In this document: in pieces, positions 1-64,000 of the stretch | Numbering within the stretch: position 1 is the first letter of the stretch | Layout of the letters: each line of letters starts with the position of its first letter | Translations under genes and position numbers: made by a program | The notes under the pieces: model-generated | What the model was told of the DNA's origin: nothing | What the model saw: the letters and a program-made list of their open reading frames with translations, nothing else | Database searches by the model: none | NCBI RefSeq assembly: GCF_003258365.1 | Contig: NZ_QHKM01000001.1 | Span: forward strand, 1,240,001-1,304,000 | Origin: Hymenobacter edaphi | GTDB taxonomy: Bacteria > Bacteroidota > Bacteroidia > Cytophagales > Hymenobacteraceae | Direction of reading: 5' to 3' | Length of the DNA stretch: 64,000 bases

Positions 1-21
1 TAACAATCAACTCTTTAGCAG

Positions 22-1563
22 ATGAACCGCGCCTCCCTGTTGCACATCCTGGACCACGCCAGCGGCATTTCAGAAGCCGAAGTGCGGGAGTTGGAGCAAC
101 TGGCCGCGGCCTTCCCCTACTGCCAGACGGCCCACCTGCTGCTGGCCAAAGCCGCCCACGACCGCGGCAGCATGCTGGCCGGGCAGCGCCTGCGCCGCGC
201 CGCCACCTACGCCGCCGATCGGGAACTGCTGCGCGCCCTGATCGAGCAGCCGGCCGCCGCCGACCGGGTGGCCGTTGGTCCGGCTGCTGAAGCGGAAGTC
301 CCAGCGGCCTCCTATTCTGCTACGTCCGCTGCGGGGGTTGTAGCCGTTCAGTCAGCGGACCAGGCTCCCAGTGCGGCCCCGCTGACCATTACCGAGGAGC
401 CTGCGGTCAGCGAAGTCGCTCCCCCCGCTGCCGATCAGCTCACGGCGGATGAGCCAACTGCTACGCTTGATGCGCCGGCTGCTACTTCCGATGCGGAGTC
501 CGATCTAGCCCTTGCAACGGAAGCAGAATCCCCCGCGGCTGAAACCTCAACAGCGGAGGCTGACTCAGCAGCCCAGGAGCTAGTATCGGATGAAACTACT
601 GTTGCTGCTCCGACCGAAGCGGCCGGTGACACAACAGTCGGAGCCACAAATGAGGCCGCCTTGGATGCTGAATCAGCAGCTGCAATCGGCGCCGGTGAGG
701 TAGCAGAAGCGCCCGTCAGCCTTGAAGCGGCGGGTATTGAGCCAGCTGCTACGAAGGTGGAACCCGCCGCCGACGAGCCCGTTGCCAACTTGGCACCCCC
801 TGACGCGGAATCAGTATCAGCGGACGGCGCGCCCGAAACGGAAGCGACGCCTAAACCCGAAGCCGCCGCTGCGGAAACCGGCCTGATCAGTATTGGCGCA
901 GCGGCCGTCGCTGTGCCGCCATCTTCCATAGCCCTGCTTGCCGCCGCGGCAGCAGCCGACGAGTTGCCCGCAGCCGCGCTGCCCATTCGGCCGCCGGTGG
1001 AAGCGGGCAGTTCCCGCTTCGAGTTCGGCCTGGGCGACGCGCCCGAACCCGGCCCGGCCTACCTGCTGCCCGAGCTGCCCGAGGCGCCTGCGCCCGGCAC
1101 CATCCCGCCCTACCGCGCCGACGAGCTGCTGGCCTACGCCCTGAGCAGCGGCAGCCGCTTCGGGGCCGCCCTCACCCCGCGCGACGCCGAGCTGACCCAC
1201 GACCTGCCCACCGCCGCCGCGTGGCATCCCGACGCGGCCCTGCAGGCCCACGCGGCCGCCCACCGCCCCGCCCTGCCCGCCGTGCCATCCTCGCTGGCGC
1301 TGATTGACAAGTTCTTGCGCAGTCAGCCGCGCATCAAAACCGCCCAGCGCCCCGCCCCGACCGACTCGCCGCAGGCCGATTTGTCGGTGCGCAGCACCAG
1401 CGCGGCGCCCAGCTTGGCATCCGAGAGCCTGGCCAAAATCATGGTCCGGCAGGGGAAAGTCGGGCGGGCCATTGAAATTTACGAGCAGCTCATGCAGCGG
1501 CAGCCGGAAAAAAAGGCGTATTTTGCCGCTCAAATTGACTTACTGAACCAACAACCGGAGTAG
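22..1563 (+). CDS. Hypothetical protein with TPR-like ends and a long Ala/Glu/Pro-rich centre
   Basis: The 513-residue product has two ordered ends joined by low complexity. Residues 1-75 are helical and repeat-like (LLLAKAAHDRG, then LRRAATYAADRELL). The last 40 residues (SESLAKIMVRQGKVGRAIEIYEQL) read as one TPR-type helical pair. Residues of about 90-330 are almost only A, E, P, T, S, V and D, and that stretch is less GC-rich than either end. No signal peptide is seen. The stop codon abuts the secG start, so the two are very likely co-transcribed; proteins of this design often precede secG in Bacteroidota. The function is unknown, and a scaffold or secretion accessory role would be a guess from position only. 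Confidence 0.8.
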   Translation: MNRASLLHILDHASGISEAEVRELEQLAAAFPYCQTAHLLLAKAAHDRGSMLAGQRLRRAATYAADRELLRALIEQPAAADRVAVGPAAEAEVPAASYSATSAAGVVAVQSADQAPSAAPLTITEEPAVSEVAPPAADQLTADEPTATLDAPAATSDAESDLALATEAESPAAETSTAEADSAAQELVSDETTVAAPTEAAGDTTVGATNEAALDAESAAAIGAGEVAEAPVSLEAAGIEPAATKVEPAADEPVANLAPPDAESVSADGAPETEATPKPEAAAAETGLISIGAAAVAVPPSSIALLAAAAAADELPAAALPIRPPVEAGSSRFEFGLGDAPEPGPAYLLPELPEAPAPGTIPPYRADELLAYALSSGSRFGAALTPRDAELTHDLPTAAAWHPDAALQAHAAAHRPALPAVPSSLALIDKFLRSQPRIKTAQRPAPTDSPQADLSVRSTSAAPSLASESLAKIMVRQGKVGRAIEIYEQLMQRQPEKKAYFAAQIDLLNQQPE

Positions 1564-1977
1564 ATGTACACCGCTATTATTGTCATTGCCCTCTTCGTCT
1601 GCTTGCTGCTGGCCCTGGTGGTGCTGGCCCAAAACTCGAAGGGCGGCGGCCTGGCCGGTGGCTTCTCGGCCGGCGGCACGGCCCAGCTCATGGGCGTAAA
1701 GCGCACCGGCGACCTGCTGGAGCGCCTGACCTGGGGCTTCGCCATTGCCCTGATGGTACTGGCTCTGGGCTCGCACGTGGTGCTGAGCACCTCGGGCAAC
1801 GGCCCGGTGCGCAGCGTGAACCAGCAGAAGGCCATGGAGGCCCGCCTGCCCGCTGCCCCGCCCGTAACCGCCCCCGGCGCTCCGGCTCCCGGTGGTGCTG
1901 CCGCTCCGGCCCAGCCGGGCGCTACGGCTCCGGCAGCAACTCAGCCCGCTGCGCCGGCCACGGCCCCGGCTCAGTAA
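1564..1977 (+). CDS. secG: Preprotein translocase subunit SecG
   Basis: SecG is the small accessory subunit of the SecYEG channel in the inner membrane. The 137-residue product has the usual two membrane segments (residues 3-21 and 52-73). Between them is the conserved cytoplasmic loop: QNSKGGGLAGGFSAGG, then a short stretch to RTGDLLERLTW. After residue 90 comes a Pro/Ala/Gly-rich tail of about 45 residues, common in Bacteroidota SecG and absent from the enterobacterial protein. The ATG follows the upstream stop with no gap. A strong hairpin with a T run lies directly downstream, so secG ends the transcript. Confidence 0.95.
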   Translation: MYTAIIVIALFVCLLLALVVLAQNSKGGGLAGGFSAGGTAQLMGVKRTGDLLERLTWGFAIALMVLALGSHVVLSTSGNGPVRSVNQQKAMEARLPAAPPVTAPGAPAPGGAAAPAQPGATAPAATQPAAPATAPAQ

Positions 1978-1997
1978 TCCGCTTCGCCCCGCTTCAG

Positions 1998-2042
1998 ACC
2001 GGCGGCTTTTCGCAGCAGCGAAAAGCCGCCGGTTCTTTTTTG
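1998..2042 (+). terminator. Rho-independent terminator after secG
   Basis: A perfect 13-bp stem (ACCGGCGGCTTTT / AAAAGCCGCCGGT) with a 10-nt loop is followed by TCTTTTTT. It lies 20 bp after the secG stop. Confidence 0.9.
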
Positions 2043-2268
2043 CGGCGTGGCGGCGGCAGTTTGCCTATACTTGCGCCGCTCCGGCCGCCGTCCTGTCAGG
2101 TTGCGTGTCAGGTGCGGGGTCCCAACCCGGGCCGAAAGCTCCCTATTCGGGGGCATTCTGTCAGTTTTGGGCCCGTTGGCCACGGCTGGCACAAGAAATG
2201 CCCGGCCGCTGCCGACTCTATAGTCGTCTTTCCCTCCAACTTCAACATACCAAACCTAACACCACAGT
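2043..2268 (+). promoter_or_regulatory. groES upstream region, no clear known element
   Basis: This 226-bp leader and promoter region precedes groES. I see no CIRCE inverted repeat (TTAGCACTC-type) and no good TAnnTTTG box. A sequence resembling a sigma-54 -24/-12 element (TGGCACAAGAAATGC) lies at 2187-2201, but the -12 half is imperfect. How the heat-shock operon is regulated cannot be read from this sequence. Confidence 0.3.
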
Positions 2269-2556
2269 ATGGCAGTTAGCATCAAACCGCTGGCCGACCG
2301 CGTTATCATCGCGCCGGCTGCCGCCGAAGAGAAAACCAAGTCGGGCATCATCATCCCCGACACGGCCAAGGAAAAGCCGCAGCGCGGCGAAGTAGTGGCC
2401 GTAGGCTCCGGTAAGACCGAAAACGGTACGCTGGTGAAGCCGCAGGTATCGGTGGGCGACCAAGTGCTCTACGGCAAGTACGCCGGCACCGAAATTACCG
2501 TCGACGGCCAGGACTACCTCATCATGAAGGAGTCGGACATTTTCGCCATCCTGTAA
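2269..2556 (+). CDS. groS: Co-chaperonin GroES
   Basis: This 95-residue protein is the lid of the GroEL folding chamber. It has the expected length and the family landmarks: the N-terminal KPLADRVII strand, the mobile loop rich in E/K/T/S ending in [16 protein letters not shown], and the C-terminal [13 protein letters not shown] strand. It is 33 bp upstream of groEL on the same strand, the standard groESL operon. Confidence 0.98.
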
Positions 2557-2580
2557 GCATTTCCCCCCTAATACCTATAG

Positions 2581-4233
<1,653 letters not shown>

Positions 4234-4266
4234 TCAGCCGGCCCGAGCTGCACGGCTCTGGTTTAC

Positions 4267-4306
4267 TAAAAAGCCCCGCTGGACCTGGTCCGGCGGGGCT
4301 TTTTTG
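4267..4306. terminator. Bidirectional terminator between groEL and the MFS gene
   Basis: The stem AAAAGCCCCGC..GG / CC..GCGGGGCTTTT is flanked by A and T runs. It sits between convergent genes and can serve both strands. Confidence 0.9.
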
Positions 4307-4324
4307 CGTGGTAGGCAGTCGGCT

Positions 4325-5653
4325 TTAGCGGCCTTGCCACCAGGCCAGCAGCACTTCGCCCAGCACTCCACCGAGGCGGCTCATGATGAAGCCTACCGCC
4401 ATCAGCAGGGCCAAGTGCCGGACCGGGGCGCGCCGGGCCGTCAGCGTAGGCAGCAGCACGTTCAGGACGTTGTTGGCCGGATAGAGCAGCACCATGGCAG
4501 CCAAGGCCAGGGCCCAACTGTTGGCCGACGCAGATACAGGGGCAGCCGCGGGCGTGGTATTCAGGGCCAAGGCGGCTAGCCAAAGCAGTACCGATAGGCC
4601 GAGCACAATTCCGCAGGCAACAACGAGGCGGCCCAGTGGCCCCGGCCCGCCAGCCGGCTGCCGGCTGACCCACAGCCAAGCGAGCAGCAGCCCCACCAAC
4701 GGCCCGGCCACCATCAGTCCGATGCTCAGCGACGAGCTCATTTGCATGCCGTCGTAGCTCAGGCCTGGCATCAGCACCATTAGCACCACCGTCAGCACGT
4801 CGGTCAGCATGAGCACGACCAGCAGCCCGAGGCGGCGCAGGCCGACCCGGAAGCTGCAGTAAATCAAGGCAGCTGAAACCAACGCTGCACTGAGCAACTG
4901 CAATATCCAAACGGGCTCGGCTCGCAACAGCCACCAGGCACTGCCGGCCGCCAGGAACATCAGCCCAATTGATGGGCCCAGCCACAAACGGCCCGGCGAC
5001 GGGGATTCTTCGGTTTCCGCTGCATCCGCCTTGGGCAGCAGCGCCAGCAACATGACCACAGCGGCAGCACTGGCGGCCGTCATACCCAAGCCCGTGGGGT
5101 AGCCAAACCCCGAGGCAAGAGGTATGACCACCGTCGAGGCCATGAACGCCCCGGCCATGACGAAAGCCGTCAGCAACACAAAGCTCGTCAGCAGGTTACG
5201 CAAATCCTCGCGAGTAAACAGCTGGCCTGCTGAAGCGTACAGTGCGGGGGCCAGCAGCGCGTTGCCAATGACCTGTAGCACCAAGCCGATGCACACGAGC
5301 TCCCACGCAAAAGCACTGCTTAGGCTGGCGCCGACCAGTACCAATTGCCCCACCAGCAGCACTACGCCGCCGGCCAGCCGAGCGCGGGCCAGGCCCCAAT
5401 ATCGGTCGGCAATGAACGCTCCGGCCAGCGGCAGCAGGCACAGCAGCGCATCAATCGTGGTGAGCAAGGGGCTAACCCGGGCCCGCGGCACCTGCAGCTG
5501 CTCCACCAGAAAGATGGTCAGGACGCTGCGGGTGCCGTAGTAAGTCAGGCGCTCCAGGCCGATGATCATGCCCAGCCAAAGCAGGTTCGGGGCAGCCGAG
5601 GTACGGGGGCGGGTCTGCGGCCGGGCTGGCAAGGTGACGTATTGGTGCGTCAT
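4325..5653 (-). CDS. MFS/POT-like transporter (divergent proton-dependent oligopeptide family)
   Basis: About 442 residues, hydrophobic throughout, with 12 or more predicted membrane segments. The N-terminal GLERLTYYGTRSVLTIFL and the loop motif ADRYWGLARA resemble the POT/PTR2 signatures (ERFSYYGMRALL and ADRYWG) seen in the next gene upstream, so it is probably a divergent paralogue in an inner-membrane transport role. The open frame extends upstream to 5761, but that would cross the terminator of the neighbouring gene. The ATG at 5653 (MTHQYVTLP) is therefore preferred. The substrate is unknown. Confidence 0.75.
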   Translation of the reverse strand: MTHQYVTLPARPQTRPRTSAAPNLLWLGMIIGLERLTYYGTRSVLTIFLVEQLQVPRARVSPLLTTIDALLCLLPLAGAFIADRYWGLARARLAGGVVLLVGQLVLVGASLSSAFAWELVCIGLVLQVIGNALLAPALYASAGQLFTREDLRNLLTSFVLLTAFVMAGAFMASTVVIPLASGFGYPTGLGMTAASAAAVVMLLALLPKADAAETEESPSPGRLWLGPSIGLMFLAAGSAWWLLRAEPVWILQLLSAALVSAALIYCSFRVGLRRLGLLVVLMLTDVLTVVLMVLMPGLSYDGMQMSSSLSIGLMVAGPLVGLLLAWLWVSRQPAGGPGPLGRLVVACGIVLGLSVLLWLAALALNTTPAAAPVSASANSWALALAAMVLLYPANNVLNVLLPTLTARRAPVRHLALLMAVGFIMSRLGGVLGEVLLAWWQGR

Positions 5654-5670
5654 ATGCGCGAATAAGGGCG

Positions 5671-5706
5671 AAAAAAAGCCCGCCGAAATCAATCGACGGG
5701 CTTGGT
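5671..5706 (-). terminator. Terminator of the POT transporter gene
   Basis: On the minus strand an imperfect AAGCCCG..CG / CG..CGGGCTT stem is followed by seven T residues, 30 bp past the stop at 5736. Confidence 0.85.
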
Positions 5707-5735
5707 AATAATCAGGCTGACCGAAGTAGGGGCGC

Positions 5736-7472
5736 TTACGCCACCGGCGCCACCGGCTCATCCATCATCTTCGTCAGCTTGCGGTAGATGACGAACAGGA
5801 TCAGCGAAGCGGCTGCCGACAGCACCACGAAAATCATGAAGAAGTCGTAGAGGCTGTGGATCTGGTAGCCCAGGAACGAGGGCCACTGGTAAGGAATTTC
5901 CAGCTCCTTCAGCTTGGCTACCACCTCGGCCGTGGCCTGCTGGGTGCCGTTGAGGATGGCGGGCAGGTCGATGCCCGCGTCGGCGGCTTTCTTGAACTCG
6001 CCGGGGCCGGCCGGGTACAGGCCCGACAGCACGCCGGCCAGCTTGTTGCCGGCGGCGGTAGCCAGGAACCACACGGCCATCAGCAGCGAAGCGAAGCGGG
6101 CCGGGGCCAGCTTATTGACCAGCGCCAGGCCGATGGGCGACAGGCACAGCTCGCCGAAGGTGTGCAGCAAGTACATGGTAATCAGCCAGAACATGCTCAC
6201 TTTGGTGTTGGCATCCACGCCCTTCACGCCGAAGGCAATGATGAGGTAGCCCACGGCCAGCAGCATCAGGCCGATGGACATTTTCAGCGGCGAGGACGGC
6301 TCGTTGCGGCCCAGACCACCCCAGAGCACGGCGAAAATCGGCGCGAAGATGATGATGAACAGCGCGTTGGCCGACTGGAAGAACGAGGCCGGCACGGTGT
6401 AGGTGCTGGTTAGCTGCCGGTTGGTTTGCTCGTCGGCAAAGAAGGTGAGCGAGGCCCCGGCCTGCTCAAACGCGCCCCAGAAGAAGATTACGAAGAAGCT
6501 CAGGATCAGAATCACGTAGATTTTTTCCCGCTCCCGGCTGCTCAGCGACGAATCCGACAGCACGGCCATGGGCATCACAATCATGGCCGAGAAGACCAGC
6601 GCGCCCACCCAGTCGTAGTTCATCAGCCAGGCAATGGCGGCGTATACCACCACGAACACGCCGATGAGCATGGGCAGCTTGCTGGCGAAGCCCTTGGCGG
6701 CCGGCTGGGCAATGGTTTCGCTGCGTACCGGCGAATCGGTGTTCACGGGCACCTGCGGGGCGTGCTCCACGGTGCGCTCGGGCTTGGCGCCCAGCGGCGC
6801 GCCCGAGGCGGTTACCACGTACTTTTTCTTGAACAGCTCGAAGGTGAGCGAGCCGATGAGCATGCCAATGCCGGCGGCGAGGAAGCCCCACTTGAAGTCG
6901 GCGGGGTTGCCCGTGTCGCCCAGGGTGCCGCAGACCAGCGGCGAGAAGAATGCGCCGAGGTTGATGCCCATGTAGAAGATGGTGTAGGCCGCGTCGATGC
7001 GCTTGTCGCCGGCGGGGTACAGCGTACCCACCATCGAGGAAATATTCGGTTTGAAGAAGCCGTTGCCGAAAATCAGGCAGCCCAGGCCCAGGAAAAACAG
7101 GGCCAGCTGCATGGTGGGCACGGTGGTCTGGCCGGCTTCGTAGAAGGAAGCACTGAAAAACAGCGCGAACTGCCCCAGCGCCATAACCAAGCCCCCCACC
7201 AGAATGGAGCGGCGGTTGCCCCAGTAGCGGTCGGCCACGTAGCCCCCGAGCAGCGGCGTGAGGTAGACCAGCGAGGTGTAGTTGCCGTAGATGAGCGAGG
7301 ACGTCTCCTTATTTAGGAGCAGGGCCTTGATCATGTACAGCGACAACAGGGCGCGCATGCCGTAATAGCTGAAACGCTCCCACATTTCGGTGGCGAAGAG
7401 CACGTACAGGCCCTTCGGGTGCCCGGAGCTGGTGGGAGTCGGCGGCGGCGCCTGGGCGGTGGCTACTTGCAT
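5736..7472 (-). CDS. POT-family peptide MFS transporter
   Basis: The 578-residue protein is a proton-coupled di/tripeptide symporter of the inner membrane. It carries the PTR2 signatures: EMWERFSYYGMRALLSLY at residues 29-46, ADRYWGNRRSI near residue 80, and the FYMGINLGAFFSP motif near residue 168. Twelve core membrane helices plus the two extra helices common in bacterial POTs fit the length. Divergent to pckA across a 230-bp region with a PurR/LacI-like palindrome, so it may share that control. Its own -7 element may be TACCTTTT at 7505-7512 on the minus strand. Confidence 0.93.
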   Translation of the reverse strand: MQVATAQAPPPTPTSSGHPKGLYVLFATEMWERFSYYGMRALLSLYMIKALLLNKETSSLIYGNYTSLVYLTPLLGGYVADRYWGNRRSILVGGLVMALGQFALFFSASFYEAGQTTVPTMQLALFFLGLGCLIFGNGFFKPNISSMVGTLYPAGDKRIDAAYTIFYMGINLGAFFSPLVCGTLGDTGNPADFKWGFLAAGIGMLIGSLTFELFKKKYVVTASGAPLGAKPERTVEHAPQVPVNTDSPVRSETIAQPAAKGFASKLPMLIGVFVVVYAAIAWLMNYDWVGALVFSAMIVMPMAVLSDSSLSSREREKIYVILILSFFVIFFWGAFEQAGASLTFFADEQTNRQLTSTYTVPASFFQSANALFIIIFAPIFAVLWGGLGRNEPSSPLKMSIGLMLLAVGYLIIAFGVKGVDANTKVSMFWLITMYLLHTFGELCLSPIGLALVNKLAPARFASLLMAVWFLATAAGNKLAGVLSGLYPAGPGEFKKAADAGIDLPAILNGTQQATAEVVAKLKELEIPYQWPSFLGYQIHSLYDFFMIFVVLSAAASLILFVIYRKLTKMMDEPVAPVA

Positions 7473-7614
7473 GAGTGCGGGGTAAGTGGGGTAAGAGTGA
7501 GAGAAAAAGGTAGCAAAAAAGCCCGACAGCGGCCGTGGCGGGGCTGGGGCTTACGGGTAAATCTAAGAAATCTTTCTAATTTCTGGTGTCGTAACCAACC
7601 TTACAAGTGTTAGC

Positions 7615-7654
7615 GCAAACGTTTGCAGTCCTAACGGTTTTTCGCCTACTTTTG
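7615..7654 (+). promoter_or_regulatory. pckA promoter with LacI/PurR-type operator
   Basis: The -7 element TACTTTTG (7647-7654) fits the Bacteroidota TAnnTTTG consensus, and TTTG at 7622-7625 sits 21 bp upstream as the -33 element. That TTTG is the right half of a perfect 12-bp palindrome, GCAAACGTTTGC (7615-7626), which is the core of the PurR/CcpA-like LacI-family operator. A protein bound here would cover the -33 box. Confidence 0.65.
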
Positions 7655-7705
7655 TCCCACTAATCCCCTGTCCCCACCCCATTTCCAATCCCACAGTCTG
7701 TGCTT

Positions 7706-9331
7706 ATGATGGAAACTGCTGCTTCCACCTCTGCCATGAACCGCCTCAAGCCGCTGGGCATCAGCCAGGCGAAAGAGGTTTGCCTGAACCTGACGCCTGC
7801 CGAACTGGTGGAAGAGGCGCTCAAAAACGGCGAAGGCACCCTGACCGACACCGGCGCCCTGATGGCCGACACCGGCAAGTTTACTGGCCGCTCGCCCAAG
7901 GACCGCTTCGTCGTGAAGGACGAGAGCACCGCCGACTCGGTGTGGTGGGGCGACATCAACATCGCCTTCGACCCCGAGAAGTTCGACCAGCTGCACGAGA
8001 AGATGGTGGCTTACCTGGCCGACAAGAAAATCTACGTGCGCGACGCCTACGCCGGGGCCCACCCCGACTACCAGCTGAAGCTGCGCGTGGTCAACGAGCT
8101 GGCCTGGCACAACCTGTTCTGCAACAACATGTTCCTGCGCCCCGAAGCCGGCGCGGACACCAGCTGGACGCCGGACTTCTCCATCATCTGCGCCCCCGGC
8201 TTCGAGGCCGACCCGGCCGTGGACGGCACCCGGCAGGCCAACTTCGCCATCCTGAACTTCTCGAAGAAGATGATTCTGATCGGCGGCACGGGCTACGCCG
8301 GCGAGATGAAAAAGGGCATCTTCGGGGTACTGAACTACCTGCTGCCCCACGAGCACAACACGCTGGCCATGCACTGCTCGGCCAACGTGGGCAAGCAGGG
8401 CGACACGGCCATTTTCTTCGGCCTCTCGGGCACGGGCAAGACGACCCTGTCGGCCGACCCGAACCGCGGCCTGGTGGGCGACGACGAACACGGCTGGATG
8501 CCGGGCGAGGCGGGCATCTTCAACTTCGAGGGGGGCTGCTACGCCAAGGTTATCGACCTCTCGCGCGAGAAGGAGCCCGAAATCTGGGACGCCATCAAGT
8601 TTGGCAGCATCGTGGAGAATACCCGCTTCCTGCCGGGCACCCACACGGTGGACTACGCCAACAAATCGGTGACGGAAAACACCCGCACGGCCTACCCCAT
8701 CAACTTCATCCCCAACGCGGTGGAGCCCTCGGTGGCCGGCGTGCCGAAGAACATCTTCTTCCTGACGGCCGACGCCTTTGGCGTGATTCCGCCCATCAGC
8801 AAGCTGGACAAGTCGCACGCCATGTACCACTTCATGTCGGGCTACACCGCCAAGGTGGCCGGCACGGAAATGGGCGTGACCGAGCCGCAGACCACTTTCT
8901 CGGCCTGCTTCGGCCAGGTGTTCCTGCCGCTGCACCCCACCAAGTACGCCGAAATGCTGGGCCAGAAAATGGAAGAGCACCCCGACGTGAACGTGTGGCT
9001 GATCAACACCGGCTGGACGGGCGGCGCCTACGGCACCGGCCACCGCATGAAGCTCGGCTACACCCGCGCCATGATTACGGCCGCGCTGGAAGGCAAGCTG
9101 AACGACGTGGAATTCCACAAGCACCCGATTTTCGGGGTGGAAGTGCCCGCTTCGGTGCCCGGCGTGCCGGAAGAAATCCTGGAGCCGCGCAACACCTGGG
9201 CCGACAAGGAAGCCTACGACAAAACGGCCAACGACCTGGCCCACAAGTTTGTCGACAACTTCCAGAAGTTTGCCGACTTCGCCAACGAAGAAATCCTGGC
9301 TGGCGCCCCCAAGGCCGCCGTGGAAGCCTAA
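7706..9331 (+). CDS. pckA: Phosphoenolpyruvate carboxykinase (ATP)
   Basis: Converts oxaloacetate plus ATP to phosphoenolpyruvate, CO2 and ADP, the entry to gluconeogenesis. The 541-residue length fits the ATP-dependent class. Visible motifs are TGRSPKDRFVV near residue 53, the P-loop GLSGTGKTTLSADP near residue 237, the metal-site GDDEHGW just after it, and ENTRFLPGTH near residue 307. A GTG six bases upstream and a second ATG at 7709 are alternative starts; the ATG at 7706 is chosen. The gene has its own promoter with an overlapping operator-like palindrome and ends at a good terminator, so it is monocistronic. Confidence 0.98.
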   Translation: MMETAASTSAMNRLKPLGISQAKEVCLNLTPAELVEEALKNGEGTLTDTGALMADTGKFTGRSPKDRFVVKDESTADSVWWGDINIAFDPEKFDQLHEKMVAYLADKKIYVRDAYAGAHPDYQLKLRVVNELAWHNLFCNNMFLRPEAGADTSWTPDFSIICAPGFEADPAVDGTRQANFAILNFSKKMILIGGTGYAGEMKKGIFGVLNYLLPHEHNTLAMHCSANVGKQGDTAIFFGLSGTGKTTLSADPNRGLVGDDEHGWMPGEAGIFNFEGGCYAKVIDLSREKEPEIWDAIKFGSIVENTRFLPGTHTVDYANKSVTENTRTAYPINFIPNAVEPSVAGVPKNIFFLTADAFGVIPPISKLDKSHAMYHFMSGYTAKVAGTEMGVTEPQTTFSACFGQVFLPLHPTKYAEMLGQKMEEHPDVNVWLINTGWTGGAYGTGHRMKLGYTRAMITAALEGKLNDVEFHKHPIFGVEVPASVPGVPEEILEPRNTWADKEAYDKTANDLAHKFVDNFQKFADFANEEILAGAPKAAVEA

Positions 9332-9373
9332 AATCCGCTTAACCCACTACCAACCACTCATTCACTCACCAAG

Positions 9374-9410
9374 GAAAACCCCGCTGGCAGCTGCCGGCGG
9401 GGCTTTTTGT
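9374..9410 (+). terminator. Terminator after pckA
   Basis: The stem CCCCGC.GGCAG / CTGCC.GCGGGG is followed by CTTTTTG; A residues precede it. Confidence 0.88.
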
Positions 9411-9420
9411 TTAACCGAGT

Positions 9421-9969
9421 TCAGTGCTGGTAGCTGATTTCGACGGGGTGGCCCAGTGCCGTCAGCAGTTGCCGTAGCTGGTCGTATACCGACGTATCGG
9501 CTTCAATAAATTCCCCGGCTTCGCTCTGCAGATAGCGGCACTGCAAACAAATATTCAACACCTCCACAAGGTGGCCCGCGGAATCGTGAAACACCAGCGC
9601 GTCGCGGAAAATCGGGCGGCAGCCGGCGGCCAGGCTATTATTTACCGCAGTGGTGAGAATACCGCGCAGCCGTTCGGTCTGCTTATCGATTCCAACAAAG
9701 CGGGCAACGGGGCTGGCGGTAACGTCGAAACTGCCCGCCGCAGTAGTCAGGGGTACGTCCTGGCGCTGGCCAAATTGCGCCAACTCTTTCAGGCGCTGCC
9801 GCAACGCGCGCTGCCGCATGAAGCGGGCCGTAAGCAGCTCCAGCTGAGTGGCTTTCTGAAGCTCCGCCGCCGCCTGTTTCAACCGTTGCAGCTTGGGGCC
9901 GCGGTTGAAGGAATAGGTGACGATGTGGTCGAAGGGCGGCAGGCGCTGCCAGAATTCGGCGGAAGTCAT
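9421..9969 (-). CDS. Hypothetical protein, second gene of a coupled pair
   Basis: The 182-residue product has no signal peptide or membrane segment. Its N-terminal third is strongly helical and basic (RLKQAAAELQKATQLELLTARFMRQRALRQRLKEL is one predicted coiled region, residues 29-63). The rest is mixed alpha/beta, with a single CLQC pair near residue 142 that could bind metal. The ATG overlaps the stop of the upstream gene as ATGA, a sign of translational coupling. I do not recognise the family. Confidence 0.65.
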   Translation of the reverse strand: MTSAEFWQRLPPFDHIVTYSFNRGPKLQRLKQAAAELQKATQLELLTARFMRQRALRQRLKELAQFGQRQDVPLTTAAGSFDVTASPVARFVGIDKQTERLRGILTTAVNNSLAAGCRPIFRDALVFHDSAGHLVEVLNICLQCRYLQSEAGEFIEADTSVYDQLRQLLTALGHPVEISYQH

Positions 9970-10388
9970 GCCAGCGTCTCCCCTACCAGCTCACTGAACT
10001 GGTGCTTTTCGGCTAGCCGCTCGATGTTGGCCTCGGCCTCCTTTTTGGCGCTGAAGCCCCGGATCAGCCAGATCAGGCCGCCGAGCATCAGGCCGTAGAA
10101 AATCACGTAGGTGTCGCCGTCCAGGGCCAGGTAAAGCAAGAAATGGAAGGCGGCACCGGCGGCCAGTAGCACTGCGCCGATCAGTTGGTGCATGTCGGCC
10201 GCTTTGCTGGCTTTGCGCTGCTCCGCCAGGTGGTAGAGCAGGAAGCTGCGGTAATACTGCCGGGCCAGCGCGGGCGCTTCGGCTTCGGCGGCGCCCTCCG
10301 CCACCAACATGTGGCTGACGGCCTCGGGCGACTGGCCCAGTCGATACAGTTCAGTGGCCCGCTGGTGGCTGTAGTTGGTGCGAAGCAT
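9966..10388 (-). CDS. Small membrane protein of unknown function
   Basis: About 140 residues. Residues 1-60 are soluble and helical (YRLGQSPEAVSHMLVAEG), followed by two adjacent membrane segments (residues about 70-85 and 93-108, LIGAVLLAAGAAFHFLLYLAL and VIFYGLMLGGLIWLI) and a charged helical tail. The frame opens upstream to a TTG at 10415, but the ATG at 10388 (MLRTNYSHQ) is preferred because a near-consensus TACCTTGG -7 box lies just upstream of it. Its stop overlaps the start of the next gene by 4 bp, so the two products are probably made together and may interact. Confidence 0.7.
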   Translation of the reverse strand: MLRTNYSHQRATELYRLGQSPEAVSHMLVAEGAAEAEAPALARQYYRSFLLYHLAEQRKASKAADMHQLIGAVLLAAGAAFHFLLYLALDGDTYVIFYGLMLGGLIWLIRGFSAKKEAEANIERLAEKHQFSELVGETLA

Positions 10389-10468
10389 TGTGCTGAGCGG
10401 AATAAGACCGACCAAGGTAGCCCGGGCTCTGGCCCAGCCAAGTCATTCAGCTGCCCGGGCGCAGACGG

Positions 10469-11446
10469 CTACAGAATGTTATTGGCCCGGGCCAGGCGCA
10501 GCAGCGGCAGCAGCGGCAGCCGGTGCGGGGCGGCCAGGTAGCGGGGCAGGTCGGGGCCGGCAAACTCAAACTTGTTGCGCGACAGGTTGGTGAGCGGGTG
10601 GTACCGGTCGATGAGACGGAAGGTGGTGTCGCGGCAGTAGTCGTAGACGGCAGAGGCGGGCAATGGCTGCGCCCCGGCGCAGGCCGCCCCGATGCAGCCG
10701 CCCAACGACAGCACTTGGTAGCCCTCGGCGCGCAGCTGCTCGGCCAGCATGGCCACCGCCGAGAGAAACACGCCCCAGATTTTGGTGGGCAGCAGTCGGA
10801 ACTGGTGCAGCTGGTAGCCCTTCAGCCGGGCGCCCTCGTACCAGGGGTCGAGCACGCAAAAGCCGATGGGCTGCCCGCCGGCTTCCAGGACGAAGAAACG
10901 CACGTCGGGCTCGGGGGCCAGCTGCAGGGCCCGGGAAATGAACCCGATTTCCTTTTTGGCGGGCGAGAGGCTGATAAACTGCGCGTTGATGGCCCGCAGC
11001 GGCGCCAGCTCGGCCGGCGTCAGCGCGGTCAGGTCGCGCTCCACCACCCGCAGCCCGGCCTTGCGGGCCTTTTTCAGCGCCCCGAGAATGGCCGGCGAGA
11101 AAGCCGCCTCGCCCGTCAGCTCCAGGCAACGCTCCACCCCGATGCGCACGAAGCGCATGCGCCGGCGGCTGGCCTGGGCCAAGGCCGCGGCGCCGGCTTC
11201 GCTCAGGTAGCCAAACACGCTGCGCGGGTGCGCCCGCAGAAAGGCCGTCAGCAGCGCCGGCAGGTCGGCGGGGGCGGCTACCGGGTCGCCCAGCACCACC
11301 GGGCCGGCCAGGGCCCGGCGGTAGGCCACAAAGCCCGCGGGGTGGTCGAAATACTGCAGCCCGGGCTGCAGGGCGGCGTAGGCATTGGGGTCGGCGGCGC
11401 AGCGGCGCAGGGTTTCGAAGCGGGCCTCGGCAGTCACGGTGGGCAT
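10469..11446 (-). CDS. DUF2156 / phosphatidylglycerol lysyltransferase-type GNAT protein
   Basis: The 325-residue cytosolic protein has the tandem GNAT-like fold of the MprF C-terminal domain: VFGYLSEAG..RRRMRFVRIGVERCLEL, then KKARKAGLRVVE near residue 125, QFISLSPAKKEIGF near residue 155, and a C-terminal RFRLIDRYHPLTNLSRNKFEF block. MprF homologues transfer an aminoacyl group from tRNA to lipid. This protein lacks the flippase membrane domain, so the actual substrate is open; a lipid or small-molecule N-acyltransferase is likely. The 80-bp gap to the next minus-strand gene suggests a separate unit. Confidence 0.8.
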   Translation of the reverse strand: MPTVTAEARFETLRRCAADPNAYAALQPGLQYFDHPAGFVAYRRALAGPVVLGDPVAAPADLPALLTAFLRAHPRSVFGYLSEAGAAALAQASRRRMRFVRIGVERCLELTGEAAFSPAILGALKKARKAGLRVVERDLTALTPAELAPLRAINAQFISLSPAKKEIGFISRALQLAPEPDVRFFVLEAGGQPIGFCVLDPWYEGARLKGYQLHQFRLLPTKIWGVFLSAVAMLAEQLRAEGYQVLSLGGCIGAACAGAQPLPASAVYDYCRDTTFRLIDRYHPLTNLSRNKFEFAGPDLPRYLAAPHRLPLLPLLRLARANNIL

Positions 11447-11573
11447 TGTCAGCGCAAAAAGGACTACAAGTTACCAGTTACTGGGCAGTGGTCGTAACTC
11501 AGTTTGGTGGCTGCGCAAAGCTCCGTCGGTGTCCGCCGGCGGGGCCGTTGCCTGCAACCAGCAAGGGGCCGCG

Positions 11574-12524
11574 CTACCCTACGGGCAGGCGCGTGGCGTT
11601 CTGGGCCAGCCAGGCGTCGAAGCTTTGCAGCTCGGGGTTCAACTCGCGCGAAAAGGCCACGTCGCGGGCAGCCAGGTAATGCGGCTCGAAGTCCCGGTTG
11701 GCCTGGAACATGTTGCCCAGGTCCTCGGCGCCGGGGAAGCCGAACTGCCGGTAGGCGGCGGGCTCCACGGCGTGGTAGTGCACCTCACGGCCCAGGGCCC
11801 GGCTCAGCGACGCGGCCATTTCGTGCCAGGTAGACTGCTCGCCGGCAATACCTACCGTCTTACCAGTCATTGCCTTGCCCTTTTTGAAAATGCCGTAGGC
11901 GCAGCGGCCAATATCCTCGGCGGCAATGGTGGAAAGGCGTTTGTCACCCATGGGAAAAACCACGGCCAGGCGGCCGTCGGCGGTGGACTTGGGGCCCATA
12001 CCGAAGTAGATGAGGTTTTCCCAGTAGAACGAGGTCAGCAGGAAGGTGGTGGGCAAGCCCAGGTCGCGGAAATACTGATCGGCCTCGCCCTTGGCGTCGG
12101 TGTGGGGCACTTTGTAGTGGCCCTGCAGGGTGGGCATCCGGTTATCGTTGAGCGGCACCCACTGGCGCACGTCTTCCAGCGTCGACCAGATGACGTGCTG
12201 CACCTGCGCGGCCTTGGCGGCTTCGGCCAGGTGCCGGGCCTCGGCCAGCTCCCGGTCGGGCGAGAAATGGTCCCAGAAGAAGGTCACGCAGAAGGCGCCA
12301 TAAGCCCCCTGCAGGGCGCGGCGCAGGCTCTGCGGGTCGTCGAGGTCGGCCTGCACCACCTCGGCACCGAGGCGGGCCAGCTCGCGGGCTTTGTCGGAAT
12401 CGGGGTTGCGGGTGATGGCGCGCACGGCAAATTCGCTGTGGGCATCGTGCAGAATGGCGCGGGCCAGGCCGCCGCCCTGGGCGCCGGTAGCGCCGAACAC
12501 GGCAATGATTTTTTTGTCGGACAT
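11574..12524 (-). CDS. NmrA / HSCARG-like NAD(P)-binding protein
   Basis: The 316-residue protein is an atypical short-chain dehydrogenase of the NmrA group. The Rossmann motif GATGAQGGGLAR is at residues 10-21, and the rest (AVRAITRNPDSDKA, VVQADLDD, TFFWDHFSP, LLTSFYWENL) follows the HSCARG/NMRAL1 pattern. Family members sense NAD(P)H or regulate rather than catalyse, and the usual SDR YxxxK is not evident. The frame opens to 12569, but the ATG at 12524 (MSDKKIIAVFGATG) puts the dinucleotide motif in the normal place. Confidence 0.85.
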   Translation of the reverse strand: MSDKKIIAVFGATGAQGGGLARAILHDAHSEFAVRAITRNPDSDKARELARLGAEVVQADLDDPQSLRRALQGAYGAFCVTFFWDHFSPDRELAEARHLAEAAKAAQVQHVIWSTLEDVRQWVPLNDNRMPTLQGHYKVPHTDAKGEADQYFRDLGLPTTFLLTSFYWENLIYFGMGPKSTADGRLAVVFPMGDKRLSTIAAEDIGRCAYGIFKKGKAMTGKTVGIAGEQSTWHEMAASLSRALGREVHYHAVEPAAYRQFGFPGAEDLGNMFQANRDFEPHYLAARDVAFSRELNPELQSFDAWLAQNATRLPVG

Positions 12525-12808
12525 AAGGGAGCAAACGCATTTGTGACTCCCCGAAAGTAGTCGGCCCACGCAGGGCCGGGAATAGCATCATCGGGGCCAA
12601 AGCCCAGTACCGGCACCAAGTATGGCCCCGAAAATTTGCTGTCAAACAACAAACCATCAGCATCTTAAGCACCCACAACCGGACTACCGACAGCCGGGCA
12701 GCGTCACATGCTTGTGTGGTTGGCAGTGTCCGCCCGGGGCCCCACTTTCGCGGTACCCGGCCGGCCCGCCGCAGCCTGCGTGCCCTGCCTCGGCCGGCTT
12801 TCGTTGCC

Positions 12809-13306
12809 ATGCTGCTTCTTGCATCCCCCCGTACACCCGTCATCGAGGTAGAGCGCCGCGTCACCATCGCGGCCCCGCTGGCGGCCGTTTTCGCCCTCGC
12901 CGCCGACCTGCGCCACGACACCCGCTGGCGCCGCGAAATCCACCGGACCCTGCTCGACGCGCCCGCCCCCGGACCGGGCGTGGTGGCGACGGAAGACGCG
13001 TTTCTCTCCCCGGCCTGCCCCCACGCCCTCACGCGCCTGGCCTACGTGGCCTACGAGCCCGACCACTTCGTGCGCTGCACGGCGCTGGCCGGCGAAACGG
13101 CCTGGCAGGACGTGGAGCGCCGGTTCTGCCCCGCGGGCCCGGCCCACACCGAGTTCACGTACACGCTGCGCTTCGAGCTGGCGGTGGTGCGTCGGGGCCT
13201 GCGCTTCGCCCCGCCGCGGTGGCTGCTGCGCGGCTACACCGGCTGGATGATGGGGCGCTACCTGCGGCGGCTGCAACGGCTGCTGGAACACGCCGCTGCA
13301 TCCTAA
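12809..13306 (+). CDS. SRPBCC (START-like) family protein
   Basis: The 165-residue protein has a polyketide-cyclase/START-like fold: IEVERRVTIAAPLAAVFALAADL then the conserved TRWRREI, and a long C-terminal helix (TGWMMGRYLRRLQRLLEH). Such proteins bind a hydrophobic ligand in a helix-grip pocket. The ATG at 12809 removes an Arg/Pro-rich extension that is probably not translated. It stands alone, with a bidirectional terminator downstream. The ligand cannot be inferred. Confidence 0.75.
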   Translation: MLLLASPRTPVIEVERRVTIAAPLAAVFALAADLRHDTRWRREIHRTLLDAPAPGPGVVATEDAFLSPACPHALTRLAYVAYEPDHFVRCTALAGETAWQDVERRFCPAGPAHTEFTYTLRFELAVVRRGLRFAPPRWLLRGYTGWMMGRYLRRLQRLLEHAAAS

Positions 13307-13348
13307 CACCTCGCGTGGCCCGGGCAGCCTTGGCCACGCGTCGCCATC

Positions 13349-13384
13349 AAAAAAAGCTCTTCCGGGGCGGGAAGAGCTTTTTTA
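13349..13384. terminator. Bidirectional terminator
   Basis: The stem AAAAAAGCTCTTCC / GGGAAGAGCTTTTTT lies between convergent genes. Confidence 0.9.
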
Positions 13385-13405
13385 GCAGTGAAACCGTCGT
13401 TTCCG

Positions 13406-14587
13406 TTAGGGCAGATCCTCGTGCCCGGTCTGGGTGGAGTAGCGGTGGTCGTGGCCCGCCAGGGTAGCCGAATCGGGGTGGTTGAGGCTGGCCGCGTAGC
13501 CGGCGGGGCGGCCGTCGTCGGGGGTGCTGCGGGGGTGGTAGCCGTTGCCTTCCCGGTGGCCGTCGGAGGTGCTGTGGCTGCGCGACTTGCTCAGCCAGGT
13601 GGCCAGGGCCAGGCCGGCGCCCACGGCCAGGGCGGTTTTCAGCACCGGGCTCTTGCTGGTCACGGCCTCGGTGTAGTAGCTGGTTTCACGGGTGTGGCCG
13701 TCGTAGTTGCCGCGCTCCTCCAGGCTGCCCATGGCCCGGTCGAGGCCGTTCTGGCTGAGGGGACGCGGGGCGTAGTCGGCCTTGGTCTGCTTGGCAAAGG
13801 ATTTCTCCATGAACTTGTCGAGCAGGCCGGGCGTCCAGTGCTCCATCCCAATCATGGCGCGGCCGCCGCCGCCCACCACCACGCTGCGCTCGGGCGTGGC
13901 GCAGCTGTGCAGGATGGCGCGGGCCACCGTTTCGGGGGCGTAGGTGGGCGGGGCCTGAATGGCCTCGCGGTCCATGTAATTTTTGGCGTGGATGGGGTAC
14001 GGCGTATCGATGGCCGCGGGCTGGATGAGCGTGACGGACACCGGGGCGCCGTCCATTTCCAGCTCCATGCGCAGCCCGTCGGTGAAGCCTTTCACGGCGT
14101 GCTTGCTGGCCGAATACGCCGTCTGCAGAATGGCCGTCACGTCGGAGAGGATGCTGCCCACGTTGATGAGCGCGCCGCCCTTGGGCTTAAGGTGTTTCAC
14201 GGCTTCCAGCGAGCCTTGCACCAGGCCCCAGAAATTCACTTCAAACAGCTGGCGCATGTCCTCCACGGGCACCTCCTCCACCTTGCCGTAGATGCTCACG
14301 CCGGCGTTGTTTACCCAGGTATCAAAGCCGCCGAAGGCCTGCTGAGCTTTCTGGGCAATGGTGCGGGCGGCGGTGGGCTCGGCCACGTCGGCCACCACGT
14401 ACACGGCCTGCCCGCCGTCCTGCTTGATTTCGCTGCTGAGCTGGCGCAGGGCTTCTTCGGAGCGGGCGGCCAGCACCAGCTTGGCGCCCTTTTTGGCGGC
14501 CATGCGGGCCGTTACGAGGCCGATGCCGGAGCTGGCGCCGGTAATGACGATAACCTGGTCTTTGAGCTTTTTGAGGTGCAGGGCCAT
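13406..14587 (-). CDS. SDR family oxidoreductase with C-terminal membrane segment
   Basis: Residues 1-250 form a classical short-chain dehydrogenase: cofactor motif TGASSGIG near residue 16, NNAG near residue 92, catalytic Ser in NVGSILSD and YSASK near residue 157. The remaining 140 residues are unusual for the family. They have a linker (MEKSFAKQTKADYAPRP), one hydrophobic segment near residue 322 (TALAVGAGLALATWL), and a His/Gly/Ser/Asp-rich hydrophilic tail, so the enzyme may be membrane-tethered. Close relatives are annotated only as SDR proteins; the substrate is unknown. Confidence 0.88.
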   Translation of the reverse strand: MALHLKKLKDQVIVITGASSGIGLVTARMAAKKGAKLVLAARSEEALRQLSSEIKQDGGQAVYVVADVAEPTAARTIAQKAQQAFGGFDTWVNNAGVSIYGKVEEVPVEDMRQLFEVNFWGLVQGSLEAVKHLKPKGGALINVGSILSDVTAILQTAYSASKHAVKGFTDGLRMELEMDGAPVSVTLIQPAAIDTPYPIHAKNYMDREAIQAPPTYAPETVARAILHSCATPERSVVVGGGGRAMIGMEHWTPGLLDKFMEKSFAKQTKADYAPRPLSQNGLDRAMGSLEERGNYDGHTRETSYYTEAVTSKSPVLKTALAVGAGLALATWLSKSRSHSTSDGHREGNGYHPRSTPDDGRPAGYAASLNHPDSATLAGHDHRYSTQTGHEDLP

Positions 14588-14741
14588 TGGTGATGGTTTT
14601 GGTTGTGGATTTAAAAATGAAGGCTTGTAAGCTTTCTTCTACGGCGGGCCCGCGGCTTCGGTACGAACTTTTTTTGCCGGACCTTTGTGCAGCCCACGGC
14701 GCGCCGGCCGCGTCGTTGGGCTCTTTTTTCCCCTTTTCCGC

Positions 14742-15563
14742 ATGCGTTCCTTGTCCCGTTTGCTCCGCCGCGCCCCCCGCACGGCGGCCCCCCTCATTGC
14801 CGCAGCCCTGCTGCTGCTCTCCCCCCTCGACGTGGCGGCCTGGGGCCGCGAAGGGCACCGCACCATTGCCCTGATTGCCCAGAAGCACCTTTCCAACAAG
14901 GCCGCGGCCCAGGTCAAGGAGCTGCTGGGCGACAAGTCCATTGCCGACGTGGCGTCCTGGGCCGACGAGGTGCGCAACCAGCCCGAGTACAAGGGCACCG
15001 GCGCCTGGCACTTCGTGAACCTGCCGCTGGGCTACGGCTTCGGTGAATTCACCCAGCAGCTCAAGGCCAAGACGGAGGCCAACGCCTACCAGGCCCTCAA
15101 CGACAACCTCCGCCTGCTGGCCGACAAGCAGCAGCCCCGCGAAAAGCGCCTCGACGCGCTCAAGTTCGTGGTGCACCTAGTGGGCGACATCCACGAGCCC
15201 ATGCACGTGAGCCGGGCCGAGGACAAGGGCGGCAACGACATTCAGCTGCAGTTTCAGGGCGAGGGCACCAACCTGCACCGCATGTGGGACAGCGGCCTGA
15301 TCCACGCCCAGGGCCTGTCCGACGACAAGATGGCCGCCGAGTACGACCACCCCGACCGGCAGCTGGCCGCCGTCTGGGCCAAAGAGCCGGTGGAGCAGTG
15401 GCTGTTCGAGTCGTACCTGGTGAGCACCAAGCAGTACGCCGAAGCGCCCAACGGCACCACGCTCGACGCGGAATACTACAAAAAGCACATCGACGAGGTG
15501 CGCGTGCGCCTGCAGCAGGGCGGCATCCGCCTGGCCGAAGTGCTGAACGAGGCGCTGAAGTAA
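14742..15563 (+). CDS. S1/P1 nuclease family protein, secreted
   Basis: A zinc-dependent single-strand nuclease or phosphomonoesterase fold of about 273 residues. An N-terminal signal peptide (RTAAPLIAAALLLLSPLDVAA) ends just before the mature N-terminal Trp of WGREGHRTIA, as in P1 nuclease, where that Trp ligates zinc. Other ligands are visible in SWADEVR, HFVNLP, VVHLVGDIHEPMHV and GGNDIQLQF..NLHRMWDSGLI. It is likely exported to the periplasm or medium to recover phosphate and nucleosides. The ATG at 14742 is chosen because it directly precedes the basic n-region of the signal. Confidence 0.93.
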   Translation: MRSLSRLLRRAPRTAAPLIAAALLLLSPLDVAAWGREGHRTIALIAQKHLSNKAAAQVKELLGDKSIADVASWADEVRNQPEYKGTGAWHFVNLPLGYGFGEFTQQLKAKTEANAYQALNDNLRLLADKQQPREKRLDALKFVVHLVGDIHEPMHVSRAEDKGGNDIQLQFQGEGTNLHRMWDSGLIHAQGLSDDKMAAEYDHPDRQLAAVWAKEPVEQWLFESYLVSTKQYAEAPNGTTLDAEYYKKHIDEVRVRLQQGGIRLAEVLNEALK

Positions 15564-15629
15564 GGCTTCGCCGTTCTGGCCCGCCGCAATGCCCGCGCTG
15601 GATTCTTCCGCCGCGGGCGTTGCGCGTTT

Positions 15630-16097
15630 TCAGTGCGGTGGAGCTATGCGGACATCGGAGCCGTTTACTTCGATCAACGCCACGTCTTCCGTGTTTTCGG
15701 GCGTCAGCCGCACGGGTTTCTGCAGGGCTTCCGACACCCGTTGCAGGTACAGCAGCAGCGCTTCGTGGTCCTCGACTGACTGAAAGTCCCTGGGCCTGAT
15801 GTCGTTTTCGATGTCGCCGTCCCAGAGGAAGTGGCAGTTGATGGTGTAGTTCCGCACGTGAATGCGAACTGTGCTCCATTCCACTTCATCGGGAGTGGCC
15901 CACCATTGCTGAATAACGGCAAAATCAATCCGATCCTCGGTTCGGCCGCTGACGCTGTTGCTGAACGCCACAGTATAGCTGCCATTCACCAGCTCCACCC
16001 AGCGCCGCCAGTCTTCCGCAGTGGTGTTCAGCACGTAGATGTCGCGCAGGGAGCCATCGACGTAGTAGACTTCTTCCCGTAGCTGATTCCAGTCCAT
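15630..16097 (-). CDS. Hypothetical protein (small acidic soluble protein)
   Basis: The 155-residue acidic product starts MDWNQLREEVYYVDGSLRDIYVL and has no signal or membrane segment. It alternates beta strands and short helices, with several Trp (QQWWATPDEVEWSTVRIHV). The size, composition and isolated position resemble the many small immunity- or lineage-specific proteins of this genus, but I recognise no family and no toxin lies nearby. The open frame runs to 16247, but that part is the reverse of the rsmE start and is left out. A near-consensus TACCTTGC box lies about 25 bp upstream. Confidence 0.65.
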   Translation of the reverse strand: MDWNQLREEVYYVDGSLRDIYVLNTTAEDWRRWVELVNGSYTVAFSNSVSGRTEDRIDFAVIQQWWATPDEVEWSTVRIHVRNYTINCHFLWDGDIENDIRPRDFQSVEDHEALLLYLQRVSEALQKPVRLTPENTEDVALIEVNGSDVRIAPPH

Positions 16098-16160
16098 AAG
16101 CCCGGCGGCGGCAAGGTGATGCCGCAAGGTAACCGGACGCCGGCAACCATTGCTCCGCCC

Positions 16161-16168
16161 TACCTTTG
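16161..16168 (+). promoter_or_regulatory. rsmE -7 element close to the ATG
   Basis: TACCTTTG fits TAnnTTTG exactly and ends 7 nt before the rsmE ATG, so transcription should begin at or within a few bases of the start codon. Confidence 0.6.
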
Positions 16169-16175
16169 CCCCACC

Positions 16176-16883
16176 ATGCCCCACACCTTCTACGCCCCCG
16201 ACCTCGCCGGCCCCACCTACACCCTGCCCGAAGACGAAAGCAAGCACGCCGTGCGGGTGCTGCGCCTACAGCCCGGCAGCCCGGTGGAGCTTGTCGACGG
16301 GCGCGGCGGGGTGTACCAGGCCGAAGTCAGCGACGACAACCCCAAGCGCTGCCAGCTGCGCATCACGCAGGAGCAGCAGGTGCCGCGCCGCGCCTACGCG
16401 GTGCACGTGGCCGTGGCGCCCACCAAAAACCTCGACCGCATGGAGTGGCTGGTGGAAAAAGCCACCGAAATCGGCATCGACCGGCTCACCTTCCTGCGCT
16501 GCGCCCGCTCCGAGCGGCGCGAGCTGAAGCTCGACCGGCTGGAGCGTATTGCCGTCAGCGCCCTGAAGCAGTCGGGCCAGGCCTGGCTGCCGCAGCTGGA
16601 CGAGCTGACCGACTTCGCCGCCTTCGTGCGCGGGGTGGCGCCCGAAACCACGTTCATTGCCCATTTGGTCGATGACCACCGGATTTCGCTGGCCCAGGTG
16701 GCGGCGCAGGGCGCGGGCTGCTGCATCCTCATCGGGCCCGAGGGCGACTTTACCCCCGATGAACTTCAATTGGCGCTGACCCGGGGCATCCGGCCGGTGG
16801 CGCTGGGCCACACCCGCCTGCGCACCGAAACGGCCGCGCTGGCCGCCTGCCACACCGTGCACGTGGCGCGGGAATTAGTCTAG
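16176..16883 (+). CDS. rsmE: 16S rRNA (uracil(1498)-N(3))-methyltransferase
   Basis: RsmE methylates N3 of U1498 in 16S rRNA using SAM. The 235-residue protein has the family's N-terminal PUA-like part (HAVRVLRLQPGSPVELVDGRGG) and a SPOUT methyltransferase domain with the trefoil-knot signatures ILIGPEGDFTPDEL near residue 187 and ALGHTRLRTETAAL near residue 209. VAPTKNLDRMEWLVEKATEIG is also diagnostic. The ATG at 16176 (MPHTFYAPDL) is supported by the TACCTTTG box just upstream. It probably heads the plus-strand group with the DUF4159 gene. Confidence 0.95.
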   Translation: MPHTFYAPDLAGPTYTLPEDESKHAVRVLRLQPGSPVELVDGRGGVYQAEVSDDNPKRCQLRITQEQQVPRRAYAVHVAVAPTKNLDRMEWLVEKATEIGIDRLTFLRCARSERRELKLDRLERIAVSALKQSGQAWLPQLDELTDFAAFVRGVAPETTFIAHLVDDHRISLAQVAAQGAGCCILIGPEGDFTPDELQLALTRGIRPVALGHTRLRTETAALAACHTVHVARELV

Positions 16884-16975
16884 CCGCCGCGTTGTCCTTA
16901 GCTTCGGCGGGCGGGCACCGGCTTCGGTCGGCTTCGCTGCCGCCCGCGTCATTTCCGCCTTCTCCGGCCTTCCCG

Positions 16976-17644
16976 ATGAAACTCCGCTCCCGTCTTCTGC
17001 TTTTGCTGGTGTTACTGCTGCCGCTCGCGGCCGCCGGCCCGGCCGCGCCCAGCTTCCAGATTGCCCGCCTGCAGTACGGCGGCGGCGGCGACTGGTACGG
17101 CAACAAAACCTCCCTGCCGAACCTGATCCGCTTCTGCAACCAGACGCTCAAAACCAACATCGCGCCCGAAGAAGCCGTGGTGGAGCCCGGCTCGCCCCTG
17201 CTGCTGCAGTACCCCTTCGTGCACCTGACCGGCCACGGCAACGTCACCTTCACCGACGCGGAAGCCCGCAACCTGCGCCGCTACCTGCTCGGCGGCGGCT
17301 TCCTGCACATCGACGACAACTACGGCCTGGACAAGTACATCCGGCCCGAGATGAAGAAGGTGCTGCCCGAGCTGGACTTCGTCGAGCTGCCCTTCACCCA
17401 CCCCATCTACCACCAGAAATTCGCCTTTCCCAAGGGCCTGCCCAAAATCCACGAGCACGACGGCAAGCGCCCCCAGGGCTTCGGCCTGATTTACAAGGGC
17501 CGGCTGGTGTGCTTCTACACCTACGAGTGCGACCTGGGCAACGGCTGGGAAGACCCCGAGGTGTACAAAGACCCGGTGGACAAGCACGAAGAAGCCCTGC
17601 GCATGGGCGCCAACCTGCTGGCCTACGCCCTGACGCAGCAGTGA
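16976..17644 (+). CDS. DUF4159 domain-containing secreted protein
   Basis: The 222-residue product begins with a clear signal peptide (MKLRSRLLLLLVLLLPLAAA). The body is the DUF4159 fold: FQIARLQYGGGGDWYGNKT, FVHLTGHGNVTF, RRYLLGGGFLHIDDNYG, FTHPIYHQKF, and near the end GWEDPEVYKDP. The domain resembles a glutamine-amidotransferase-like fold without known activity. It lies 90 bp after rsmE and its stop overlaps the GTG of the next gene, so translation of the two may be coupled. Confidence 0.9.
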   Translation: MKLRSRLLLLLVLLLPLAAAGPAAPSFQIARLQYGGGGDWYGNKTSLPNLIRFCNQTLKTNIAPEEAVVEPGSPLLLQYPFVHLTGHGNVTFTDAEARNLRRYLLGGGFLHIDDNYGLDKYIRPEMKKVLPELDFVELPFTHPIYHQKFAFPKGLPKIHEHDGKRPQGFGLIYKGRLVCFYTYECDLGNGWEDPEVYKDPVDKHEEALRMGANLLAYALTQQ

Positions 17645-18204
17645 ATTCGTACCACAGCCGCCGCATTGATTTCGAAACGGCCCGGGGCGGCCGGCCGGAC
17701 AGTTCAGCGAGCTTTACGTACTCCTCCTTCACTGATTCGCCGCCAACGGAGTGGGTACGCGAGTACCAGCAGCAGCCACTGGCCAGTCTGAGCCAGTTGC
17801 TCTGGTATACGCTGGACGGCAACCTGGCCATTATTGTGAATGGTCAAGTCAGCATAGAGGAAGAGTACTTCCCGCTCTTTCAGTTTGCAAACTTGCTGGC
17901 CGGCTGGCTATGCAGCCGCCCGGCCGACGGGGTGGAAAGCAGCCTAGTCGTCGATGACTACGAGCACAGCGCCAAGCTGAGCTTGGTGCAGCAAGATGGC
18001 GTGGTCTCGATGTGCTGGCCGGTGCCTACCAAGCGCTGGTGGCCGGCAGCAGAGGGCGTTGCCGCACCTATTGTGTCAGTTGCCTGCATTCCCGAAGCCG
18101 CCTTCGTGGCGGCCAGCAGCGCCTTTATTCAGCAGCTGCAGGTCGACGTTGCCGAGCAGCTAGGGCTGGATATGTCGCCCTTGCTGCCTAAGGCGAGTTA
18201 CTAA
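17641..18204 (+). CDS. Hypothetical protein, GTG start overlapping the DUF4159 stop
   Basis: The 187-residue soluble protein begins at GTG 17641, which overlaps the previous stop as GTGA; the longer frame upstream lies inside DUF4159 and is not used. Residues 30-75 (WVREYQQQPLASLSQLLWYTLDG..) and the aromatic run FPLFQFANLLAGWL suggest a compact alpha/beta protein. No signal, no membrane segment and no recognised family. Size and isolation are again like small immunity-type proteins; no partner is visible. Confidence 0.65.
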   Translation: MNSYHSRRIDFETARGGRPDSSASFTYSSFTDSPPTEWVREYQQQPLASLSQLLWYTLDGNLAIIVNGQVSIEEEYFPLFQFANLLAGWLCSRPADGVESSLVVDDYEHSAKLSLVQQDGVVSMCWPVPTKRWWPAAEGVAAPIVSVACIPEAAFVAASSAFIQQLQVDVAEQLGLDMSPLLPKASY

Positions 18205-18218
18205 ACCGCTTTGTAGAA

Positions 18219-19097
18219 TTAATCAGGCACAGTCTGCCTAACCGCTTCCCGCTCCGCCCGCGCCATTTCCCAGCCGATCAGCGCCTTCTTGGTGGCCGAG
18301 CCCCAGCGGTACTCGCCCAGCACGCATTCCTTGCGAATGACGCGGTGGCAGGGAATGAGCACGGCCACGGGGTTGGCGCCCACGGCCGAGCCCACCGCCT
18401 GCAGCGCCCTGGGCTGCCCGATGGCCCGGGCCACGTGCTGGTAGCTGACCACCTGCCCGGCCGGCACGCGCAGCAGCGCTTCCCACACCTTCACCTGAAA
18501 ATTGGTGCCGCGTACCAGCAGGTGCAGCGGCTGCCCGGCCGTCGGCGCAAACGCCTGGGCGGCCAGCGGCGCGGTGCGCTCCGCAGCGGGCTCGAAATCG
18601 GCCCGGGGCCAGTTCTTGCGCAGCTCCAGTAGCGCGGCGGCTTCGTCGGGCCGGGTGGCATCGAGCAGGTGCAGGCCACAGATGCCGCGCTCGGTGGCGG
18701 CCAGCAGCGCCGGGCCGAAGGGCGTCGGGTGCGTGCCGTAAGCCACGCGCAGGCCCGCGCCGCCGCTGCGGTACTCCTGGGGCGTCACGGCTTCCAGGGT
18801 CACAAACAGATCGTGCAGGCGCGAGGGCGCCGAGAGGCCGGCGTCCGCGGCTGCTTCGGCCAGGCTGCCGGCCCGGGCCAGCCGCTCCTTCAGAAAATCG
18901 GCGGTGAGAAACTGCAGGAAGCGCTTGGGGCTGATGCCGGCCCACTCGCTGAACAGGCGCTGGAAGTGAAACGGGCTCAGGCTCACGGCGTCGGCCACCT
19001 CGTCCAGGCTGGGCTGGCGGCGGAAATTGGCTTCCAGAAACTGAATGGCCCGGGCAATGCGCTGGTAGTCGGGGCTGAGGGTATCGGCGGTGCTCAT
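18219..19097 (-). CDS. Ada-like bifunctional AraC HTH / methylated-DNA-cysteine methyltransferase
   Basis: Residues 10-105 are an AraC-type double helix-turn-helix (FLEANFRRQPSLDEVADAVSLSPFHFQRLFSEWAGISPKRFLQ in two helices). Residues 115-285 are an O6-alkylguanine-DNA alkyltransferase, with FQVKVWEALLRVPAGQVVSY and the active-site IPCHRVI (Cys acceptor) near residue 250. The N-terminal zinc domain of full Ada is absent. The protein should repair O6-methylguanine by suicide transfer and may regulate genes. It stands alone; downstream is convergent with a plus-strand gene. Confidence 0.92.
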   Translation of the reverse strand: MSTADTLSPDYQRIARAIQFLEANFRRQPSLDEVADAVSLSPFHFQRLFSEWAGISPKRFLQFLTADFLKERLARAGSLAEAAADAGLSAPSRLHDLFVTLEAVTPQEYRSGGAGLRVAYGTHPTPFGPALLAATERGICGLHLLDATRPDEAAALLELRKNWPRADFEPAAERTAPLAAQAFAPTAGQPLHLLVRGTNFQVKVWEALLRVPAGQVVSYQHVARAIGQPRALQAVGSAVGANPVAVLIPCHRVIRKECVLGEYRWGSATKKALIGWEMARAEREAVRQTVPD

Positions 19098-19157
19098 GGG
19101 GTAAAATTACCGGGCCTTTTGCGCCCCGCCGACCCGATTCTTGCGGAGTTGGAAACG

Positions 19158-19236
19158 GTCATTCCGAGCGCAGCGAGGACTCTGGGGCAGCATCGTTCAA
19201 CGACTGCCCCAGAGTCCTCGCTGCGCTCGGAATGAC
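19158..19236. repeat. REP-like long hairpin, 33-bp perfect arms
   Basis: The arms at 19158-19190 and 19204-19236 are perfect inverted copies (33 bp each) with a 13-nt loop that itself holds TCGTTCAACGA. The arm starts GTCATTCCGAGCGCAGCGAG, the core shared with the repeats near 25.4, 37.0, 39.5, 47.3 and 49.7 kb. Confidence 0.95.
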
Positions 19237-19244
19237 AAACGGTT

Positions 19245-19802
19245 CTACCGAATTCCCTTCTCCGGGAAGCGGCCCTTTTTGGTGCGGTAAAAGGCTTTGA
19301 TTTTCTCCTCGTCCTGCTCGTAGTTGCCGGTGGGGTATACCACCGGGCCCACGCCGGCCTCCTTGCGGCCGTAGTCGAGGAAGCCGAGCAGGATGGGTAC
19401 GCCGGCGGCCTGGGCCACGTGGTAGTAGCCGCGGCGCCAGCGGGGCTGGTACTTGCGGGTGCCTTCCGGGGTGATAAGAATGATCAGGTCCGGGTACTGC
19501 TCGAACAGCTCGGTCATGGCTTCCACCATGCTGTTGTTCTTGCTGCGGTCGATGGGCAGCGCGCCCAGGCTCAGCATCAGCTGGCCGAGCACCGGAATGT
19601 CGGTCCACTCCTTTTTCACGGTGAAGCGCACGTTGCGGCGCATCAGGAAAAAGGCCGCGCGGGCGTACATAAAGTCCCAGTTGCTGGTGTGCGGGGCGGC
19701 AATCATCATGGCCTGCCGCACCTCGGGCGGAATGCTGGAGTGCAGGCGCCAGCCGGTAATCTTAAACCAGAACTTGGAAAAGGCCAGCCAGAAGCTGTTC
19801 AT
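19245..19802 (-). CDS. 1-acyl-sn-glycerol-3-phosphate acyltransferase-like protein
   Basis: The 185-residue PlsC-type acyltransferase has the HX4D motif as HTSNWDF near residue 37 and the PEGTRK motif near residue 113, with LGALPIDRSKNNS between. Family members acylate lysophosphatidic acid or other lipids at the inner membrane. An N-terminal amphipathic or partly membrane segment (FWLAFSKFWFKITGW) is present. The open frame extends upstream to 20078, but that part is an Arg/Trp/Pro-rich shadow of the patatin gene; MNSFWLAF is the real start. It follows the patatin gene by 43 bp, so the two may form a lipid-remodelling unit. Confidence 0.88.
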   Translation of the reverse strand: MNSFWLAFSKFWFKITGWRLHSSIPPEVRQAMMIAAPHTSNWDFMYARAAFFLMRRNVRFTVKKEWTDIPVLGQLMLSLGALPIDRSKNNSMVEAMTELFEQYPDLIILITPEGTRKYQPRWRRGYYHVAQAAGVPILLGFLDYGRKEAGVGPVVYPTGNYEQDEEKIKAFYRTKKGRFPEKGIR

Positions 19803-19845
19803 AGGGGCAACGGAAAAAGGGGCGTCAGGGGAAAAGCCAACAAAG

Positions 19846-20637
19846 CTAGCCAAAATCCCCGGCGGGGGCCACCAGCAGGGCCTCCAGCGCGGCGGCGTGC
19901 GCCAGGGTGTAGCGGTAGCCAATGTCGAACAGGGCCGGGGCGTGGCGCAAATCGGCCACGCGGTAGTCGCGCAGGGCGGGCGGCTGTAGCACCAGCGCGC
20001 AGCGGGCCAGGCGCGGGGCCACGTTGGTGCCGATGGCGAGCATAAAGGTGCGCTCGGCCACGTGGCGGATGCTCTCAATGCGGCCCTCGGGGTTGAACAC
20101 GTTGGTGTGCGCGCCTACCACCGCCAGCTCGGGCCGGTCGAGCAGGGGCTCCACCGGCAGGTTGTTGAGCAGGCCGCCGTCTACCAGCACCCGCCCCCGG
20201 TAGTCGATGGGCTGGCAGAGCACCGGCACGGCGCAGGAGGCCAGCAGCGGCGGAATCAGCGGCCCTTCGTCAAAAAATGCGGTTTCGCCGGCCACCAGGT
20301 CGGCGGCCGAGAGCGTGACGGGCAGGCTCAGGTCGGCAAAGGTTTGGTTGCCGGGCAGGTGGGCCACAAACAGCTTTTCCAGCAGCGTCAGGCTCACCAG
20401 CCCGCGCCGGTAGGCCGGCCGAACCAGCCGCAGAAAGCGCGTGTCGGTGAGCAGGCGCAGCACCTCCCGGGGCGGAATGCCGGCCGCGAAGAACACCGCC
20501 GCCAGCCCGCCCGAACTCACGCCCGACAGGGCTCCGATGGGCAATTGCAGCTCCCGCAGCGCCTCCAGCATACCCAGGTGGGCAATGCCCCGGGCCGCCC
20601 CGCCCGACAGGGCAATGCCTAGCTTGCGCGTGGCCAT
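19846..20637 (-). CDS. Patatin-like phospholipase family protein
   Basis: The 263-residue cytosolic or peripheral lipid acyl hydrolase has all patatin motifs: oxyanion GGAARGIAHLG at residues 12-22, nucleophile elbow GVSSGG near residue 38, and the catalytic Asp in DGGLLNN near residue 158. The start at 20637 (MATRKLGIALSGG) is 2 bp after the stop of the MBL gene, so the MBL, patatin and acyltransferase genes probably form one operon. Together they could remodel phospholipids; the MBL substrate is unknown. Confidence 0.93.
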   Translation of the reverse strand: MATRKLGIALSGGAARGIAHLGMLEALRELQLPIGALSGVSSGGLAAVFFAAGIPPREVLRLLTDTRFLRLVRPAYRRGLVSLTLLEKLFVAHLPGNQTFADLSLPVTLSAADLVAGETAFFDEGPLIPPLLASCAVPVLCQPIDYRGRVLVDGGLLNNLPVEPLLDRPELAVVGAHTNVFNPEGRIESIRHVAERTFMLAIGTNVAPRLARCALVLQPPALRDYRVADLRHAPALFDIGYRYTLAHAAALEALLVAPAGDFG

Positions 20638-20639
20638 GA

Positions 20640-21488
20640 CTACAGGTCGCTCAGGCGCAGCGTTTCGTGCAGGCGCACGCCGCGCTCGGTCAGCTGCACG
20701 GTGCAGGCCTCGGTGTGGGCGTCGTGCTCGAGCACCAGCACCCACTGCTCCTCGGCCGCGCGGCGCAGCACCTGTTCCTTCTCGGCCAGCGTCTGCAGCG
20801 GGCGCACGTCGTAGCTCATCACCCAGGGCATGGGCAGATGGGCCGTGCTGGGCAGCAGATCGGCCATAAACGCCAGCTTACGCCCCCGGTAGTCGAGCAG
20901 CGGCACCATCATCTTCTCGGTGTGGCCGTCGGCAAACACGATGTCCTGCAGCACGGGCAGTTCGGCCGGCACGCCCGCGGCCGGGTCGACGAAGCGCAGG
21001 TGCCCGCTTTCCTGAATGGGCCGGATGTTTTCGGCCAGAAAGGAGGCTTTTTCGCGGGCATTGGGCGCTGTGGCCCAGTCCCAGTGGCTTTGGTTCGACC
21101 AGTACGTGGCGTTCGGGAAGGCCAATTCCAGCTTGCCGTCGGGCGTGCGCGTCACCGAGCCGCCGCAGTGGTCGAAGTGCAGGTGGGTCAGGAATACGTC
21201 CGTCACGTCGGCCGCCGCGAAGCCCAGCTTGCGCAATGAGCCGTCGAGCGTGGCGTCGCCGTGCAGGTAGAAGTGCCCGCGGAATTTCTCGTCCTGCTTG
21301 TTGCCGATGCCGTTGTCGACCAGCACCAGCCGCCCCGCGTCCTCGATGAGCAGGCAGCGCATGGCCCAGGTGCACATGTTGTTGGCGTCGGCCGGGTACT
21401 GCCGCGACCATAAAGATTTGGGCACGACGCCGAACATGGCGCCGCCGTCAAGCTTGAAGAGGCCGGTATCGAGGGTGAAAACGTTCAT
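20640..21488 (-). CDS. MBL-fold metallo-hydrolase
   Basis: About 282 residues of metallo-beta-lactamase fold: the metal-binding HLHFDHCGG near residue 103, a later conserved DLLPSTAHLP with Asp/His ligands near residue 208, and a C-terminal LVLEHDAHTE. No signal peptide. It resembles quorum-quenching lactonase or hydrolase relatives, but substrate calls within this fold are unsafe. MNVFTLDTGLFKLDGG at 21488 is the better start than the one 33 bp upstream. It is first in a likely three-gene operon with the patatin and acyltransferase genes. Confidence 0.9.
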   Translation of the reverse strand: MNVFTLDTGLFKLDGGAMFGVVPKSLWSRQYPADANNMCTWAMRCLLIEDAGRLVLVDNGIGNKQDEKFRGHFYLHGDATLDGSLRKLGFAAADVTDVFLTHLHFDHCGGSVTRTPDGKLELAFPNATYWSNQSHWDWATAPNAREKASFLAENIRPIQESGHLRFVDPAAGVPAELPVLQDIVFADGHTEKMMVPLLDYRGRKLAFMADLLPSTAHLPMPWVMSYDVRPLQTLAEKEQVLRRAAEEQWVLVLEHDAHTEACTVQLTERGVRLHETLRLSDL

Positions 21489-21503
21489 GCCCGCAAGATG
21501 CAC

Positions 21504-21543
21504 AAAGCCGCCGGACCCCACGCGTAGTGGATCCGGCGGCTTT
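21504..21543 (-). terminator. Terminator of the small secreted protein gene
   Basis: Perfect 12-bp arms AAAGCCGCCGGA / TCCGGCGGCTTT with an inner CCAC/GTGG stem lie 26 bp past the stop at 21569. The T tract is short. Confidence 0.65.
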
Positions 21544-21568
21544 CAGGTAAGCCCCAGGCCGAAGAGAC

Positions 21569-21754
21569 CTAGTGCATCCAGGCCAGCATCCCCCGGAAGG
21601 GGTTGCCCGAGCCCCGGTAAGGCGTGTAGTTAGGACGGTGCGTGTGCGGCTTGCCCTTCATCAGGGACTTTACGTAGCGCGGGCGGGGGCGGGCTTCCGC
21701 CTGGCCAGCGCAGCCAAGCACAATCAGAGCGAGCAGAAGTACCATTTTGTTCAT
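21569..21754 (-). CDS. Tiny secreted basic protein with THRPNY motif
   Basis: The 61-residue product has a signal peptide (MNKMVLLLALIVLGCAGQAEA) and a mature part of about 40 residues that is basic and rich in P, R, Y, G and H. Its centre, MKGKPHTHRPNYTPYRG, matches MKGRIYTHRPSYKTYKG in the small gene at 27009. So there are two paralogues of an exported mini-protein about 5.3 kb apart. I recognise no family. The gene has its own terminator and an AT-rich upstream region of about 200 bp. Confidence 0.7.
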   Translation of the reverse strand: MNKMVLLLALIVLGCAGQAEARPRPRYVKSLMKGKPHTHRPNYTPYRGSGNPFRGMLAWMH

Positions 21755-21982
21755 AACTCAGAAGGCTTAAAGGTCCGTTACTGACACTAATTTATAACAT
21801 AACCAATCATATAAACCAAATAACAAGAAAATAATATGATTATTTACACAATTACGCGGTTAAGTCAAATTGATTATTTATATAATTTTAACAATAAAAG
21901 CCTTGATAAAACAAACGCCCGCGCCGGGCAAACTACGTTTGTGGCGTCTGAGGGCAGATTGATCGACCAGCCTAACCGGGCC

Positions 21983-21998
21983 TCACATGATAATGTGA
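21983..21998. promoter_or_regulatory. Palindromic site TCACAT-N4-ATGTGA, copy 1
   Basis: TCACATGATAATGTGA has perfect 6-bp arms identical to those of copy 2 at 22336. A degenerate -7 box (TATTCTGG, 22023-22030) starts 24 bp after it, upstream of the small ORF at 22066. Confidence 0.5.
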
Positions 21999-22065
21999 TA
22001 CCTCAAAGGCGCTCATTTGCGTTATTCTGGGAAGTTGTACTCGCCATTGTTTTTTACCCAGCCCT

Positions 22066-22317
22066 ATGGACGAAGCCTACTTCCTCGCAATCGGTTTTGA
22101 GCGGTGGGTGAGCCTGCTCCCGCTCCAGACGACCATGTACGTGCACCGCTGCCCCGCCCGCGACGGCGCCCGCCTGTACCTGTCCATCCCCCCGACGGCA
22201 GCGGCCGAAAGCTCCGCTGCCGCGCGCGCCAGCCTTGAGGCCCGGGTTGAGCGGTTTTTCAGCAAACACGGCGGGCGCACCCCCGTGGCGCTCCAGCGGC
22301 TAACGCCCGTAACCTGA
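22066..22317 (+). CDS. Small hypothetical protein
   Basis: The 83-residue product starts MDEAYFLAIGFERWVSLLPLQ and has an Ala/Ser/Glu-rich helical segment (AAESSAAARASLEARVERFF). No signal peptide or recognised domain. The codon use is GC-rich at third positions, unlike the AT-rich DNA just before it, which supports real coding. It is bracketed by two copies of the same palindrome, one upstream of its likely promoter and one after its stop. Confidence 0.5.
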   Translation: MDEAYFLAIGFERWVSLLPLQTTMYVHRCPARDGARLYLSIPPTAAAESSAAARASLEARVERFFSKHGGRTPVALQRLTPVT

Positions 22318-22335
22318 TTCCCCGACGCCCTGGCA

Positions 22336-22351
22336 TCACATATATATGTGA
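22336..22351. promoter_or_regulatory. Palindromic site TCACAT-N4-ATGTGA, copy 2
   Basis: TCACATATATATGTGA is a perfect 16-bp palindrome with the same arms as copy 1. A near-consensus -7 box, TACCTTCG (22375-22382), starts 23 bp after it and could drive the short RNA that ends at 22455. Confidence 0.5.
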
Positions 22352-22387
22352 CGCCCCCAGCCCACTCCGCCCTTTACCTTCGCCGGG

Positions 22388-22455
22388 TGCCGCACTGCTC
22401 GGCGGCACTTGGTGAACAATGGTAACGCCCCGACCAGCTGGTCGGGGCCTTTTTT
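22388..22455 (+). ncRNA. Candidate small RNA of about 70 nt
   Basis: Between the -7 box TACCTTCG and a strong terminator there is no ORF but two hairpins. The first is GTGCCGC / GCGGCAC (22387-22393 and 22402-22408), extended by two G-U and two C-G pairs. The second is a terminator stem formed by a 20-bp perfect palindrome (CCCCGACCAG / CTGGTCGGGG) followed by CCTTTTTTT. The exact 5' end is inferred from the -7 box. Confidence 0.4.
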
Positions 22456-22495
22456 ATGCACCCGGGCCCGAGCGCACGTCACAGGCCGGAAAAGC

Positions 22496-22529
22496 AAAAG
22501 GCCCTCCAGCGTGCTGCTGAAGGGCCTTT
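22496..22529 (-). terminator. Terminator of tRNA-Asp copy 1
   Basis: The stem AAAGGCCCT / AGGGCCTTT, read on the minus strand, is followed by TTTTGCTTTT, directly after the tRNA. Confidence 0.8.
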
Positions 22530-22531
22530 GC

Positions 22532-22604
22532 GGTCCGGACGGGACTCGAACCCGCGACCTCCGCCGTGACAGGGCGGCATTCTAACCGACTGAACTACCG
22601 AACC
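22532..22604 (-). tRNA. tRNA-Asp (GTC), copy 1
   Basis: On the minus strand the acceptor stem is GGTTCGG / CCGGACC, the D-arm holds AGTCGGTTA, the anticodon loop is CTGTCAC with anticodon GTC, and the T-arm is GCGGG-TTCGAGT-CCCGT. No CCA is encoded. The mature part is identical to copy 2. Confidence 0.95.
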
Positions 22605-22648
22605 AGGTAACCCGCTCTCGAAGCCGTGTGCTTTTCGTTAAGGTGCTG

Positions 22649-22678
22649 CAAAGGTAAGGCGGCTTTTGACATTTCAAA
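22649..22678 (-). promoter_or_regulatory. tRNA-Asp copy 1 promoter
   Basis: On the minus strand TACCTTTG (22649-22656) has TTTG (22675-22678) 18 bp upstream, a near-ideal -7/-33 pair for Bacteroidota sigma. Confidence 0.6.
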
Positions 22679-22786
22679 ATTGACCTACGCACTTATTTGT
22701 TGAAAAAAACCTGATTCCAAGACATGGAGCTGGTTTTTAAGCAAATAGCCAAGCAACTTTTTTTCTAAACCGCGGCCACCTCGCGC

Positions 22787-23842
22787 CTAGCGCGGCTCCG
22801 AGGCCGCGGCCTTGATATCCACCAGCTCCACGTCGAAACGCAGCACGGCATGGGGCGGAATGTCGGCCCCGGCCCCGCGCGCGCCGTAGGCCAGGCCCGA
22901 CGGAATCAGCAGGATGGCCTTGCTGCCCTTGCTGAGCAAGCCGATGCCCTCGTCCCAACCGGGAATCACCGCCCCTACCCCCAGCGGAAAATCAATCGGC
23001 TGGCCCCGCTTGAGCGACGAGTCGAATTCCTTGCCGCTGAGCAGCGTGCCGCGGTAATGCACCGACACCGTCTGGCCCTTGGTGGGCGGGGTGCCGCTGC
23101 CGGGCTGGGTAACGACGTAGTACAGGCCCGAAGCCGTTTTCTGGACCTGCAGGTTGTTTTGCTGCACGTAGTCCTGAATCAGCTTGTCGTCGACGGGCTT
23201 CTGCTTTTCCTCGCCCAGCTTCGCCTTGGCCTGCATGGCCTCCATCATCTGTTGCTGGGCCGCCATGGCGTCGGCCTGGCTCTGGATGGCGGCTACTTTC
23301 ACCAGCAGGCGCATGGTGTTGCCGTGCTTCTTGATCTGGGGCGGGGCGGGCTGGCCGGAGCTTTTGAGGGAGAGCGAGTCGGCGTTGAAGCGAAACGCGG
23401 CCGAGTCGCCGGGCTGCAGCAGCGAAATGGCTTCTTCCAGGCCGCCCTTGCGCACCAGCGCCTCCAGGGGCACGCGCACGGGGAAGCCCCCGGTTTGCTG
23501 GCGCGAGCGGAACAGCACCGAGTCCTTGGCCGTGCGGTACTCCACGTGCAGGGCCATTACCTGCCCGATGCGCTTGGCATAGGCCGCAGCAGCGGCGGCG
23601 GGCACCAGGGCGGGCTGGCGCGTGTAGCGCCCGTTCACGCGCTTGTAGATGCGGTACTCGATGCCCGATTTCAGGCGGTTGTAGGCCGGCGGGGTGGACG
23701 GCGCGGGCTTGGCCGCAGTCGGTTTCTTCTGAGTTGGCTTGGTCTGGGTAGGCTTGGTCTGAAAAGACAGCAGCGCGGCCAGCCCCAGCCCCGCGAGGGC
23801 GTAGCTCGCCGGTTTATTCCAACGGGTCATCGTCGTCAGCAT
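22787..23842 (-). CDS. FKBP-type peptidyl-prolyl cis-trans isomerase, exported, two FKBP-like domains
   Basis: About 351 residues. The N-terminus (to about residue 28) is a signal-like membrane segment, followed by a TKPTQTKPTQKKPT linker. Residues of about 60-195 form a degenerate FKBP-like domain. Residues 245-345 are a canonical FKBP: GQTVSVHYRGTLLSGKEFDSS, VIPGWDEGI, and the PSGLAYGARGAG and IPPHAVLRFDVELVD motifs. Such proteins help fold periplasmic or outer-membrane proteins. An ATG at 23830 is an alternative start. The gene lies between two identical tRNA-Asp copies. Confidence 0.9.
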   Translation of the reverse strand: MLTTMTRWNKPASYALAGLGLAALLSFQTKPTQTKPTQKKPTAAKPAPSTPPAYNRLKSGIEYRIYKRVNGRYTRQPALVPAAAAAAYAKRIGQVMALHVEYRTAKDSVLFRSRQQTGGFPVRVPLEALVRKGGLEEAISLLQPGDSAAFRFNADSLSLKSSGQPAPPQIKKHGNTMRLLVKVAAIQSQADAMAAQQQMMEAMQAKAKLGEEKQKPVDDKLIQDYVQQNNLQVQKTASGLYYVVTQPGSGTPPTKGQTVSVHYRGTLLSGKEFDSSLKRGQPIDFPLGVGAVIPGWDEGIGLLSKGSKAILLIPSGLAYGARGAGADIPPHAVLRFDVELVDIKAAASEPR

Positions 23843-23941
23843 CGGATAAAAAGAATTGGGCTGGCAAGATAGGGGCCCGCAGGTAGAATAGCCCCGCCGC
23901 GCTGGCGACCGGCCGGCGCCTTGCGGCCACGCCGGAAAAGC

Positions 23942-23975
23942 AAAAGGCCCTCCAGCGTGCTGCTGAAGGGCCTTT
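23942..23975 (-). terminator. Terminator of tRNA-Asp copy 2
   Basis: Same hairpin as at 22496, read on the minus strand after the tRNA. Confidence 0.8.
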
Positions 23976-23977
23976 GC

Positions 23978-24050
23978 GGTCCGGACGGGACTCGAACCCG
24001 CGACCTCCGCCGTGACAGGGCGGCATTCTAACCGACTGAACTACCGAACC
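23978..24050 (-). tRNA. tRNA-Asp (GTC), copy 2
   Basis: Base-for-base identical to copy 1, anticodon GTC, no encoded CCA. Its own -7 box TACCTTTG is at 24090-24097 on the minus strand. Confidence 0.95.
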
Positions 24051-24089
24051 AGGCTGCAATGTGGCCGGGGCGTTTCCCCGATTGCGCTG

Positions 24090-24122
24090 CAAAGGTAGGG
24101 GGCGATTTTGCCGCTTTGCAAG
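24090..24122 (-). promoter_or_regulatory. tRNA-Asp copy 2 promoter
   Basis: On the minus strand TACCTTTG (24090-24097) has CTTG (24119-24122) 21 bp upstream as a one-mismatch -33 element. The upstream DNA differs from copy 1, so the two genes have separate promoters. Confidence 0.55.
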
Positions 24123-24263
24123 CCCTGAGCGAAAGTTTTTCACCAAATCATTACCCGGCGGGCTGTTCTGGCTGATACCCAACCAGAAAAATTTCCCCAG
24201 GCCCCGCCGAAGTTTTCGGGCTGTGCCCCCAAAATAGCCGTGCTATGCTTGGCGCGCGTCGCT

Positions 24264-24271
24264 TACCTTTG
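24264..24271 (+). promoter_or_regulatory. accA -7 element
   Basis: TACCTTTG fits TAnnTTTG exactly and lies 67 nt before the accA ATG. No clear -33 TTTG is seen. Confidence 0.5.
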
Positions 24272-24338
24272 CCCTCCCCCATTTTCCACCGTAACCACGA
24301 CAACTGCGCGGCGACTTTCGGCCGCCGCCCGTTTGGCC

Positions 24339-25289
24339 ATGCTGCTCGACTTCGAACAACCGATTGCCGCCCTCGAAGGCAAGCTCCGCGAGATGCAAAA
24401 ACTGGCGCAGGAAAGCCAGGTTGACGTCTCGGAAGCCGTTGAGGCCCTCGAAACCAAAATCAAGGCCCTTAAAAAGGAGACCTACGCCAACCTCACCCGC
24501 TGGCAGCGCGTGCAGCTCTCGCGCCACCCCGACCGCCCCTACACCCTCGACTACATCGAGGGCATGACCCAGAAGTTCGTGGAGCTGCACGGCGACCGGA
24601 CCGTGGCCGACGACAAGGCCATGGTGGGCGGTTTTGCCGAGCTCGACGGGCGCACCGTCATGTTTATCGGGCAGCAAAAGGGGCGCAACACCAAGCAGCG
24701 GCAGCTGCGCAACTTCGGCATGCCCAACCCCGAGGGCTACCGCAAGGCCCTGCGCCTGATGAAGCTGGCGGAGAAGTTCGGCAAGCCCATCGTGACGCTG
24801 ATTGACACGCCGGGCGCGTTTCCGGGCCTGGAAGCCGAGGAGCGCGGGCAGGGCGAGGCCATTGCGCGCAACCTCAAGGAAATGTTCATGCTGAAGGTGC
24901 CGGTTATCTGCATCATCATCGGCGAGGGCGCCTCGGGCGGGGCCCTGGGCATTGCCATCGGCGACCGGGTGCTGATGCTGGAAAACACCTGGTACTCGGT
25001 GATTTCGCCCGAGTCGTGCTCCAGCATCCTGTGGCGCTCCTGGAACTACAAGGAGCAGGCCGCCGAAGCCCTAAAGCTCACCGCCACCGACATGCTCAAG
25101 GCCGGGCTGGTCGACGGCATCGTGAAAGAGCCGCTGGGCGGGGCCCATACCGACCCGGATAAGATGATTCAAACGCTGAAAAAGACCATCCTCAAAACCC
25201 TGGACGAGCTGGAAGCCCTACCCGGCGACGAGCGGATTTCGCAGCGCATCGACAAGTTCAGCCGCATGGGCGTAGTCGTTGAGGCATAG
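24339..25289 (+). CDS. accA: Acetyl-CoA carboxylase carboxyltransferase subunit alpha
   Basis: The alpha half of the carboxyltransferase that moves CO2 from biotin to acetyl-CoA, giving malonyl-CoA for fatty acid synthesis; it works with AccD in the cytoplasm. The 316-residue length fits. Visible features are the N-terminal coiled [24 protein letters not shown] near residue 64, [16 protein letters not shown] near residue 125, [19 protein letters not shown] near residue 152, and [12 protein letters not shown] near residue 194. The ATG at 24339 (MLLDFEQPI) is chosen over the 33-codon upstream extension. A 7-bp tandem array begins at the stop codon. Confidence 0.97.
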
Positions 25290-25322
25290 GCAGTTGGCAG
25301 TTGGCAGTTGGCAGTTGGCAGT
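25289..25322. repeat. Heptamer tandem array (GGCAGTT), almost five copies
   Basis: GGCAGTT repeats from the last base of the accA stop codon to 25322 (four full units plus six bases). Confidence 0.95.
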
Positions 25323-25350
25323 GCTTACTTCTTGACCTGAGCATTGTTAT

Positions 25351-25385
25351 AAAAAAGCCCACGACTTGCGTTGTGGGCTTTTTTA
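25351..25385 (+). terminator. Terminator after accA
   Basis: The stem AAAAAAGCCCAC / GTGGGCTTTTTT with a short loop could work on both strands. Confidence 0.85.
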
Positions 25386-25400
25386 TTGAAGCTATTTGGA

Positions 25401-25514
25401 AACGTCATCCAGAGCGCAGCACAGCATCTCGCGTGCCGACACCAGATAGCATTTTCTCGTTCAACGAGGAAAGCATTATCCAGTGAGATGCTGTGCTGCG
25501 CTCTGAATGACGTT
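25401..25514. repeat. REP-like long hairpin, 30-bp arms with inner hairpin
   Basis: Arms 25401-25430 and 25485-25514 pair over 30 bp with one mismatch. The 54-nt loop contains an inner stem around TCGTTCAACGA. The arm core AACGTCAT..AGAGCGCAGC is that of the dispersed family. Confidence 0.92.
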
Positions 25515-25535
25515 CCTAAACCGGGTAACCGACAA

Positions 25536-26507
25536 TTATCCACCGACAACTCCTTTCACCGCGGCGGCCATGCGGACGGCCAGGGCTTCGATGTCGGTGC
25601 GGCGGGCCAGCACCTGCAGCCACTCGGGCGGAATGGCCTGCTCGCCGTAGTACAGGCCAGCCAGGCCGCCGGTGACGGCGCCGGTGGTGTCGGTGTCGTC
25701 GCCGAGGTTGACGGCGGCCAGCACGGCTTCGGCGTAGCTCTCGTAGCGCAGCAGGCACCAGAAGGCGGCCTCCAGGGTGTGCATGACGTAGCCGCCGCTG
25801 CCGATGGCCGTTGCGTGTACATCGGGCAGGCGGCCGCTCAGGATACGCTCGAAGTGCTCGGCTTCCTTGGCGGGAATATTCAGTTGCCGCAGTTGGGCAG
25901 GCGCGGCGGCGCAGAGCTGGGCATAAGCATCGACGGGTGCGAGGCCGGCGCGCAGGTGGCGGGCCATTTCCAGGTACAGCCAGCAGGCCACGGCCGAGCG
26001 AATGTGGCCGTGGGTAATGGCCGATACCTCGTGAATCAGCCGGAATCGGTCTTCCAACGGCATATCGACTTGGTAGAAAGCCAGCGGCAGGATGCGCATG
26101 AGTGCTCCGTTGCCGTTGCTGTACTCGTCGGTGCCGCCGGCCAGAATCAGGTCCGGATCAGCCTTCAGGCGTTGCAAGGCCTCGCGGGTGGTAATGCCGA
26201 TATCGAACACGTGGCCGTGCGGCGTCCAGAGGTTTTGGTAGTACCAGCGGCAGCTGTATTCGGCCACCATGCCCACGGTAAAGCCGTCGGCAATGGCCTG
26301 GGCCAGGCAGAACGTGAGCGAAGCGTCGTCGGACCAGGTGCCGGCGGGCTGGTTATGCGTGCCGTACGCGCGCATGGTCACGACGGGGTCCAGATGGCGG
26401 CGGGCGCGGCTTTCGAACTCGACGGGCACGCCGAGGGCGTCGCCGACGGCCAGGCCGAGCAGAGCGGCGCGGATTTGGGCTTCGGCGGAGGCTGGGGTTA
26501 CGGGCAT
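25536..26507 (-). CDS. ADP-ribosylglycohydrolase family protein
   Basis: The 323-residue all-helical hydrolase has the family's two metal sites: LGLAVGDALGVPVEF near residue 17 with GTWSDDASLTFCLAQ near residue 56, and the C-terminal NLGDDTDTTGAVTGGLAG near residue 265. HGHIRSAVACWLY is also conserved. DraG-type relatives remove ADP-ribose from proteins, nucleic acids or small molecules, so it may act in conflict or stress responses; the substrate is unknown. The longer open frame upstream crosses a terminator and is rejected in favour of MPVTPASAEAQ. Confidence 0.92.
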   Translation of the reverse strand: MPVTPASAEAQIRAALLGLAVGDALGVPVEFESRARRHLDPVVTMRAYGTHNQPAGTWSDDASLTFCLAQAIADGFTVGMVAEYSCRWYYQNLWTPHGHVFDIGITTREALQRLKADPDLILAGGTDEYSNGNGALMRILPLAFYQVDMPLEDRFRLIHEVSAITHGHIRSAVACWLYLEMARHLRAGLAPVDAYAQLCAAAPAQLRQLNIPAKEAEHFERILSGRLPDVHATAIGSGGYVMHTLEAAFWCLLRYESYAEAVLAAVNLGDDTDTTGAVTGGLAGLYYGEQAIPPEWLQVLARRTDIEALAVRMAAAVKGVVGG

Positions 26508-26599
26508 TGGCGGAAGGAATAAGGCCCGAAAGTAACAACGATGCCCATCCGGCGGCACCGTACGACCGCGCTGGTGGCAGGGCAGGCGCTTGCGCCGCA

Positions 26600-26725
26600 A
26601 AAAAAAGCCCGCCGGAAACCGGCGGGCTTTAGGCAGACAGTCGGTCCCTCCTACGATCAAACCACTGTTTGCTTGCGCTTGATGAGTCCGTTTGGACTCG
26701 GTTGGTAGATGCAGGAGGTCAATTT
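26600..26725 (-). ncRNA. Candidate structured RNA, three-way junction plus terminator
   Basis: There is no ORF, but dense complementarity: P1 CCTCCT/AGGAGG (26647-26652 with 26713-26718) closes P2 ATCAA/TTGAT (26656-26660 with 26679-26683) and P3 GAGTCC/GGACTC (26684-26689 with 26694-26699, loop GTTT). P2 and P3 abut. On the minus strand a 12-bp GC-rich hairpin (26604-26630) and a run of T follow, as in a terminated RNA. A weak CTGGTTTG -7-like box lies about 25 bp upstream. The plus strand has only T7 after P1, so the minus strand is preferred. Confidence 0.4.
26604..26630 (-). terminator. Strong terminator on the minus strand
   Basis: The stem AAAGCCCGCCGG / CCGGCGGGCTTT with loop AAA is followed on the minus strand by eight T residues. 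No protein-coding gene lies directly upstream on that strand, which argues for an RNA gene there. Confidence 0.85.
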
Positions 26726-26774
26726 TTTTCACAAACCAGCGCCATTTTTTTTCTGGCAACTGAGCAGCATCTGC

Positions 26775-26788
26775 GTTTTGCGCAAAAC
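26775..26788. promoter_or_regulatory. Perfect 14-bp palindrome GTTTTGCGCAAAAC
   Basis: It lies in the AT-rich 290-bp stretch upstream of the small secreted protein gene at 27009, and looks like a dimer-binding operator. No other function can be read from it. Confidence 0.4.
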
Positions 26789-27008
26789 CGAACTGCACAA
26801 AATTGCTTTATCTGGTTTTTTTAGCAGGCAGCGGAACTTTTTTCGCAACAATAACAAGCTGATAAAAAGATAATTACCATCAATATGCATTTACTGTGGA
26901 TGAGCAGTGTTATCATTCTGGCAGCAGGAGTATAAAATCTGGCACACAATTTTCAAGTGACCTGGAGAGTTTAACAGATACGAACCGCCACTTAACCTTC
27001 TCTCTCCG

Positions 27009-27257
27009 ATGATCCGAATCCTGCTTCTCTGCTTTGCGCTGCTGGTGAGCAGCGTGGCCTCTACCACGCCGGCCGAAGCGGCCCGCATCAGCTCCTACGC
27101 CAAAGCCAAAATGAAGGGCCGCATCTACACGCACCGCCCCAGCTACAAGACTTACAAGGGCCGCAAGAAGGCCAAGCGCTTCAGCCTGCGCAAAACCGGC
27201 AAGAGCAGCAACAGGACCTTCCAGCTGCGCCCCAAGCACAGCACCACGCGCTTCTAA
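27009..27257 (+). CDS. Small secreted basic protein with THRPSY motif
   Basis: The 82-residue product has a signal peptide (MIRILLLCFALLVSSVAS, cleavage likely after AEA) and a strongly basic mature region (K/R/T/S/Y-rich; net charge well above +15). It shares MKGRIYTHRPSYKTYKG with the 61-residue protein at 21569 (MKGKPHTHRPNYTPYRG). The C-terminal half (KKAKRFSLRKTGKSSNRTFQ) is specific to this copy. The function is unknown. It is monocistronic, with a strong terminator and a long AT-rich upstream region. Confidence 0.7.
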   Translation: MIRILLLCFALLVSSVASTTPAEAARISSYAKAKMKGRIYTHRPSYKTYKGRKKAKRFSLRKTGKSSNRTFQLRPKHSTTRF

Positions 27258-27311
27258 CCGCGCCCGACAACCCCACCACCCGGCGGTTCGCCTGCTCCTG
27301 ATTGCTCCCTT

Positions 27312-27349
27312 GCGGGGCCGCGCCTCCGGGTCGCGGCCCCGCTTTTTTT
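27312..27349 (+). terminator. Terminator after the small secreted protein gene
   Basis: The stem GCGGGGCCGCG / CGCGGCCCCGC is followed by seven T residues. Confidence 0.9.
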
Positions 27350-28421
27350 AGGCTCCGGCGTAAAAGCGCTGCCGCGTTTCGATGAGCACCTGCTCCACCG
27401 CGGCGCGGTCGGGCTCGGCGGGCAGCGCGGAGGCGGCAAAGGCCGCGTCGACGCGCGCGACCAGTTCCTCGGCCTGCTGCACGAGGTCGGCGTACTCGAA
27501 CTCGCCGCGGCGGATCCGGAGCAGGAAGTCGCGGTTGGGGCGGCGCACGTAGAGGCGGCCTTCGCGGGCAATTTCCTCGGCCATCTGCAGCAGCCGGAAC
27601 ACGTGCAGCATGTTCTTGGCGTCGTAGTTTTTGCCGTGCTGCACGGTGTTCTGGTAGCGTTCGGCGTTGCGCTTCTGCACCCAGTCCCAGTACTCGCGGT
27701 ACACGCGGCAGTAGGTGCTGTAGCCGTTGCGGTTGAACGACAGGTAGGCCGCCGGCTCCTCCCCTTTCGGCACGGCCGACAGCTGCACGTCGTTGCTGGC
27801 CTCGGCGTCGCGCACGAGGCCGCGGTAGCCCAGGCGGCCGTCGGGCGAGCGGTCCACGAACAAGGCGTAGAGGTCGGTGAGGTGGGGCACGTTGGCCAGG
27901 CCGCACTGCGCCGCCGCGAGGCCCTGGCGCTGCAGCCACTGCGCGGCGGGCTGGGCGCCGGCGCCGCGGGTCACGTAGCAGAAATCGAGCACCGACTTAC
28001 GGGCCGGCGGCTCGGGGTTGTTGATTTTCTTGTTCAGTCCCTTGGCCTTTTTGATCTGCGCCACGGCGTAGTCGGCGAAGGTCTGGCGGCAGAGCTTGGA
28101 GAGAAACAGCTCGGGCCGGAACGCCGCGAACAGCGGGTGGCGCTGCACCACGCAGTCGGCCGGCGTGGCCAGCAGCTCCAGCACGTTGGGGTTGTTTTTC
28201 AGGGCCAGCTCCACGAAGCGGCGCAGCTCGTAGAACACCTCGTCATTGGAGTCGTTGGCCACCTGCGCCACGTAGTCGAGGCCCAGAAACTGCCGCTCGG
28301 GCAGCACGAATACGCCCTTCAGGTCGGTATCGGAGTGGGCCAGGTTGGTGCCGTAGGCCCGGCTGCCGCTGATGGCTTCGAAGAGGATGAGCTGCTGGGC
28401 GCGAAGGTCCTGGATGAGCAT
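27348..28421 (-). CDS. RlaP/YcgL-type nucleotidyltransferase domain protein
   Basis: The 357-residue protein has the minimal DNA-polymerase-beta-like nucleotidyltransferase motif GSRAYGTNLAHSDTDLKGVF at residues 19-38 (GS then DxD), followed by helical substrate domains (NPNVLELLATP, GYSTYCRVYREYWDWVQKRN, KNMLHVFRLLQMAEEIA). This pattern is that of the predicted nucleotidyltransferases often found near RNA ligase and RNA repair genes. The partner gene 75 bp upstream encodes a second member. The activity (nucleotide addition to RNA or protein) is inferred from family only. Confidence 0.85.
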   Translation of the reverse strand: MLIQDLRAQQLILFEAISGSRAYGTNLAHSDTDLKGVFVLPERQFLGLDYVAQVANDSNDEVFYELRRFVELALKNNPNVLELLATPADCVVQRHPLFAAFRPELFLSKLCRQTFADYAVAQIKKAKGLNKKINNPEPPARKSVLDFCYVTRGAGAQPAAQWLQRQGLAAAQCGLANVPHLTDLYALFVDRSPDGRLGYRGLVRDAEASNDVQLSAVPKGEEPAAYLSFNRNGYSTYCRVYREYWDWVQKRNAERYQNTVQHGKNYDAKNMLHVFRLLQMAEEIAREGRLYVRRPNRDFLLRIRRGEFEYADLVQQAEELVARVDAAFAASALPAEPDRAAVEQVLIETRQRFYAGA

Positions 28422-28496
28422 GGGGTGTGGGTGGCGCGGGTGGTTTTTAGCCCGCAGAGGGCGCGGAAGATCAACGCAGCGGACGCCGAGGCAAGG

Positions 28497-29258
28497 CTAA
28501 AAAGCGGCGGCCAGCAGCTCCTGAAACAGCTGATTCAGGGCCGGCGTGGGGTCGGGGCGGTGCGCGGGCGGCGTGGCCCGGGCCAGCTTCCCGGCGGCGT
28601 ATTCCGCCTCGATGAAACGGGCCAGCGCCTCGGGGCGGGGCACGGTGGTTTTCTCGGTGGCCTGGGCTTTCTGGCGCAGCAGCGCGTCGATTTCGGCCTG
28701 CAGCTCGGCGGGCAGCAGCTCGCGCAGCTGCCGAAACTCCATCGGTGGCACCGTGCCCCTCTCCCGAATCCAGCGGGCGGCCAGCACGGAGCGCAGGGCG
28801 TAGAACAGCCGCTTCAGGCGCAGCTCGGCACCGGGCAGGTCTTCCTTCACGCCCCGGCCCACCAGGCCCAGATAGTGGTGCAGCCCGGCCAGCGGGTTGA
28901 AGCACTCGGCCAGCTGCGGCTGCACGGCGCGGCGGAAGTCCAGCGCCTCCAGGTACACCGCCGGCGACTGTAGCCACTCCAGCAGCGCCGCGTTGGAGCC
29001 GCGCAGCAGCTTCAGCGCCTTGCGCAGGTCCCAGCCGGCCAGGTCCAGGTCCGCGTCGACGGGGAAGTTGAGCGTGTCCGGGCCGTCGTCGAGGGTGAGG
29101 TACCAGCGGGCGGGGCGGCCGTAGATGAAGCGCACGTCGTAATCGGAATCGGGCGAGGGAAAGCCCCAGGCCCGGCTGCCGGCTTCGCAGGCGTAGAGGA
29201 TGCGGACGTCGTGGGCAGCCTCCAGGCGGCGCAGCTCGGCTTCGATTCGCGGTTGCAT
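28497..29258 (-). CDS. Second RlaP/YcgL-type nucleotidyltransferase
   Basis: The 253-residue protein has CEAGSRAWGFPSPDSDYDVRF at residues 24-44, the classic signature of this group, with the DxD as DYD. The rest (LDLAGWDLRKALKLLRGSNAALLEWLQSP, then LKRLFYALRSVLAARWI) is typical of the shorter subfamily. Together with the downstream gene it makes a two-gene unit of related but clearly different enzymes. An RNA-repair link is suggested by the pnkp and hen1 genes 14-24 kb away, not proven. Confidence 0.88.
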   Translation of the reverse strand: MQPRIEAELRRLEAAHDVRILYACEAGSRAWGFPSPDSDYDVRFIYGRPARWYLTLDDGPDTLNFPVDADLDLAGWDLRKALKLLRGSNAALLEWLQSPAVYLEALDFRRAVQPQLAECFNPLAGLHHYLGLVGRGVKEDLPGAELRLKRLFYALRSVLAARWIRERGTVPPMEFRQLRELLPAELQAEIDALLRQKAQATEKTTVPRPEALARFIEAEYAAGKLARATPPAHRPDPTPALNQLFQELLAAAF

Positions 29259-29492
29259 ACGGGCAAATTAGCGCCGTTTCGGCCGCCCGCAGCAGCAATA
29301 GCAGCACCAGCCGGCATTGGCAGGCGGCGCGGCGGATCAAAGGCCGCGGCCGATGTTGGATCAGCAAGAATTATAAATCAGCTATTAATCAAACCCTAAC
29401 AATAAAATCACGCGGATTCAACACCATCAGCCGCGGCCTATTACCCGACTGGATTCAGCCGCCGCATCTGAGCAAAGTCACCTCGCTCAGCC

Positions 29493-30260
29493 TCAGTCCC
29501 GACGCACGCCCACCAGGGCCGTGGCGCAGCCCAGCAGCAAGGGCACCTGCCGCACTTCGGCGAAACCGGCGGCCAGCAAGGCGCCCTCCGCCGCGTCGAG
29601 GTTGGCGAAGCTGTGGGCGTAGAAGGGCAGGTAGCGGTGCAGGGCGGCGCGGCCCCGGCTCAGCCAGGTCAGCAGCGGCAGCACGGTACCGAGGTACTGC
29701 CGAAATGCCCAGCGCCGCCAGCCCTGCCGGGGCAGGGTGAATTCGAGCAGCACGCAGGCGCCGCCCGGGCGCAGCAGGCGCCGCACTTCGGCCGCGAGGT
29801 CCAGCAGCCGCTCGGTTTCCAGGGTTTTCAGCCCGTAGGCGCACACCACCGCATCGGCCGCGGCGGCGGGCAGCGGAGTGCGCAGCGCGTCGGCCAGGTG
29901 CAGGGTGGTATTGGTGTGGGCGGCGTCCGCCTGTTGCCGGCGGGCAGCCAGGCCGAGCATGGCGCTGGCGAAGTCCACGCCGTGCAGCTGCGCGGCGGGC
30001 CCGAGGCGGCGGCGCAGGGCGGGCCACAGCTCCCCGCCCCCGCACATCAAATCCACCACCACCCCGGCCGCGGGCAGCGCGGGCAGCAGCTGCACGGCCT
30101 GCCGGCGCCAGCAGGCCGTCAGGCCCAGGGCCATCCACTGGTGCCAGCCGTAGCTGGGGGCCATCTGGTTGAAGAGGTGACGCACGAAGCCGGGGCCGAA
30201 CAGGGCGGCGTCGGGGGCGGTATCGGCGGGGGTGCGGCGGCGGGCGCGGGGCCGGCTCAT
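29493..30260 (-). CDS. Class I SAM-dependent methyltransferase (UbiE/MenG-like)
   Basis: The 255-residue methyltransferase has motif I as VVDLMCGGGELWPAL near residue 63, motif II GVDFASAMLGLA near residue 86, and a C-terminal RGRAALHRYLPFYAHSF typical of the UbiE-like group. It is the last gene of the operon behind the 40-bp palindrome. ATG at 30275 would overlap the previous gene by 6 bp and is equally possible. The substrate is unknown; quinone or lipid-like molecules are typical for relatives. Confidence 0.85.
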   Translation of the reverse strand: MSRPRARRRTPADTAPDAALFGPGFVRHLFNQMAPSYGWHQWMALGLTACWRRQAVQLLPALPAAGVVVDLMCGGGELWPALRRRLGPAAQLHGVDFASAMLGLAARRQQADAAHTNTTLHLADALRTPLPAAAADAVVCAYGLKTLETERLLDLAAEVRRLLRPGGACVLLEFTLPRQGWRRWAFRQYLGTVLPLLTWLSRGRAALHRYLPFYAHSFANLDAAEGALLAAGFAEVRQVPLLLGCATALVGVRRD

Positions 30261-30267
30261 GACGCGG

Positions 30268-31311
30268 CTACTCATCTTGGGCTTGGGTTTGGATGGCGGA
30301 AAGCACGCGCTGGTGCATGTCGTCGAGCAGGTAGTCGCTCCAGAGCTGCCAGTAGGCGCGCGGCGCGATGCTGTGGCGGTAGGTAGTGGTAGCTTCGAGC
30401 ACGGTGCTGCCGTCGGGCTGGGGCAGCAGGCGGAAGGTGCCCTGCTCCACCCGGAAAAAGCCGTGCAAATGCGGGGCATGAATGCGCGGGTACGGGCTCA
30501 GCTCCCGCATCGGGGCGGGCATGTGGGGCACCCGAAACGTCAGCTCCCGCCCCGGCTGCCAGCTGCTGATGGGCAGCCGCGCCTCGCCCTGCGAGTAGGT
30601 GCAGACGAGCTGCGGCGCGCCGCCGGGACCGGTGCTCAAGGCCGTGCGCGTGGGGTAGGCCACGCCGGCCCGAAACAGCCAGCCCACTTCGGCCGGGTAC
30701 TGCACCGGCCGCGTGAGCACCTGCCACACCCGCTCGGGCGAGGCCTGTACCCGCCGCCGCGTAACGACGCTATGCGGCGGCACCGGCGCGGGGTAGCGTG
30801 CTTCCAGCGCCTGCCCGGCCGGGTAGAGCAGCACCAGCACCGAAAACATGCGCAGCGAGGTCCGCTCCCCCAGCAGCCGGCCCAGGGAAGTGCCCACCAC
30901 GGCGCCGGCCAGGGCCACAATCAGGGCCAGCGGGGCGGTCATCAGCACGCAGATCAGGCCTTCCAGGGCCGAAGCCACCAGCAGGGCCAGCGTGCTGAGC
31001 GCAGCCAGCACCACCGTCACCCACGAGGCCAACAGGCCGGGCCGGGCCTCGTCGGGGTTGTTCAGCCAGGTGTAGAGGGCATTGGCAATGAGCCCGGCCA
31101 GAAAGGGCACGGCCACGAACACCATCCCGCCGTAGGTGTGGAAGATGTTGGTCGATAGGTAGGTAAGGCCGGCGCTGAGGGCGGCCGTGGGCAGCACGGC
31201 CAGCAGAGTGCAGCCCAGGGGTGTGCCGGTCAGCCACTGCTTCAGGGAGCGGGGCGCGGCGGGTTGGTCGTCTTCGGGGTAGAGGCGGGGCGGTTGGTTG
31301 GCGGGGTCCAT
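30268..31311 (-). CDS. Membrane protein with C-terminal SRPBCC domain
   Basis: The 347-residue protein starts with a hydrophilic 25 residues, then four predicted membrane segments (residues of about 30-160: LGCTLLAVLPTAALSAGL, GGMVFVAVPFLAGLIANALY, WVTVVLAALSTLALLVASAL, ICVLMTAPLALIVALAGAVVG). The last 160 residues are a START/SRPBCC-like domain (VTRRRVQASPERVWQVLTRP, then TYRHSIAPRAYWQLWSDYLLDDMHQRVL). This fusion would put a lipid-binding domain on the membrane. It sits between the regulator gene and the methyltransferase and is probably co-transcribed with both. Confidence 0.82.
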   Translation of the reverse strand: MDPANQPPRLYPEDDQPAAPRSLKQWLTGTPLGCTLLAVLPTAALSAGLTYLSTNIFHTYGGMVFVAVPFLAGLIANALYTWLNNPDEARPGLLASWVTVVLAALSTLALLVASALEGLICVLMTAPLALIVALAGAVVGTSLGRLLGERTSLRMFSVLVLLYPAGQALEARYPAPVPPHSVVTRRRVQASPERVWQVLTRPVQYPAEVGWLFRAGVAYPTRTALSTGPGGAPQLVCTYSQGEARLPISSWQPGRELTFRVPHMPAPMRELSPYPRIHAPHLHGFFRVEQGTFRLLPQPDGSTVLEATTTYRHSIAPRAYWQLWSDYLLDDMHQRVLSAIQTQAQDE

Positions 31312-31350
31312 AGCGCGCGGGCGTTGCGGGCGGACCGGAGCCGGCCGCCC

Positions 31351-31905
31351 TTAGGTGAACATTCGGAGGAGTTTGTCGATCAGCCAGGTTTTTTCGGCCT
31401 TCATCACCCCGGTCAGCACCGTGTCGGCGCTGTCGGCCAGCTGCTGGATGTCGCCGAGCACGCGGTGAAACTCGCGGTAGCCGGGCTCGGTGGGGTCGCC
31501 GGGCAGGGCGGCCAGTTGGTCGAGGCTGCGCTTCATGGCGTCCAGCTCGCGGCGCTTCCGCTCGCGGATGATGCAGCGCGTGACCTGCAGCATGTCCTTC
31601 TCGGCCACGAAGTACTCGCGCCGCTCGCCGGGCTTCAGGGCCTTGTACACCAAGCCCCAATCGAGCAGCTCGCGCACGGTCATGCTGGCGTTGCCGCGCG
31701 AAATCTGCAGCTGCGCCATCAGGTCCTCGGTGCTCAGCGCCTCGGCCGATACCAGCAGCAGGGCGTGCATCTGGGCCATGGTGCGGTTGATGCCCCAGCT
31801 GGCGCTGGTGGCGCCCCAGAGGTGGATGAACTGTGCTTTGGCCTGCTCCAGCGTCAGAGGGGCGGCAGCGGCGGGGTCGGGCGTCGGGTTGGTTGGGTCG
31901 GGCAT
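31351..31905 (-). CDS. GbsR/MarR family transcriptional regulator
   Basis: The 184-residue DNA-binding protein has a winged helix: NRTMAQMHALLLVSAEALSTEDLMAQLQISRGNASMTVRELLDWGL, recognition helix near residue 60-75. The long C-terminal helices (TRCIIRERKRRELDAMKRSL) are the GbsR-type dimerisation part. It is the second gene of the operon whose promoter is covered by a perfect 40-bp palindrome (32921-32960), so autorepression is likely. The signal is unknown. Start ATG 31905 is chosen; a start 15 bp upstream is possible. Confidence 0.9.
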   Translation of the reverse strand: MPDPTNPTPDPAAAAPLTLEQAKAQFIHLWGATSASWGINRTMAQMHALLLVSAEALSTEDLMAQLQISRGNASMTVRELLDWGLVYKALKPGERREYFVAEKDMLQVTRCIIRERKRRELDAMKRSLDQLAALPGDPTEPGYREFHRVLGDIQQLADSADTVLTGVMKAEKTWLIDKLLRMFT

Positions 31906-31930
31906 GAAGGAAAAGCGCAAAGGCCGCGGA

Positions 31931-32866
31931 TCAGGCCTCTACGGTACGCACAATATCGGCAACGGCCGCTTCGCAGCCGGGAAACTGGAATTCGAAGCCC
32001 CATTCGAGCAGGCGCTGGGGGTACACTTTGCGGCTTTTGAGCACCAGCTCGGTCTGGGTTTGCAGGGCCCAGGCGCCGGCTTCGAGCAGCCACTCGGGCT
32101 GGGGCAGGCGCAGCAGGGGCCGCAGCGTCCGGGCCAGCAGGGCGTTGAAGTCTCGGTTTTGGATGGGCTGGGGCGCGCAGAGGTTGAACACCCCGCTGGC
32201 GCCGGGCTGCTGGGCCAGAAACTCCACGGCCCGGGCAAAATCGGTAGCGTGCAGCCAGCTGATCCACTGCCGGCCACTCCCCTGCGGGGTGCACATGCCC
32301 CAGCGCGCCAGCCGGGCCAGCACCGGAAAGGCCCCACCCTCCGCCCCCAGCACAATGGCCGTGCGCAGGGCCACCCGGCGGGTATTGGGCGCCGGGCAGG
32401 CCCAAAAGGCTGCTTCCCAGGCCTGGGCCACTTCCACCGAAAAGCCCCGCCCGATGACGCCGTCGGCCTCGGTGTTGGCCGGCCGCTCTCCCTCGGTGTG
32501 CTCGTAGATGGTGGCCGTGGAGGCGTTCAGCCACACCCGCGGCGGGCGGCGGCAGGCCGCCACGGCCGCCCCCAGCACCCGCGTGCTGTCAACCCGGCTG
32601 CTGAGGATGGCGCGGCGGTTGGCCTCGTGGTAGCGGCAGTCGACGCTGCGGCCGGCCAGGTTCACCAGCACGTCGGCTCCGTCGAGCTCGGCGGCCCACT
32701 CGTCGAGGGTGCGGCCGTCCCAGCAGGCGTAGCGCACGTTGGCATAGGCGGGCAGCTGCTCCCGCGACAGCACCACGATTTCCACCCCGGGGCGGCGGAA
32801 GTGGCGGATCAGGCATTGGCCCAGAAAGCCGGTGCCACCGGCCAGAACGATGCGCGTGGGTGCCAT
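31931..32866 (-). CDS. TIGR01777 family oxidoreductase (YfcH-like epimerase)
   Basis: The 311-residue protein is an extended SDR: NAD(P) motif GGTGFLGQCLIRHF at residues 10-23, LVNLAGRSVDCRYHEANR near residue 67, and the family-typical SSRVDSTRVLGAA and STATIYEHTEGE. The C-terminal DUF1731-like segment has VLKSRKVYPQRLLEWGFEFQFP. Its substrate is unknown. It leads the operon with the GbsR regulator, the SRPBCC membrane protein and the methyltransferase, a grouping seen with lipid or pigment modification genes; that link is inference. Confidence 0.92.
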   Translation of the reverse strand: MAPTRIVLAGGTGFLGQCLIRHFRRPGVEIVVLSREQLPAYANVRYACWDGRTLDEWAAELDGADVLVNLAGRSVDCRYHEANRRAILSSRVDSTRVLGAAVAACRRPPRVWLNASTATIYEHTEGERPANTEADGVIGRGFSVEVAQAWEAAFWACPAPNTRRVALRTAIVLGAEGGAFPVLARLARWGMCTPQGSGRQWISWLHATDFARAVEFLAQQPGASGVFNLCAPQPIQNRDFNALLARTLRPLLRLPQPEWLLEAGAWALQTQTELVLKSRKVYPQRLLEWGFEFQFPGCEAAVADIVRTVEA

Positions 32867-32916
32867 AGCAAACAGCGAAAGGAGGCGTTGAGAATCCGTG
32901 TTGCCTTTGTTCGCTC

Positions 32917-32960
32917 CAAATGTATCACAAGTTTCAATAATTATTGAAACTTGTGATACA
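32917..32960 (-). promoter_or_regulatory. Operon promoter and 40-bp perfect palindrome operator
   Basis: On the minus strand the -7 box TACATTTG is at 32917-32924. It overlaps a palindrome spanning 32921-32960 with two 20-bp arms and no spacer; the centre is TTTCAATAATTATTGAAA. The position covers both the -33 and -7 zones, as for a repressor such as the operon's own GbsR protein. Confidence 0.75.
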
Positions 32961-33232
32961 TAATTAATAATTGGTTAATTATCAGCGCCTTTATTTTCGA
33001 GCAATTCGTGCTGACTGGCCGCTGGTAAGCCGAAGTGCGGACTGCCCAAGTGGTGCATTGCCGCGGCCGCGGCGCATAAAATTGGCTTCTTCACGAAAAG
33101 ATCAGCTAATACCGAAGAGTTTGCCGGCGCAGCCGGCAGGCCGTCCCGGTGGCGGCCACGAAACCCGCTGGGTGTAACCCCCGGGCCGGTTTTGCTGTCT
33201 AGCACTTAGGTTTTCCATTCCAAACAGCCGAC

Positions 33233-34048
33233 ATGACGCAGCCAGCTTCCCTCCCCCTCCAACACCAGATTGCCCTCGTCACGGGGGCCAGCTCCGGCAT
33301 CGGCTACGGCGTGGCCGAGGCCCTGGCGGCGGCCGGGGCCACCGTGGTTATCAACTACAACCGCGAAGCCGAGCCGGCGGAAAAGCTGGCCCAGGCCATC
33401 CGCGACAAGGGCGGCGAGGCCCTGGCCGTGCAGGCCGACGTGAGCCAGGAAGCAGACGTGCAACGCATGTTCAAAGCCGTCATCGAGAAATACGGCACGC
33501 TGCACATCCTGGTGAGCAACTCGGGCATTCAGCAGGACGCGGCCTTTCTGGACATGACCGTGGAGCAGTGGCACAAAGTCATCGGGGTGAACCTGACGGG
33601 GCAGTTTCTGTGCATGCGCGAGGCGGCGCGGGAGTTTGTGCGCCGCGGGCCGCAGCCCGACATTTCCCGGGCCACGGGCAAGATTATCTGCATGAGCTCG
33701 GTGCACGAGGTGATTCCGTGGGCCGGGCACGTGAACTACGCCGCCAGCAAGGGCGGGCTGATGCTGCTGATGAAGAGCGTGGCCCAGGAGCTGGCCCCCA
33801 AGGGCATTCGGGTGAACAGCATCGGGCCGGGCGCCATTGCCACGCCCATCAACCTGGAGGCCCGCGACACTCCGCAGGAAGAAAAAGACCTGCTCAAGCT
33901 GATTCCCTACGGCCGCATCGGGGAACCCGCCGACATCGGCAAGGTGGCCGTGTGGCTGGCCTCCGACGAATCGGACTACGTGACGGGCCACACCCTGTTT
34001 GCCGACGGGGGGATGCTGCTCTACCCCGGCTTCGTGGGCAACGGGTGA
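33233..34048 (+). CDS. SDR family oxidoreductase, glucose 1-dehydrogenase-like
   Basis: The 271-residue classical short-chain dehydrogenase has TGASSGIGYGVAEAL near residue 18, NSGIQQDA (variant of NNAG) near residue 91, active-site Ser in CMSSVHEVIPW, and YAASKGG near residue 166. The VNSIGPGAIATPIN and C-terminal ADGGMLLYPGF blocks place it with glucose/sugar dehydrogenases, but substrate assignment is family-level only. It sits upstream of the glucosidase gene with a repeat-filled 140-bp gap, which may separate their transcription. Confidence 0.9.
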   Translation: MTQPASLPLQHQIALVTGASSGIGYGVAEALAAAGATVVINYNREAEPAEKLAQAIRDKGGEALAVQADVSQEADVQRMFKAVIEKYGTLHILVSNSGIQQDAAFLDMTVEQWHKVIGVNLTGQFLCMREAAREFVRRGPQPDISRATGKIICMSSVHEVIPWAGHVNYAASKGGLMLLMKSVAQELAPKGIRVNSIGPGAIATPINLEARDTPQEEKDLLKLIPYGRIGEPADIGKVAVWLASDESDYVTGHTLFADGGMLLYPGFVGNG

Positions 34049-34057
34049 GTTTTCAGG

Positions 34058-34187
34058 AGTTAGGAGCCCGAAACTAGAAGTCAGGAGCGTCGCCACGTCA
34101 GGCGAGCATTCCTGAGTTCTGGTGCCGGGCTCCTGGCCGCACCTATTCTAACTCCTTGCTCCTTGCTCCCAGCTCCTAGCTCCTTCT
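34058..34187. repeat. Imperfect inverted repeat ending in a heptamer array
   Basis: A left arm (about 34056-34088) and a right arm (about 34108-34134) pair imperfectly. They are followed by five 7-bp units of the form NNCTCCT (34150-34187), ending 2 bp before the start codon of the next gene. Confidence 0.8.
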
Positions 34188-34189
34188 AA

Positions 34190-36940
<2,751 letters not shown>

Positions 36941-36943
36941 CAG

Positions 36944-37008
36944 GTTGCCAGTTGCCAGTTGCCAGTTGCCAGTTGCCAGTTGCCAGTTGCCAGTTGCCAG
37001 TTGCCAGT
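36944..37008. repeat. Heptamer tandem array (GTTGCCA), about nine copies
   Basis: GTTGCCA repeats perfectly from 3 bp after the glucosidase stop to 37008. Confidence 0.97.
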
Positions 37009-37014
37009 AAAAAA

Positions 37015-37050
37015 GAACGTCATGTCGAGCGCAGTCGAGACATGACGTTC
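37015..37050. repeat. Short REP-like hairpin
   Basis: GAACGTCATGTC / GACATGACGTTC arms (12 bp, perfect) enclose GAGCGCAGTCGA, the dispersed repeat core in minimal form. It ends 17 bp before the cyclase start. Confidence 0.92.
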
Positions 37051-37067
37051 AACCAAAACCTCCCTCT

Positions 37068-37709
37068 ATGCCCGACTCTCCCGCTGCCACGCCCTGGCTG
37101 GACCTGACCACGCCCATTACCGACCAGATGCTGCACTGGCCCGACAATGCCCCGGTGCACATTCGCCTGACGCGCAGCATGGCCTGGGGCGACGCGGCCA
37201 ACGTGACCGAGCTGAGCCTGAGCGCCCACACCGCCACCCACGTGGACGCCCCGCGCCACTTCCTGGCCGACGGCGCCGACGTGACCCGGCTGGACCTGCA
37301 CACGCTCATGGGCCCGGCCCGGGTGGTGCGCATCGAGCACGCCGCCTTTGTCACCCGCGAGGAGCTGGAGCAGCAGCTGCCCGACCTGCCGCCCGGCGCC
37401 CGCCTGCTCTTCCGCACCCGCAACACCGAGCGGACCTGGGCCGCGCAGCCCTTCACCCAGGACTTCGTGAAAGTGCGGGCCGACGCGGCCGAGTGGCTGC
37501 GCGAAAAGCAGGTGGTGTGCGTGGGCGTCGACTACCTCTCCGTCGGGCCGGCCGATACCCATAAGATTCTGCTCGGGGCGGGCATCACCGTCATCGAGGG
37601 CCTGAACCTGGCCCCCGCCGAGCCGGGCCCCTACGAGCTGCTCTGCCTGCCCCTGCTCATCGAAGGCGCCGACGGCGCCCCGGCCCGCTGCATTGCCCGA
37701 CGGCTTTAG
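37068..37709 (+). CDS. Cyclase family protein (kynurenine formamidase-like)
   Basis: The 213-residue metal-dependent hydrolase has the PF04199 signature SAHTATHVDAPRHF at residues 51-64, with the His/Asp metal ligands HxxTHxDAPxHF. DLTTPITDQMLHWPDN at the N-terminus and LLFRTRNTERTW and GVDYLSVGP later are typical. Relatives open amide or lactone rings such as N-formylkynurenine; no kynurenine genes are nearby, so the substrate is left open. Confidence 0.9.
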   Translation: MPDSPAATPWLDLTTPITDQMLHWPDNAPVHIRLTRSMAWGDAANVTELSLSAHTATHVDAPRHFLADGADVTRLDLHTLMGPARVVRIEHAAFVTREELEQQLPDLPPGARLLFRTRNTERTWAAQPFTQDFVKVRADAAEWLREKQVVCVGVDYLSVGPADTHKILLGAGITVIEGLNLAPAEPGPYELLCLPLLIEGADGAPARCIARRL

Positions 37710-37832
37710 GTGAAACAGTGAGTTGGTGAACTGGTGAGTGTCGTGCTGCTTGCGCAAACCGCGCAGTTTGACCTCCCAAACGTCAAACTCACTATTTCAC
37801 CAGTTTACCATTTCACCATTTCACTAAATCAC
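37710..37832. repeat. Heptamer-type inverted array after the cyclase gene
   Basis: The left arm (37710-37738, GTGA-rich) and right arm (about 37789-37832, TCAC-rich) are imperfect inverted copies built from 7-8 bp units such as TTTCACC. A separate small hairpin GTTTGAC/GTCAAAC lies between them. It starts at the cyclase stop and ends 3 bp before the gnd ATG. Confidence 0.8.
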
Positions 37833-37835
37833 CGC

Positions 37836-38822
37836 ATGAGCAACACCCAAATCGGCATCGTCGGCCTCGGCAAGATGGGCGCCGCCCTGGCCCAGCAGGC
37901 GGCCGAAAAAGGCTACCCCGTGGTGGGCATGGACCTGCGCCCCCGGCCCGACCTCGAATCGGATATGATTGACATCGTGCCGACGTTGCCGGAGCTGGCC
38001 CAGCGGCTGCAGCGGCCCCGCAAGGTCTTTCTGTACATCCCGGCTGGGGCGGCCGTCGACGGCATCATCGAGCAGCTGCTCGGGGTGCTGGAGCCCGGCG
38101 ACATCATCGTCGACGGCGGCAACTCCTACTGGGGCGACTCCATCCGGCGGGCCAAGCGCCTGACAGAGCGCGGCATCCACTTCCTCGACTGCGGCACCAG
38201 CGGCGGCCCCGGCGGTGCCCGCAGCGGCGCCTGCTACATGGTGGGCGGCGACGCCGACGCGGTGGCCCTGCTGCGCGACTTCTTCGTGGCCACGGCCGTG
38301 CCCGACGGATTTCTGCACACCGGCCCGGCCGGCACCGGGCACTACGTGAAGCTGGTGCACAACGGCATCGAGTTCGGCATGCTGCAGGCCATTGCCGAGG
38401 GCATGGGCCTGCTCACCCACTTCCGCGAAAAGCTGGATATCAGCGCCATCCTGCAGCTCTGGAACAACGGCTCGGTGGTGCGCAGCTGGCTGATCGAACT
38501 GATGAAGAAAACCTACGACCAGGAAGGCGGCTTCACCGTGCCCAGCTACATCGAGGACACCGGCGAGGTGAACTGGCTGGTGGCCGATGCCCTGCACATG
38601 GAAGTGCCCATCCCGGTCATCACGCAGTCGGTGGTGCAGCTCTTCACCTCCCGCGACAAAGACCCAACCTGGGCCAAAGCCATTGCCATGATGCGCCACG
38701 GCTTCGGCGGCCACCCCTACGGCGAGGACGCGGGCATCCGGCACGAGCGGCAGTTCGGGCGCGTGGGCGAGTACGAGCAGCCCGAAGAAACCGGCGAGCA
38801 GCCCGAGAATAACCCGAAGTGA
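37836..38822 (+). CDS. gnd: 6-phosphogluconate dehydrogenase, decarboxylating (short form)
   Basis: Oxidises 6-phosphogluconate to ribulose 5-phosphate and CO2 in the pentose phosphate pathway. The 328-residue length and motif set fit the short, NAD-preferring GndA/YqeC type: IGIVGLGKMGAALAQQ at residues 5-20, GGNSYWGDS near residue 92, LDCGTSGGPGGARSG near residue 115, and the catalytic GTGHYVKLVHNGIEFG (Lys and His-Asn) near residue 165. The ATG at 37836 is chosen; the longer frame lies in the repeat region. No zwf is seen alongside it. Confidence 0.94.
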   Translation: MSNTQIGIVGLGKMGAALAQQAAEKGYPVVGMDLRPRPDLESDMIDIVPTLPELAQRLQRPRKVFLYIPAGAAVDGIIEQLLGVLEPGDIIVDGGNSYWGDSIRRAKRLTERGIHFLDCGTSGGPGGARSGACYMVGGDADAVALLRDFFVATAVPDGFLHTGPAGTGHYVKLVHNGIEFGMLQAIAEGMGLLTHFREKLDISAILQLWNNGSVVRSWLIELMKKTYDQEGGFTVPSYIEDTGEVNWLVADALHMEVPIPVITQSVVQLFTSRDKDPTWAKAIAMMRHGFGGHPYGEDAGIRHERQFGRVGEYEQPEETGEQPENNPK

Positions 38823-38824
38823 AT

Positions 38825-38903
38825 GGATAATTCTGAATTATGAATTCTGAATTTTGCCTGACCCCGATTCAGAATTCATAATTCTCCATTCATCATTCAC
38901 TCA
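38825..38903. repeat. Heptamer array with perfect 18-bp inverted arms
   Basis: CTGAATT-type 7-bp units form the left half. The arms 38835-38852 and 38867-38884 pair perfectly over 18 bp, and further ATTC-containing heptamers follow. It lies directly after the gnd stop and ends 4 bp before the next ATG. Confidence 0.93.
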
Positions 38904-38906
38904 GCC

Positions 38907-39509
38907 ATGCACAAGGGTCGGCTTGAAGCCTTCAGCGACGGTGTACTCGCCATCATCATTACCATTATGGTGCTGGAAATCAAGGTGCCGCACGGCGGGG
39001 GCACCCTGGCCGAGCTGAAGCCCCTGGTGCCGGTGGCGCTGAGCTACCTGCTCAGCTTCATCTACATCGGCATCTATTGGAACAACCACCACCACATGCT
39101 CAGCAGCGCCACGCGCATCAGCGGGGCGGTGCTCTGGGCCAACCTGCACCTGCTGTTCTGGTTGTCTTTGGTGCCCTTTGCCACCGACTGGATGGGCGAA
39201 AACCACTTTGCCCCGGCCACGCTCACTCTCTACGGCGTTGTACTGCTGCTGGCGGGCGTGGCGTACTGGGTGCTGCAGCGCCTGATCATCCGCGACGACG
39301 GCCCCGACTCCACTCTGGCCCACGCCATCGGCAAGGACCTGAAGGGCAAAGCCTCGCCCCCGCTCTACATGCTGGGCATCCTGGCCTCGTTCTGGCAGCC
39401 CTGGCTGTCAGGGGCCGTTTACGTGTTCGTGGCGCTGATGTGGCTGATTCCCGACCGCCGCATCGAACGCACGCTGGCCCGCAAAGCCGCCGGGCCGATG
39501 GGGCACTGA
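38907..39509 (+). CDS. TMEM175 family protein (DUF1211)
   Basis: The 200-residue inner-membrane protein has the diagnostic N-terminal GRLEAFSDGVLAIIITIMVLEI (residues 4-25) and six predicted membrane segments, including the conserved YIGIYWNNHHHML near residue 54. Bacterial TMEM175 relatives form potassium-selective channels. No partner genes are evident. Confidence 0.92.
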   Translation: MHKGRLEAFSDGVLAIIITIMVLEIKVPHGGGTLAELKPLVPVALSYLLSFIYIGIYWNNHHHMLSSATRISGAVLWANLHLLFWLSLVPFATDWMGENHFAPATLTLYGVVLLLAGVAYWVLQRLIIRDDGPDSTLAHAIGKDLKGKASPPLYMLGILASFWQPWLSGAVYVFVALMWLIPDRRIERTLARKAAGPMGH

Positions 39510-39529
39510 GGTAGACAGAAAGTACCCTG

Positions 39530-39734
39530 AACGTCATGCTGAGCGCAGCCGAGACATCTCGCCAGATAGTAGTGTCATGCCGAGCTTGTCGAAGCATCTC
39601 TACCGCTGCGTTGCATTGTATCTGACGAAGCGGTAGAGACGCTTCGACAGGCGGACGCCAGATGAAGCATGACCGTTCTTATTGTTGTCGTTCAACAAAG
39701 CCCGCGAAATGTTTCGTTGCGCTCTGCATGACGT
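39530..39734. repeat. Composite nested REP-like element, about 205 bp
   Basis: The outer arms (39531-39563 and 39705-39734, both with CGTCATGC.GAGCGCA) pair imperfectly. A nested inner stem of about 24 bp holds CTTGTCGAAGC / GCTTCGACAGG. TTCGACAGGCGGACGCCAGA in the right half recurs in similar form near 49.78 kb. Confidence 0.88.
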
Positions 39735-39844
39735 GCCGGAGGTGACTGTCTGAACGAAGCCAGCCGATGCACTTGGTCTGGCGCGGGCGTTGTAAGTTGG
39801 CGGACCGCGGCCGCCGTTGCGCCGGGGCCTTCACCTGCTCGCTT

Positions 39845-41533
39845 ATGCCTCCCGCCTGGTTTCGTTTGCTGCTGGCCGCGCCCCTGGGCCTGCTGGGCCT
39901 GCTCCCACTCTACCGCGTCCAGCCGGCGGCCTCTGCCCCTGCTTCGACCACGGTTCCGGCCGACCCCATTATCAGCGCGGCCACCATCGGGCGCTATCTG
40001 CGGGCGGTATCATCGGATGATATGCTGGGGCGCAAGCCCTTTACCGAGGGCGAAAAGCGCATCACCGCCTACCTGGCGGCGGAATTCAAGCGCCTGGGGC
40101 TGCAACCGGCGCCGGGCGGCAGCTACTTTCAGCCGGTGCCCTTGGTGGAAATAACCGGCACGCCCGCATCTACCCTGCAGATCAGGGGCGGCAAGGGCCC
40201 GGCGCTCAGCTTGGACTATAAGACCGACTTTGTGGCCTTCACCCAGCGTGAGCAGCCCGAAGTGGCCGTTACCAACTCCCCGTTGGTCTTTGCCGGCTAC
40301 GGCGTGACGGCGCCCGAGTACGGCTGGGACGACTACCAGGGCCTCGACGTGAAGGGCAAGACGGTGGTGGTACTCGTCAACGACCCGGGCAACGCGGGCG
40401 CGGATACCACCCTGTTCCGCGGCAAGGCCATGACCTACTACGGCCGCTGGACCTACAAATACGAGGAAGCCGCCCGCCACGGCGCCGCCGCCGTGCTCAT
40501 CGTGCACGATACCCAGCCGGCGGCCTACCCCTGGTCGGTGGTGCTGAGCGGGGCCATCAGCCCCAAACTGCGCGCCCAGACGGCTAACCAAGGGGCCGAC
40601 AAGTGCGCCCTGGAAGGTTGGCTGACCCTGGAGGCGGCCAAGCGGCTGTTTCAGGCGGCCGGGCAGGACTACGAGGCGCTCTATAAAGCCGCCAATGCCA
40701 AGGGCTTTCGGCCGCGCCCGCTCGGGAACCTCACGCTCACGGGCAGCATCCGTAACCAGCTGCGCCGCCAGACCTCGCAGAACGTGCTGGGGGTGCTGCC
40801 CGGCTCCCAGCGCCCCGACGAGTACATCATCTACTCCGCGCACTGGGACCATTTCGGCGTCGGCAAGGCCATCGAGGGCGACTCCATCTACAACGGCGCG
40901 GTGGACGACGGTACCGGCCTGGCCGCCCTGCTCAGCATTGCCGAAGCCTTTCAGCGGGACAAGCAGAAACCCCAGCGCACCATCGTGTTCCTGGCCGTGA
41001 CGGCCGAGGAACAGGGCCTGCTCGGCTCGGCCTACTATGCCCAGCACCCGCCGTTCCCGCTCAACAAGACGGTGGCCGACCTGAACATGGACATGCTCTG
41101 GCCCTACGGCCCGATGAAGGATTTGACGGTTATCGGCTACGGCCAGTCGGAGCTGGAGGACTACGCCCGGGCGGCGGCCAAGGCCCAGGACCGCTACCTC
41201 TTGCCCGACCAGACGCCCGAAACCGGCATGTTCTACCGCTCCGACCACTTCAGCTTTGCCCACATGGGCGTGCCTTCCCTCTACGCCGCCGGCGGCTCCG
41301 AGAGCCGCGCCCACGGCAAGGACTTCATTGCCCAGAAGCGCCGCCAGTACACCACCAGCATGTACCACAAGCCCGCCGATCAGTTCGACGCCGGCTGGGA
41401 CCTGTGGGGCATTGCCCAGGACGCGGAGCTGTACTACCTAGTGGGCCGGCGCCTGGCCGCCGAAACTACCTTCCCCCAGTGGCGCCCGGGTTCGGAGTTT
41501 CGGGCAGCGCGGGAGAAGAGCATGGGAAAATGA
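39845..41533 (+). CDS. M28 family metallopeptidase, exported
   Basis: The 562-residue protein starts with a signal peptide (MPPAWFRLLLAAPLGLLGLLPLY). A PA domain inserts near residues 145-270 (AVTNSPLVFAGYGVTAPEYGWDDY, KGKTVVVLVNDPG). The M28 catalytic domain has two-zinc ligands in YSAHWDHFGVG near residue 336, NGAVDDGTGLAALL near residue 356, VTAEEQGLLGS near residue 388, and a late HKPADQFDAGWD. It is a periplasmic or secreted aminopeptidase/carboxypeptidase. Confidence 0.93.
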   Translation: MPPAWFRLLLAAPLGLLGLLPLYRVQPAASAPASTTVPADPIISAATIGRYLRAVSSDDMLGRKPFTEGEKRITAYLAAEFKRLGLQPAPGGSYFQPVPLVEITGTPASTLQIRGGKGPALSLDYKTDFVAFTQREQPEVAVTNSPLVFAGYGVTAPEYGWDDYQGLDVKGKTVVVLVNDPGNAGADTTLFRGKAMTYYGRWTYKYEEAARHGAAAVLIVHDTQPAAYPWSVVLSGAISPKLRAQTANQGADKCALEGWLTLEAAKRLFQAAGQDYEALYKAANAKGFRPRPLGNLTLTGSIRNQLRRQTSQNVLGVLPGSQRPDEYIIYSAHWDHFGVGKAIEGDSIYNGAVDDGTGLAALLSIAEAFQRDKQKPQRTIVFLAVTAEEQGLLGSAYYAQHPPFPLNKTVADLNMDMLWPYGPMKDLTVIGYGQSELEDYARAAAKAQDRYLLPDQTPETGMFYRSDHFSFAHMGVPSLYAAGGSESRAHGKDFIAQKRRQYTTSMYHKPADQFDAGWDLWGIAQDAELYYLVGRRLAAETTFPQWRPGSEFRAAREKSMGK

Positions 41534-41608
41534 TCCGGCGCCCTGCTCCGATGCTACGGCTGCACTTGCTCAGGCAGGTGGCCTGCGAGGATTGGCTGTT
41601 GACGACTG

Positions 41609-41818
41609 AACCCGCCCAAGTCACTTTTGAATCCTCGGAAGTCTTTAGCTAATCCTCGGAAATCCTTAGCTAACCCTCCGAAGCCCTTGGCGAATCCTCC
41701 GAAGCCCTTGGCGAATCCTCGGAAGTGACTTCCTAATCCTCCGAAGTCCTTACTAAACCTTCGGAAGTTCTTACCGAATCCTCCCAAGTCACTTCCTAAC
41801 CCTCGGAAGTGACTTGGG
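41609..41818. repeat. 21-bp minisatellite, ten units
   Basis: Ten consecutive 21-bp units with consensus AAYCCTCSGAAGTC-type cores run from 41609 to 41818 without indels. On the minus strand one frame is open through the array and encodes 7-residue repeats (GLAKDFR, GFAKGFG), but it has only a TTG start (41787-41554). Confidence 0.95.
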
Positions 41819-41832
41819 AGGATTCATTTGTG

Positions 41833-41966
41833 AGGTATAGCAGTTTCTTGAACGGGGTATTGGGCATGTAGAGACGCGTATTCGTATCCCGCCGTTGAAC
41901 GGCGCGCGGCGCGCGCGCCAAGACGCGAATACGTGTCTTGACCCCATTCGTGAAACCGCTGTATAC
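41833..41966. repeat. Long imperfect hairpin element
   Basis: Outer arms TATAGCAGTTTC / GAAACCGCTGTATA, an inner pair AGACGCGTATTCG / CGAATACGTGTCT and a GC-only centre (GGCGCGCGGCGCGCGCGCC). The loop again has CGTTGAACG, the core seen in the REP family. Confidence 0.8.
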
Positions 41967-42079
41967 GGCTAAAATTCAGTGCTGGCACTGATGTGGTGCG
42001 ACGCGCGGCCCTGCATTTTGGGATGCTTTTCGGCCAGGCCGGCCGGAGCACTGTTTACCCACCACTTTCCCTTACTATC

Positions 42080-42451
42080 ATGGCGTACAAGCTGCGCGAC
42101 TCCGAATCCATTACCAAGGCCAAGCAACGCCTGGCCGGACTCAATGCTATTGACCCTTCGGGCAAACTCGATCTGGGCAACGGCTATGGCACCGAAAGCC
42201 TGGCGACCAAAATTGACGATACGGAAGCTCGACTTAAAATTTACAACGAGGCCCTCAAAACCCTCAGCAGCCTGAAAAACGAGGTCGACAAGGCCGAAAA
42301 AGAGCTGGACAAGTTTTCGTCGGGGGTGCTGACGGCCGTGGGCCAGAAGTTTACCAAGGACAGCAACCAGTACGAGCAGGCCGGCGGTACCCGCGAAAGT
42401 AATCGGGTCAAGCGCGCCTCGAAGGCCCGCAGCAAGCCGGCCGTAGCGTAA
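42080..42451 (+). CDS. Hypothetical coiled-coil protein
   Basis: The 123-residue soluble protein is mostly helical with a long coiled region (EARLKIYNEALKTLSSLKNEVDKAEKELDKF, residues 51-81 in two helices). A conserved-looking C-terminal tail (KDSNQYEQAGGTRESNRVKR) resembles tails of small Bacteroidota and cyanobacterial proteins of unknown function. MAYKLRDSE at 42080 is the start; the longer frame has no support. Confidence 0.7.
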   Translation: MAYKLRDSESITKAKQRLAGLNAIDPSGKLDLGNGYGTESLATKIDDTEARLKIYNEALKTLSSLKNEVDKAEKELDKFSSGVLTAVGQKFTKDSNQYEQAGGTRESNRVKRASKARSKPAVA

Positions 42452-42470
42452 GCCCGACCACCTTGCTCAC

Positions 42471-42508
42471 AAAACCGCCGCGCCTTCCCGGGAAAGCGCG
42501 GCGGTTTT
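42471..42508 (+). terminator. Terminator after the coiled-coil gene
   Basis: The stem AAAACCGCCGCGC / GCGCGGCGGTTTT (13 bp, perfect). Confidence 0.88.
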
Positions 42509-42787
42509 GTTGGGTGTCGTGCCGGTGTGCCCCGCCACCCCGGCCGGCACGGGCCTTGGGCTTTGCTTTTTGGTTTCGGACCCGCCGGGCGTAGCTGGAT
42601 GCTCCCGGCCCGGCGGCGGCCCGGCGACCAAGCCGGGCGGCGCTGCGGGTACCCCGGCGCTTCAGGCCGGCCGGGCAGCGGGGCTGGACTGGTTTTTGAG
42701 CCGCACCCGGCCTCAGCCCGGGAGTTACCGGCGGGGCTGACCCGGATATTGCGCCCGCCATTCGTCAGCCTATTGCTTATTCCTTGC

Positions 42788-43243
42788 ATGAAAAAACTTC
42801 TTCTCTTCGCCCTGCTCAGTCTGCTGACGCTGCCGGCGTACTGCCAGATGGACCACACGACGCTGGTGGAGCTGTTCTTCACGGAGTACACCGCCCTCGG
42901 CCCCGACAAAGCCCTTGAACACCTCTACGCCACCAGTGCCGCGCCGCAGCGCAACCGGGCCGCCTTCGAGCAGCAGCGCGCGGCGCTGCGCCAGCTGACC
43001 CCGGAAGCCGTAGGGCGGTACTACGGCCGGCAGCTTCTCCGGACAGACGGCCTGAGCTGGAACCTGGCGGCCAGCTCCTACCTGGTGCGCTTCGAGCAGC
43101 AGCCCGTGCGCTTCACCTTCACGTTCTACAAAGCCAACGACCGGTGGGGCCTGTATTCTTTTAAGGTGGACACCGACCTGGCGGAGGAGCTGACCGAACG
43201 GCTCCGCCTGAACTACCCGCTCGTGGAAATCCGGCAGCCGTAA
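42788..43243 (+). CDS. Hypothetical secreted protein
   Basis: The 151-residue product has a signal peptide (MKKLLLFALLSLLTLPAYC, cleavage before QMDHT) and a mature NTF2-like pattern (VELFFTEYTALGPDKALEHLYATS..., then FTFTFYKANDRWGLYSFKVDTDL). That pattern suggests a small periplasmic fold, but the function is unknown. The 240-bp GC-rich stretch before it holds no gene. Confidence 0.7.
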   Translation: MKKLLLFALLSLLTLPAYCQMDHTTLVELFFTEYTALGPDKALEHLYATSAAPQRNRAAFEQQRAALRQLTPEAVGRYYGRQLLRTDGLSWNLAASSYLVRFEQQPVRFTFTFYKANDRWGLYSFKVDTDLAEELTERLRLNYPLVEIRQP

Positions 43244-43318
43244 GCGGCCGGGCCACGTTCGGCTTGCGGCGCGCCAGCAGGCCTGCAGCCCCCGAACAGC
43301 GAAGCCGCGGGTCCGCCC

Positions 43319-46081
43319 TTACAGGCGCGGGTCCACGGCTTCGCTTTCCAGGGCCAGCACGCCGAACACGCACTGGTGCACCTGCCGCAGCGGCTGCCCG
43401 GCCACGAAGCGCTCCAGGCCTTCCACGCCGAGGGCGAATTCGCGCAGGGCCAGGTTGCGCTTGCTCTTCACGTTCCGTTCGCGCAGGCGCTCCAGGTGGC
43501 CGGGCAGCAGGTAGTCGGGGCCGTAGATGATGCGCAGGTACTCCCGGCCGCGGCACTTCAGGGCGGGCTGCACCAGGTTTTTCTGGCCCGCGGGAATGAA
43601 GTCGTAGGGCTTCACCACCATGCCTTCGCCACCGCGGGCGGTCAGGTCCAGCCACCACTGGGTGGCGGCCTCCACGTCGGGAATGTCGCGCAGCGTCACC
43701 ACCCGGTAGGACGTGGCGCGTAGCAGGCCTTCGTCGGCGCGGCAGATGGTGCGCAGGGTTTCCATGTGCCAGGCGTGGTCCCGGTCGAAATAGGTGCGCC
43801 CCTCGGTGGCCAGCAGGTGGAAGGGCGCCAGGCGCAGGTCCGCGAGGCTTCCCACCGGCCAGCAGTAGCGGCGGTAGGCCTCGGCGTAGTGCTCGGCCGC
43901 CGACTGCCGGGCCACGGTGCGGGCCAATAGCGCTTCGATGCCGTCGAGGCCGCGGGTGGCGGCCTGGCTGAGCACGGCGGCGGCTTCGGGCAGGGCGGCG
44001 GTAGCGGCCGACGCCACGGCGGCGTACTGGTTTTTGATCAATTCCTGGGCCTTAGCCGACCAGGGCATCAGCTCCGCGTCGAGGCACAGCCAGTCGGTAC
44101 CGAACCGCTCCCAGAAGCCGCTGGTCGTCAGGGCCGCTTGCAGCCGGGCGAGGAAGGCAGATTCTAAGTCGGCGTCGGTGAAGAAGTTGCGGCCGGTGCG
44201 GGTGTACACCTTGCCCGGCCCCTCGCCCACCACCCCGAAACGGCGGCGGGCGGCGGCTTCGTCGCGGGCCAGCACCACCACCACGCGGCTGCCCATGTGC
44301 TTTTCCTCGCACACCACCCGCTCCACGCCCTGCCGGCGGAAGTAGTCGAAGGCTTCGGCCGGGTGCTCCAGCAGATCGGGCAAGGCCGAGGTTTCCGAGG
44401 GCGACATGGTGGGCGGCAGATACAGCAGCCACTTCGGGTTCAGGGCAAAGCGCGACATGACCTCCAGTGCGGCGGCCGCGTTTTCCTCCCGAATCGTGAC
44501 CGAGGGCAGCAGCCGCGTCTTCACAATCTGCTTGCCCATCACGTCGCGCAGGTCCAGCACCTCGTCGTGCTGCTGCTGGGCAGAGAGGTGAGTTGTCCGT
44601 TGTTGGTTGTCAGTTGTCAGGTCGTTCTGGTGGTCGGCCCCATCTTCACCAACAACGGACAACGGATTACTGACAACTCCCCGCAGCGGCCGCACCGACT
44701 CGCAGTAGACTGCGGCGGCGGGCACCGTGACCAGTTCCCGCTCGGGGTAGCGCAGGGCGGTGAGGCGGCCGCCGAACACGCAGCCGGTATCGATGTCGAT
44801 GGTGTTGTTGAGCCATTCGGGCTCGGGCACGGGCGTGTGGCCGTACACCACCGTGGCCCGGCCGCGGTACTCGGCGGCCCAGGGGTAGCGCACCGGCAGC
44901 CCGAACTCGTCGATTTCCCCGGTGGTTTCGCCAAACAGGGCAAAAGCCCGCACGGCGCCCGAGCCGCGGCCCTGCATTTCTTCGCGCAGGCCGGCGTGGG
45001 CCACCACCAGGCGGCCCTCGTCGAGCACGTAGTGGCTCACCAGCGCGTCGAGAAACTGCCGCACCTGGTTTTTGAAGGTGTCCGACTCGCCGGCCAGCTG
45101 CTGCAGGGTGGCGGCAAAGCCGTGCTGCTCGTTCACCTGCTTGCCGCTCAGGTGGCGCAGCAGCTTGATGTCGTGGTTGCCGGGCACGCACAGGGCCAGC
45201 CCGTCCTGCACCATGCGCATCACCAGGCGCAGCACCGCCGGGGAGTCGGGGCCGCGGTCCACCAGGTCGCCGAGGAAGACGACCTTGCGCGGGGCCTCAC
45301 CCCCCGGCCCCCTCTCCAAAAGAGAGGGGGAGCCTGATGACTGGGTAGCGTCCGGGTCATTGGAAGGGAGCCGGCCGGCGGCCGGGCCGTCGGGACGGCG
45401 GCTGACGCGCACGCCCAGGTCGCGCACGTCCTGCACCGGCTCGTTTTCCACGGCGTAGCCCAGCCGGTCGAGCAGCTGCAGCAGCTCGTGGTAGCAGCCG
45501 TGCACGTCGCCGATGATGTCGAAGGGGCCGGTTTCGTGGCGCCGGTTGTTGTGCAGCGGGTCGCGCACCACGGCCTGCACCGCGTCGATTTCCTCGGGGC
45601 CGCGCAGGTGGTAGATGTGGCGAAACCCCTCGCCTTTCAGCAGCTTCAGGGAGCGGCGCAGCTGCTGGCGCTGCTGGGGCACCACGTGCCGGCCCAGGTG
45701 CTGCCGCTCGGCGCGCTGGCGGTTACGGTCCTCGGCCACGCGGTCGGGCACGTCGAGCACGACGGCGGCGGGCAGCACGTGGTAGTCGCGGGCCAGCTGC
45801 ACCAGCGACTTGCGCGCCTCCGGCTGCACGTTGGTGGCGTCGACCACGGTGAGCAGGCCGCGCTTCAGGCGCAGGCCCACCAGGTAGTGCAGCAGGGCAA
45901 AGGCGTCGGTGGTGGCGCCCTGGTCGTTTTCGTCGTCGGCCACCAGCGCCCGGCACTGGTCGGACGACACAATTTCGGTGCTGCGGAACAGCCGGCGGGC
46001 AAAGGTGCTCTTGCCCGCTCCCGAGGTACCGATGAGCAGCACCAGGGAAAGTTCGGGGAGCTTGAGGGAGGTCAGGGGCAT
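43319..46081 (-). CDS. pnkp: Polynucleotide kinase-phosphatase (bacterial RNA repair Pnkp)
   Basis: The 920-residue protein has the three Pnkp domains: 5'-kinase with P-loop GTSGAGKST at residues 18-26; 2',3'-phosphatase with GDVHG (191), GDLVDRG (271), GNHD (301) and YGHTP (413); and a C-terminal adenylyltransferase with the nucleophile Lys in CEEKHMGSR (about K594). It repairs RNA cut by ribotoxins, sealing ends after Hen1 modification. It is longer than usual because residues of about 246-262 and 468-498 are encoded by repeat elements inserted in frame. The start at 46081 places the kinase motif normally. Confidence 0.95.
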   Translation of the reverse strand: MPLTSLKLPELSLVLLIGTSGAGKSTFARRLFRSTEIVSSDQCRALVADDENDQGATTDAFALLHYLVGLRLKRGLLTVVDATNVQPEARKSLVQLARDYHVLPAAVVLDVPDRVAEDRNRQRAERQHLGRHVVPQQRQQLRRSLKLLKGEGFRHIYHLRGPEEIDAVQAVVRDPLHNNRRHETGPFDIIGDVHGCYHELLQLLDRLGYAVENEPVQDVRDLGVRVSRRPDGPAAGRLPSNDPDATQSSGSPSLLERGPGGEAPRKVVFLGDLVDRGPDSPAVLRLVMRMVQDGLALCVPGNHDIKLLRHLSGKQVNEQHGFAATLQQLAGESDTFKNQVRQFLDALVSHYVLDEGRLVVAHAGLREEMQGRGSGAVRAFALFGETTGEIDEFGLPVRYPWAAEYRGRATVVYGHTPVPEPEWLNNTIDIDTGCVFGGRLTALRYPERELVTVPAAAVYCESVRPLRGVVSNPLSVVGEDGADHQNDLTTDNQQRTTHLSAQQQHDEVLDLRDVMGKQIVKTRLLPSVTIREENAAAALEVMSRFALNPKWLLYLPPTMSPSETSALPDLLEHPAEAFDYFRRQGVERVVCEEKHMGSRVVVVLARDEAAARRRFGVVGEGPGKVYTRTGRNFFTDADLESAFLARLQAALTTSGFWERFGTDWLCLDAELMPWSAKAQELIKNQYAAVASAATAALPEAAAVLSQAATRGLDGIEALLARTVARQSAAEHYAEAYRRYCWPVGSLADLRLAPFHLLATEGRTYFDRDHAWHMETLRTICRADEGLLRATSYRVVTLRDIPDVEAATQWWLDLTARGGEGMVVKPYDFIPAGQKNLVQPALKCRGREYLRIIYGPDYLLPGHLERLRERNVKSKRNLALREFALGVEGLERFVAGQPLRQVHQCVFGVLALESEAVDPRL
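44591..44678. repeat. Heptamer array inside pnkp
   Basis: Four GTTGTNN 7-bp units (44592-44619) and inverted copies (44647-44678); 16 bp (44592-44607 with 44648-44663) pair perfectly. It codes for a Gln/Thr/Asp/Asn-rich linker between phosphatase and adenylyltransferase domains. Confidence 0.9.
45295..45334. repeat. CCCCCTCTC/GAGAGGGGG palindromic repeat inside pnkp
   Basis: Perfect 9-bp arms (45308-45316 and 45322-45330) lie within a GC-rich element of a type common in intergenic DNA of this phylum. It encodes SPSLLERGPGGEAP within the phosphatase domain, between GDVHG and GDLVDRG. Confidence 0.85.
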
Positions 46082-46165
46082 GGGTAAGGGGCGTATATTA
46101 AGCCGCTTTCGATACTGGGTAAGTCCGGTAAAAATGCGCAAACTCCGCTAACGGCGGCTTTTCTG

Positions 46166-46672
46166 ATGAAGATATCCGTCGAGCAAATGATTCGGGAGGG
46201 CGACATCAGCCCGCTGCGCTGGGGCATGAATGCCGCCGACCTGGCGCCGATTCTCACCGACAACCCGCTGGACGACTGGGCCACCGGCCGCATCGGTCGG
46301 CAGACGCTGTTGAACGTCGACGGGGTGGAGTTCTACTTTGTGGAGCGCCGCCAAGGCCTGTGGATGCTGCTCGTTGCGGCCTGGCGCATCGCGCCCGCTG
46401 CGGCAAGCAGCTGCTTTGATTTTGGCTGGATCAACCAGGAGCTGACTTACGCCGAAACGCAGCGGCAGCTGGTTCAGCGCGGCTGGCCCTACGAGGTCAT
46501 GCGCGACCCGCTCAACCAGCATCACCCGTTGCTGGTCATCGGCCGGCACGCCTGGGTTTACTTCGACGACGAAGGTGAACTAAGGAAGCGGCCGATCCAG
46601 AAAATCTGCCTGCACAACCCCGTCGACGCCCCGAGCCATTACGCACGACTGAAGCCCGGGCAGCAGGAATAA
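46166..46672 (+). CDS. Hypothetical protein
   Basis: The 168-residue soluble protein starts MKISVEQMIREGDISPLRWGMN. It alternates short strands and helices with a Trp-rich part (RQGLWMLLVAAWRIAP) and HAWVYFDDEGELRKRPIQKI near the end. No recognised domain. The ATG is 84 bp from the divergent pnkp start, so the two promoters share this short region. The size and style match small immunity-like proteins in the window, but no toxin gene is adjacent. Confidence 0.65.
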   Translation: MKISVEQMIREGDISPLRWGMNAADLAPILTDNPLDDWATGRIGRQTLLNVDGVEFYFVERRQGLWMLLVAAWRIAPAAASSCFDFGWINQELTYAETQRQLVQRGWPYEVMRDPLNQHHPLLVIGRHAWVYFDDEGELRKRPIQKICLHNPVDAPSHYARLKPGQQE

Positions 46673-46753
46673 CGTTCTTATCAGAGAAACTCGCGCGGAG
46701 CCGCAACGCCCAGGCCGGTAGTTCTGCTCGTCAGCAGCTGGTTGGGCCGAGGC

Positions 46754-47194
46754 CTACTTCCGCACAAACGCCACCTGCCCATCCTTGTAGGTTTCCAGCA
46801 GGCGCGGCTGCAGCTTGCCCCAGTACGTGAGGGTGCGGCCGGTCCGGGCATCCTTGTGCAGACGAAAGAGTACGTCGCCGGACTTAAGCTGCTGGAACCC
46901 GGCGCCGTCGAGGCCCTGCACGAAGATGACCTGGGCGTCGGTGGGCGTGCCGGTGGCGCGCACTTTCAGCTTCATGAACGTCTGCTGGCCTTCCACGCTC
47001 AGCTGCCCACCGAGGGCGCCATTCTGCGGCTGCAGGCCCAGCTTCCAGGTCATGGCCATGCTGTAGCCGGCCAGGGCTTTCACGGGTTCTTCCTCGTAGA
47101 GGTAGGCGCCGGCCCAATTGGCGACGCCGGCCGCATTGGGGCTGGCAAAAAAGAGCGTGGACCAGGCAGCGAGGGGCAACAGCAGCGTTGTCAT
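46754..47194 (-). CDS. DUF5991 domain-containing secreted protein
   Basis: The 146-residue product starts with a signal-like segment (MTTLLLPLAAWSTLFFASPNAAG). Its body YEEEPVKALAGYSMAMTWKL, then LSVEGQQTFMKLKVRATG and FQQLKSGDVLFRL, matches the pattern of DUF5991. It is a beta-rich small exported protein of unknown function, standing alone. Confidence 0.75.
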   Translation of the reverse strand: MTTLLLPLAAWSTLFFASPNAAGVANWAGAYLYEEEPVKALAGYSMAMTWKLGLQPQNGALGGQLSVEGQQTFMKLKVRATGTPTDAQVIFVQGLDGAGFQQLKSGDVLFRLHKDARTGRTLTYWGKLQPRLLETYKDGQVAFVRK

Positions 47195-47303
47195 GGCGGC
47201 AAAAGCGTTGGTGGAACCCTGCTTCTAACGAAAAGAAGGCCCCCACGGTCGAGCGTTGATTACCCAACCCATACCAGAATAGGTGAGCAGCAACCTATCC
47301 GAA

Positions 47304-47333
47304 CGTCATGCTTGAGCCCCGCCAAGCATGACG
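47304..47333. repeat. Minimal REP-like hairpin
   Basis: CGTCATGCTT / AAGCATGACG (10-bp perfect arms) encloses GAGCCCCGCC; it lies between the DUF5991 start and the OmpA stop. Confidence 0.85.
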
Positions 47334-47353
47334 ACCGGTTTTAACGTCGTGGG

Positions 47354-49354
47354 CTATTTCGCCACGCTCGTCACCCGGAATTCCACCCGGCGGTTAAGCT
47401 TACGCGTTTCTTCCCGCTCGTTGCTGGCCCGCGGCTCGGCCCCGCCCAGGCCCACCCCGCTGATGCGCTCGGCGGCCACGCCGTGGCTGACGAGGTAGGT
47501 CTTGACGGCCGCCACGCGCTGCTCGCTCAGCTCCACGTTTTTCTGCGCGTCGCCCACGTTATCGGTGTGGCCGCGCAGCTCGATGCTCATGCCGGGGTTC
47601 TGGGCGAGCAGGGCGGCCAGCTGGTCGAGGGCGGCGAAGGACGAGGGCAGCAGCGCGGCCTGGCCCTGCTCGAACTGCACCTTGTCGAGGGCCGTGACGG
47701 TGCCCACGCCCAGGGGCCGCAGCAGGATATCCTGCGCCGAAGCGCCGGGTGGCAGCAGGTAGAGGCTGTCGGCGGCGAGGTAGCCGGCCAGCTGCGCCTC
47801 GGCCGCGTACGAAAAGCCGGGCTGGGCCGTGAAGCTGAAGGCACCGTCGGCGGCGACGGGCACGGCCCGGCCGCGCAGGCGCAGCTGGGCCCGCGGCAGG
47901 GGCTGAAACGTGACGGCATCGAGCACGCGCCCGCGCCAGGTGGCGCTGGCCGGGGCGGCAGCTACCGCAGCGGGCGCCGGGTCGGCCGGCGGCGGGGGGC
48001 TGCGCCGAAACAGGTTGCAGCCGGCCAGATCGGTATACACGCCGCGGTGCACCCGGCGGGCGTCGCGGAACGAGAGGTCGACCTCGTACACCGACTTGGG
48101 CCCGGCCAGGTACAGGCGGCGCTGCCCGCTGGCGTCCTTCTGCATCAGCAAGTCGCTGTAGCCGCCGCGCTCGGGCAGCCCGTCGATGGGCAGCAGATCG
48201 GGGTCGGCTTTGAGGGTGCCCAGGTCGATGCGCAGCACGGCGCCGTCGGTGCTGTAGACCTCGTAGAGCGTGCCCTTGTCGTCGAGGCAGAAGTTGGCGT
48301 GGGTGCCGGCGCCGGCAAAGCCGATGGCCGGGTAGTAGGGCGCCTGCTGCACCGGGTCGTGGGTCCACACCACCGTCACGCGGCCGTCGGCGGGGCTCAC
48401 GCGCACGAGCTGGTTGGCGTCGGAGGTAATGAAGTAGAGGCGGCCCCACTCGTCGGTGGCGGCCGAAATCCAGACGCTTTCCCCGCCCTGGGCCGGCAGC
48501 TGCCACTCGGTGTAGCCGCCCTGCCGGGTGGCCGGGTCGTAGCGGTACACGTACTCGGGCGCGTTGGTGGGCGCCTTCGTCACGGCGTAGAGGCAGTTGT
48601 CGAAGCCCTTGGCCAGGGCGTAGGACTGAAAGGGCAGCACCTGCCGGTGCACCTTGGGCGGCGCCGAAAGGTCGTCGGTATTGAACTCGTGAATCGTGCG
48701 GCAGTCGTCCTCCCAGATGCCGTTGTGGGCGCGCAGGGCCGCAATGCCGTACATCTTGTCGTCGCAGCCTGGCTCAGCGGCGCGTTTGGGCGCGGGCGCA
48801 CTGGCCGCTGCGGCGGCCGTGGGGGCGTTGCCCACAAACGCAAACGACTCGACCAGTTGCCGGCCTTCGGCAAGGTAGCGCCGCTCGGCCGCCGCTGCCC
48901 GGTATTCCACCTGAAACACCTGCCCGCCGCGCCATAGCCGGCGCCCCAGCACGCGGGTGCGGCCGGCGGCGCCCGGGGCCGCGTAGGTGTAGTCGTAGCT
49001 GAGCTCCTGGAAGGTGCCGGCGTCGTGCTCGGTCAGGCGCAGCACCTGACTACGGGGCAGGGCCCGCAGGCGGCGCCACAGCGTGTCCTGCTGCCCCTGG
49101 GCCAGCGGGTTCGGCGCGTGCGGGGCCTGGGGCCGCACGCGGGCGGTCAGTTCGACGGCGGCCGGCGGGGCCTGGGGCGAGCCGCCGGCGTAGAAAGTCA
49201 CCGCGCCGGCCTGCTGGCTGACCTGCCAGGTGGAGGGGTACGTGAGCCGGTAACCCAGGCGGGCATCGGTGTAGGCCTGGCCCGCCGCCGGAGTCTGCGC
49301 GTGCAGGAGCGGCCCGCACAGCATCAGCAAAACCAGCGTCAGCAAAACCTTCAT
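47354..49354 (-). CDS. OmpA family protein with N-terminal beta domain and propeller-like repeats
   Basis: The 666-residue protein begins with a signal peptide (MKVLLTLVLLMLCGPLLHA). Residues 30-175 resemble a PsbP/DUF1795-like module (YRLTYPSTWQVSQQAGAVTFY). Residues 200-440 have several RxYxxxxx/WGRLYFITSDAN blades suggestive of a beta-propeller, and a short Cna/CarboxypepD-like domain follows (ATWRGRVLDAVTFQPLPRAQLRL). The last 110 residues are a peptidoglycan-binding OmpA domain (LRGHTDNVGDAQKNVELSEQR, then GGAEPRASNEREETRKLNRR). It likely anchors the outer membrane to peptidoglycan. Confidence 0.88.
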   Translation of the reverse strand: MKVLLTLVLLMLCGPLLHAQTPAAGQAYTDARLGYRLTYPSTWQVSQQAGAVTFYAGGSPQAPPAAVELTARVRPQAPHAPNPLAQGQQDTLWRRLRALPRSQVLRLTEHDAGTFQELSYDYTYAAPGAAGRTRVLGRRLWRGGQVFQVEYRAAAAERRYLAEGRQLVESFAFVGNAPTAAAAASAPAPKRAAEPGCDDKMYGIAALRAHNGIWEDDCRTIHEFNTDDLSAPPKVHRQVLPFQSYALAKGFDNCLYAVTKAPTNAPEYVYRYDPATRQGGYTEWQLPAQGGESVWISAATDEWGRLYFITSDANQLVRVSPADGRVTVVWTHDPVQQAPYYPAIGFAGAGTHANFCLDDKGTLYEVYSTDGAVLRIDLGTLKADPDLLPIDGLPERGGYSDLLMQKDASGQRRLYLAGPKSVYEVDLSFRDARRVHRGVYTDLAGCNLFRRSPPPPADPAPAAVAAAPASATWRGRVLDAVTFQPLPRAQLRLRGRAVPVAADGAFSFTAQPGFSYAAEAQLAGYLAADSLYLLPPGASAQDILLRPLGVGTVTALDKVQFEQGQAALLPSSFAALDQLAALLAQNPGMSIELRGHTDNVGDAQKNVELSEQRVAAVKTYLVSHGVAAERISGVGLGGAEPRASNEREETRKLNRRVEFRVTSVAK

Positions 49355-49584
49355 AGGCAACAAAACAAACTCGGCGCGCAACGACCGAACTACGGCGTTC
49401 GGCCGGCCTATTAACGCGAAGTTACGCCCGGTTTGCTCCCTGCGGCCGCAATTTACCGCCGCCCGCCGGCCCACGCAGATGGCTTCGGGTGTAGTCTACG
49501 GCTGATAATCAAGCAGAAGCCTGGCCTGAAGCAATTCCATAACGAGTAAAAAGGTGCGTCCTGCTCCTCCGGCGTCCGCGCTGC

Positions 49585-49807
49585 CGAACCGTAGAAAGGC
49601 CTACCGCTTCGCCAGGCTCCCCCGAAGAAGGCTTAATGCGCATTCCTTCTTCGGAGAGCGAGCCGGGGGTGGGGCGCAACGTCAGCCCGCGAGATGCCTC
49701 GGCTGCGCTGGACACGACGGGCAGCCAAATTCAACGAAGCGCTAGAGCTGCTTGGCTCCGCCTTCCTGCGGTTCGACCGGCGGACGTCAGATCAGTCATG
49801 ACGTTCA
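49585..49807. repeat. Composite REP-like repeat region
   Basis: It contains CCGAAGAAGG / CCTTCTTCGG (10-bp perfect arms), an inverted copy of the CGTC..GAGCGCAGCCGAG core (about 49690-49721), TTCAACGA, and a segment near 49776-49807 (TTCGACCGGCGGACGTCAGA) that parallels the 39.65-kb repeat. The 526-bp gap 49355-49880 holds no gene. Confidence 0.78.
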
Positions 49808-49880
49808 AAAGGCACTTTCCCGCTCAACCGACCAGCTGCTAACCCCGTCTGGTTTTTTACCCAACAGGCAGCCCCCGGTC

Positions 49881-50297
49881 CTACGCCGACAGCGCCTCCG
49901 GCGCGGCCCACTCACCGGCGGCGGCCTCCAGGGTTTCGGGGTGCATGATGTGGCGGCGGTGCTGCTGGCCCCAGGTGCGCAGCGACTCGATGACCGGGTA
50001 GAGCGTGCGGCCGTAGGCGGCCAGCGTGTACGTGACAGCCACCGGGGCCGCATCGGCCTGGACATGACGGATGATGAGTCCGTTGATTTCCAGCTCCTTC
50101 AACTCCTTGCTGAGCATTTTGGCCGTGATGCCGGCCACCTCGCGCTGCAGCTGCTTGAAGCGCCGCGGACCGCTGGTGAGGCCCACGATGATGGGCAGCT
50201 TCCACTTACCGCCGAGCAGGTCGAGGGCGTCGCGCACGGGGCGCATGGCAGCGTTGCATTCCTGGGGCGTATGCGGGGTCGACGAGTTGGGGAGCAT
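49881..50297 (-). CDS. HxlR family transcriptional regulator
   Basis: The 138-residue winged-helix protein has the HxlR core: N-terminal Cys (QECNAAMRPVRDALDLLGGKWKLPII), FKQLQREVAGITAKMLSKELKELEINGLI and the wing VTYTLAAYGRTLYPVIESL. HxlR members often sense reactive electrophiles through that Cys. It is divergent from a DoxX gene, with a clear palindrome between. A GACCTTTG -7-like box lies 4 nt from its ATG (50295-50297), so the mRNA may be leaderless. Confidence 0.93.
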   Translation of the reverse strand: MLPNSSTPHTPQECNAAMRPVRDALDLLGGKWKLPIIVGLTSGPRRFKQLQREVAGITAKMLSKELKELEINGLIIRHVQADAAPVAVTYTLAAYGRTLYPVIESLRTWGQQHRRHIMHPETLEAAAGEWAAPEALSA

Positions 50298-50326
50298 GGG
50301 GCAAAGGTCGTTAGAAATCAGGCCGC

Positions 50327-50348
50327 TATACCGGGGCACACCGGTATA
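50327..50348. promoter_or_regulatory. Palindromic operator between hxlR-type gene and doxX-type gene
   Basis: TATACCGG-N6-CCGGTATA (8-6-8, perfect) lies 29 bp upstream of the regulator start and 105 bp upstream of the DoxX start. Partly similar half-sites (CGGTAAACCG) follow. Confidence 0.6.
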
Positions 50349-50453
50349 CTTCGGTAAACCGCTATCCGGAATACACCGCGGCCCGGGCACTTTTACGGGC
50401 AGTTGCGGGCCCCTGGCGGTCCGCCGTTCGTCCCACTCTCCACCGTTACGTCG

Positions 50454-50828
50454 ATGGCACTCAACAAGAAAACCCTCGTGGCCGGGCTGGCCACGGCCGT
50501 ACCCGCGCTGCTGATTACGGCCAGCGGCATCATGAAGCTCACCGGCAGCCCCGAAATCAAGGCCGGCATGGAAAAAATGGGCGCGGCCGAGCTGATTGTG
50601 CCGCTGGGCCTGATGGAGCTGGCCTTTACCGCCCTGTTCCTCTTCCCGCGCACCATGAAGCTGGGGTTGCTGCTGCTCACCAGCTACTTCGCCGGCGCCA
50701 TTGCCACCGACCTCACCCACGGCAAAAGCCCCGGCCCGGCCGCGCTGATCCTGGCCCTGGTCTGGGTTGCCGCCTTCGTGCGCGACCGGTCGGCCTTCCT
50801 GCCCGCTGCGCCGCGGGCGCAGGCCTGA
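50454..50828 (+). CDS. DoxX family membrane protein
   Basis: The 124-residue inner-membrane protein has four predicted membrane segments and the DoxX pattern: PALLITASGIMKLTGSPEIKAGMEKMG, then ELIVPLGLMELAFTALFLFPRT and a DLTHGKSPGPAALILALVWVAAFVRD end. It is probably under control of the divergent HxlR regulator, an arrangement common for stress-linked DoxX genes. Confidence 0.92.
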   Translation: MALNKKTLVAGLATAVPALLITASGIMKLTGSPEIKAGMEKMGAAELIVPLGLMELAFTALFLFPRTMKLGLLLLTSYFAGAIATDLTHGKSPGPAALILALVWVAAFVRDRSAFLPAAPRAQA

Positions 50829-51049
50829 CAGAGGCGTCGTCAGCAACCAAGGCCCGCCAACGAGGAGCAGCACGCCCGCATGTACCCGGAACGGTGGGTC
50901 TACCACTATGGCACCGGCACCCTTGTCGACGCCAACCAGTCGGCTGCGAGGAGTTGGCCCGAGCGGAAAGGTCCACGGCGTGGGGCGCGGGCAGTAGGCA
51001 ACCAGCGCCTTATCTTGACGGGTTCCTACTACAACCCTCCCTATCCAGC

Positions 51050-51610
51050 ATGGACGAAAGCGGATTTTACCGGGTGGAGCTGACCGGTGCGCGGGTACCG
51101 GTCAGCTTCGCCGCGATACACGCGCTGCGCCAGGATATTCTGCTGTATTTCGACGATAACCTCGGGGAGGGAATCAACGTGCTGCTGCCCTACGAGCAGC
51201 TCTGCCAGCCGTATTGGCAGTTTCTCTCCATCGGGTTCGATCAGGAACGGGCCGAGTCGGCGCACTACCAGAAGCTGGTAGAGGAAGGCTGCCTCGCCCT
51301 GCTTAACGGCCTCGCACTGGATCTGCTTGACCAGCCCCCTGCGCCGGAAAGTCCGCACTGGCAGAGCTTCGACATCGAACTGATTCTGCGCTACATCCAG
51401 CAGTATCAGCCCGCTTCGCCCCGCTTGGCTACGGCCCGGCAGCATCTGCTCCGCACGTACGACTTCATTCGCCGCTTCGGCCCTCACGACACCAACGCCG
51501 ACGGCCTGCTGGTCGGGTTTGACCCGGCACCAGCCGGCGCTTGGTTCGATCGGGAAATCGTGCAGGCTTATTTCCGCTGGCATACCTCGTCCAGAGGGCT
51601 CAACCCGTAG
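51050..51610 (+). CDS. Hypothetical protein
   Basis: The 186-residue soluble acidic protein starts MDESGFYRVELTGARVPVSF. It has a helix-rich middle (YQKLVEEGCLALLNGLALDLLD, LATARQHLLRTYDFIRRFG) and no recognised domain. Its size and context suggest another lineage-specific or immunity-like protein. The ATG at 51050 is preceded by TATCTTGA about 30 bp upstream, a one-mismatch -7 element. The stop is 23 bp from the convergent hen1 stop. Confidence 0.6.
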   Translation: MDESGFYRVELTGARVPVSFAAIHALRQDILLYFDDNLGEGINVLLPYEQLCQPYWQFLSIGFDQERAESAHYQKLVEEGCLALLNGLALDLLDQPPAPESPHWQSFDIELILRYIQQYQPASPRLATARQHLLRTYDFIRRFGPHDTNADGLLVGFDPAPAGAWFDREIVQAYFRWHTSSRGLNP

Positions 51611-51632
51611 CGCCGAAGTTGAATTCGCGCCT

Positions 51633-53057
51633 TTACCGCTCAAACACCGCCAGCTGCGAAGGCGCCCCCACCTCCGCGTCCGGCGGCCCCAGCGGCTCCA
51701 CGCGCAGGCGGTAGCCGTGCCGCGCGGCCACGCCCGCGGCCCAGGCCTCGAACTGCGCCCGCGTCCACTCGAAGCGGTGGTCGTGGTGGCGGAACTGCCC
51801 GGCCGAGAGGGTTTCGTAGCGCTGGTTGTAGTCGGCGTTGGGCGTGGTGACAAGCACGGCGCCGGGCCGGGCCCGGGCAAACACCACCTGCTCGAACGTG
51901 GCCAGCCGGCTTTCGTCGAGGTGCTCGATAACTTCCACCACGGCCGCCGCGTCGTAGCCGGCCAGGCGCGGGTCGTGGTAGAGCAAGGAGCCCTGCGTGA
52001 GCGTGAGCCGCTCGCGCTGCCGCGGGGGCATTTCGGCCACGTGCAGCCGCTGCTGCGCCCGCTGCAGCTCCTGCCACGACACGTCCAGGGCCAGGATGTG
52101 CTCGATCTGCGGCAGGCGCAGCAGGCGGCGCACCAGCTGCCCCTCGCCGCAGCCCAAATCGAGCACCCGCTGGGCCCCGAGGCGCTGGATTTCCTCGGTC
52201 ACGCGGTCGAGGCGCAGCGCGTGCAGCTTCTGGGTTTTCTCGTCGGCGGGCGCCGGTTCGCCCGCCGCTTCCGCCCCGCCGATGGCGGCCGTTTCCGTAT
52301 CGTCCGACGCGGGCTCGTCGGCGGCCAGCAGGCGCGCCAGCGTGGGGTTCACGTACTGGGCCAGGTTGCGCAGGTAGCGGCGGGTGATAAACTCCCGCTC
52401 GGGGTGCTCGGGCAGCCAGCCGGCCCCGCGCAGCAGCAGCTTTTCGGCCTCGGCCTGGTTGATCCAGTAGTGCTTGTCGCCGCGGTCGAGCACGGGCAGC
52501 AGCACGTAGAGGTGGCTGAGCAAGTCGCGCAGGCGCCGGGCCGGGTGGCGCAGGCGCAGGGTGAAGTAGCGGCCCGCGCCCCAGGCCGGCACGGTGGGGT
52601 CGAGCGGGTGCGCTTCGGCCTCCACCGCGTAGCCCAGCGGTCCGAACAGGCGGTGCAGCTGCTCGGCCCCGGCGGCCGGCACCACCGCCACCGTGGCTTC
52701 CAGCGGCAGCAGGGTGTCGGGCAGTTCGGGGCGGTCCTTGCAGGTGCCATTCATGGCCGTGTTGAAGGCCTTGGCCAGGGCCGCGCTCAGAAACGACGAC
52801 GCCACGTAGGGCCGGTCGTTGACGTACTGCTCCAGCGCAAAGCCCTCCCCCGCCGGCCCGCGGTGGTTGCGCACCAGCCCGATGGGGTCGAGGTCGAGCA
52901 GCAGGGCGGCGGTGCAGCGCTCCGCGGTGGCTTCGGGGTAGAAAATATGGGCGTGGCCCGCCGCCACCTCCAGCGTCTGCAGGCGGGCGGGGTTCTTGTG
53001 CAGTAGGTAGCCCAGGTCGGTGGCGGGCTGGTGGGTGGTGGTAATGGTGAGCAGCAT
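51633..53057 (-). CDS. hen1: 3'-terminal RNA ribose 2'-O-methyltransferase Hen1
   Basis: The 474-residue bacterial Hen1 methylates the 2'-OH at the 3' end of cleaved RNA, making repair by Pnkp resistant to re-cutting. Its N-terminal half is the bacterial-specific domain (GYLLHKNPARLQTLEVAAGHAHIFYP, then SSFLSAALAKAFNTAMNGTC). The methyltransferase starts near residue 300 with DLGCGEGQLVRRLL. Metal ligands are seen in EVIEHLDE (residues 375-379) and HHDHRFEW (424-427). In many bacteria hen1 and pnkp are adjacent; here they are 5.6 kb apart with five genes between. ATG 53057 is used. Confidence 0.95.
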   Translation of the reverse strand: MLLTITTTHQPATDLGYLLHKNPARLQTLEVAAGHAHIFYPEATAERCTAALLLDLDPIGLVRNHRGPAGEGFALEQYVNDRPYVASSFLSAALAKAFNTAMNGTCKDRPELPDTLLPLEATVAVVPAAGAEQLHRLFGPLGYAVEAEAHPLDPTVPAWGAGRYFTLRLRHPARRLRDLLSHLYVLLPVLDRGDKHYWINQAEAEKLLLRGAGWLPEHPEREFITRRYLRNLAQYVNPTLARLLAADEPASDDTETAAIGGAEAAGEPAPADEKTQKLHALRLDRVTEEIQRLGAQRVLDLGCGEGQLVRRLLRLPQIEHILALDVSWQELQRAQQRLHVAEMPPRQRERLTLTQGSLLYHDPRLAGYDAAAVVEVIEHLDESRLATFEQVVFARARPGAVLVTTPNADYNQRYETLSAGQFRHHDHRFEWTRAQFEAWAAGVAARHGYRLRVEPLGPPDAEVGAPSQLAVFER

Positions 53058-53289
53058 AGCTGTAATATCGATACGAATCGGCCTGCGGAAGGCCTTTCGG
53101 GGCAAGATAGAGCCGTTTGCCGGTGGTGCCTCGTCGCCGGCCCGCCGGGGCCACTTTCCGGCCGCCGCCGTCACCCGCCGCAGCCCAGCGGCCCCAGCCG
53201 GTTAGCGCCCCCCTTCCCGGAGCCGCGCTTTTTCGCCGAAGCGGCGGCTATCCTGGCCGAAGGAGCGCGGCCGGGCGCGCCGGGTTAGC

Positions 53290-53297
53290 TATTTTTG
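53290..53297 (+). promoter_or_regulatory. -7 element of the secreted protein gene at 53337
   Basis: TATTTTTG fits TAnnTTTG and lies 39 nt before the ATG. No -33 TTTG is visible. Confidence 0.45.
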
Positions 53298-53336
53298 TCG
53301 GCTGAAAAGCTCCCATTGGTTTCCCTCCACCCCTCT

Positions 53337-53900
53337 ATGAAGAAGTTCGTTACCCTGTTCGCGTTGCTGGCCCTCGGTACCGTTGCGGCGCACGCCCAGT
53401 ACCTGCCCGGCGCTGAGCGCAAAAAATACATGCTGCCCAAAAAGGACAGCGAGTGCCCCTACGTGCAGAACGTGACCAAGAACACGGAGGACGACCAGGA
53501 AGTGGAAGGCACTTTCACCCGCCTAGCCTACCGCCCCTACAGCGAGCTGCTGACGGAAATCAACGAGCTGCGGAAAATGAACAACTGGGCCGACTCGACC
53601 TACCAGCGCCGCTTCAACACCCTGCCCGCCGGCGGGACGCTCACCATCATCATGCACCGCAAAGGCCCCAAAAACGCCGACCCCAGCCTGCTCACCGTGG
53701 CGGCTTTGACCAAGGACGGCCAGCCGCTGATGAGCCAGCAGCTCACGCCCGGCACCGGCCGCTTCTGGAACCGCGACCTGTACCTGAGCACGCGCACCAT
53801 ACCTTTTGTTAAAACCGAGCAAGCCGGCCCCGTATCGGTCATCATCACCGACGCCAAGCTCAAGCAACACTTTGATTACATTGTCAATACGCAGCAATAA
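53337..53900 (+). CDS. Hypothetical secreted protein
   Basis: The 187-residue product has a signal peptide (MKKFVTLFALLALGTVAAHA, cleavage before QYLPG). The mature protein is mixed (TEINELRKMNNWADSTYQRR, then LTIIMHRKGPKNADPSLLTVAAL) with no known domain. It ends at a strong terminator and is monocistronic. Confidence 0.72.
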   Translation: MKKFVTLFALLALGTVAAHAQYLPGAERKKYMLPKKDSECPYVQNVTKNTEDDQEVEGTFTRLAYRPYSELLTEINELRKMNNWADSTYQRRFNTLPAGGTLTIIMHRKGPKNADPSLLTVAALTKDGQPLMSQQLTPGTGRFWNRDLYLSTRTIPFVKTEQAGPVSVIITDAKLKQHFDYIVNTQQ

Positions 53901-53923
53901 CCTATAGCACGAGCGTTGACAGC

Positions 53924-53981
53924 AAACGCGGGCCGCAACGAACAGCACCAGTACAGTCTGCTCACCGCGGCCCGCGTTTTT
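53924..53981 (+). terminator. Terminator after the secreted protein gene
   Basis: Perfect 13-bp arms AAACGCGGGCCGC / GCGGCCCGCGTTT with a 30-nt loop, followed by TTT. Confidence 0.75.
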
Positions 53982-53995
53982 CCAAATGGGTGCGG

Positions 53996-54517
53996 CTATT
54001 TTTTGTTGAGCCGCGCCCATTGCACGGCTATCAGCGTCTTGGCGTCGCGCCACTCGCGGGCGTCCATTTCGGCCCGGCTCAGGCGCAGCAGGGTGATATT
54101 TTCGTTTTCGCTCGCGACGCCGCCGCCCGCGCCGCTTTGCTGGCTAACCTCGGCGTAGTAGATGCCAATCGTTTCGGCGTTGCCGCCCGGCGAGGGAAAG
54201 ATGGTGACGATGTGCTCCAGGTGGTCGACCTCGGCGTAGCCCAGCTCCTCCTCGATTTCGCGGCGCAGCGCCTCTTCCGGCGACTCGTGGCCTTTGTCGA
54301 GCATGCCGGCGGCAATTTCTTCCACCTCCTGCTCGGCCCCGATGCGGAACTGCCGCACGAAAACATATTCCTGCTTGTTGGTGTCATACACCAGCGCAGC
54401 CACGGCGCGACCCGGCTCAAACCGCTCGCGCGTGAGCTGCTGGTCGCCGTCCTGCACGGTGAGTTTGCGCAGCTTATAGAAGCCGTCGTAAACCGTTTCT
54501 ACCTTTGTAATCTTCAT
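53996..54517 (-). CDS. NUDIX hydrolase (ADP-ribose/GDP-mannose pyrophosphatase type)
   Basis: The 173-residue enzyme has a Nudix box [22 protein letters not shown] near residue 71, with one extra residue between the Gly and first Glu relative to the simple consensus. [27 protein letters not shown] before it is typical of ADP-ribose or GDP-mannose hydrolases (NudF/NudK-like). The exact substrate is unknown. It is convergent with the upstream secreted-protein gene and divergent from the helicase gene. Confidence 0.9.
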
Positions 54518-54618
54518 GGGGTGGATTGGCTAGGGTTCGAACCTCGTTCCTTACGCCAAATATGCGGGCCAATGTTCGGCCTGCAGCCCACTCCGCCGCA
54601 TTTCTTTTCCCATCGATT

Positions 54619-56049
54619 TTGACATTTGACGACCTTCACCTGCTGCCCGAGATTCTGAAATCTCTGCACGCCGCGGGCTATGAGCGCCCCACGCCGATCC
54701 AGCAGCAGGCCATTCCGCACGTGCTCGACGCCCGCGACCTGCTGGGCGTGGCCCAGACCGGTACCGGCAAAACCGCCGCCTTCACGCTGCCGCTGCTCCA
54801 GCGCCTGCACCTGGCCCGGCCCGCGCACCAGCCCACCGGCCCCCGCGCCGTGCGCGCCCTCATCCTGACGCCCACGCGCGAGCTGGCCATTCAGATTGGG
54901 GAGAGCTTCGAGAGCTACGGCAGCCACCTGCCGCTGCGCCACGCCGTTATTTTCGGCGGTGTGAGCCAGCACCCGCAGGTGCAGGCCCTCAAGCGCGGCG
55001 TCGACGTGCTGGTGGCCACCCCCGGCCGTCTGCTCGACCTCATCAACCAGGGCTTCATCGACCTGAAGCGCCTGGAAATCTTCGTGCTCGATGAAGCTGA
55101 CCGCATGCTCGACATGGGCTTCATCAACGATATCCGGCGCATTCTGCCCCTGCTGCCCAAGCAGCGGCAGTCGCTGTTCTTCTCGGCTACCATGCCGCCC
55201 ACCATCCGCGAGCTGGCCGATACCATCCTGCGCAACCCGGTGCCGGTGGCCGTGACGCCCGTCTCGAGCACCGCCGAAACGGTGGAGCAGGTGGTGTATC
55301 TGGTGGATAAAACCGACAAGCCCTACCTGCTGCTGGAAGTGCTGGAAGACCCCGCGCTGCGCCGCGTGCTCGTTTTCAGCCGCACCAAGCACGGCGCCGA
55401 CCGCGTGGCCAAGGGCCTGAACGCAAAAGGCATCGGAGCCGAGGCCATCCACGGCAACAAGTCGCAGAATGCCCGGCAGCGGGCCCTGCAGAACTTCAAG
55501 TCGGGCGAAACCCGGGTGCTGGTGGCCACCGACCTGGCCGCCCGCGGCATCGACGTGGACGAGCTGAGCCACGTGGTAAACTACGAGCTGCCCAACGAGC
55601 CCGAAACCTACGTGCACCGCATCGGCCGCACCGGCCGCGCCGGCGCCGAGGGCCGGGCCCTCTCCTTCTGCGACGCGGAGGAGCGCGCCTACCTGCAGGA
55701 CATTCAGCGCCTGATCAACCAGCAGATTACGGTGGTCGACACCCACTCCTACGCCCAGAACGACGTGGAGCCGGTGCCGCTGAAGGGCCCCAACATCACC
55801 AAGCCCAAAGGTTCGGCCGGCCGGCCGCCGCGCTCCGGCCCTCGTCCCGAGCGTGGTGGCTCGGCCCCGAAAGCCCCCAAAGCCGCTACCGGCGGCGGAC
55901 GCTCGGCTGCCTCGGCCCCGCGCCCCAAGACGGAGCGCAGCGGCCAGCAGCGCTCCGGCACGGCTCCGGCGGGAGGCAGTGGTGGCGCGGGCAACGGCCG
56001 CTCCGGCCGGCGCCGCAGCCGCAACTCCCGGCCCAACCGCCCATCGTAG
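54619..56049 (+). CDS. DEAD-box ATP-dependent RNA helicase (RhlE-like)
   Basis: About 476 residues. The Q motif ([14 protein letters not shown]), Walker [21 protein letters not shown] as [44 protein letters not shown] and [10 protein letters not shown] are all present. The last 80 residues are a basic Gly/Arg/Ser/Pro-rich tail for RNA binding. The TTG at 54619 gives the usual RhlE N-terminus ([12 protein letters not shown]); ATG at 54562 or TTG at 54526 are alternatives. A TACCTTTG box at 54500-54507, within the reverse Nudix gene start, may be its promoter. Confidence 0.93.
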
Positions 56050-56064
56050 TTCGTTTCTGATTTC

Positions 56065-56098
56065 GCCGCCCGTCCTGCCAGGACGGGCGGCTTTTTTT
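56065..56098 (+). terminator. Terminator after the helicase gene
   Basis: The stem GCCGCCCGTCCT / AGGACGGGCGGC with a 3-4 nt loop is followed by seven T residues. Confidence 0.9.
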
Positions 56099-56204
56099 AG
56101 GCCTTTCAGCAGCGTCTGGTGCGAACAAATTTCCGGGGACGACGCTTATAGGGAAGCCCGGCGGCTGCCGGGCCTTGCATGTGCCATTTCACTTCCGCGT
56201 TTTT

Positions 56205-56681
56205 ATGGCTAGCTGTTCCCTTTCGGTTATTGAGGCGCTGCGCACCACGGCCCAACGCCTGAGCACGCAGGCGCCCTACCAATGGGGCCACATGGGCAGC
56301 TGCAACTGCGGCCACCTCGCCCAGACCATCACGCGCCTGAGCAAGGCCTAAATCCATGCCCGCGCCCTGCAGCGCCACGGCGACTGGCACCAGCAGCTGC
56401 GCGACTACTGCCCCACCAGCGGCCTGCCCATCGATGACACCATCGACGAGATGCTGGCGGCCGGCTTCACCCGCACCGACCTGGCCCACCTCGAACGCCT
56501 GTCCGACCCGGCCATCCGCGCCGCCATTCCGTTTGAGCGGCGTGAGGCCCTGCGCCACAACCAGCGCGACGACGTGGTGCTGTACCTGCGCACCTGGGCG
56601 CAGCTGCTGGAAGCCCAGTGGCTGGCTGGGGTTGAGTTGCCCGAGTGGCAGCTAGCGTCGGCCGCGACAGTTACCGAGTAA
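56205..56681 (+). pseudogene. Conserved hypothetical gene broken by one in-frame stop
   Basis: One frame runs from ATG 56205 to the stop at 56679-56681 and reads as one coherent protein of about 158 residues (MASCSLSVIEALRTTAQRL, QWGHMGSCNCGHLAQTITRL, then HARALQRHGDWHQQL and ATGFTRTDL-like helices), except for a TAA at 56349-56351. A single change such as GAA to TAA would explain it. The coding pattern on both sides looks intact, so the mutation is recent or is a sequencing error. The function is unknown; the CNCGH stretch could bind metal. Confidence 0.8.
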
Positions 56682-56703
56682 GCCCAGCGGAACGGTTACC
56701 GTA

Positions 56704-56766
56704 CCCCCGCAACGCAACGCGCCCCACTTGACGAGCTGTCAGGTGGGGCGCGTTGCGTTGCGGGGG
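56704..56766. repeat. 63-nt near-perfect long hairpin
   Basis: A 24-bp perfect stem (56704-56727 with 56743-56766, CCCCCGCAACGCAACGCGCC start) continues inward with TTGAC/GTCAG. It sits between the pseudogene and a convergent lipoprotein gene. There is no T run, so it is not a typical terminator. Confidence 0.9.
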
Positions 56767-56785
56767 CCGCGTTGGGCCAGCCGGG

Positions 56786-56959
56786 TTACTTGATGGCGTT
56801 CGGATTGCTGCTCTGGGCCTCGCGGTAGCCCTCGGCCCGGTGACTGCGCTTGTAGGCAGCATCGGCGTTGGGGTCTTGTTCAGCATTCGGCGGGGGCGTG
56901 CACGACGTGGCCAGCACGGCCACCCAGGCAAATAAAGCGAGCAGGCAGGTCTTCTTCAT
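56786..56959 (-). CDS. Small lipoprotein
   Basis: The 57-residue product has a lipoprotein signal peptide MKKTCLLALFAWVAVLATSC with lipobox ATSC and a short hydrophilic mature part (TPPPNAEQDPNADAAYKRSHRAEGY...). A perfect TACCTTTG -7 box (56964-56971 on the minus strand) ends 4 nt before the ATG, implying a leaderless mRNA. The function is unknown. Confidence 0.75.
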   Translation of the reverse strand: MKKTCLLALFAWVAVLATSCTPPPNAEQDPNADAAYKRSHRAEGYREAQSSNPNAIK

Positions 56960-57223
56960 GCCCCAAAGGTAAGCAGCGCCCGTTGATTCCGGCAAGGTCT
57001 AAATGAGATGTATGCCTAGGATTCGTTCCGATCATCTTTTCTGCGGGAGTTTACGGAAGAGCACACGGCCGGAAACCGATGGCGGAAGGCGTTTACAAAA
57101 TGATGTCATTGCAGGCGAGGCCGATTATAAGCAACCCTATTGTTTACATACTCACACCAATGCAAAACACAGTAAGTAGGCACGCGCCCTGGTTTTACAT
57201 TTCCACACCCAAAATCATCATCC

Positions 57224-57358
57224 GTGAAAAAGCTAAGCGAGTTGGCTAATCATTCGCTTCATAACAATATCACTTTACCCATAGAATGGCCAGACCTTAT
57301 TTTTAGCAAAATACTGACTCACCAGCGCCCAAATGGGCTGCAAATATCTGCACCATAA
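57224..57358 (+). CDS. Low-confidence 44-residue ORF in the AT-rich island
   Basis: A GTG-started frame (MKKLSELANHSLHNNITLPI..., stop TAA) is the only plausible reading frame here. It has no recognisable domain, no near -7 box and only weak codon signal. It may be chance in AT-rich DNA. Confidence 0.2.
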   Translation: MKKLSELANHSLHNNITLPIEWPDLIFSKILTHQRPNGLQISAP

Positions 57359-57562
57359 ATTTTAAACTAATCCTTTAAAAACGACACATCCTTCAGCCAC
57401 TACACAACCACAAGCCGGACTTAAATACAAATGATTAATAACTCTGATAATAAACATGTTAAACAATAGCATATGACACTATTAACCATCTAGAATTCGC
57501 AACCTGACAACTTAAACTATACTACTACACCACCCCTTAAACAGCAGCCTTTGCCCTTAAAC

Positions 57563-57582
57563 GGTTACGATATAACGTAACC
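57563..57582. promoter_or_regulatory. Perfect palindrome GGTTACG-N6-CGTAACC
   Basis: The 20-bp site (7-6-7) lies 78 bp downstream of the XRE stop in the AT-rich island and looks like a dimeric DNA-binding site. Confidence 0.45.
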
Positions 57583-57659
57583 AAACATGTCCGGCCACCT
57601 ATCAGCAGTAGTTAATGTAACTTAAGCACACCCAAGGGTCATTGACCTTCGTCAATTGA

Positions 57660-58229
57660 TCAGATATCCTCTGTGGATGGGCTAAAGTCCGTGAAGGTGC
57701 CGTCGTTGTAGAAGACCAGTACCCGACGAATCGTTTTGGGAGGCTTAGCGGGAACGGCGGCCTGAGCCAGGGCCATTACCGCCGATGCCATTGCTGGCAC
57801 GGGAGGGGCGTCGGGTAGCGGTGGGGCCGCAACTGGCGGGGGCTGTGGGAGCGGCAAAGCCGGTGCAATAGGCGCGTCCAGCGGCGCAGCGGCGCGCAGC
57901 TCAGCTTCGGGCTGCTCAGGGGCTCGGGCGGCTTTGGAGGGGCGCCGGGATTGGGCCACGGGCTCCGAGGCTGCTACGAGGCGCTCCGGCTGCTTAGCAA
58001 CCGTGTCGGCAGGGCTTTCCGCGGCCAGCATTGCTCCCTGGCCGGTCAGCAGCCAGGGCATGGCCACATCCGGGAAGGCGGCAATGATTTTCTGAACCAC
58101 CTCCAGGCTGGGTTTATTGCGCCCTCCCAGTATGTGGCTGATAATAGGACGTGCTACCCCAATTGTATCCGCAAACTGCGTAGGGCTTAGCTGGCGGGCT
58201 TGTAGAAGCTGGCGGATTCGGTCGACCAT
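57660..58229 (-). CDS. XRE family transcriptional regulator
   Basis: The 189-residue protein has an N-terminal helix-turn-helix (IRQLLQARQLSPTQFADTIGVARPIISHILGGRNKPSLEVV, recognition helix about residues 27-36). A 90-residue Ala/Pro-rich linker follows. The C-terminal tail KTIRRVLVFYNDGTFTDFSP is a motif repeated in many Bacteroidota XRE proteins and may be a ligand or partner site. Its promoter (TAGTTTTG, 58249-58256) and the palindrome at 58343 suggest autoregulation. Confidence 0.9.
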   Translation of the reverse strand: MVDRIRQLLQARQLSPTQFADTIGVARPIISHILGGRNKPSLEVVQKIIAAFPDVAMPWLLTGQGAMLAAESPADTVAKQPERLVAASEPVAQSRRPSKAARAPEQPEAELRAAAPLDAPIAPALPLPQPPPVAAPPLPDAPPVPAMASAVMALAQAAVPAKPPKTIRRVLVFYNDGTFTDFSPSTEDI

Positions 58230-58248
58230 AGTGCGGGAGCTGTATTTA

Positions 58249-58283
58249 CAAAACTATTAACATCCCGGCAGACCCTCACCAAA
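58249..58283 (-). promoter_or_regulatory. Promoter of the XRE regulator gene
   Basis: On the minus strand TAGTTTTG (58249-58256) has TTTG (58280-58283) 23 bp upstream. Confidence 0.5.
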
Positions 58284-58342
58284 CGGGCGGCTTTATGATT
58301 CCACAACCATCCGTTACAATAATAAACAGAGGCAAGAGCGAA

Positions 58343-58365
58343 TTTACATTAATAACACATGTAAA
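58343..58365. promoter_or_regulatory. Palindrome TTTACAT-N9-ATGTAAA
   Basis: A perfect 7-9-7 inverted repeat lies about 90 bp upstream of the XRE -7 box. Single TTTACA/TTACAT half-sites recur at about 57100, 57153, 57195 and 57613 on the other side of the gene. Confidence 0.5.
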
Positions 58366-58534
58366 CCACCTGACTACATAAGTAACAGTTGTAATCCAGC
58401 CGTTTCTTCATCCTTATACTGTTACCGTCCCGCTCGTTGGTTGCTCCCGGAGGAAGAGTGCCAGTGCCGGCTACGACCCTGCCCGCTCAGCCTTGCGCCG
58501 CCCGGCCACCGCAGCAGACGACAGGACCCAGAAA

Positions 58535-58577
58535 AACCAAAGCCGCCGCTTCCCCCAATTGGGAAGCGGCGGCTTTG
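58535..58577 (-). terminator. Terminator of the L,D-transpeptidase gene
   Basis: 18-bp perfect arms (CCAAAGCCGCCGCTTCCC) with a 6-nt loop, followed on the minus strand by TTTTT. Confidence 0.88.
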
Positions 58578-58618
58578 GCAATGCGGTCCTGCGTAGGTTC
58601 GCCTCCGGCGGCGAGTAA

Positions 58619-60409
58619 TCAGGTGCTGAAGTATTCCTGAGCCAGGGCCTTGTCGTGCCCGTAGATGTCGTCGCGGAAATGCAGGTTGCCGGCATCATCC
58701 ACCCAGGCGGTGAAGTATACCAGGTACACCGGCAGCTTCTCGGGCAGGGTCACGTACTGCTCCTTCCCTTCCGCCACGGTCTGCTGGATTTTGCTCATGT
58801 CCCAGCCGGGCTTGTTGCGCAGCAGGTACTCGGCCAGTACCAGGGGTTTCTCGACGCGCACGCAGCCGTGGCTGAAGCCACGCTTGGCCTGGCTGAACAG
58901 CTCGTCGTGCGGGGTGTCGTGCAGGTAGATGTCCTGCGAGTTCGGGAACAGGAATTTCACGTCGCCCAAATCGTTCTTGGGGCCCGGCCGCCGGCGCAGC
59001 GTGTAGCGCCAGGTATTCGGAGTCAGGTTGGCCCAGTCGATGCTGGTCGGGTCGACGGGTGTGGCTTTGGCCCCGGAGCCCTTCACCACTTCCATGTCGA
59101 GGCGGTCGAGCGTGCCGTGGGGGTCGGCCGCCAGCTTGTTGCGCAGCTCCTTGTCGATGATGCTGTAGGGCACGTTCCAGTACGGGGCCACGACCACGTA
59201 CTCCATCTTGTCGCTGAACACCGGCGTTGCGTTCAGGGTCTTGCCCACGATAACGCGCATGTCCAGGGCCGGCTTGCCATTCTCGTACACCCACATGTGG
59301 TAGTCGGGAATGTTTACGAGCAGGTAGTTCGGCTCGAAGCGCTTGGGTATCCAGCGCCAGCGTTCCATGTTCACGATGATCTGGTCGATGCGGCGCTGCA
59401 GCGGTACGTTGAGCAGGGTTACCGTTTCGGGCGTCAGGCGGCCGTCGGCTTTCAGCCCGGTCTGCTGCTGAAACGCCTTCACCGCATCCGCCAGCTCAGC
59501 GTCGTACTGGTGCGACTCGCGGGGCGCGGTAGCCGCCGGCTGGCCGGGCTTGTTCGACACCGGCACGGCCTGCATCGGGGCGTTGGCTACGGCCGGGCTG
59601 GGCGTGCCGTCGGGGTTGAAGCCGAGCAGGCGGCGCCGCAGCGCGGGCACCACCGCCGACGAGTCGCCGGGGCGTAGCGCCTTCTTCACGGCGGGCACGG
59701 GCAGCCAGCCGCCGTTGCGTTGCATGGCGCGGTAGCCGGCCAGCGCCTTCCGCAGCCGGTCGTACTCGGGGTGCAAAGGCGCGAATTCGTAGTACGGATA
59801 AGTACTTTCGCGCTCCTGCAGTATGGTCATGAGGGCCTTGTGCAACTTGATTTTGTTGCGCTTAACCTTCCAATCGATGTTTTTTACTTCGCGCGGATCC
59901 ACGATGCCGCGGTAGAAGTCGTCGGCCCAGTTGAAGTACGTGGCCGACAGCGCCACGTCGATTTCCTTTTCGAGGGCGTTGCGCGCCGTGGTGTCCGGCG
60001 CTTTTTTGATCTGCGCAAAGAGCTGCTCGAAGTCGACGACCTTATACTTTTTGGGGTCGAGGCCGTTTTCGCCGGCCTTGCTTAACTCGGTGAGCATGCG
60101 TTCCGTCTGGGGCACCAGCTGGTGGTTCTTGAACCACCCAAGGCGGCCGTCGCGCTCCTTGTAGAACTTCTTGCCCCACTCGATTTCGTTTTTGAACGCG
60201 GGCTTGGCGGCCATGTACTTCTCGACGTACACGGTATCGACGTGGGGCTGCGGGCCGGTGGTCAGGTCCTTGCCGGGCAAAATGCCGGCGGCTGCATCCT
60301 GCACTTTCTCTTTCTGCTCCTGGCTACACGCACTGGTAACCAGCAGCAGGCAGAAAGCCAGCCACAGCATGAGGGTGGAAAGGAAAACGGATTGAACCGA
60401 TGATTTCAT
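58619..60409 (-). CDS. L,D-transpeptidase (YcbB-like), lipoprotein
   Basis: The 596-residue protein forms 3-3 peptidoglycan cross-links. A lipoprotein signal (LAFCLLLVTSAC) is at residues 16-27. Residues 60-230 are the YcbB-type scaffold, a peptidoglycan-binding motif lies near residue 315 (AVKAFQQQTGLKADGRLTPETV), and the YkuD domain (from about 370, VNIPDYHMWVYENGKP) ends in the catalytic SHGCVRVEKPLVLAEYLL near residue 527. It should act in the periplasm, anchored to the outer membrane. ATG 60409 is used. Confidence 0.93.
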   Translation of the reverse strand: MKSSVQSVFLSTLMLWLAFCLLLVTSACSQEQKEKVQDAAAGILPGKDLTTGPQPHVDTVYVEKYMAAKPAFKNEIEWGKKFYKERDGRLGWFKNHQLVPQTERMLTELSKAGENGLDPKKYKVVDFEQLFAQIKKAPDTTARNALEKEIDVALSATYFNWADDFYRGIVDPREVKNIDWKVKRNKIKLHKALMTILQERESTYPYYEFAPLHPEYDRLRKALAGYRAMQRNGGWLPVPAVKKALRPGDSSAVVPALRRRLLGFNPDGTPSPAVANAPMQAVPVSNKPGQPAATAPRESHQYDAELADAVKAFQQQTGLKADGRLTPETVTLLNVPLQRRIDQIIVNMERWRWIPKRFEPNYLLVNIPDYHMWVYENGKPALDMRVIVGKTLNATPVFSDKMEYVVVAPYWNVPYSIIDKELRNKLAADPHGTLDRLDMEVVKGSGAKATPVDPTSIDWANLTPNTWRYTLRRRPGPKNDLGDVKFLFPNSQDIYLHDTPHDELFSQAKRGFSHGCVRVEKPLVLAEYLLRNKPGWDMSKIQQTVAEGKEQYVTLPEKLPVYLVYFTAWVDDAGNLHFRDDIYGHDKALAQEYFST

Positions 60410-60760
60410 TGGGGAGGGTGGAAAAACAATGCGGCAAGTGGTGCGCATCCGCGGTGGCAGGCCCAAACGCTCGTTTGGCCGCGGCGGCGCTTGCCCCGTT
60501 GTACTCCGTCGGTGGGCGGCGGGTTGCCTTGCTCCTGCGGTTTCCAGCCTGCAAGATAGCCGAAAACCGCAGTGCCGAAAACATTTCTAAACAGATATAT
60601 ATCCGCTGCCGGCGCCTCGCTTTGGGTTATCGGCTGCCCGCTTAGCCCCATATTTGCGGTGCCGTCGCCCACCCCGGCCGAGCTGGCTGCTGGCCCGGCA
60701 GCGGCGGCTGCTCCGATGGATTCCGGCCGGTGGCCTAAACCCGCCCGCCGCCCCGCCGGT

Positions 60761-60768
60761 TATCTTTG
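60761..60768 (+). promoter_or_regulatory. M1 aminopeptidase -7 element
   Basis: TATCTTTG fits TAnnTTTG and lies 33 nt before the ATG at 60802. Confidence 0.55.
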
Positions 60769-60801
60769 CCCTCCCGTTCACCTCACGCACTCCTTATATA
60801 T

Positions 60802-62607
60802 ATGGCCGCTCCCCTGCTCGCCGCCGACCCGCACAGCTGCGCCCGCCCCGCCGAGGCCGCGGTGCGTCACCTTTCGCTCGACCTGACCGTGGACTTCTCC
60901 GCCCGCACCCTCCAGGGCCGGGCGACCTGGCAGCTGGAGGTGCGGCCCGGTGCGACGGATCTGTGGCTCGATACCCGGGGCCTGGCCATCGAAGCCGTGA
61001 CGCTGGCCGATGGGGCGACGCTCACCGACTTTGAGCTGAGCGACGACGACGACCCGGTACTGGGCCGCCCGCTGCGCATTCATTTGCCCGCCGGCACCCA
61101 GCAGATCAGCATCAGCTACCGCACCGCCCCCGACGCGGCCGCGTTGCAGTGGCTGAGCCCGGAGCAGACCGCCGGCAAGCAGCACCCGTTTCTCTTCACC
61201 CAGTCGCAGGCCATCCTGGCGCGCACCTGGCTTCCCTGCCAGGACTCGCCCGGGGTGCGCTTCACCTACGAGGCCACCGTGCGCGGCCCGCGGGAGCTGC
61301 TGGCGCTGATGAGCGCCGAAAACCCGCAGGCGCTGTCGGCCACGGGCGAGTACCACTTCCGCATGCCCCAGCCGATTCCGGCCTACCTCATGGCCCTGGC
61401 CGTGGGCGACCTGCGCTTCGAAGCGCTGAGCCCGCGCACCGGCGTGTACGCCGAGCCCGCCACGCTGCCGGTAGCCACGGCCGAATTCGGCGACTTGGAA
61501 AACATGGTGGCCGCCGCCGAGGAGCTGTACGGCCCCTACCGCTGGGAGCGGTACGATTTGCTGGTGCTGCCGCCCTCCTTCCCCTTCGGCGGCATGGAAA
61601 ACCCGCGCCTCACCTTCGTCACGCCTACCATCCTGGCCGGCGACCGAAGCCTGACCAGCCTGGTGGCCCACGAGCTGGCCCACTCCTGGTCGGGCAACCT
61701 GGTGACCAACGCCACCTGGAACGACTTCTGGCTGAACGAGGGCTTCACGGTGTACTTCGAGCGGCGCATCATGGAGCGCCTCTACGGCCGCCCCTACGCC
61801 GACATGCTGCAGGTGCTCGGCCAGACGGCCCTGCACCACACCATTGACGAATTGGGCAAAGAAAGCATCGATACGCACCTGCACCTCGACCTGGCCGGCC
61901 GCGACCCGGACGAAGGCCTCAACGAAATTGCCTACGAGAAGGGCAATTACCTGCTGCTGACCCTGGAAAGTATTGTCGGCCGCGAAAAGCTCGACGCGTT
62001 TATCACGCAGTACTTCGCCGCCCACGCCTTCCAGGCCATGGACACGGCGCACTTCCTTGCCTACCTGCGGCGGGAGCTGCTCGACCAGGTGCCGGGCGCG
62101 GAAGAAAAGCTGCAGCTCGACAAATGGGTAAACGCCCCTGGCATTCCGCCCGTGGCGCCGCCGGTGCAGTCGGAACGCTTTGCCGGTGTGGCCGCGGCTC
62201 TGCAGAGCTGGCGCCACGGCGCGACGCCCGCTACGCTGGAAACCGCCGCGTGGAGCACCCACGAGTGGGTGCACTTCCTGCACGGCCTGCCCGAGCACAT
62301 CAGCGCCGAACAGCTGCAGCAGCTGGACCAGGCGTTCCGCTTTACCACTTCCGGCAACGCCGAAATCCTGACGGCCTGGCTGCCGCTGACGGTGCGGGCC
62401 GGCTACGCCGCCGCCGGTGATGCCCTGGCCGCCTTCCTCACGCGCGTGGGCCGGCGTAAGTTTTTGGTACCGCTCTATAAGGCCTTGCTGGCAACGCCCG
62501 CGGGCACGGAGCACGCCCGGCAACTCTACCAGCAGGCCCGGCCCAACTACCATTCTGTATCCACCAGCACGCTGGATACGTTAGTAGGCAAACCCGCCAC
62601 GGCGTAA
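60802..62607 (+). CDS. M1 family aminopeptidase (LTA4 hydrolase-like)
   Basis: The 601-residue cytosolic zinc aminopeptidase has GGMENPRL near residue 268, the zinc motif HELAHSWSGNLV near residue 294 and the third ligand in NEGF about 19 residues later. YERR and EIAYEKGNYLLL are also typical. The C-terminal helical domain (QLYQQARPNYHS) matches the leukotriene-A4-hydrolase-like subgroup. It is monocistronic with its own -7 box. Confidence 0.95.
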   Translation: MAAPLLAADPHSCARPAEAAVRHLSLDLTVDFSARTLQGRATWQLEVRPGATDLWLDTRGLAIEAVTLADGATLTDFELSDDDDPVLGRPLRIHLPAGTQQISISYRTAPDAAALQWLSPEQTAGKQHPFLFTQSQAILARTWLPCQDSPGVRFTYEATVRGPRELLALMSAENPQALSATGEYHFRMPQPIPAYLMALAVGDLRFEALSPRTGVYAEPATLPVATAEFGDLENMVAAAEELYGPYRWERYDLLVLPPSFPFGGMENPRLTFVTPTILAGDRSLTSLVAHELAHSWSGNLVTNATWNDFWLNEGFTVYFERRIMERLYGRPYADMLQVLGQTALHHTIDELGKESIDTHLHLDLAGRDPDEGLNEIAYEKGNYLLLTLESIVGREKLDAFITQYFAAHAFQAMDTAHFLAYLRRELLDQVPGAEEKLQLDKWVNAPGIPPVAPPVQSERFAGVAAALQSWRHGATPATLETAAWSTHEWVHFLHGLPEHISAEQLQQLDQAFRFTTSGNAEILTAWLPLTVRAGYAAAGDALAAFLTRVGRRKFLVPLYKALLATPAGTEHARQLYQQARPNYHSVSTSTLDTLVGKPATA

Positions 62608-62754
62608 GCCCCGCACACCCGCCTCGCAACGCCCGGCCGGCGTTGCGAGGCCCCGGCCGGACGTGCTCCAGGCGGCCGGCCGTCATTTTTGGCCGCAGAC
62701 TTGCATACGGGCCCGCGGTTTATTGTTCACCCCACGTCACCCTCCCCTAGCTAA

Positions 62755-63678
62755 TTGGACGCTCCAAAACCTCTGGGTAAGCTGATTGCCGTTGGCGGCA
62801 ACGAAGACAAAGGCACCTACGCCAACCCGCGCCGGCGCAAGAAATACTACCTGAATTTCTTCGAGCTCGGCATTCTGAAACGCGTCGTGCTGGAAAGCGG
62901 CAAGACCGATCCGCGCATCGAAGTGGTGACCACGGCCTCCATGATTCCGGAGGAAGTGGGCGCCATCTACGTGTCCTCGTTTGGCATGCTGAACTGCCTG
63001 AACGTGGGCGTGCTCGACATCCGCGTGCCCGCCGACACCGACCAGCCCGACCATCTGCAGCGCCTGGCCCAGGCCGATATCATCATGTTTTCGGGCGGCG
63101 ACCAGTCGCGGCTCAAGGAAATGTTCGGCGGCACGCGCTTTCTGAAGCTGCTGACGGAGCGCTACCAGCAGGAGCCGCACTTCGTCATTGCCGGCACTTC
63201 GGCCGGGGCCATGGCCATGTCGCAGATTATGATTCGCGGCGGCTCGGTGCCGGAAGCCCTGCTCAAGGGCGCCGTGAAGATGGGCACCGGCCTGGCGCTG
63301 ATTCAGAACGTGGTCATCGACTCGCACTTCGTCAAGCGCGGGCGCTTCGGCCGGCTCATCGAGGCGGTGGGCCTGCACCCCAAGCTCATCGGCATCGGTC
63401 TGGGCGAAGACACCGGCGTGCTCATCCGCGACGGCAACCTGATTGAAACCATCGGCTCGAACCTGGTCATCATCGTCGACGGCCACAACATCCGGCACAA
63501 CAACACGCCGGCCGCCGCCAAGGGCACGGCGCTGTCCATCGAGAACATGACCATGCACGTGCTGGCCAAGGGCAACGTGTACGACATCCGCGAACGGAAA
63601 TTCTTCGTCGACAAGCGCACCCACGACGAGGCCGTGGGCACCTCCGCCACGGTGCTGCCCACGCCGGCAGTTTCGTAG
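62755..63678 (+). CDS. cphB: Cyanophycinase
   Basis: The 307-residue cytosolic serine exopeptidase (S51 family) splits the storage polymer cyanophycin into beta-Asp-Arg dipeptides. Landmarks are KLIAVGGNEDKG at residues 9-20, SGGDQSRLKEMF near residue 119, the nucleophile Ser in IAGTSAGAMAMS near residue 144, and DSHFVKRGRFGRL near residue 184. The start is TTG. The gene converges with an isoaspartyl peptidase that would use the dipeptide product. No cyanophycin synthetase is in the window. Confidence 0.94.
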   Translation: MDAPKPLGKLIAVGGNEDKGTYANPRRRKKYYLNFFELGILKRVVLESGKTDPRIEVVTTASMIPEEVGAIYVSSFGMLNCLNVGVLDIRVPADTDQPDHLQRLAQADIIMFSGGDQSRLKEMFGGTRFLKLLTERYQQEPHFVIAGTSAGAMAMSQIMIRGGSVPEALLKGAVKMGTGLALIQNVVIDSHFVKRGRFGRLIEAVGLHPKLIGIGLGEDTGVLIRDGNLIETIGSNLVIIVDGHNIRHNNTPAAAKGTALSIENMTMHVLAKGNVYDIRERKFFVDKRTHDEAVGTSATVLPTPAVS

Positions 63679-63701
63679 CGGCTACTCCTTATTATATAGT
63701 G

Positions 63702-63740
63702 CGCGGGCCGGAGCGACGATTGTCGTTCCGGCCCGCGTGT
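63702..63740. terminator. Terminator-like hairpin after cyanophycinase
   Basis: The stem CGCGGGCCGGAGCGAC / GTCGTTCCGGCCCGCG has one G-U pair and is followed by TGTTTG; it lies between convergent genes. Confidence 0.7.
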
Positions 63741-63743
63741 TTG

Positions 63744-63836
63744 TAGCGCGAACCGAAGGTCGGCGAAGCCAACTTCCCGTTCGCGTATCGTTGCTGACGT
63801 CCGCCCAGCATACCGTTCTGCGCTACACGAACTAAA
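63744..63836. repeat. Imperfect hairpin repeat
   Basis: GTAGCGCGAAC / GTTCTGCGCTAC ends pair with one mismatch. An inverted GACGTCCGCC near 63801 matches the GGCGGACGTC core of the 49.8-kb repeat. Confidence 0.65.
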
Positions 63837-63845
63837 AGGCCTGCG

Positions 63846-64000
63846 CTACTGCTCGTCCTTGTAAATGCCGACGAACAGCCCCGATTCGCTGCTGACGCTG
63901 GCGCGGTACATGCCCTCCGAGTTGAAGGGCAGCGCGAGGTGGCCGCGGGCGTCAACGGCCACCAGCCCGCCTTCGCCCCCGACGGGCGCCAGCTTGTCGT
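63846..64000 (-). CDS. Isoaspartyl peptidase/L-asparaginase, C-terminal part (cut by window end)
   Basis: The final 51 codons of a minus-strand gene read DKLAPVGGEGGLVAVDARG, HLALPFNSEGMYRASVS and end FVGIYKDEQ-stop. This is the C-terminal strand pair of Ntn-type isoaspartyl peptidases, which hydrolyse beta-Asp dipeptides. Placed next to cyanophycinase, it completes cyanophycin breakdown. The catalytic Thr lies outside the window, so activity cannot be checked here. Confidence 0.8.
   Translation of the reverse strand, partial: DKLAPVGGEGGLVAVDARGHLALPFNSEGMYRASVSSESGLFVGIYKDEQ

Follow-up and report, generated by a model that had tools for sequence, protein, structure and literature searches.

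A conserved NarL-type response regulator very probably recognises a palindrome upstream of a small gene and a predicted short RNA in Hymenobacter edaphi

Introduction

The window analysed here, a stretch of 64,000 nucleotides from the genome of Hymenobacter edaphi, contains the same 16-bp palindrome, TCACAT-N4-ATGTGA, upstream of a reading frame for an 83-residue protein (83-aa gene) and again upstream of a predicted short RNA. This raises the questions of which regulator may recognise the palindrome and whether both transcription units are controlled from it in the same manner. A first-pass annotation of the sequence had assumed an activator that replaces poor -33 elements and drives both units from sites of matched geometry, and had suggested scanning the genome for the motif and identifying the regulator gene that accompanies it. 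The open-licence literature yielded no account of the motif or of a Hymenobacter response regulator (RR) or sRNA of this kind, and none of a regulon motif for LuxR-family RRs of Bacteroidetes, of DNA binding by two-component transcription factors of Hymenobacter, or of CGTT promoters of ECF sigma factors in Bacteroidetes; subscription papers were outside the scope of this search, and the regulon may be published there. The argument depends on the following features of the window.

21983..21998, + strand: palindrome 1 (TCACATGATAATGTGA), exact match; putative RR site for control of the 83-aa gene
21999..22002, + strand: TACC right after palindrome 1 (TAYC invariant in nine species)
22020..22023, + strand: CGTT, invariant at a fixed distance in nine species and possibly a core promoter element for the 83-aa gene
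22023..22030, + strand: TATTCTGG, the -7 box of the first-pass annotation, with 4/6 consensus positions here and 1-4/6 across nine species
22066..22317, + strand: gene for the 83-aa protein, present in 8/8 genus genomes; predicted alpha-beta-beta-beta-alpha
22336..22351, + strand: palindrome 2 (TCACATATATATGTGA), exact match; putative RR site for control of the RNA, at the predicted positions -51 to -36
22375..22382, + strand: -7 box TACCTTCG, 23 bp past palindrome 2
22387..22454, + strand: predicted short RNA of ~68 nt, start inferred from the -12 to -5 position of the box
22386-22409, + strand: hairpin of the RNA, followed by a linker with GGTGAACAATGG and by the terminator at 22427-22454 (stem 22427-22448)
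22530..22604, - strand: tRNA-Asp, convergent with the RNA, with a terminator-like stem at 22497-22529

Results

Both palindromes reported in the first-pass annotation, at 21983 and 22336, are indeed exact matches; they are the only exact copies in the window and flank the 83-aa reading frame. With up to two mismatches allowed, the window contains three matches, compared with a mean of 0.53 after shuffling, and none of 100 shuffles reached three. The entire 6.04-Mb genome harbors 11 exact palindromes and no copy of the reversed control pattern, and all eight genus genomes searched carry 6-11 palindromes each, as opposed to 0 or 1 for the control. All 11 exact sites of the own genome are intergenic, as judged from in-house gene calls with a simple codon-score caller, which left one or both flanks of the sites without a called gene at a few outside loci. 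Since 11 exact copies stand against none of the control and all of them lie between genes, the genome scan indicates that the palindrome is not randomly placed. Note that a CRP-like site (TGTGA-N6-TCACA) was considered and rejected, the half-sites of the palindrome being oriented in the opposite way.

The spacing between palindrome and -7 box was scanned at each distance from 0 to 79 bp in both directions from 87 distinct exact sites, which comprise all 71 from the eight genus genomes, all 12 carried by G016, G020, and G028, which belong to a second genus, and four of the five from four other genomes. The full -7 box TANNTTTG occurs exactly 23 bp past the palindrome in 13 of the 174 orientations, compared with 0-2 at each other distance; the remaining 79 distances together yield just 7 perfect boxes. 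When the sites were grouped by their neighbouring genes into 36 locus families, a box with at least 5/6 consensus positions was found at 23 bp in eight families, the figure for each of the other distances being 0-3 families. The genome-wide comparison, which covered spacers of 23 and 19 bp with up to three mismatches in the eight genomes, gave 157 places (control, 5) for the palindrome, N23 and the box, and 34 (control, 4) for the corresponding N19 pattern. A box of at least 5/6 is present at 23 bp in 15/174 orientations, and most exact sites are without a good box there.

In the passages available from a study on Flavobacterium psychrophilum (PMC9723704), the -7 box spans positions -12 to -5. 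Carrying this over to the window places the palindrome of the RNA promoter at -51 to -36, with its centre at -43.5 and adjoining the -33 region. Class II activation is characterised by a site that adjoins or overlaps the -35/-33 element at a fixed distance from the core box, and this arrangement was found at the RNA promoter by way of the 23-bp peak, with the box position borrowed from another genus. Among 34 promoters chosen for good matches, T (23/34), G (19), and A (18) are the leading bases at -34, -33, and -32, and both window promoters are devoid of a TTG at -35 to -33. Compared with the sigma-A promoters of Bacteroidota, with -33 TTTG and -7 TAnnTTTG in the available text of PMC7366714, the RNA promoter and many of its sister promoters share the -7 box, whereas the window promoters lack the TTG and carry the palindrome beside that place. 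The same text describes promoters of Bacteroidota without the usual -10 and -35 boxes and reports that no -33 motif was identifiable at all in Flavobacterium johnsoniae, and therefore an absent -33 element constitutes weak evidence. The proposal of an activator replacing poor -33 elements thus retains the missing TTG and the activator-like spacing on its side, but the former counts for little. Altogether, these data support the view that the palindrome resembles an operator, that its distance to -7 boxes is typical of an activator site, and that it marks both transcription units.

The 83-aa gene is conserved in all eight genus genomes, including the own one, and in H. gummosus, while other relatives show weak partial matches in 2 of 50 cases (E values of 0.008-0.009); the named relatives possessing it are H. 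jeollabukensis, H. gummosus, H. busanensis, Solirubrum puertoriconensis, and two Hymenobacter sp. The protein matches no Pfam family above the cut-off, and its structure model (pLDDT of 81) has no PDB match with E <= 0.001, so the fold gives no function. In the nine species, i.e., the eight genus genomes plus H. gummosus, palindrome 1 is kept throughout as YCACAT-N4-RTGTGR, directly followed by an invariant TAYC and, 21 bp behind the palindrome (positions 22-25), by an invariant CGTT. The distances of 24 bp to TATTCTGG and of 23 bp to TACCTTCG given in the first-pass annotation are correct for the window, but the first of these boxes drifts across the nine species, as counted by eye. The matched geometry claimed for the two promoters does not hold in this form: the site before the 83-aa gene is conserved in 9/9 species, yet what is kept behind it is TAYC-N17-CGTT instead of a -7 box, so that the idea of the same geometry is only partly right. 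The core promoter of the 83-aa gene accordingly looks unlike one recognised by sigma-A.

As separate observations from this part of the window, two small basic and probably secreted proteins are encoded at 21569-21754 (- strand) and 27009-27257 (+ strand), which share a similar MKGxxxTHRPxYxxY stretch as judged by eye and are possible paralogues; the former has no Pfam match. The two tRNA-Asp genes on the - strand, at 22530-22604 and 23976-24050, have the same anticodon and equal Rfam scores and lie 1.4 kb apart.

The region behind the second -7 box folds in the window as two hairpins (z = -4.0), and none of 200 shuffles was as stable. Palindrome 2 is retained with 0-3 mismatches in 7/9 species, being lost in G004 and G002, and a -7 box with 5-6/6 consensus positions lies 22-24 bp past the site in 6/9 species, with G003 lacking a good box. 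In an alignment of seven sequences, 5 of the 15 base pairs of the terminator stem have changed on both sides, and the linker around GGTGAACAATGG is kept among the relatives, but hairpin 1 is not: some species have it in a strong form, G001 and G003 in a weak form or not at all, and it is missing from the consensus fold of seven sequences (G004 left out). A two-hairpin consensus was consequently rejected, the alignment of seven supporting the terminator only, which preserves the fold and the terminator of the first-pass description for the window itself but not its first hairpin as a conserved element.

The RNA has no match in Rfam. A covariance model gave matches at the RNA locus in 7/8 genus genomes (1.8e-14 to 2.2e-10), which are there by construction, because the model was built from eight of these sequences. 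The next matches look like terminators, since they are weaker (from 1.4e-7 on), many occur on both strands, and some match with E <= 0.1 is found in 45 of 58 genomes. No second copy of the RNA was found with this model among the up to 86 first-look candidates scored per genome, and a DNA search for copies recovered mostly terminator stems. Pairing of the RNA was examined with one partner, the leader of the 83-aa gene next to it; a possible duplex seen by eye (AACAAUGG with CCAUUGUU) was discarded, being no better than with shuffled leaders in eight species (p 0.11-0.97). The second site of the window likely represents a palindrome/-7 promoter before a predicted short RNA which is conserved at this place. 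Like Rfp and the other sRNAs of F. psychrophilum described in the available part of PMC9723704, it appears as a short structured RNA in a genome of the Bacteroidota; it differs from these in lacking an Rfam match and in being known here as a prediction from sequence.

The gene most commonly found beside the palindromes codes for a response regulator of 217 amino acids and occurs there in 11 genomes.

G000:C7:15691-16341: RR gene in the own genome, behind the gene for a Y_Y_Y/HisKA_3 histidine kinase

The RR consists of a Response_reg domain (PF00072, 6.6e-24) and a GerE/LuxR-type HTH domain (PF00196, 3e-15), i.e., the NarL/FixJ-type layout, and the kinase encoded upstream (L124) shows Y_Y_Y, HisKA_3, and HATPase_c domains in its C-terminal 333 amino acids. 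The best full-length sequence matches of the RR among solved structures are VraR and NarL (E values of 3.8e-30 and 1.6e-28), which share the combination of receiver and GerE domains; both come from other phyla, and no shared operator or signal is implied. Orthologues with at least 78% identity are present in 11 of 58 relatives, and palindrome sites occur in 11/11 genomes with an orthologue as against 4/47 without (p = 6e-9, relatedness ignored). The same was found among 120 genomes of the second genus, where the motif is present in 41/44 genomes with the RR and in 3/76 without (Fisher p = 7e-25, relatedness ignored), corresponding to 154 sites in the former and three, one each, in the latter. 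The line for orthologues in the second genus (E <= 1e-85) was drawn after seeing the gap; at a looser cut-off of 1e-50 (47 genomes), the values are 41/47 and 3/73. As to the regulator gene that accompanies the motif, co-occurrence and adjacency point with good confidence to this conserved NarL/VraR-type RR. Among its more distant homologues (45-60% identity), 13/14 have no near-palindrome in their locus. G045, with a 54% homologue, carries TCACCC-N4-ATGTGA on both sides of the gene, and in G053 a single exact palindrome is located ~4 kb away from the 55% homologue, with other genes between.

The RR loci examined comprise the 11 orthologues and the four best of the second genus and are no random set. 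In 15/15 of them the RR gene has an exact palindrome on its downstream side, and in 14/15 a recognisable, often imperfect one upstream, the upstream pattern having been defined loosely. All 14 upstream sites are followed by a CTT-containing box at 22-24 bp, while 10/15 boxes of the downstream sites contain CTT and only 1/15 starts with TA. Among the matches listed for the second genus, 13 of 16 RR genomes have an exact palindrome no more than ~100 bp from the RR gene, the exceptions being G062, G068, and G077. Because the gene is flanked by such sites on both sides, autoregulation of the RR is probable.

Downstream of the RR gene, an unannotated reading frame of 24-25 residues was noted in 14/15 loci (L130-L140, L191, L193, and L194, but not L192). 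In the own genome (L130) it reads MSAKSRRQLLISMLGLWLTGSPALA and lies 91 bp past the palindrome, while the versions of the second genus resemble MPKPRRQ...GLWLTGRPALA. The predicted peptides end with ALA or AIA, resembling a bare signal peptide, and the differences between the sequences fall mostly on the third base of the codon, with 96/22/204 at codon positions 1/2/3.

Discussion

The enrichment of the palindrome, its preferred spacing, its conservation, and its co-occurrence and adjacency with the RR gene suggest that it is very probably the landing site of this one conserved response regulator. In the course of events that may be proposed, where binding, phosphorylation, activation rather than repression, the transcription starts and a function of the RNA are all predicted, a signal from the kinase would lead to phosphorylation of the RR, which would then bind the 6-N4-6 palindrome as a dimer, with one subunit per hexamer. 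At the RNA promoter, the dimer would occupy positions of approximately -51 to -36 and thus adjoin the -33 region, i.e., in a class II position, and recruit a sigma-A polymerase reading the -7 box that follows after 23 bp. From palindrome 1, the RR would control the 83-aa gene in combination with the different-looking core promoter TAYC-N17-CGTT, and it would control its own gene through the sites on both sides. The activator idea has good support at the RNA promoter and partial support at the 83-aa gene. We assign a probability of roughly 0.8 to the entire reading, comprising the RR operator, class II activation of the RNA promoter, control of the 83-aa gene and self-control. Weighing against this reading are the 3/44 RR genomes without an exact site and the 3/76 others with one each, the majority of exact sites lacking a good box at 23 bp, the poor boxes downstream of the RR gene, the loss of palindrome 2 in G004 and G002 and of a good box in G003, the 13/14 distant homologues without a near-palindrome, and a second NarL-type RR which has a variant site before its own gene.

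This second NarL-type RR (L199), whose variant site reads TCACATCTTTATGCGA, is one candidate if a different dimeric regulator reads the motif, another being some unlinked factor co-varying with the RR, as co-occurrence cannot separate a regulator from a companion. However, the palindromes flank the gene of the 217-aa RR in the 15 RR loci examined, while strings like the site of the second RR turned up in only two other genus genomes among the matches listed, and we consider a different reader distinctly improbable. The RR itself may also act in the opposite sense and repress the window promoters by covering the -33 region, which adjoins the site at -51 to -36, so that a bound dimer could block the polymerase; yet a dimer that touches the polymerase, more than one that simply obstructs it, would be expected to keep an exact 23-bp phase to the -7 box, leaving little chance for repression. 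That the palindromes arise by chance or belong to a functionless repeat family might be argued from the frequent recurrence of the core TCACATCATCATGTGA, but is practically negligible in view of control counts at or near zero, the preferred phase to the -7 boxes and the retention at orthologous places.

For the 83-aa gene, an ECF sigma factor may be envisaged as transcribing from CGTT at -10 and TAYC at -35, with palindrome 1 tuning that promoter. Both elements are invariant at a fixed 17-bp spacing in 9/9 species while the -7 box drifts, and the available passages of PMC9723704 describe an ECF-type motif of F. psychrophilum that is distinguished by CGT in its -10 box. On the other hand, TGRTAYC-N17-CGTTA is not enriched in the eight genomes, with nine places, five of them the 83-aa locus, against seven for the control, and an ECF regulon reading TAYC-N17-CGTT was dismissed for this lack of enrichment. 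Transcription of the 83-aa gene by an ECF factor is possible, with the odds somewhat against it.

If the palindrome is an RR operator, its closest parallel in layout is the box of ComA from Bacillus subtilis, a transcription activator which binds inverted hexamers 4 nt apart, equal to the 6-N4-6 arrangement found here; the comparison follows the available sections of PMC4797271. The ComA regulon of ~20 genes in nine units may be set beside the 11 exact sites of the Hymenobacter genome. The hexamers are different (TTGCGG in the ComA box, TCACAT in the palindrome), and ComA promoters contain a direct repeat in addition, which occupies the class II position, with the inverted repeat acting mainly from further upstream, whereas the RNA promoter of the window has a single inverted repeat at the class II position. 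A second TCACAT or ATGTGA was not found by eye in the spacers at either window site. When placed at the class II position in the ComA study, an inverted repeat gave poor activation relative to a direct repeat, and the simple class II picture is weakened to some extent, because the inverted repeat next to the -35 element is the weaker arrangement there.

The palindrome and its sites would make up a regulon that is new but of a familiar kind, including a second, unexplained promoter type and several small products. Its value lies in the step from an operator to the regulator that probably reads it, made with sequence data only and backed by strong counts, and the list of promoters, the conserved small protein, the predicted short RNA, and the tiny peptide may all answer one signal. 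A more far-reaching idea, which we regard as unlikely and offer tentatively, would be one Hymenobacter-type two-component system with a TCACAT-N4-ATGTGA regulon in which the RR gene, like the 83-aa gene, lies between two boxes, the downstream boxes precede the signal-peptide-like peptide and the short RNA as small feedback or output products, and the 83-aa promoter is a hybrid of the RR and an alternative sigma factor.

Some variants of the palindrome were noted apart from these sites. The related TCGCAT-N4-ATGCGA, located 23 bp before a -7-like box, precedes genes for predicted secreted proteins (L205, 836-882; L206, 842-888) and is possibly the box of a paralogous regulator. Another recurring promoter-like string consists of a variant palindrome (e.g., TCACCT-N4-ATGTGA), a similar 19-bp spacer ending with TGCGTCG or TGCATTG and then TAGGTTTG, and is present in 7/8 genomes among the matches listed, e.g., at G003:C21:604781-604823. 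Finally, one locus of the own genome (L196, G000:C11:673000-678500) contains two adjoining genes with CxxCH motifs, c-type-cytochrome-like as read by eye, each of which follows a variant palindrome with the right half ATGCGA or GTGCGA, 23 bp before TACTTTTG, and similarly paired sites occur in five other genus genomes among the matches listed.
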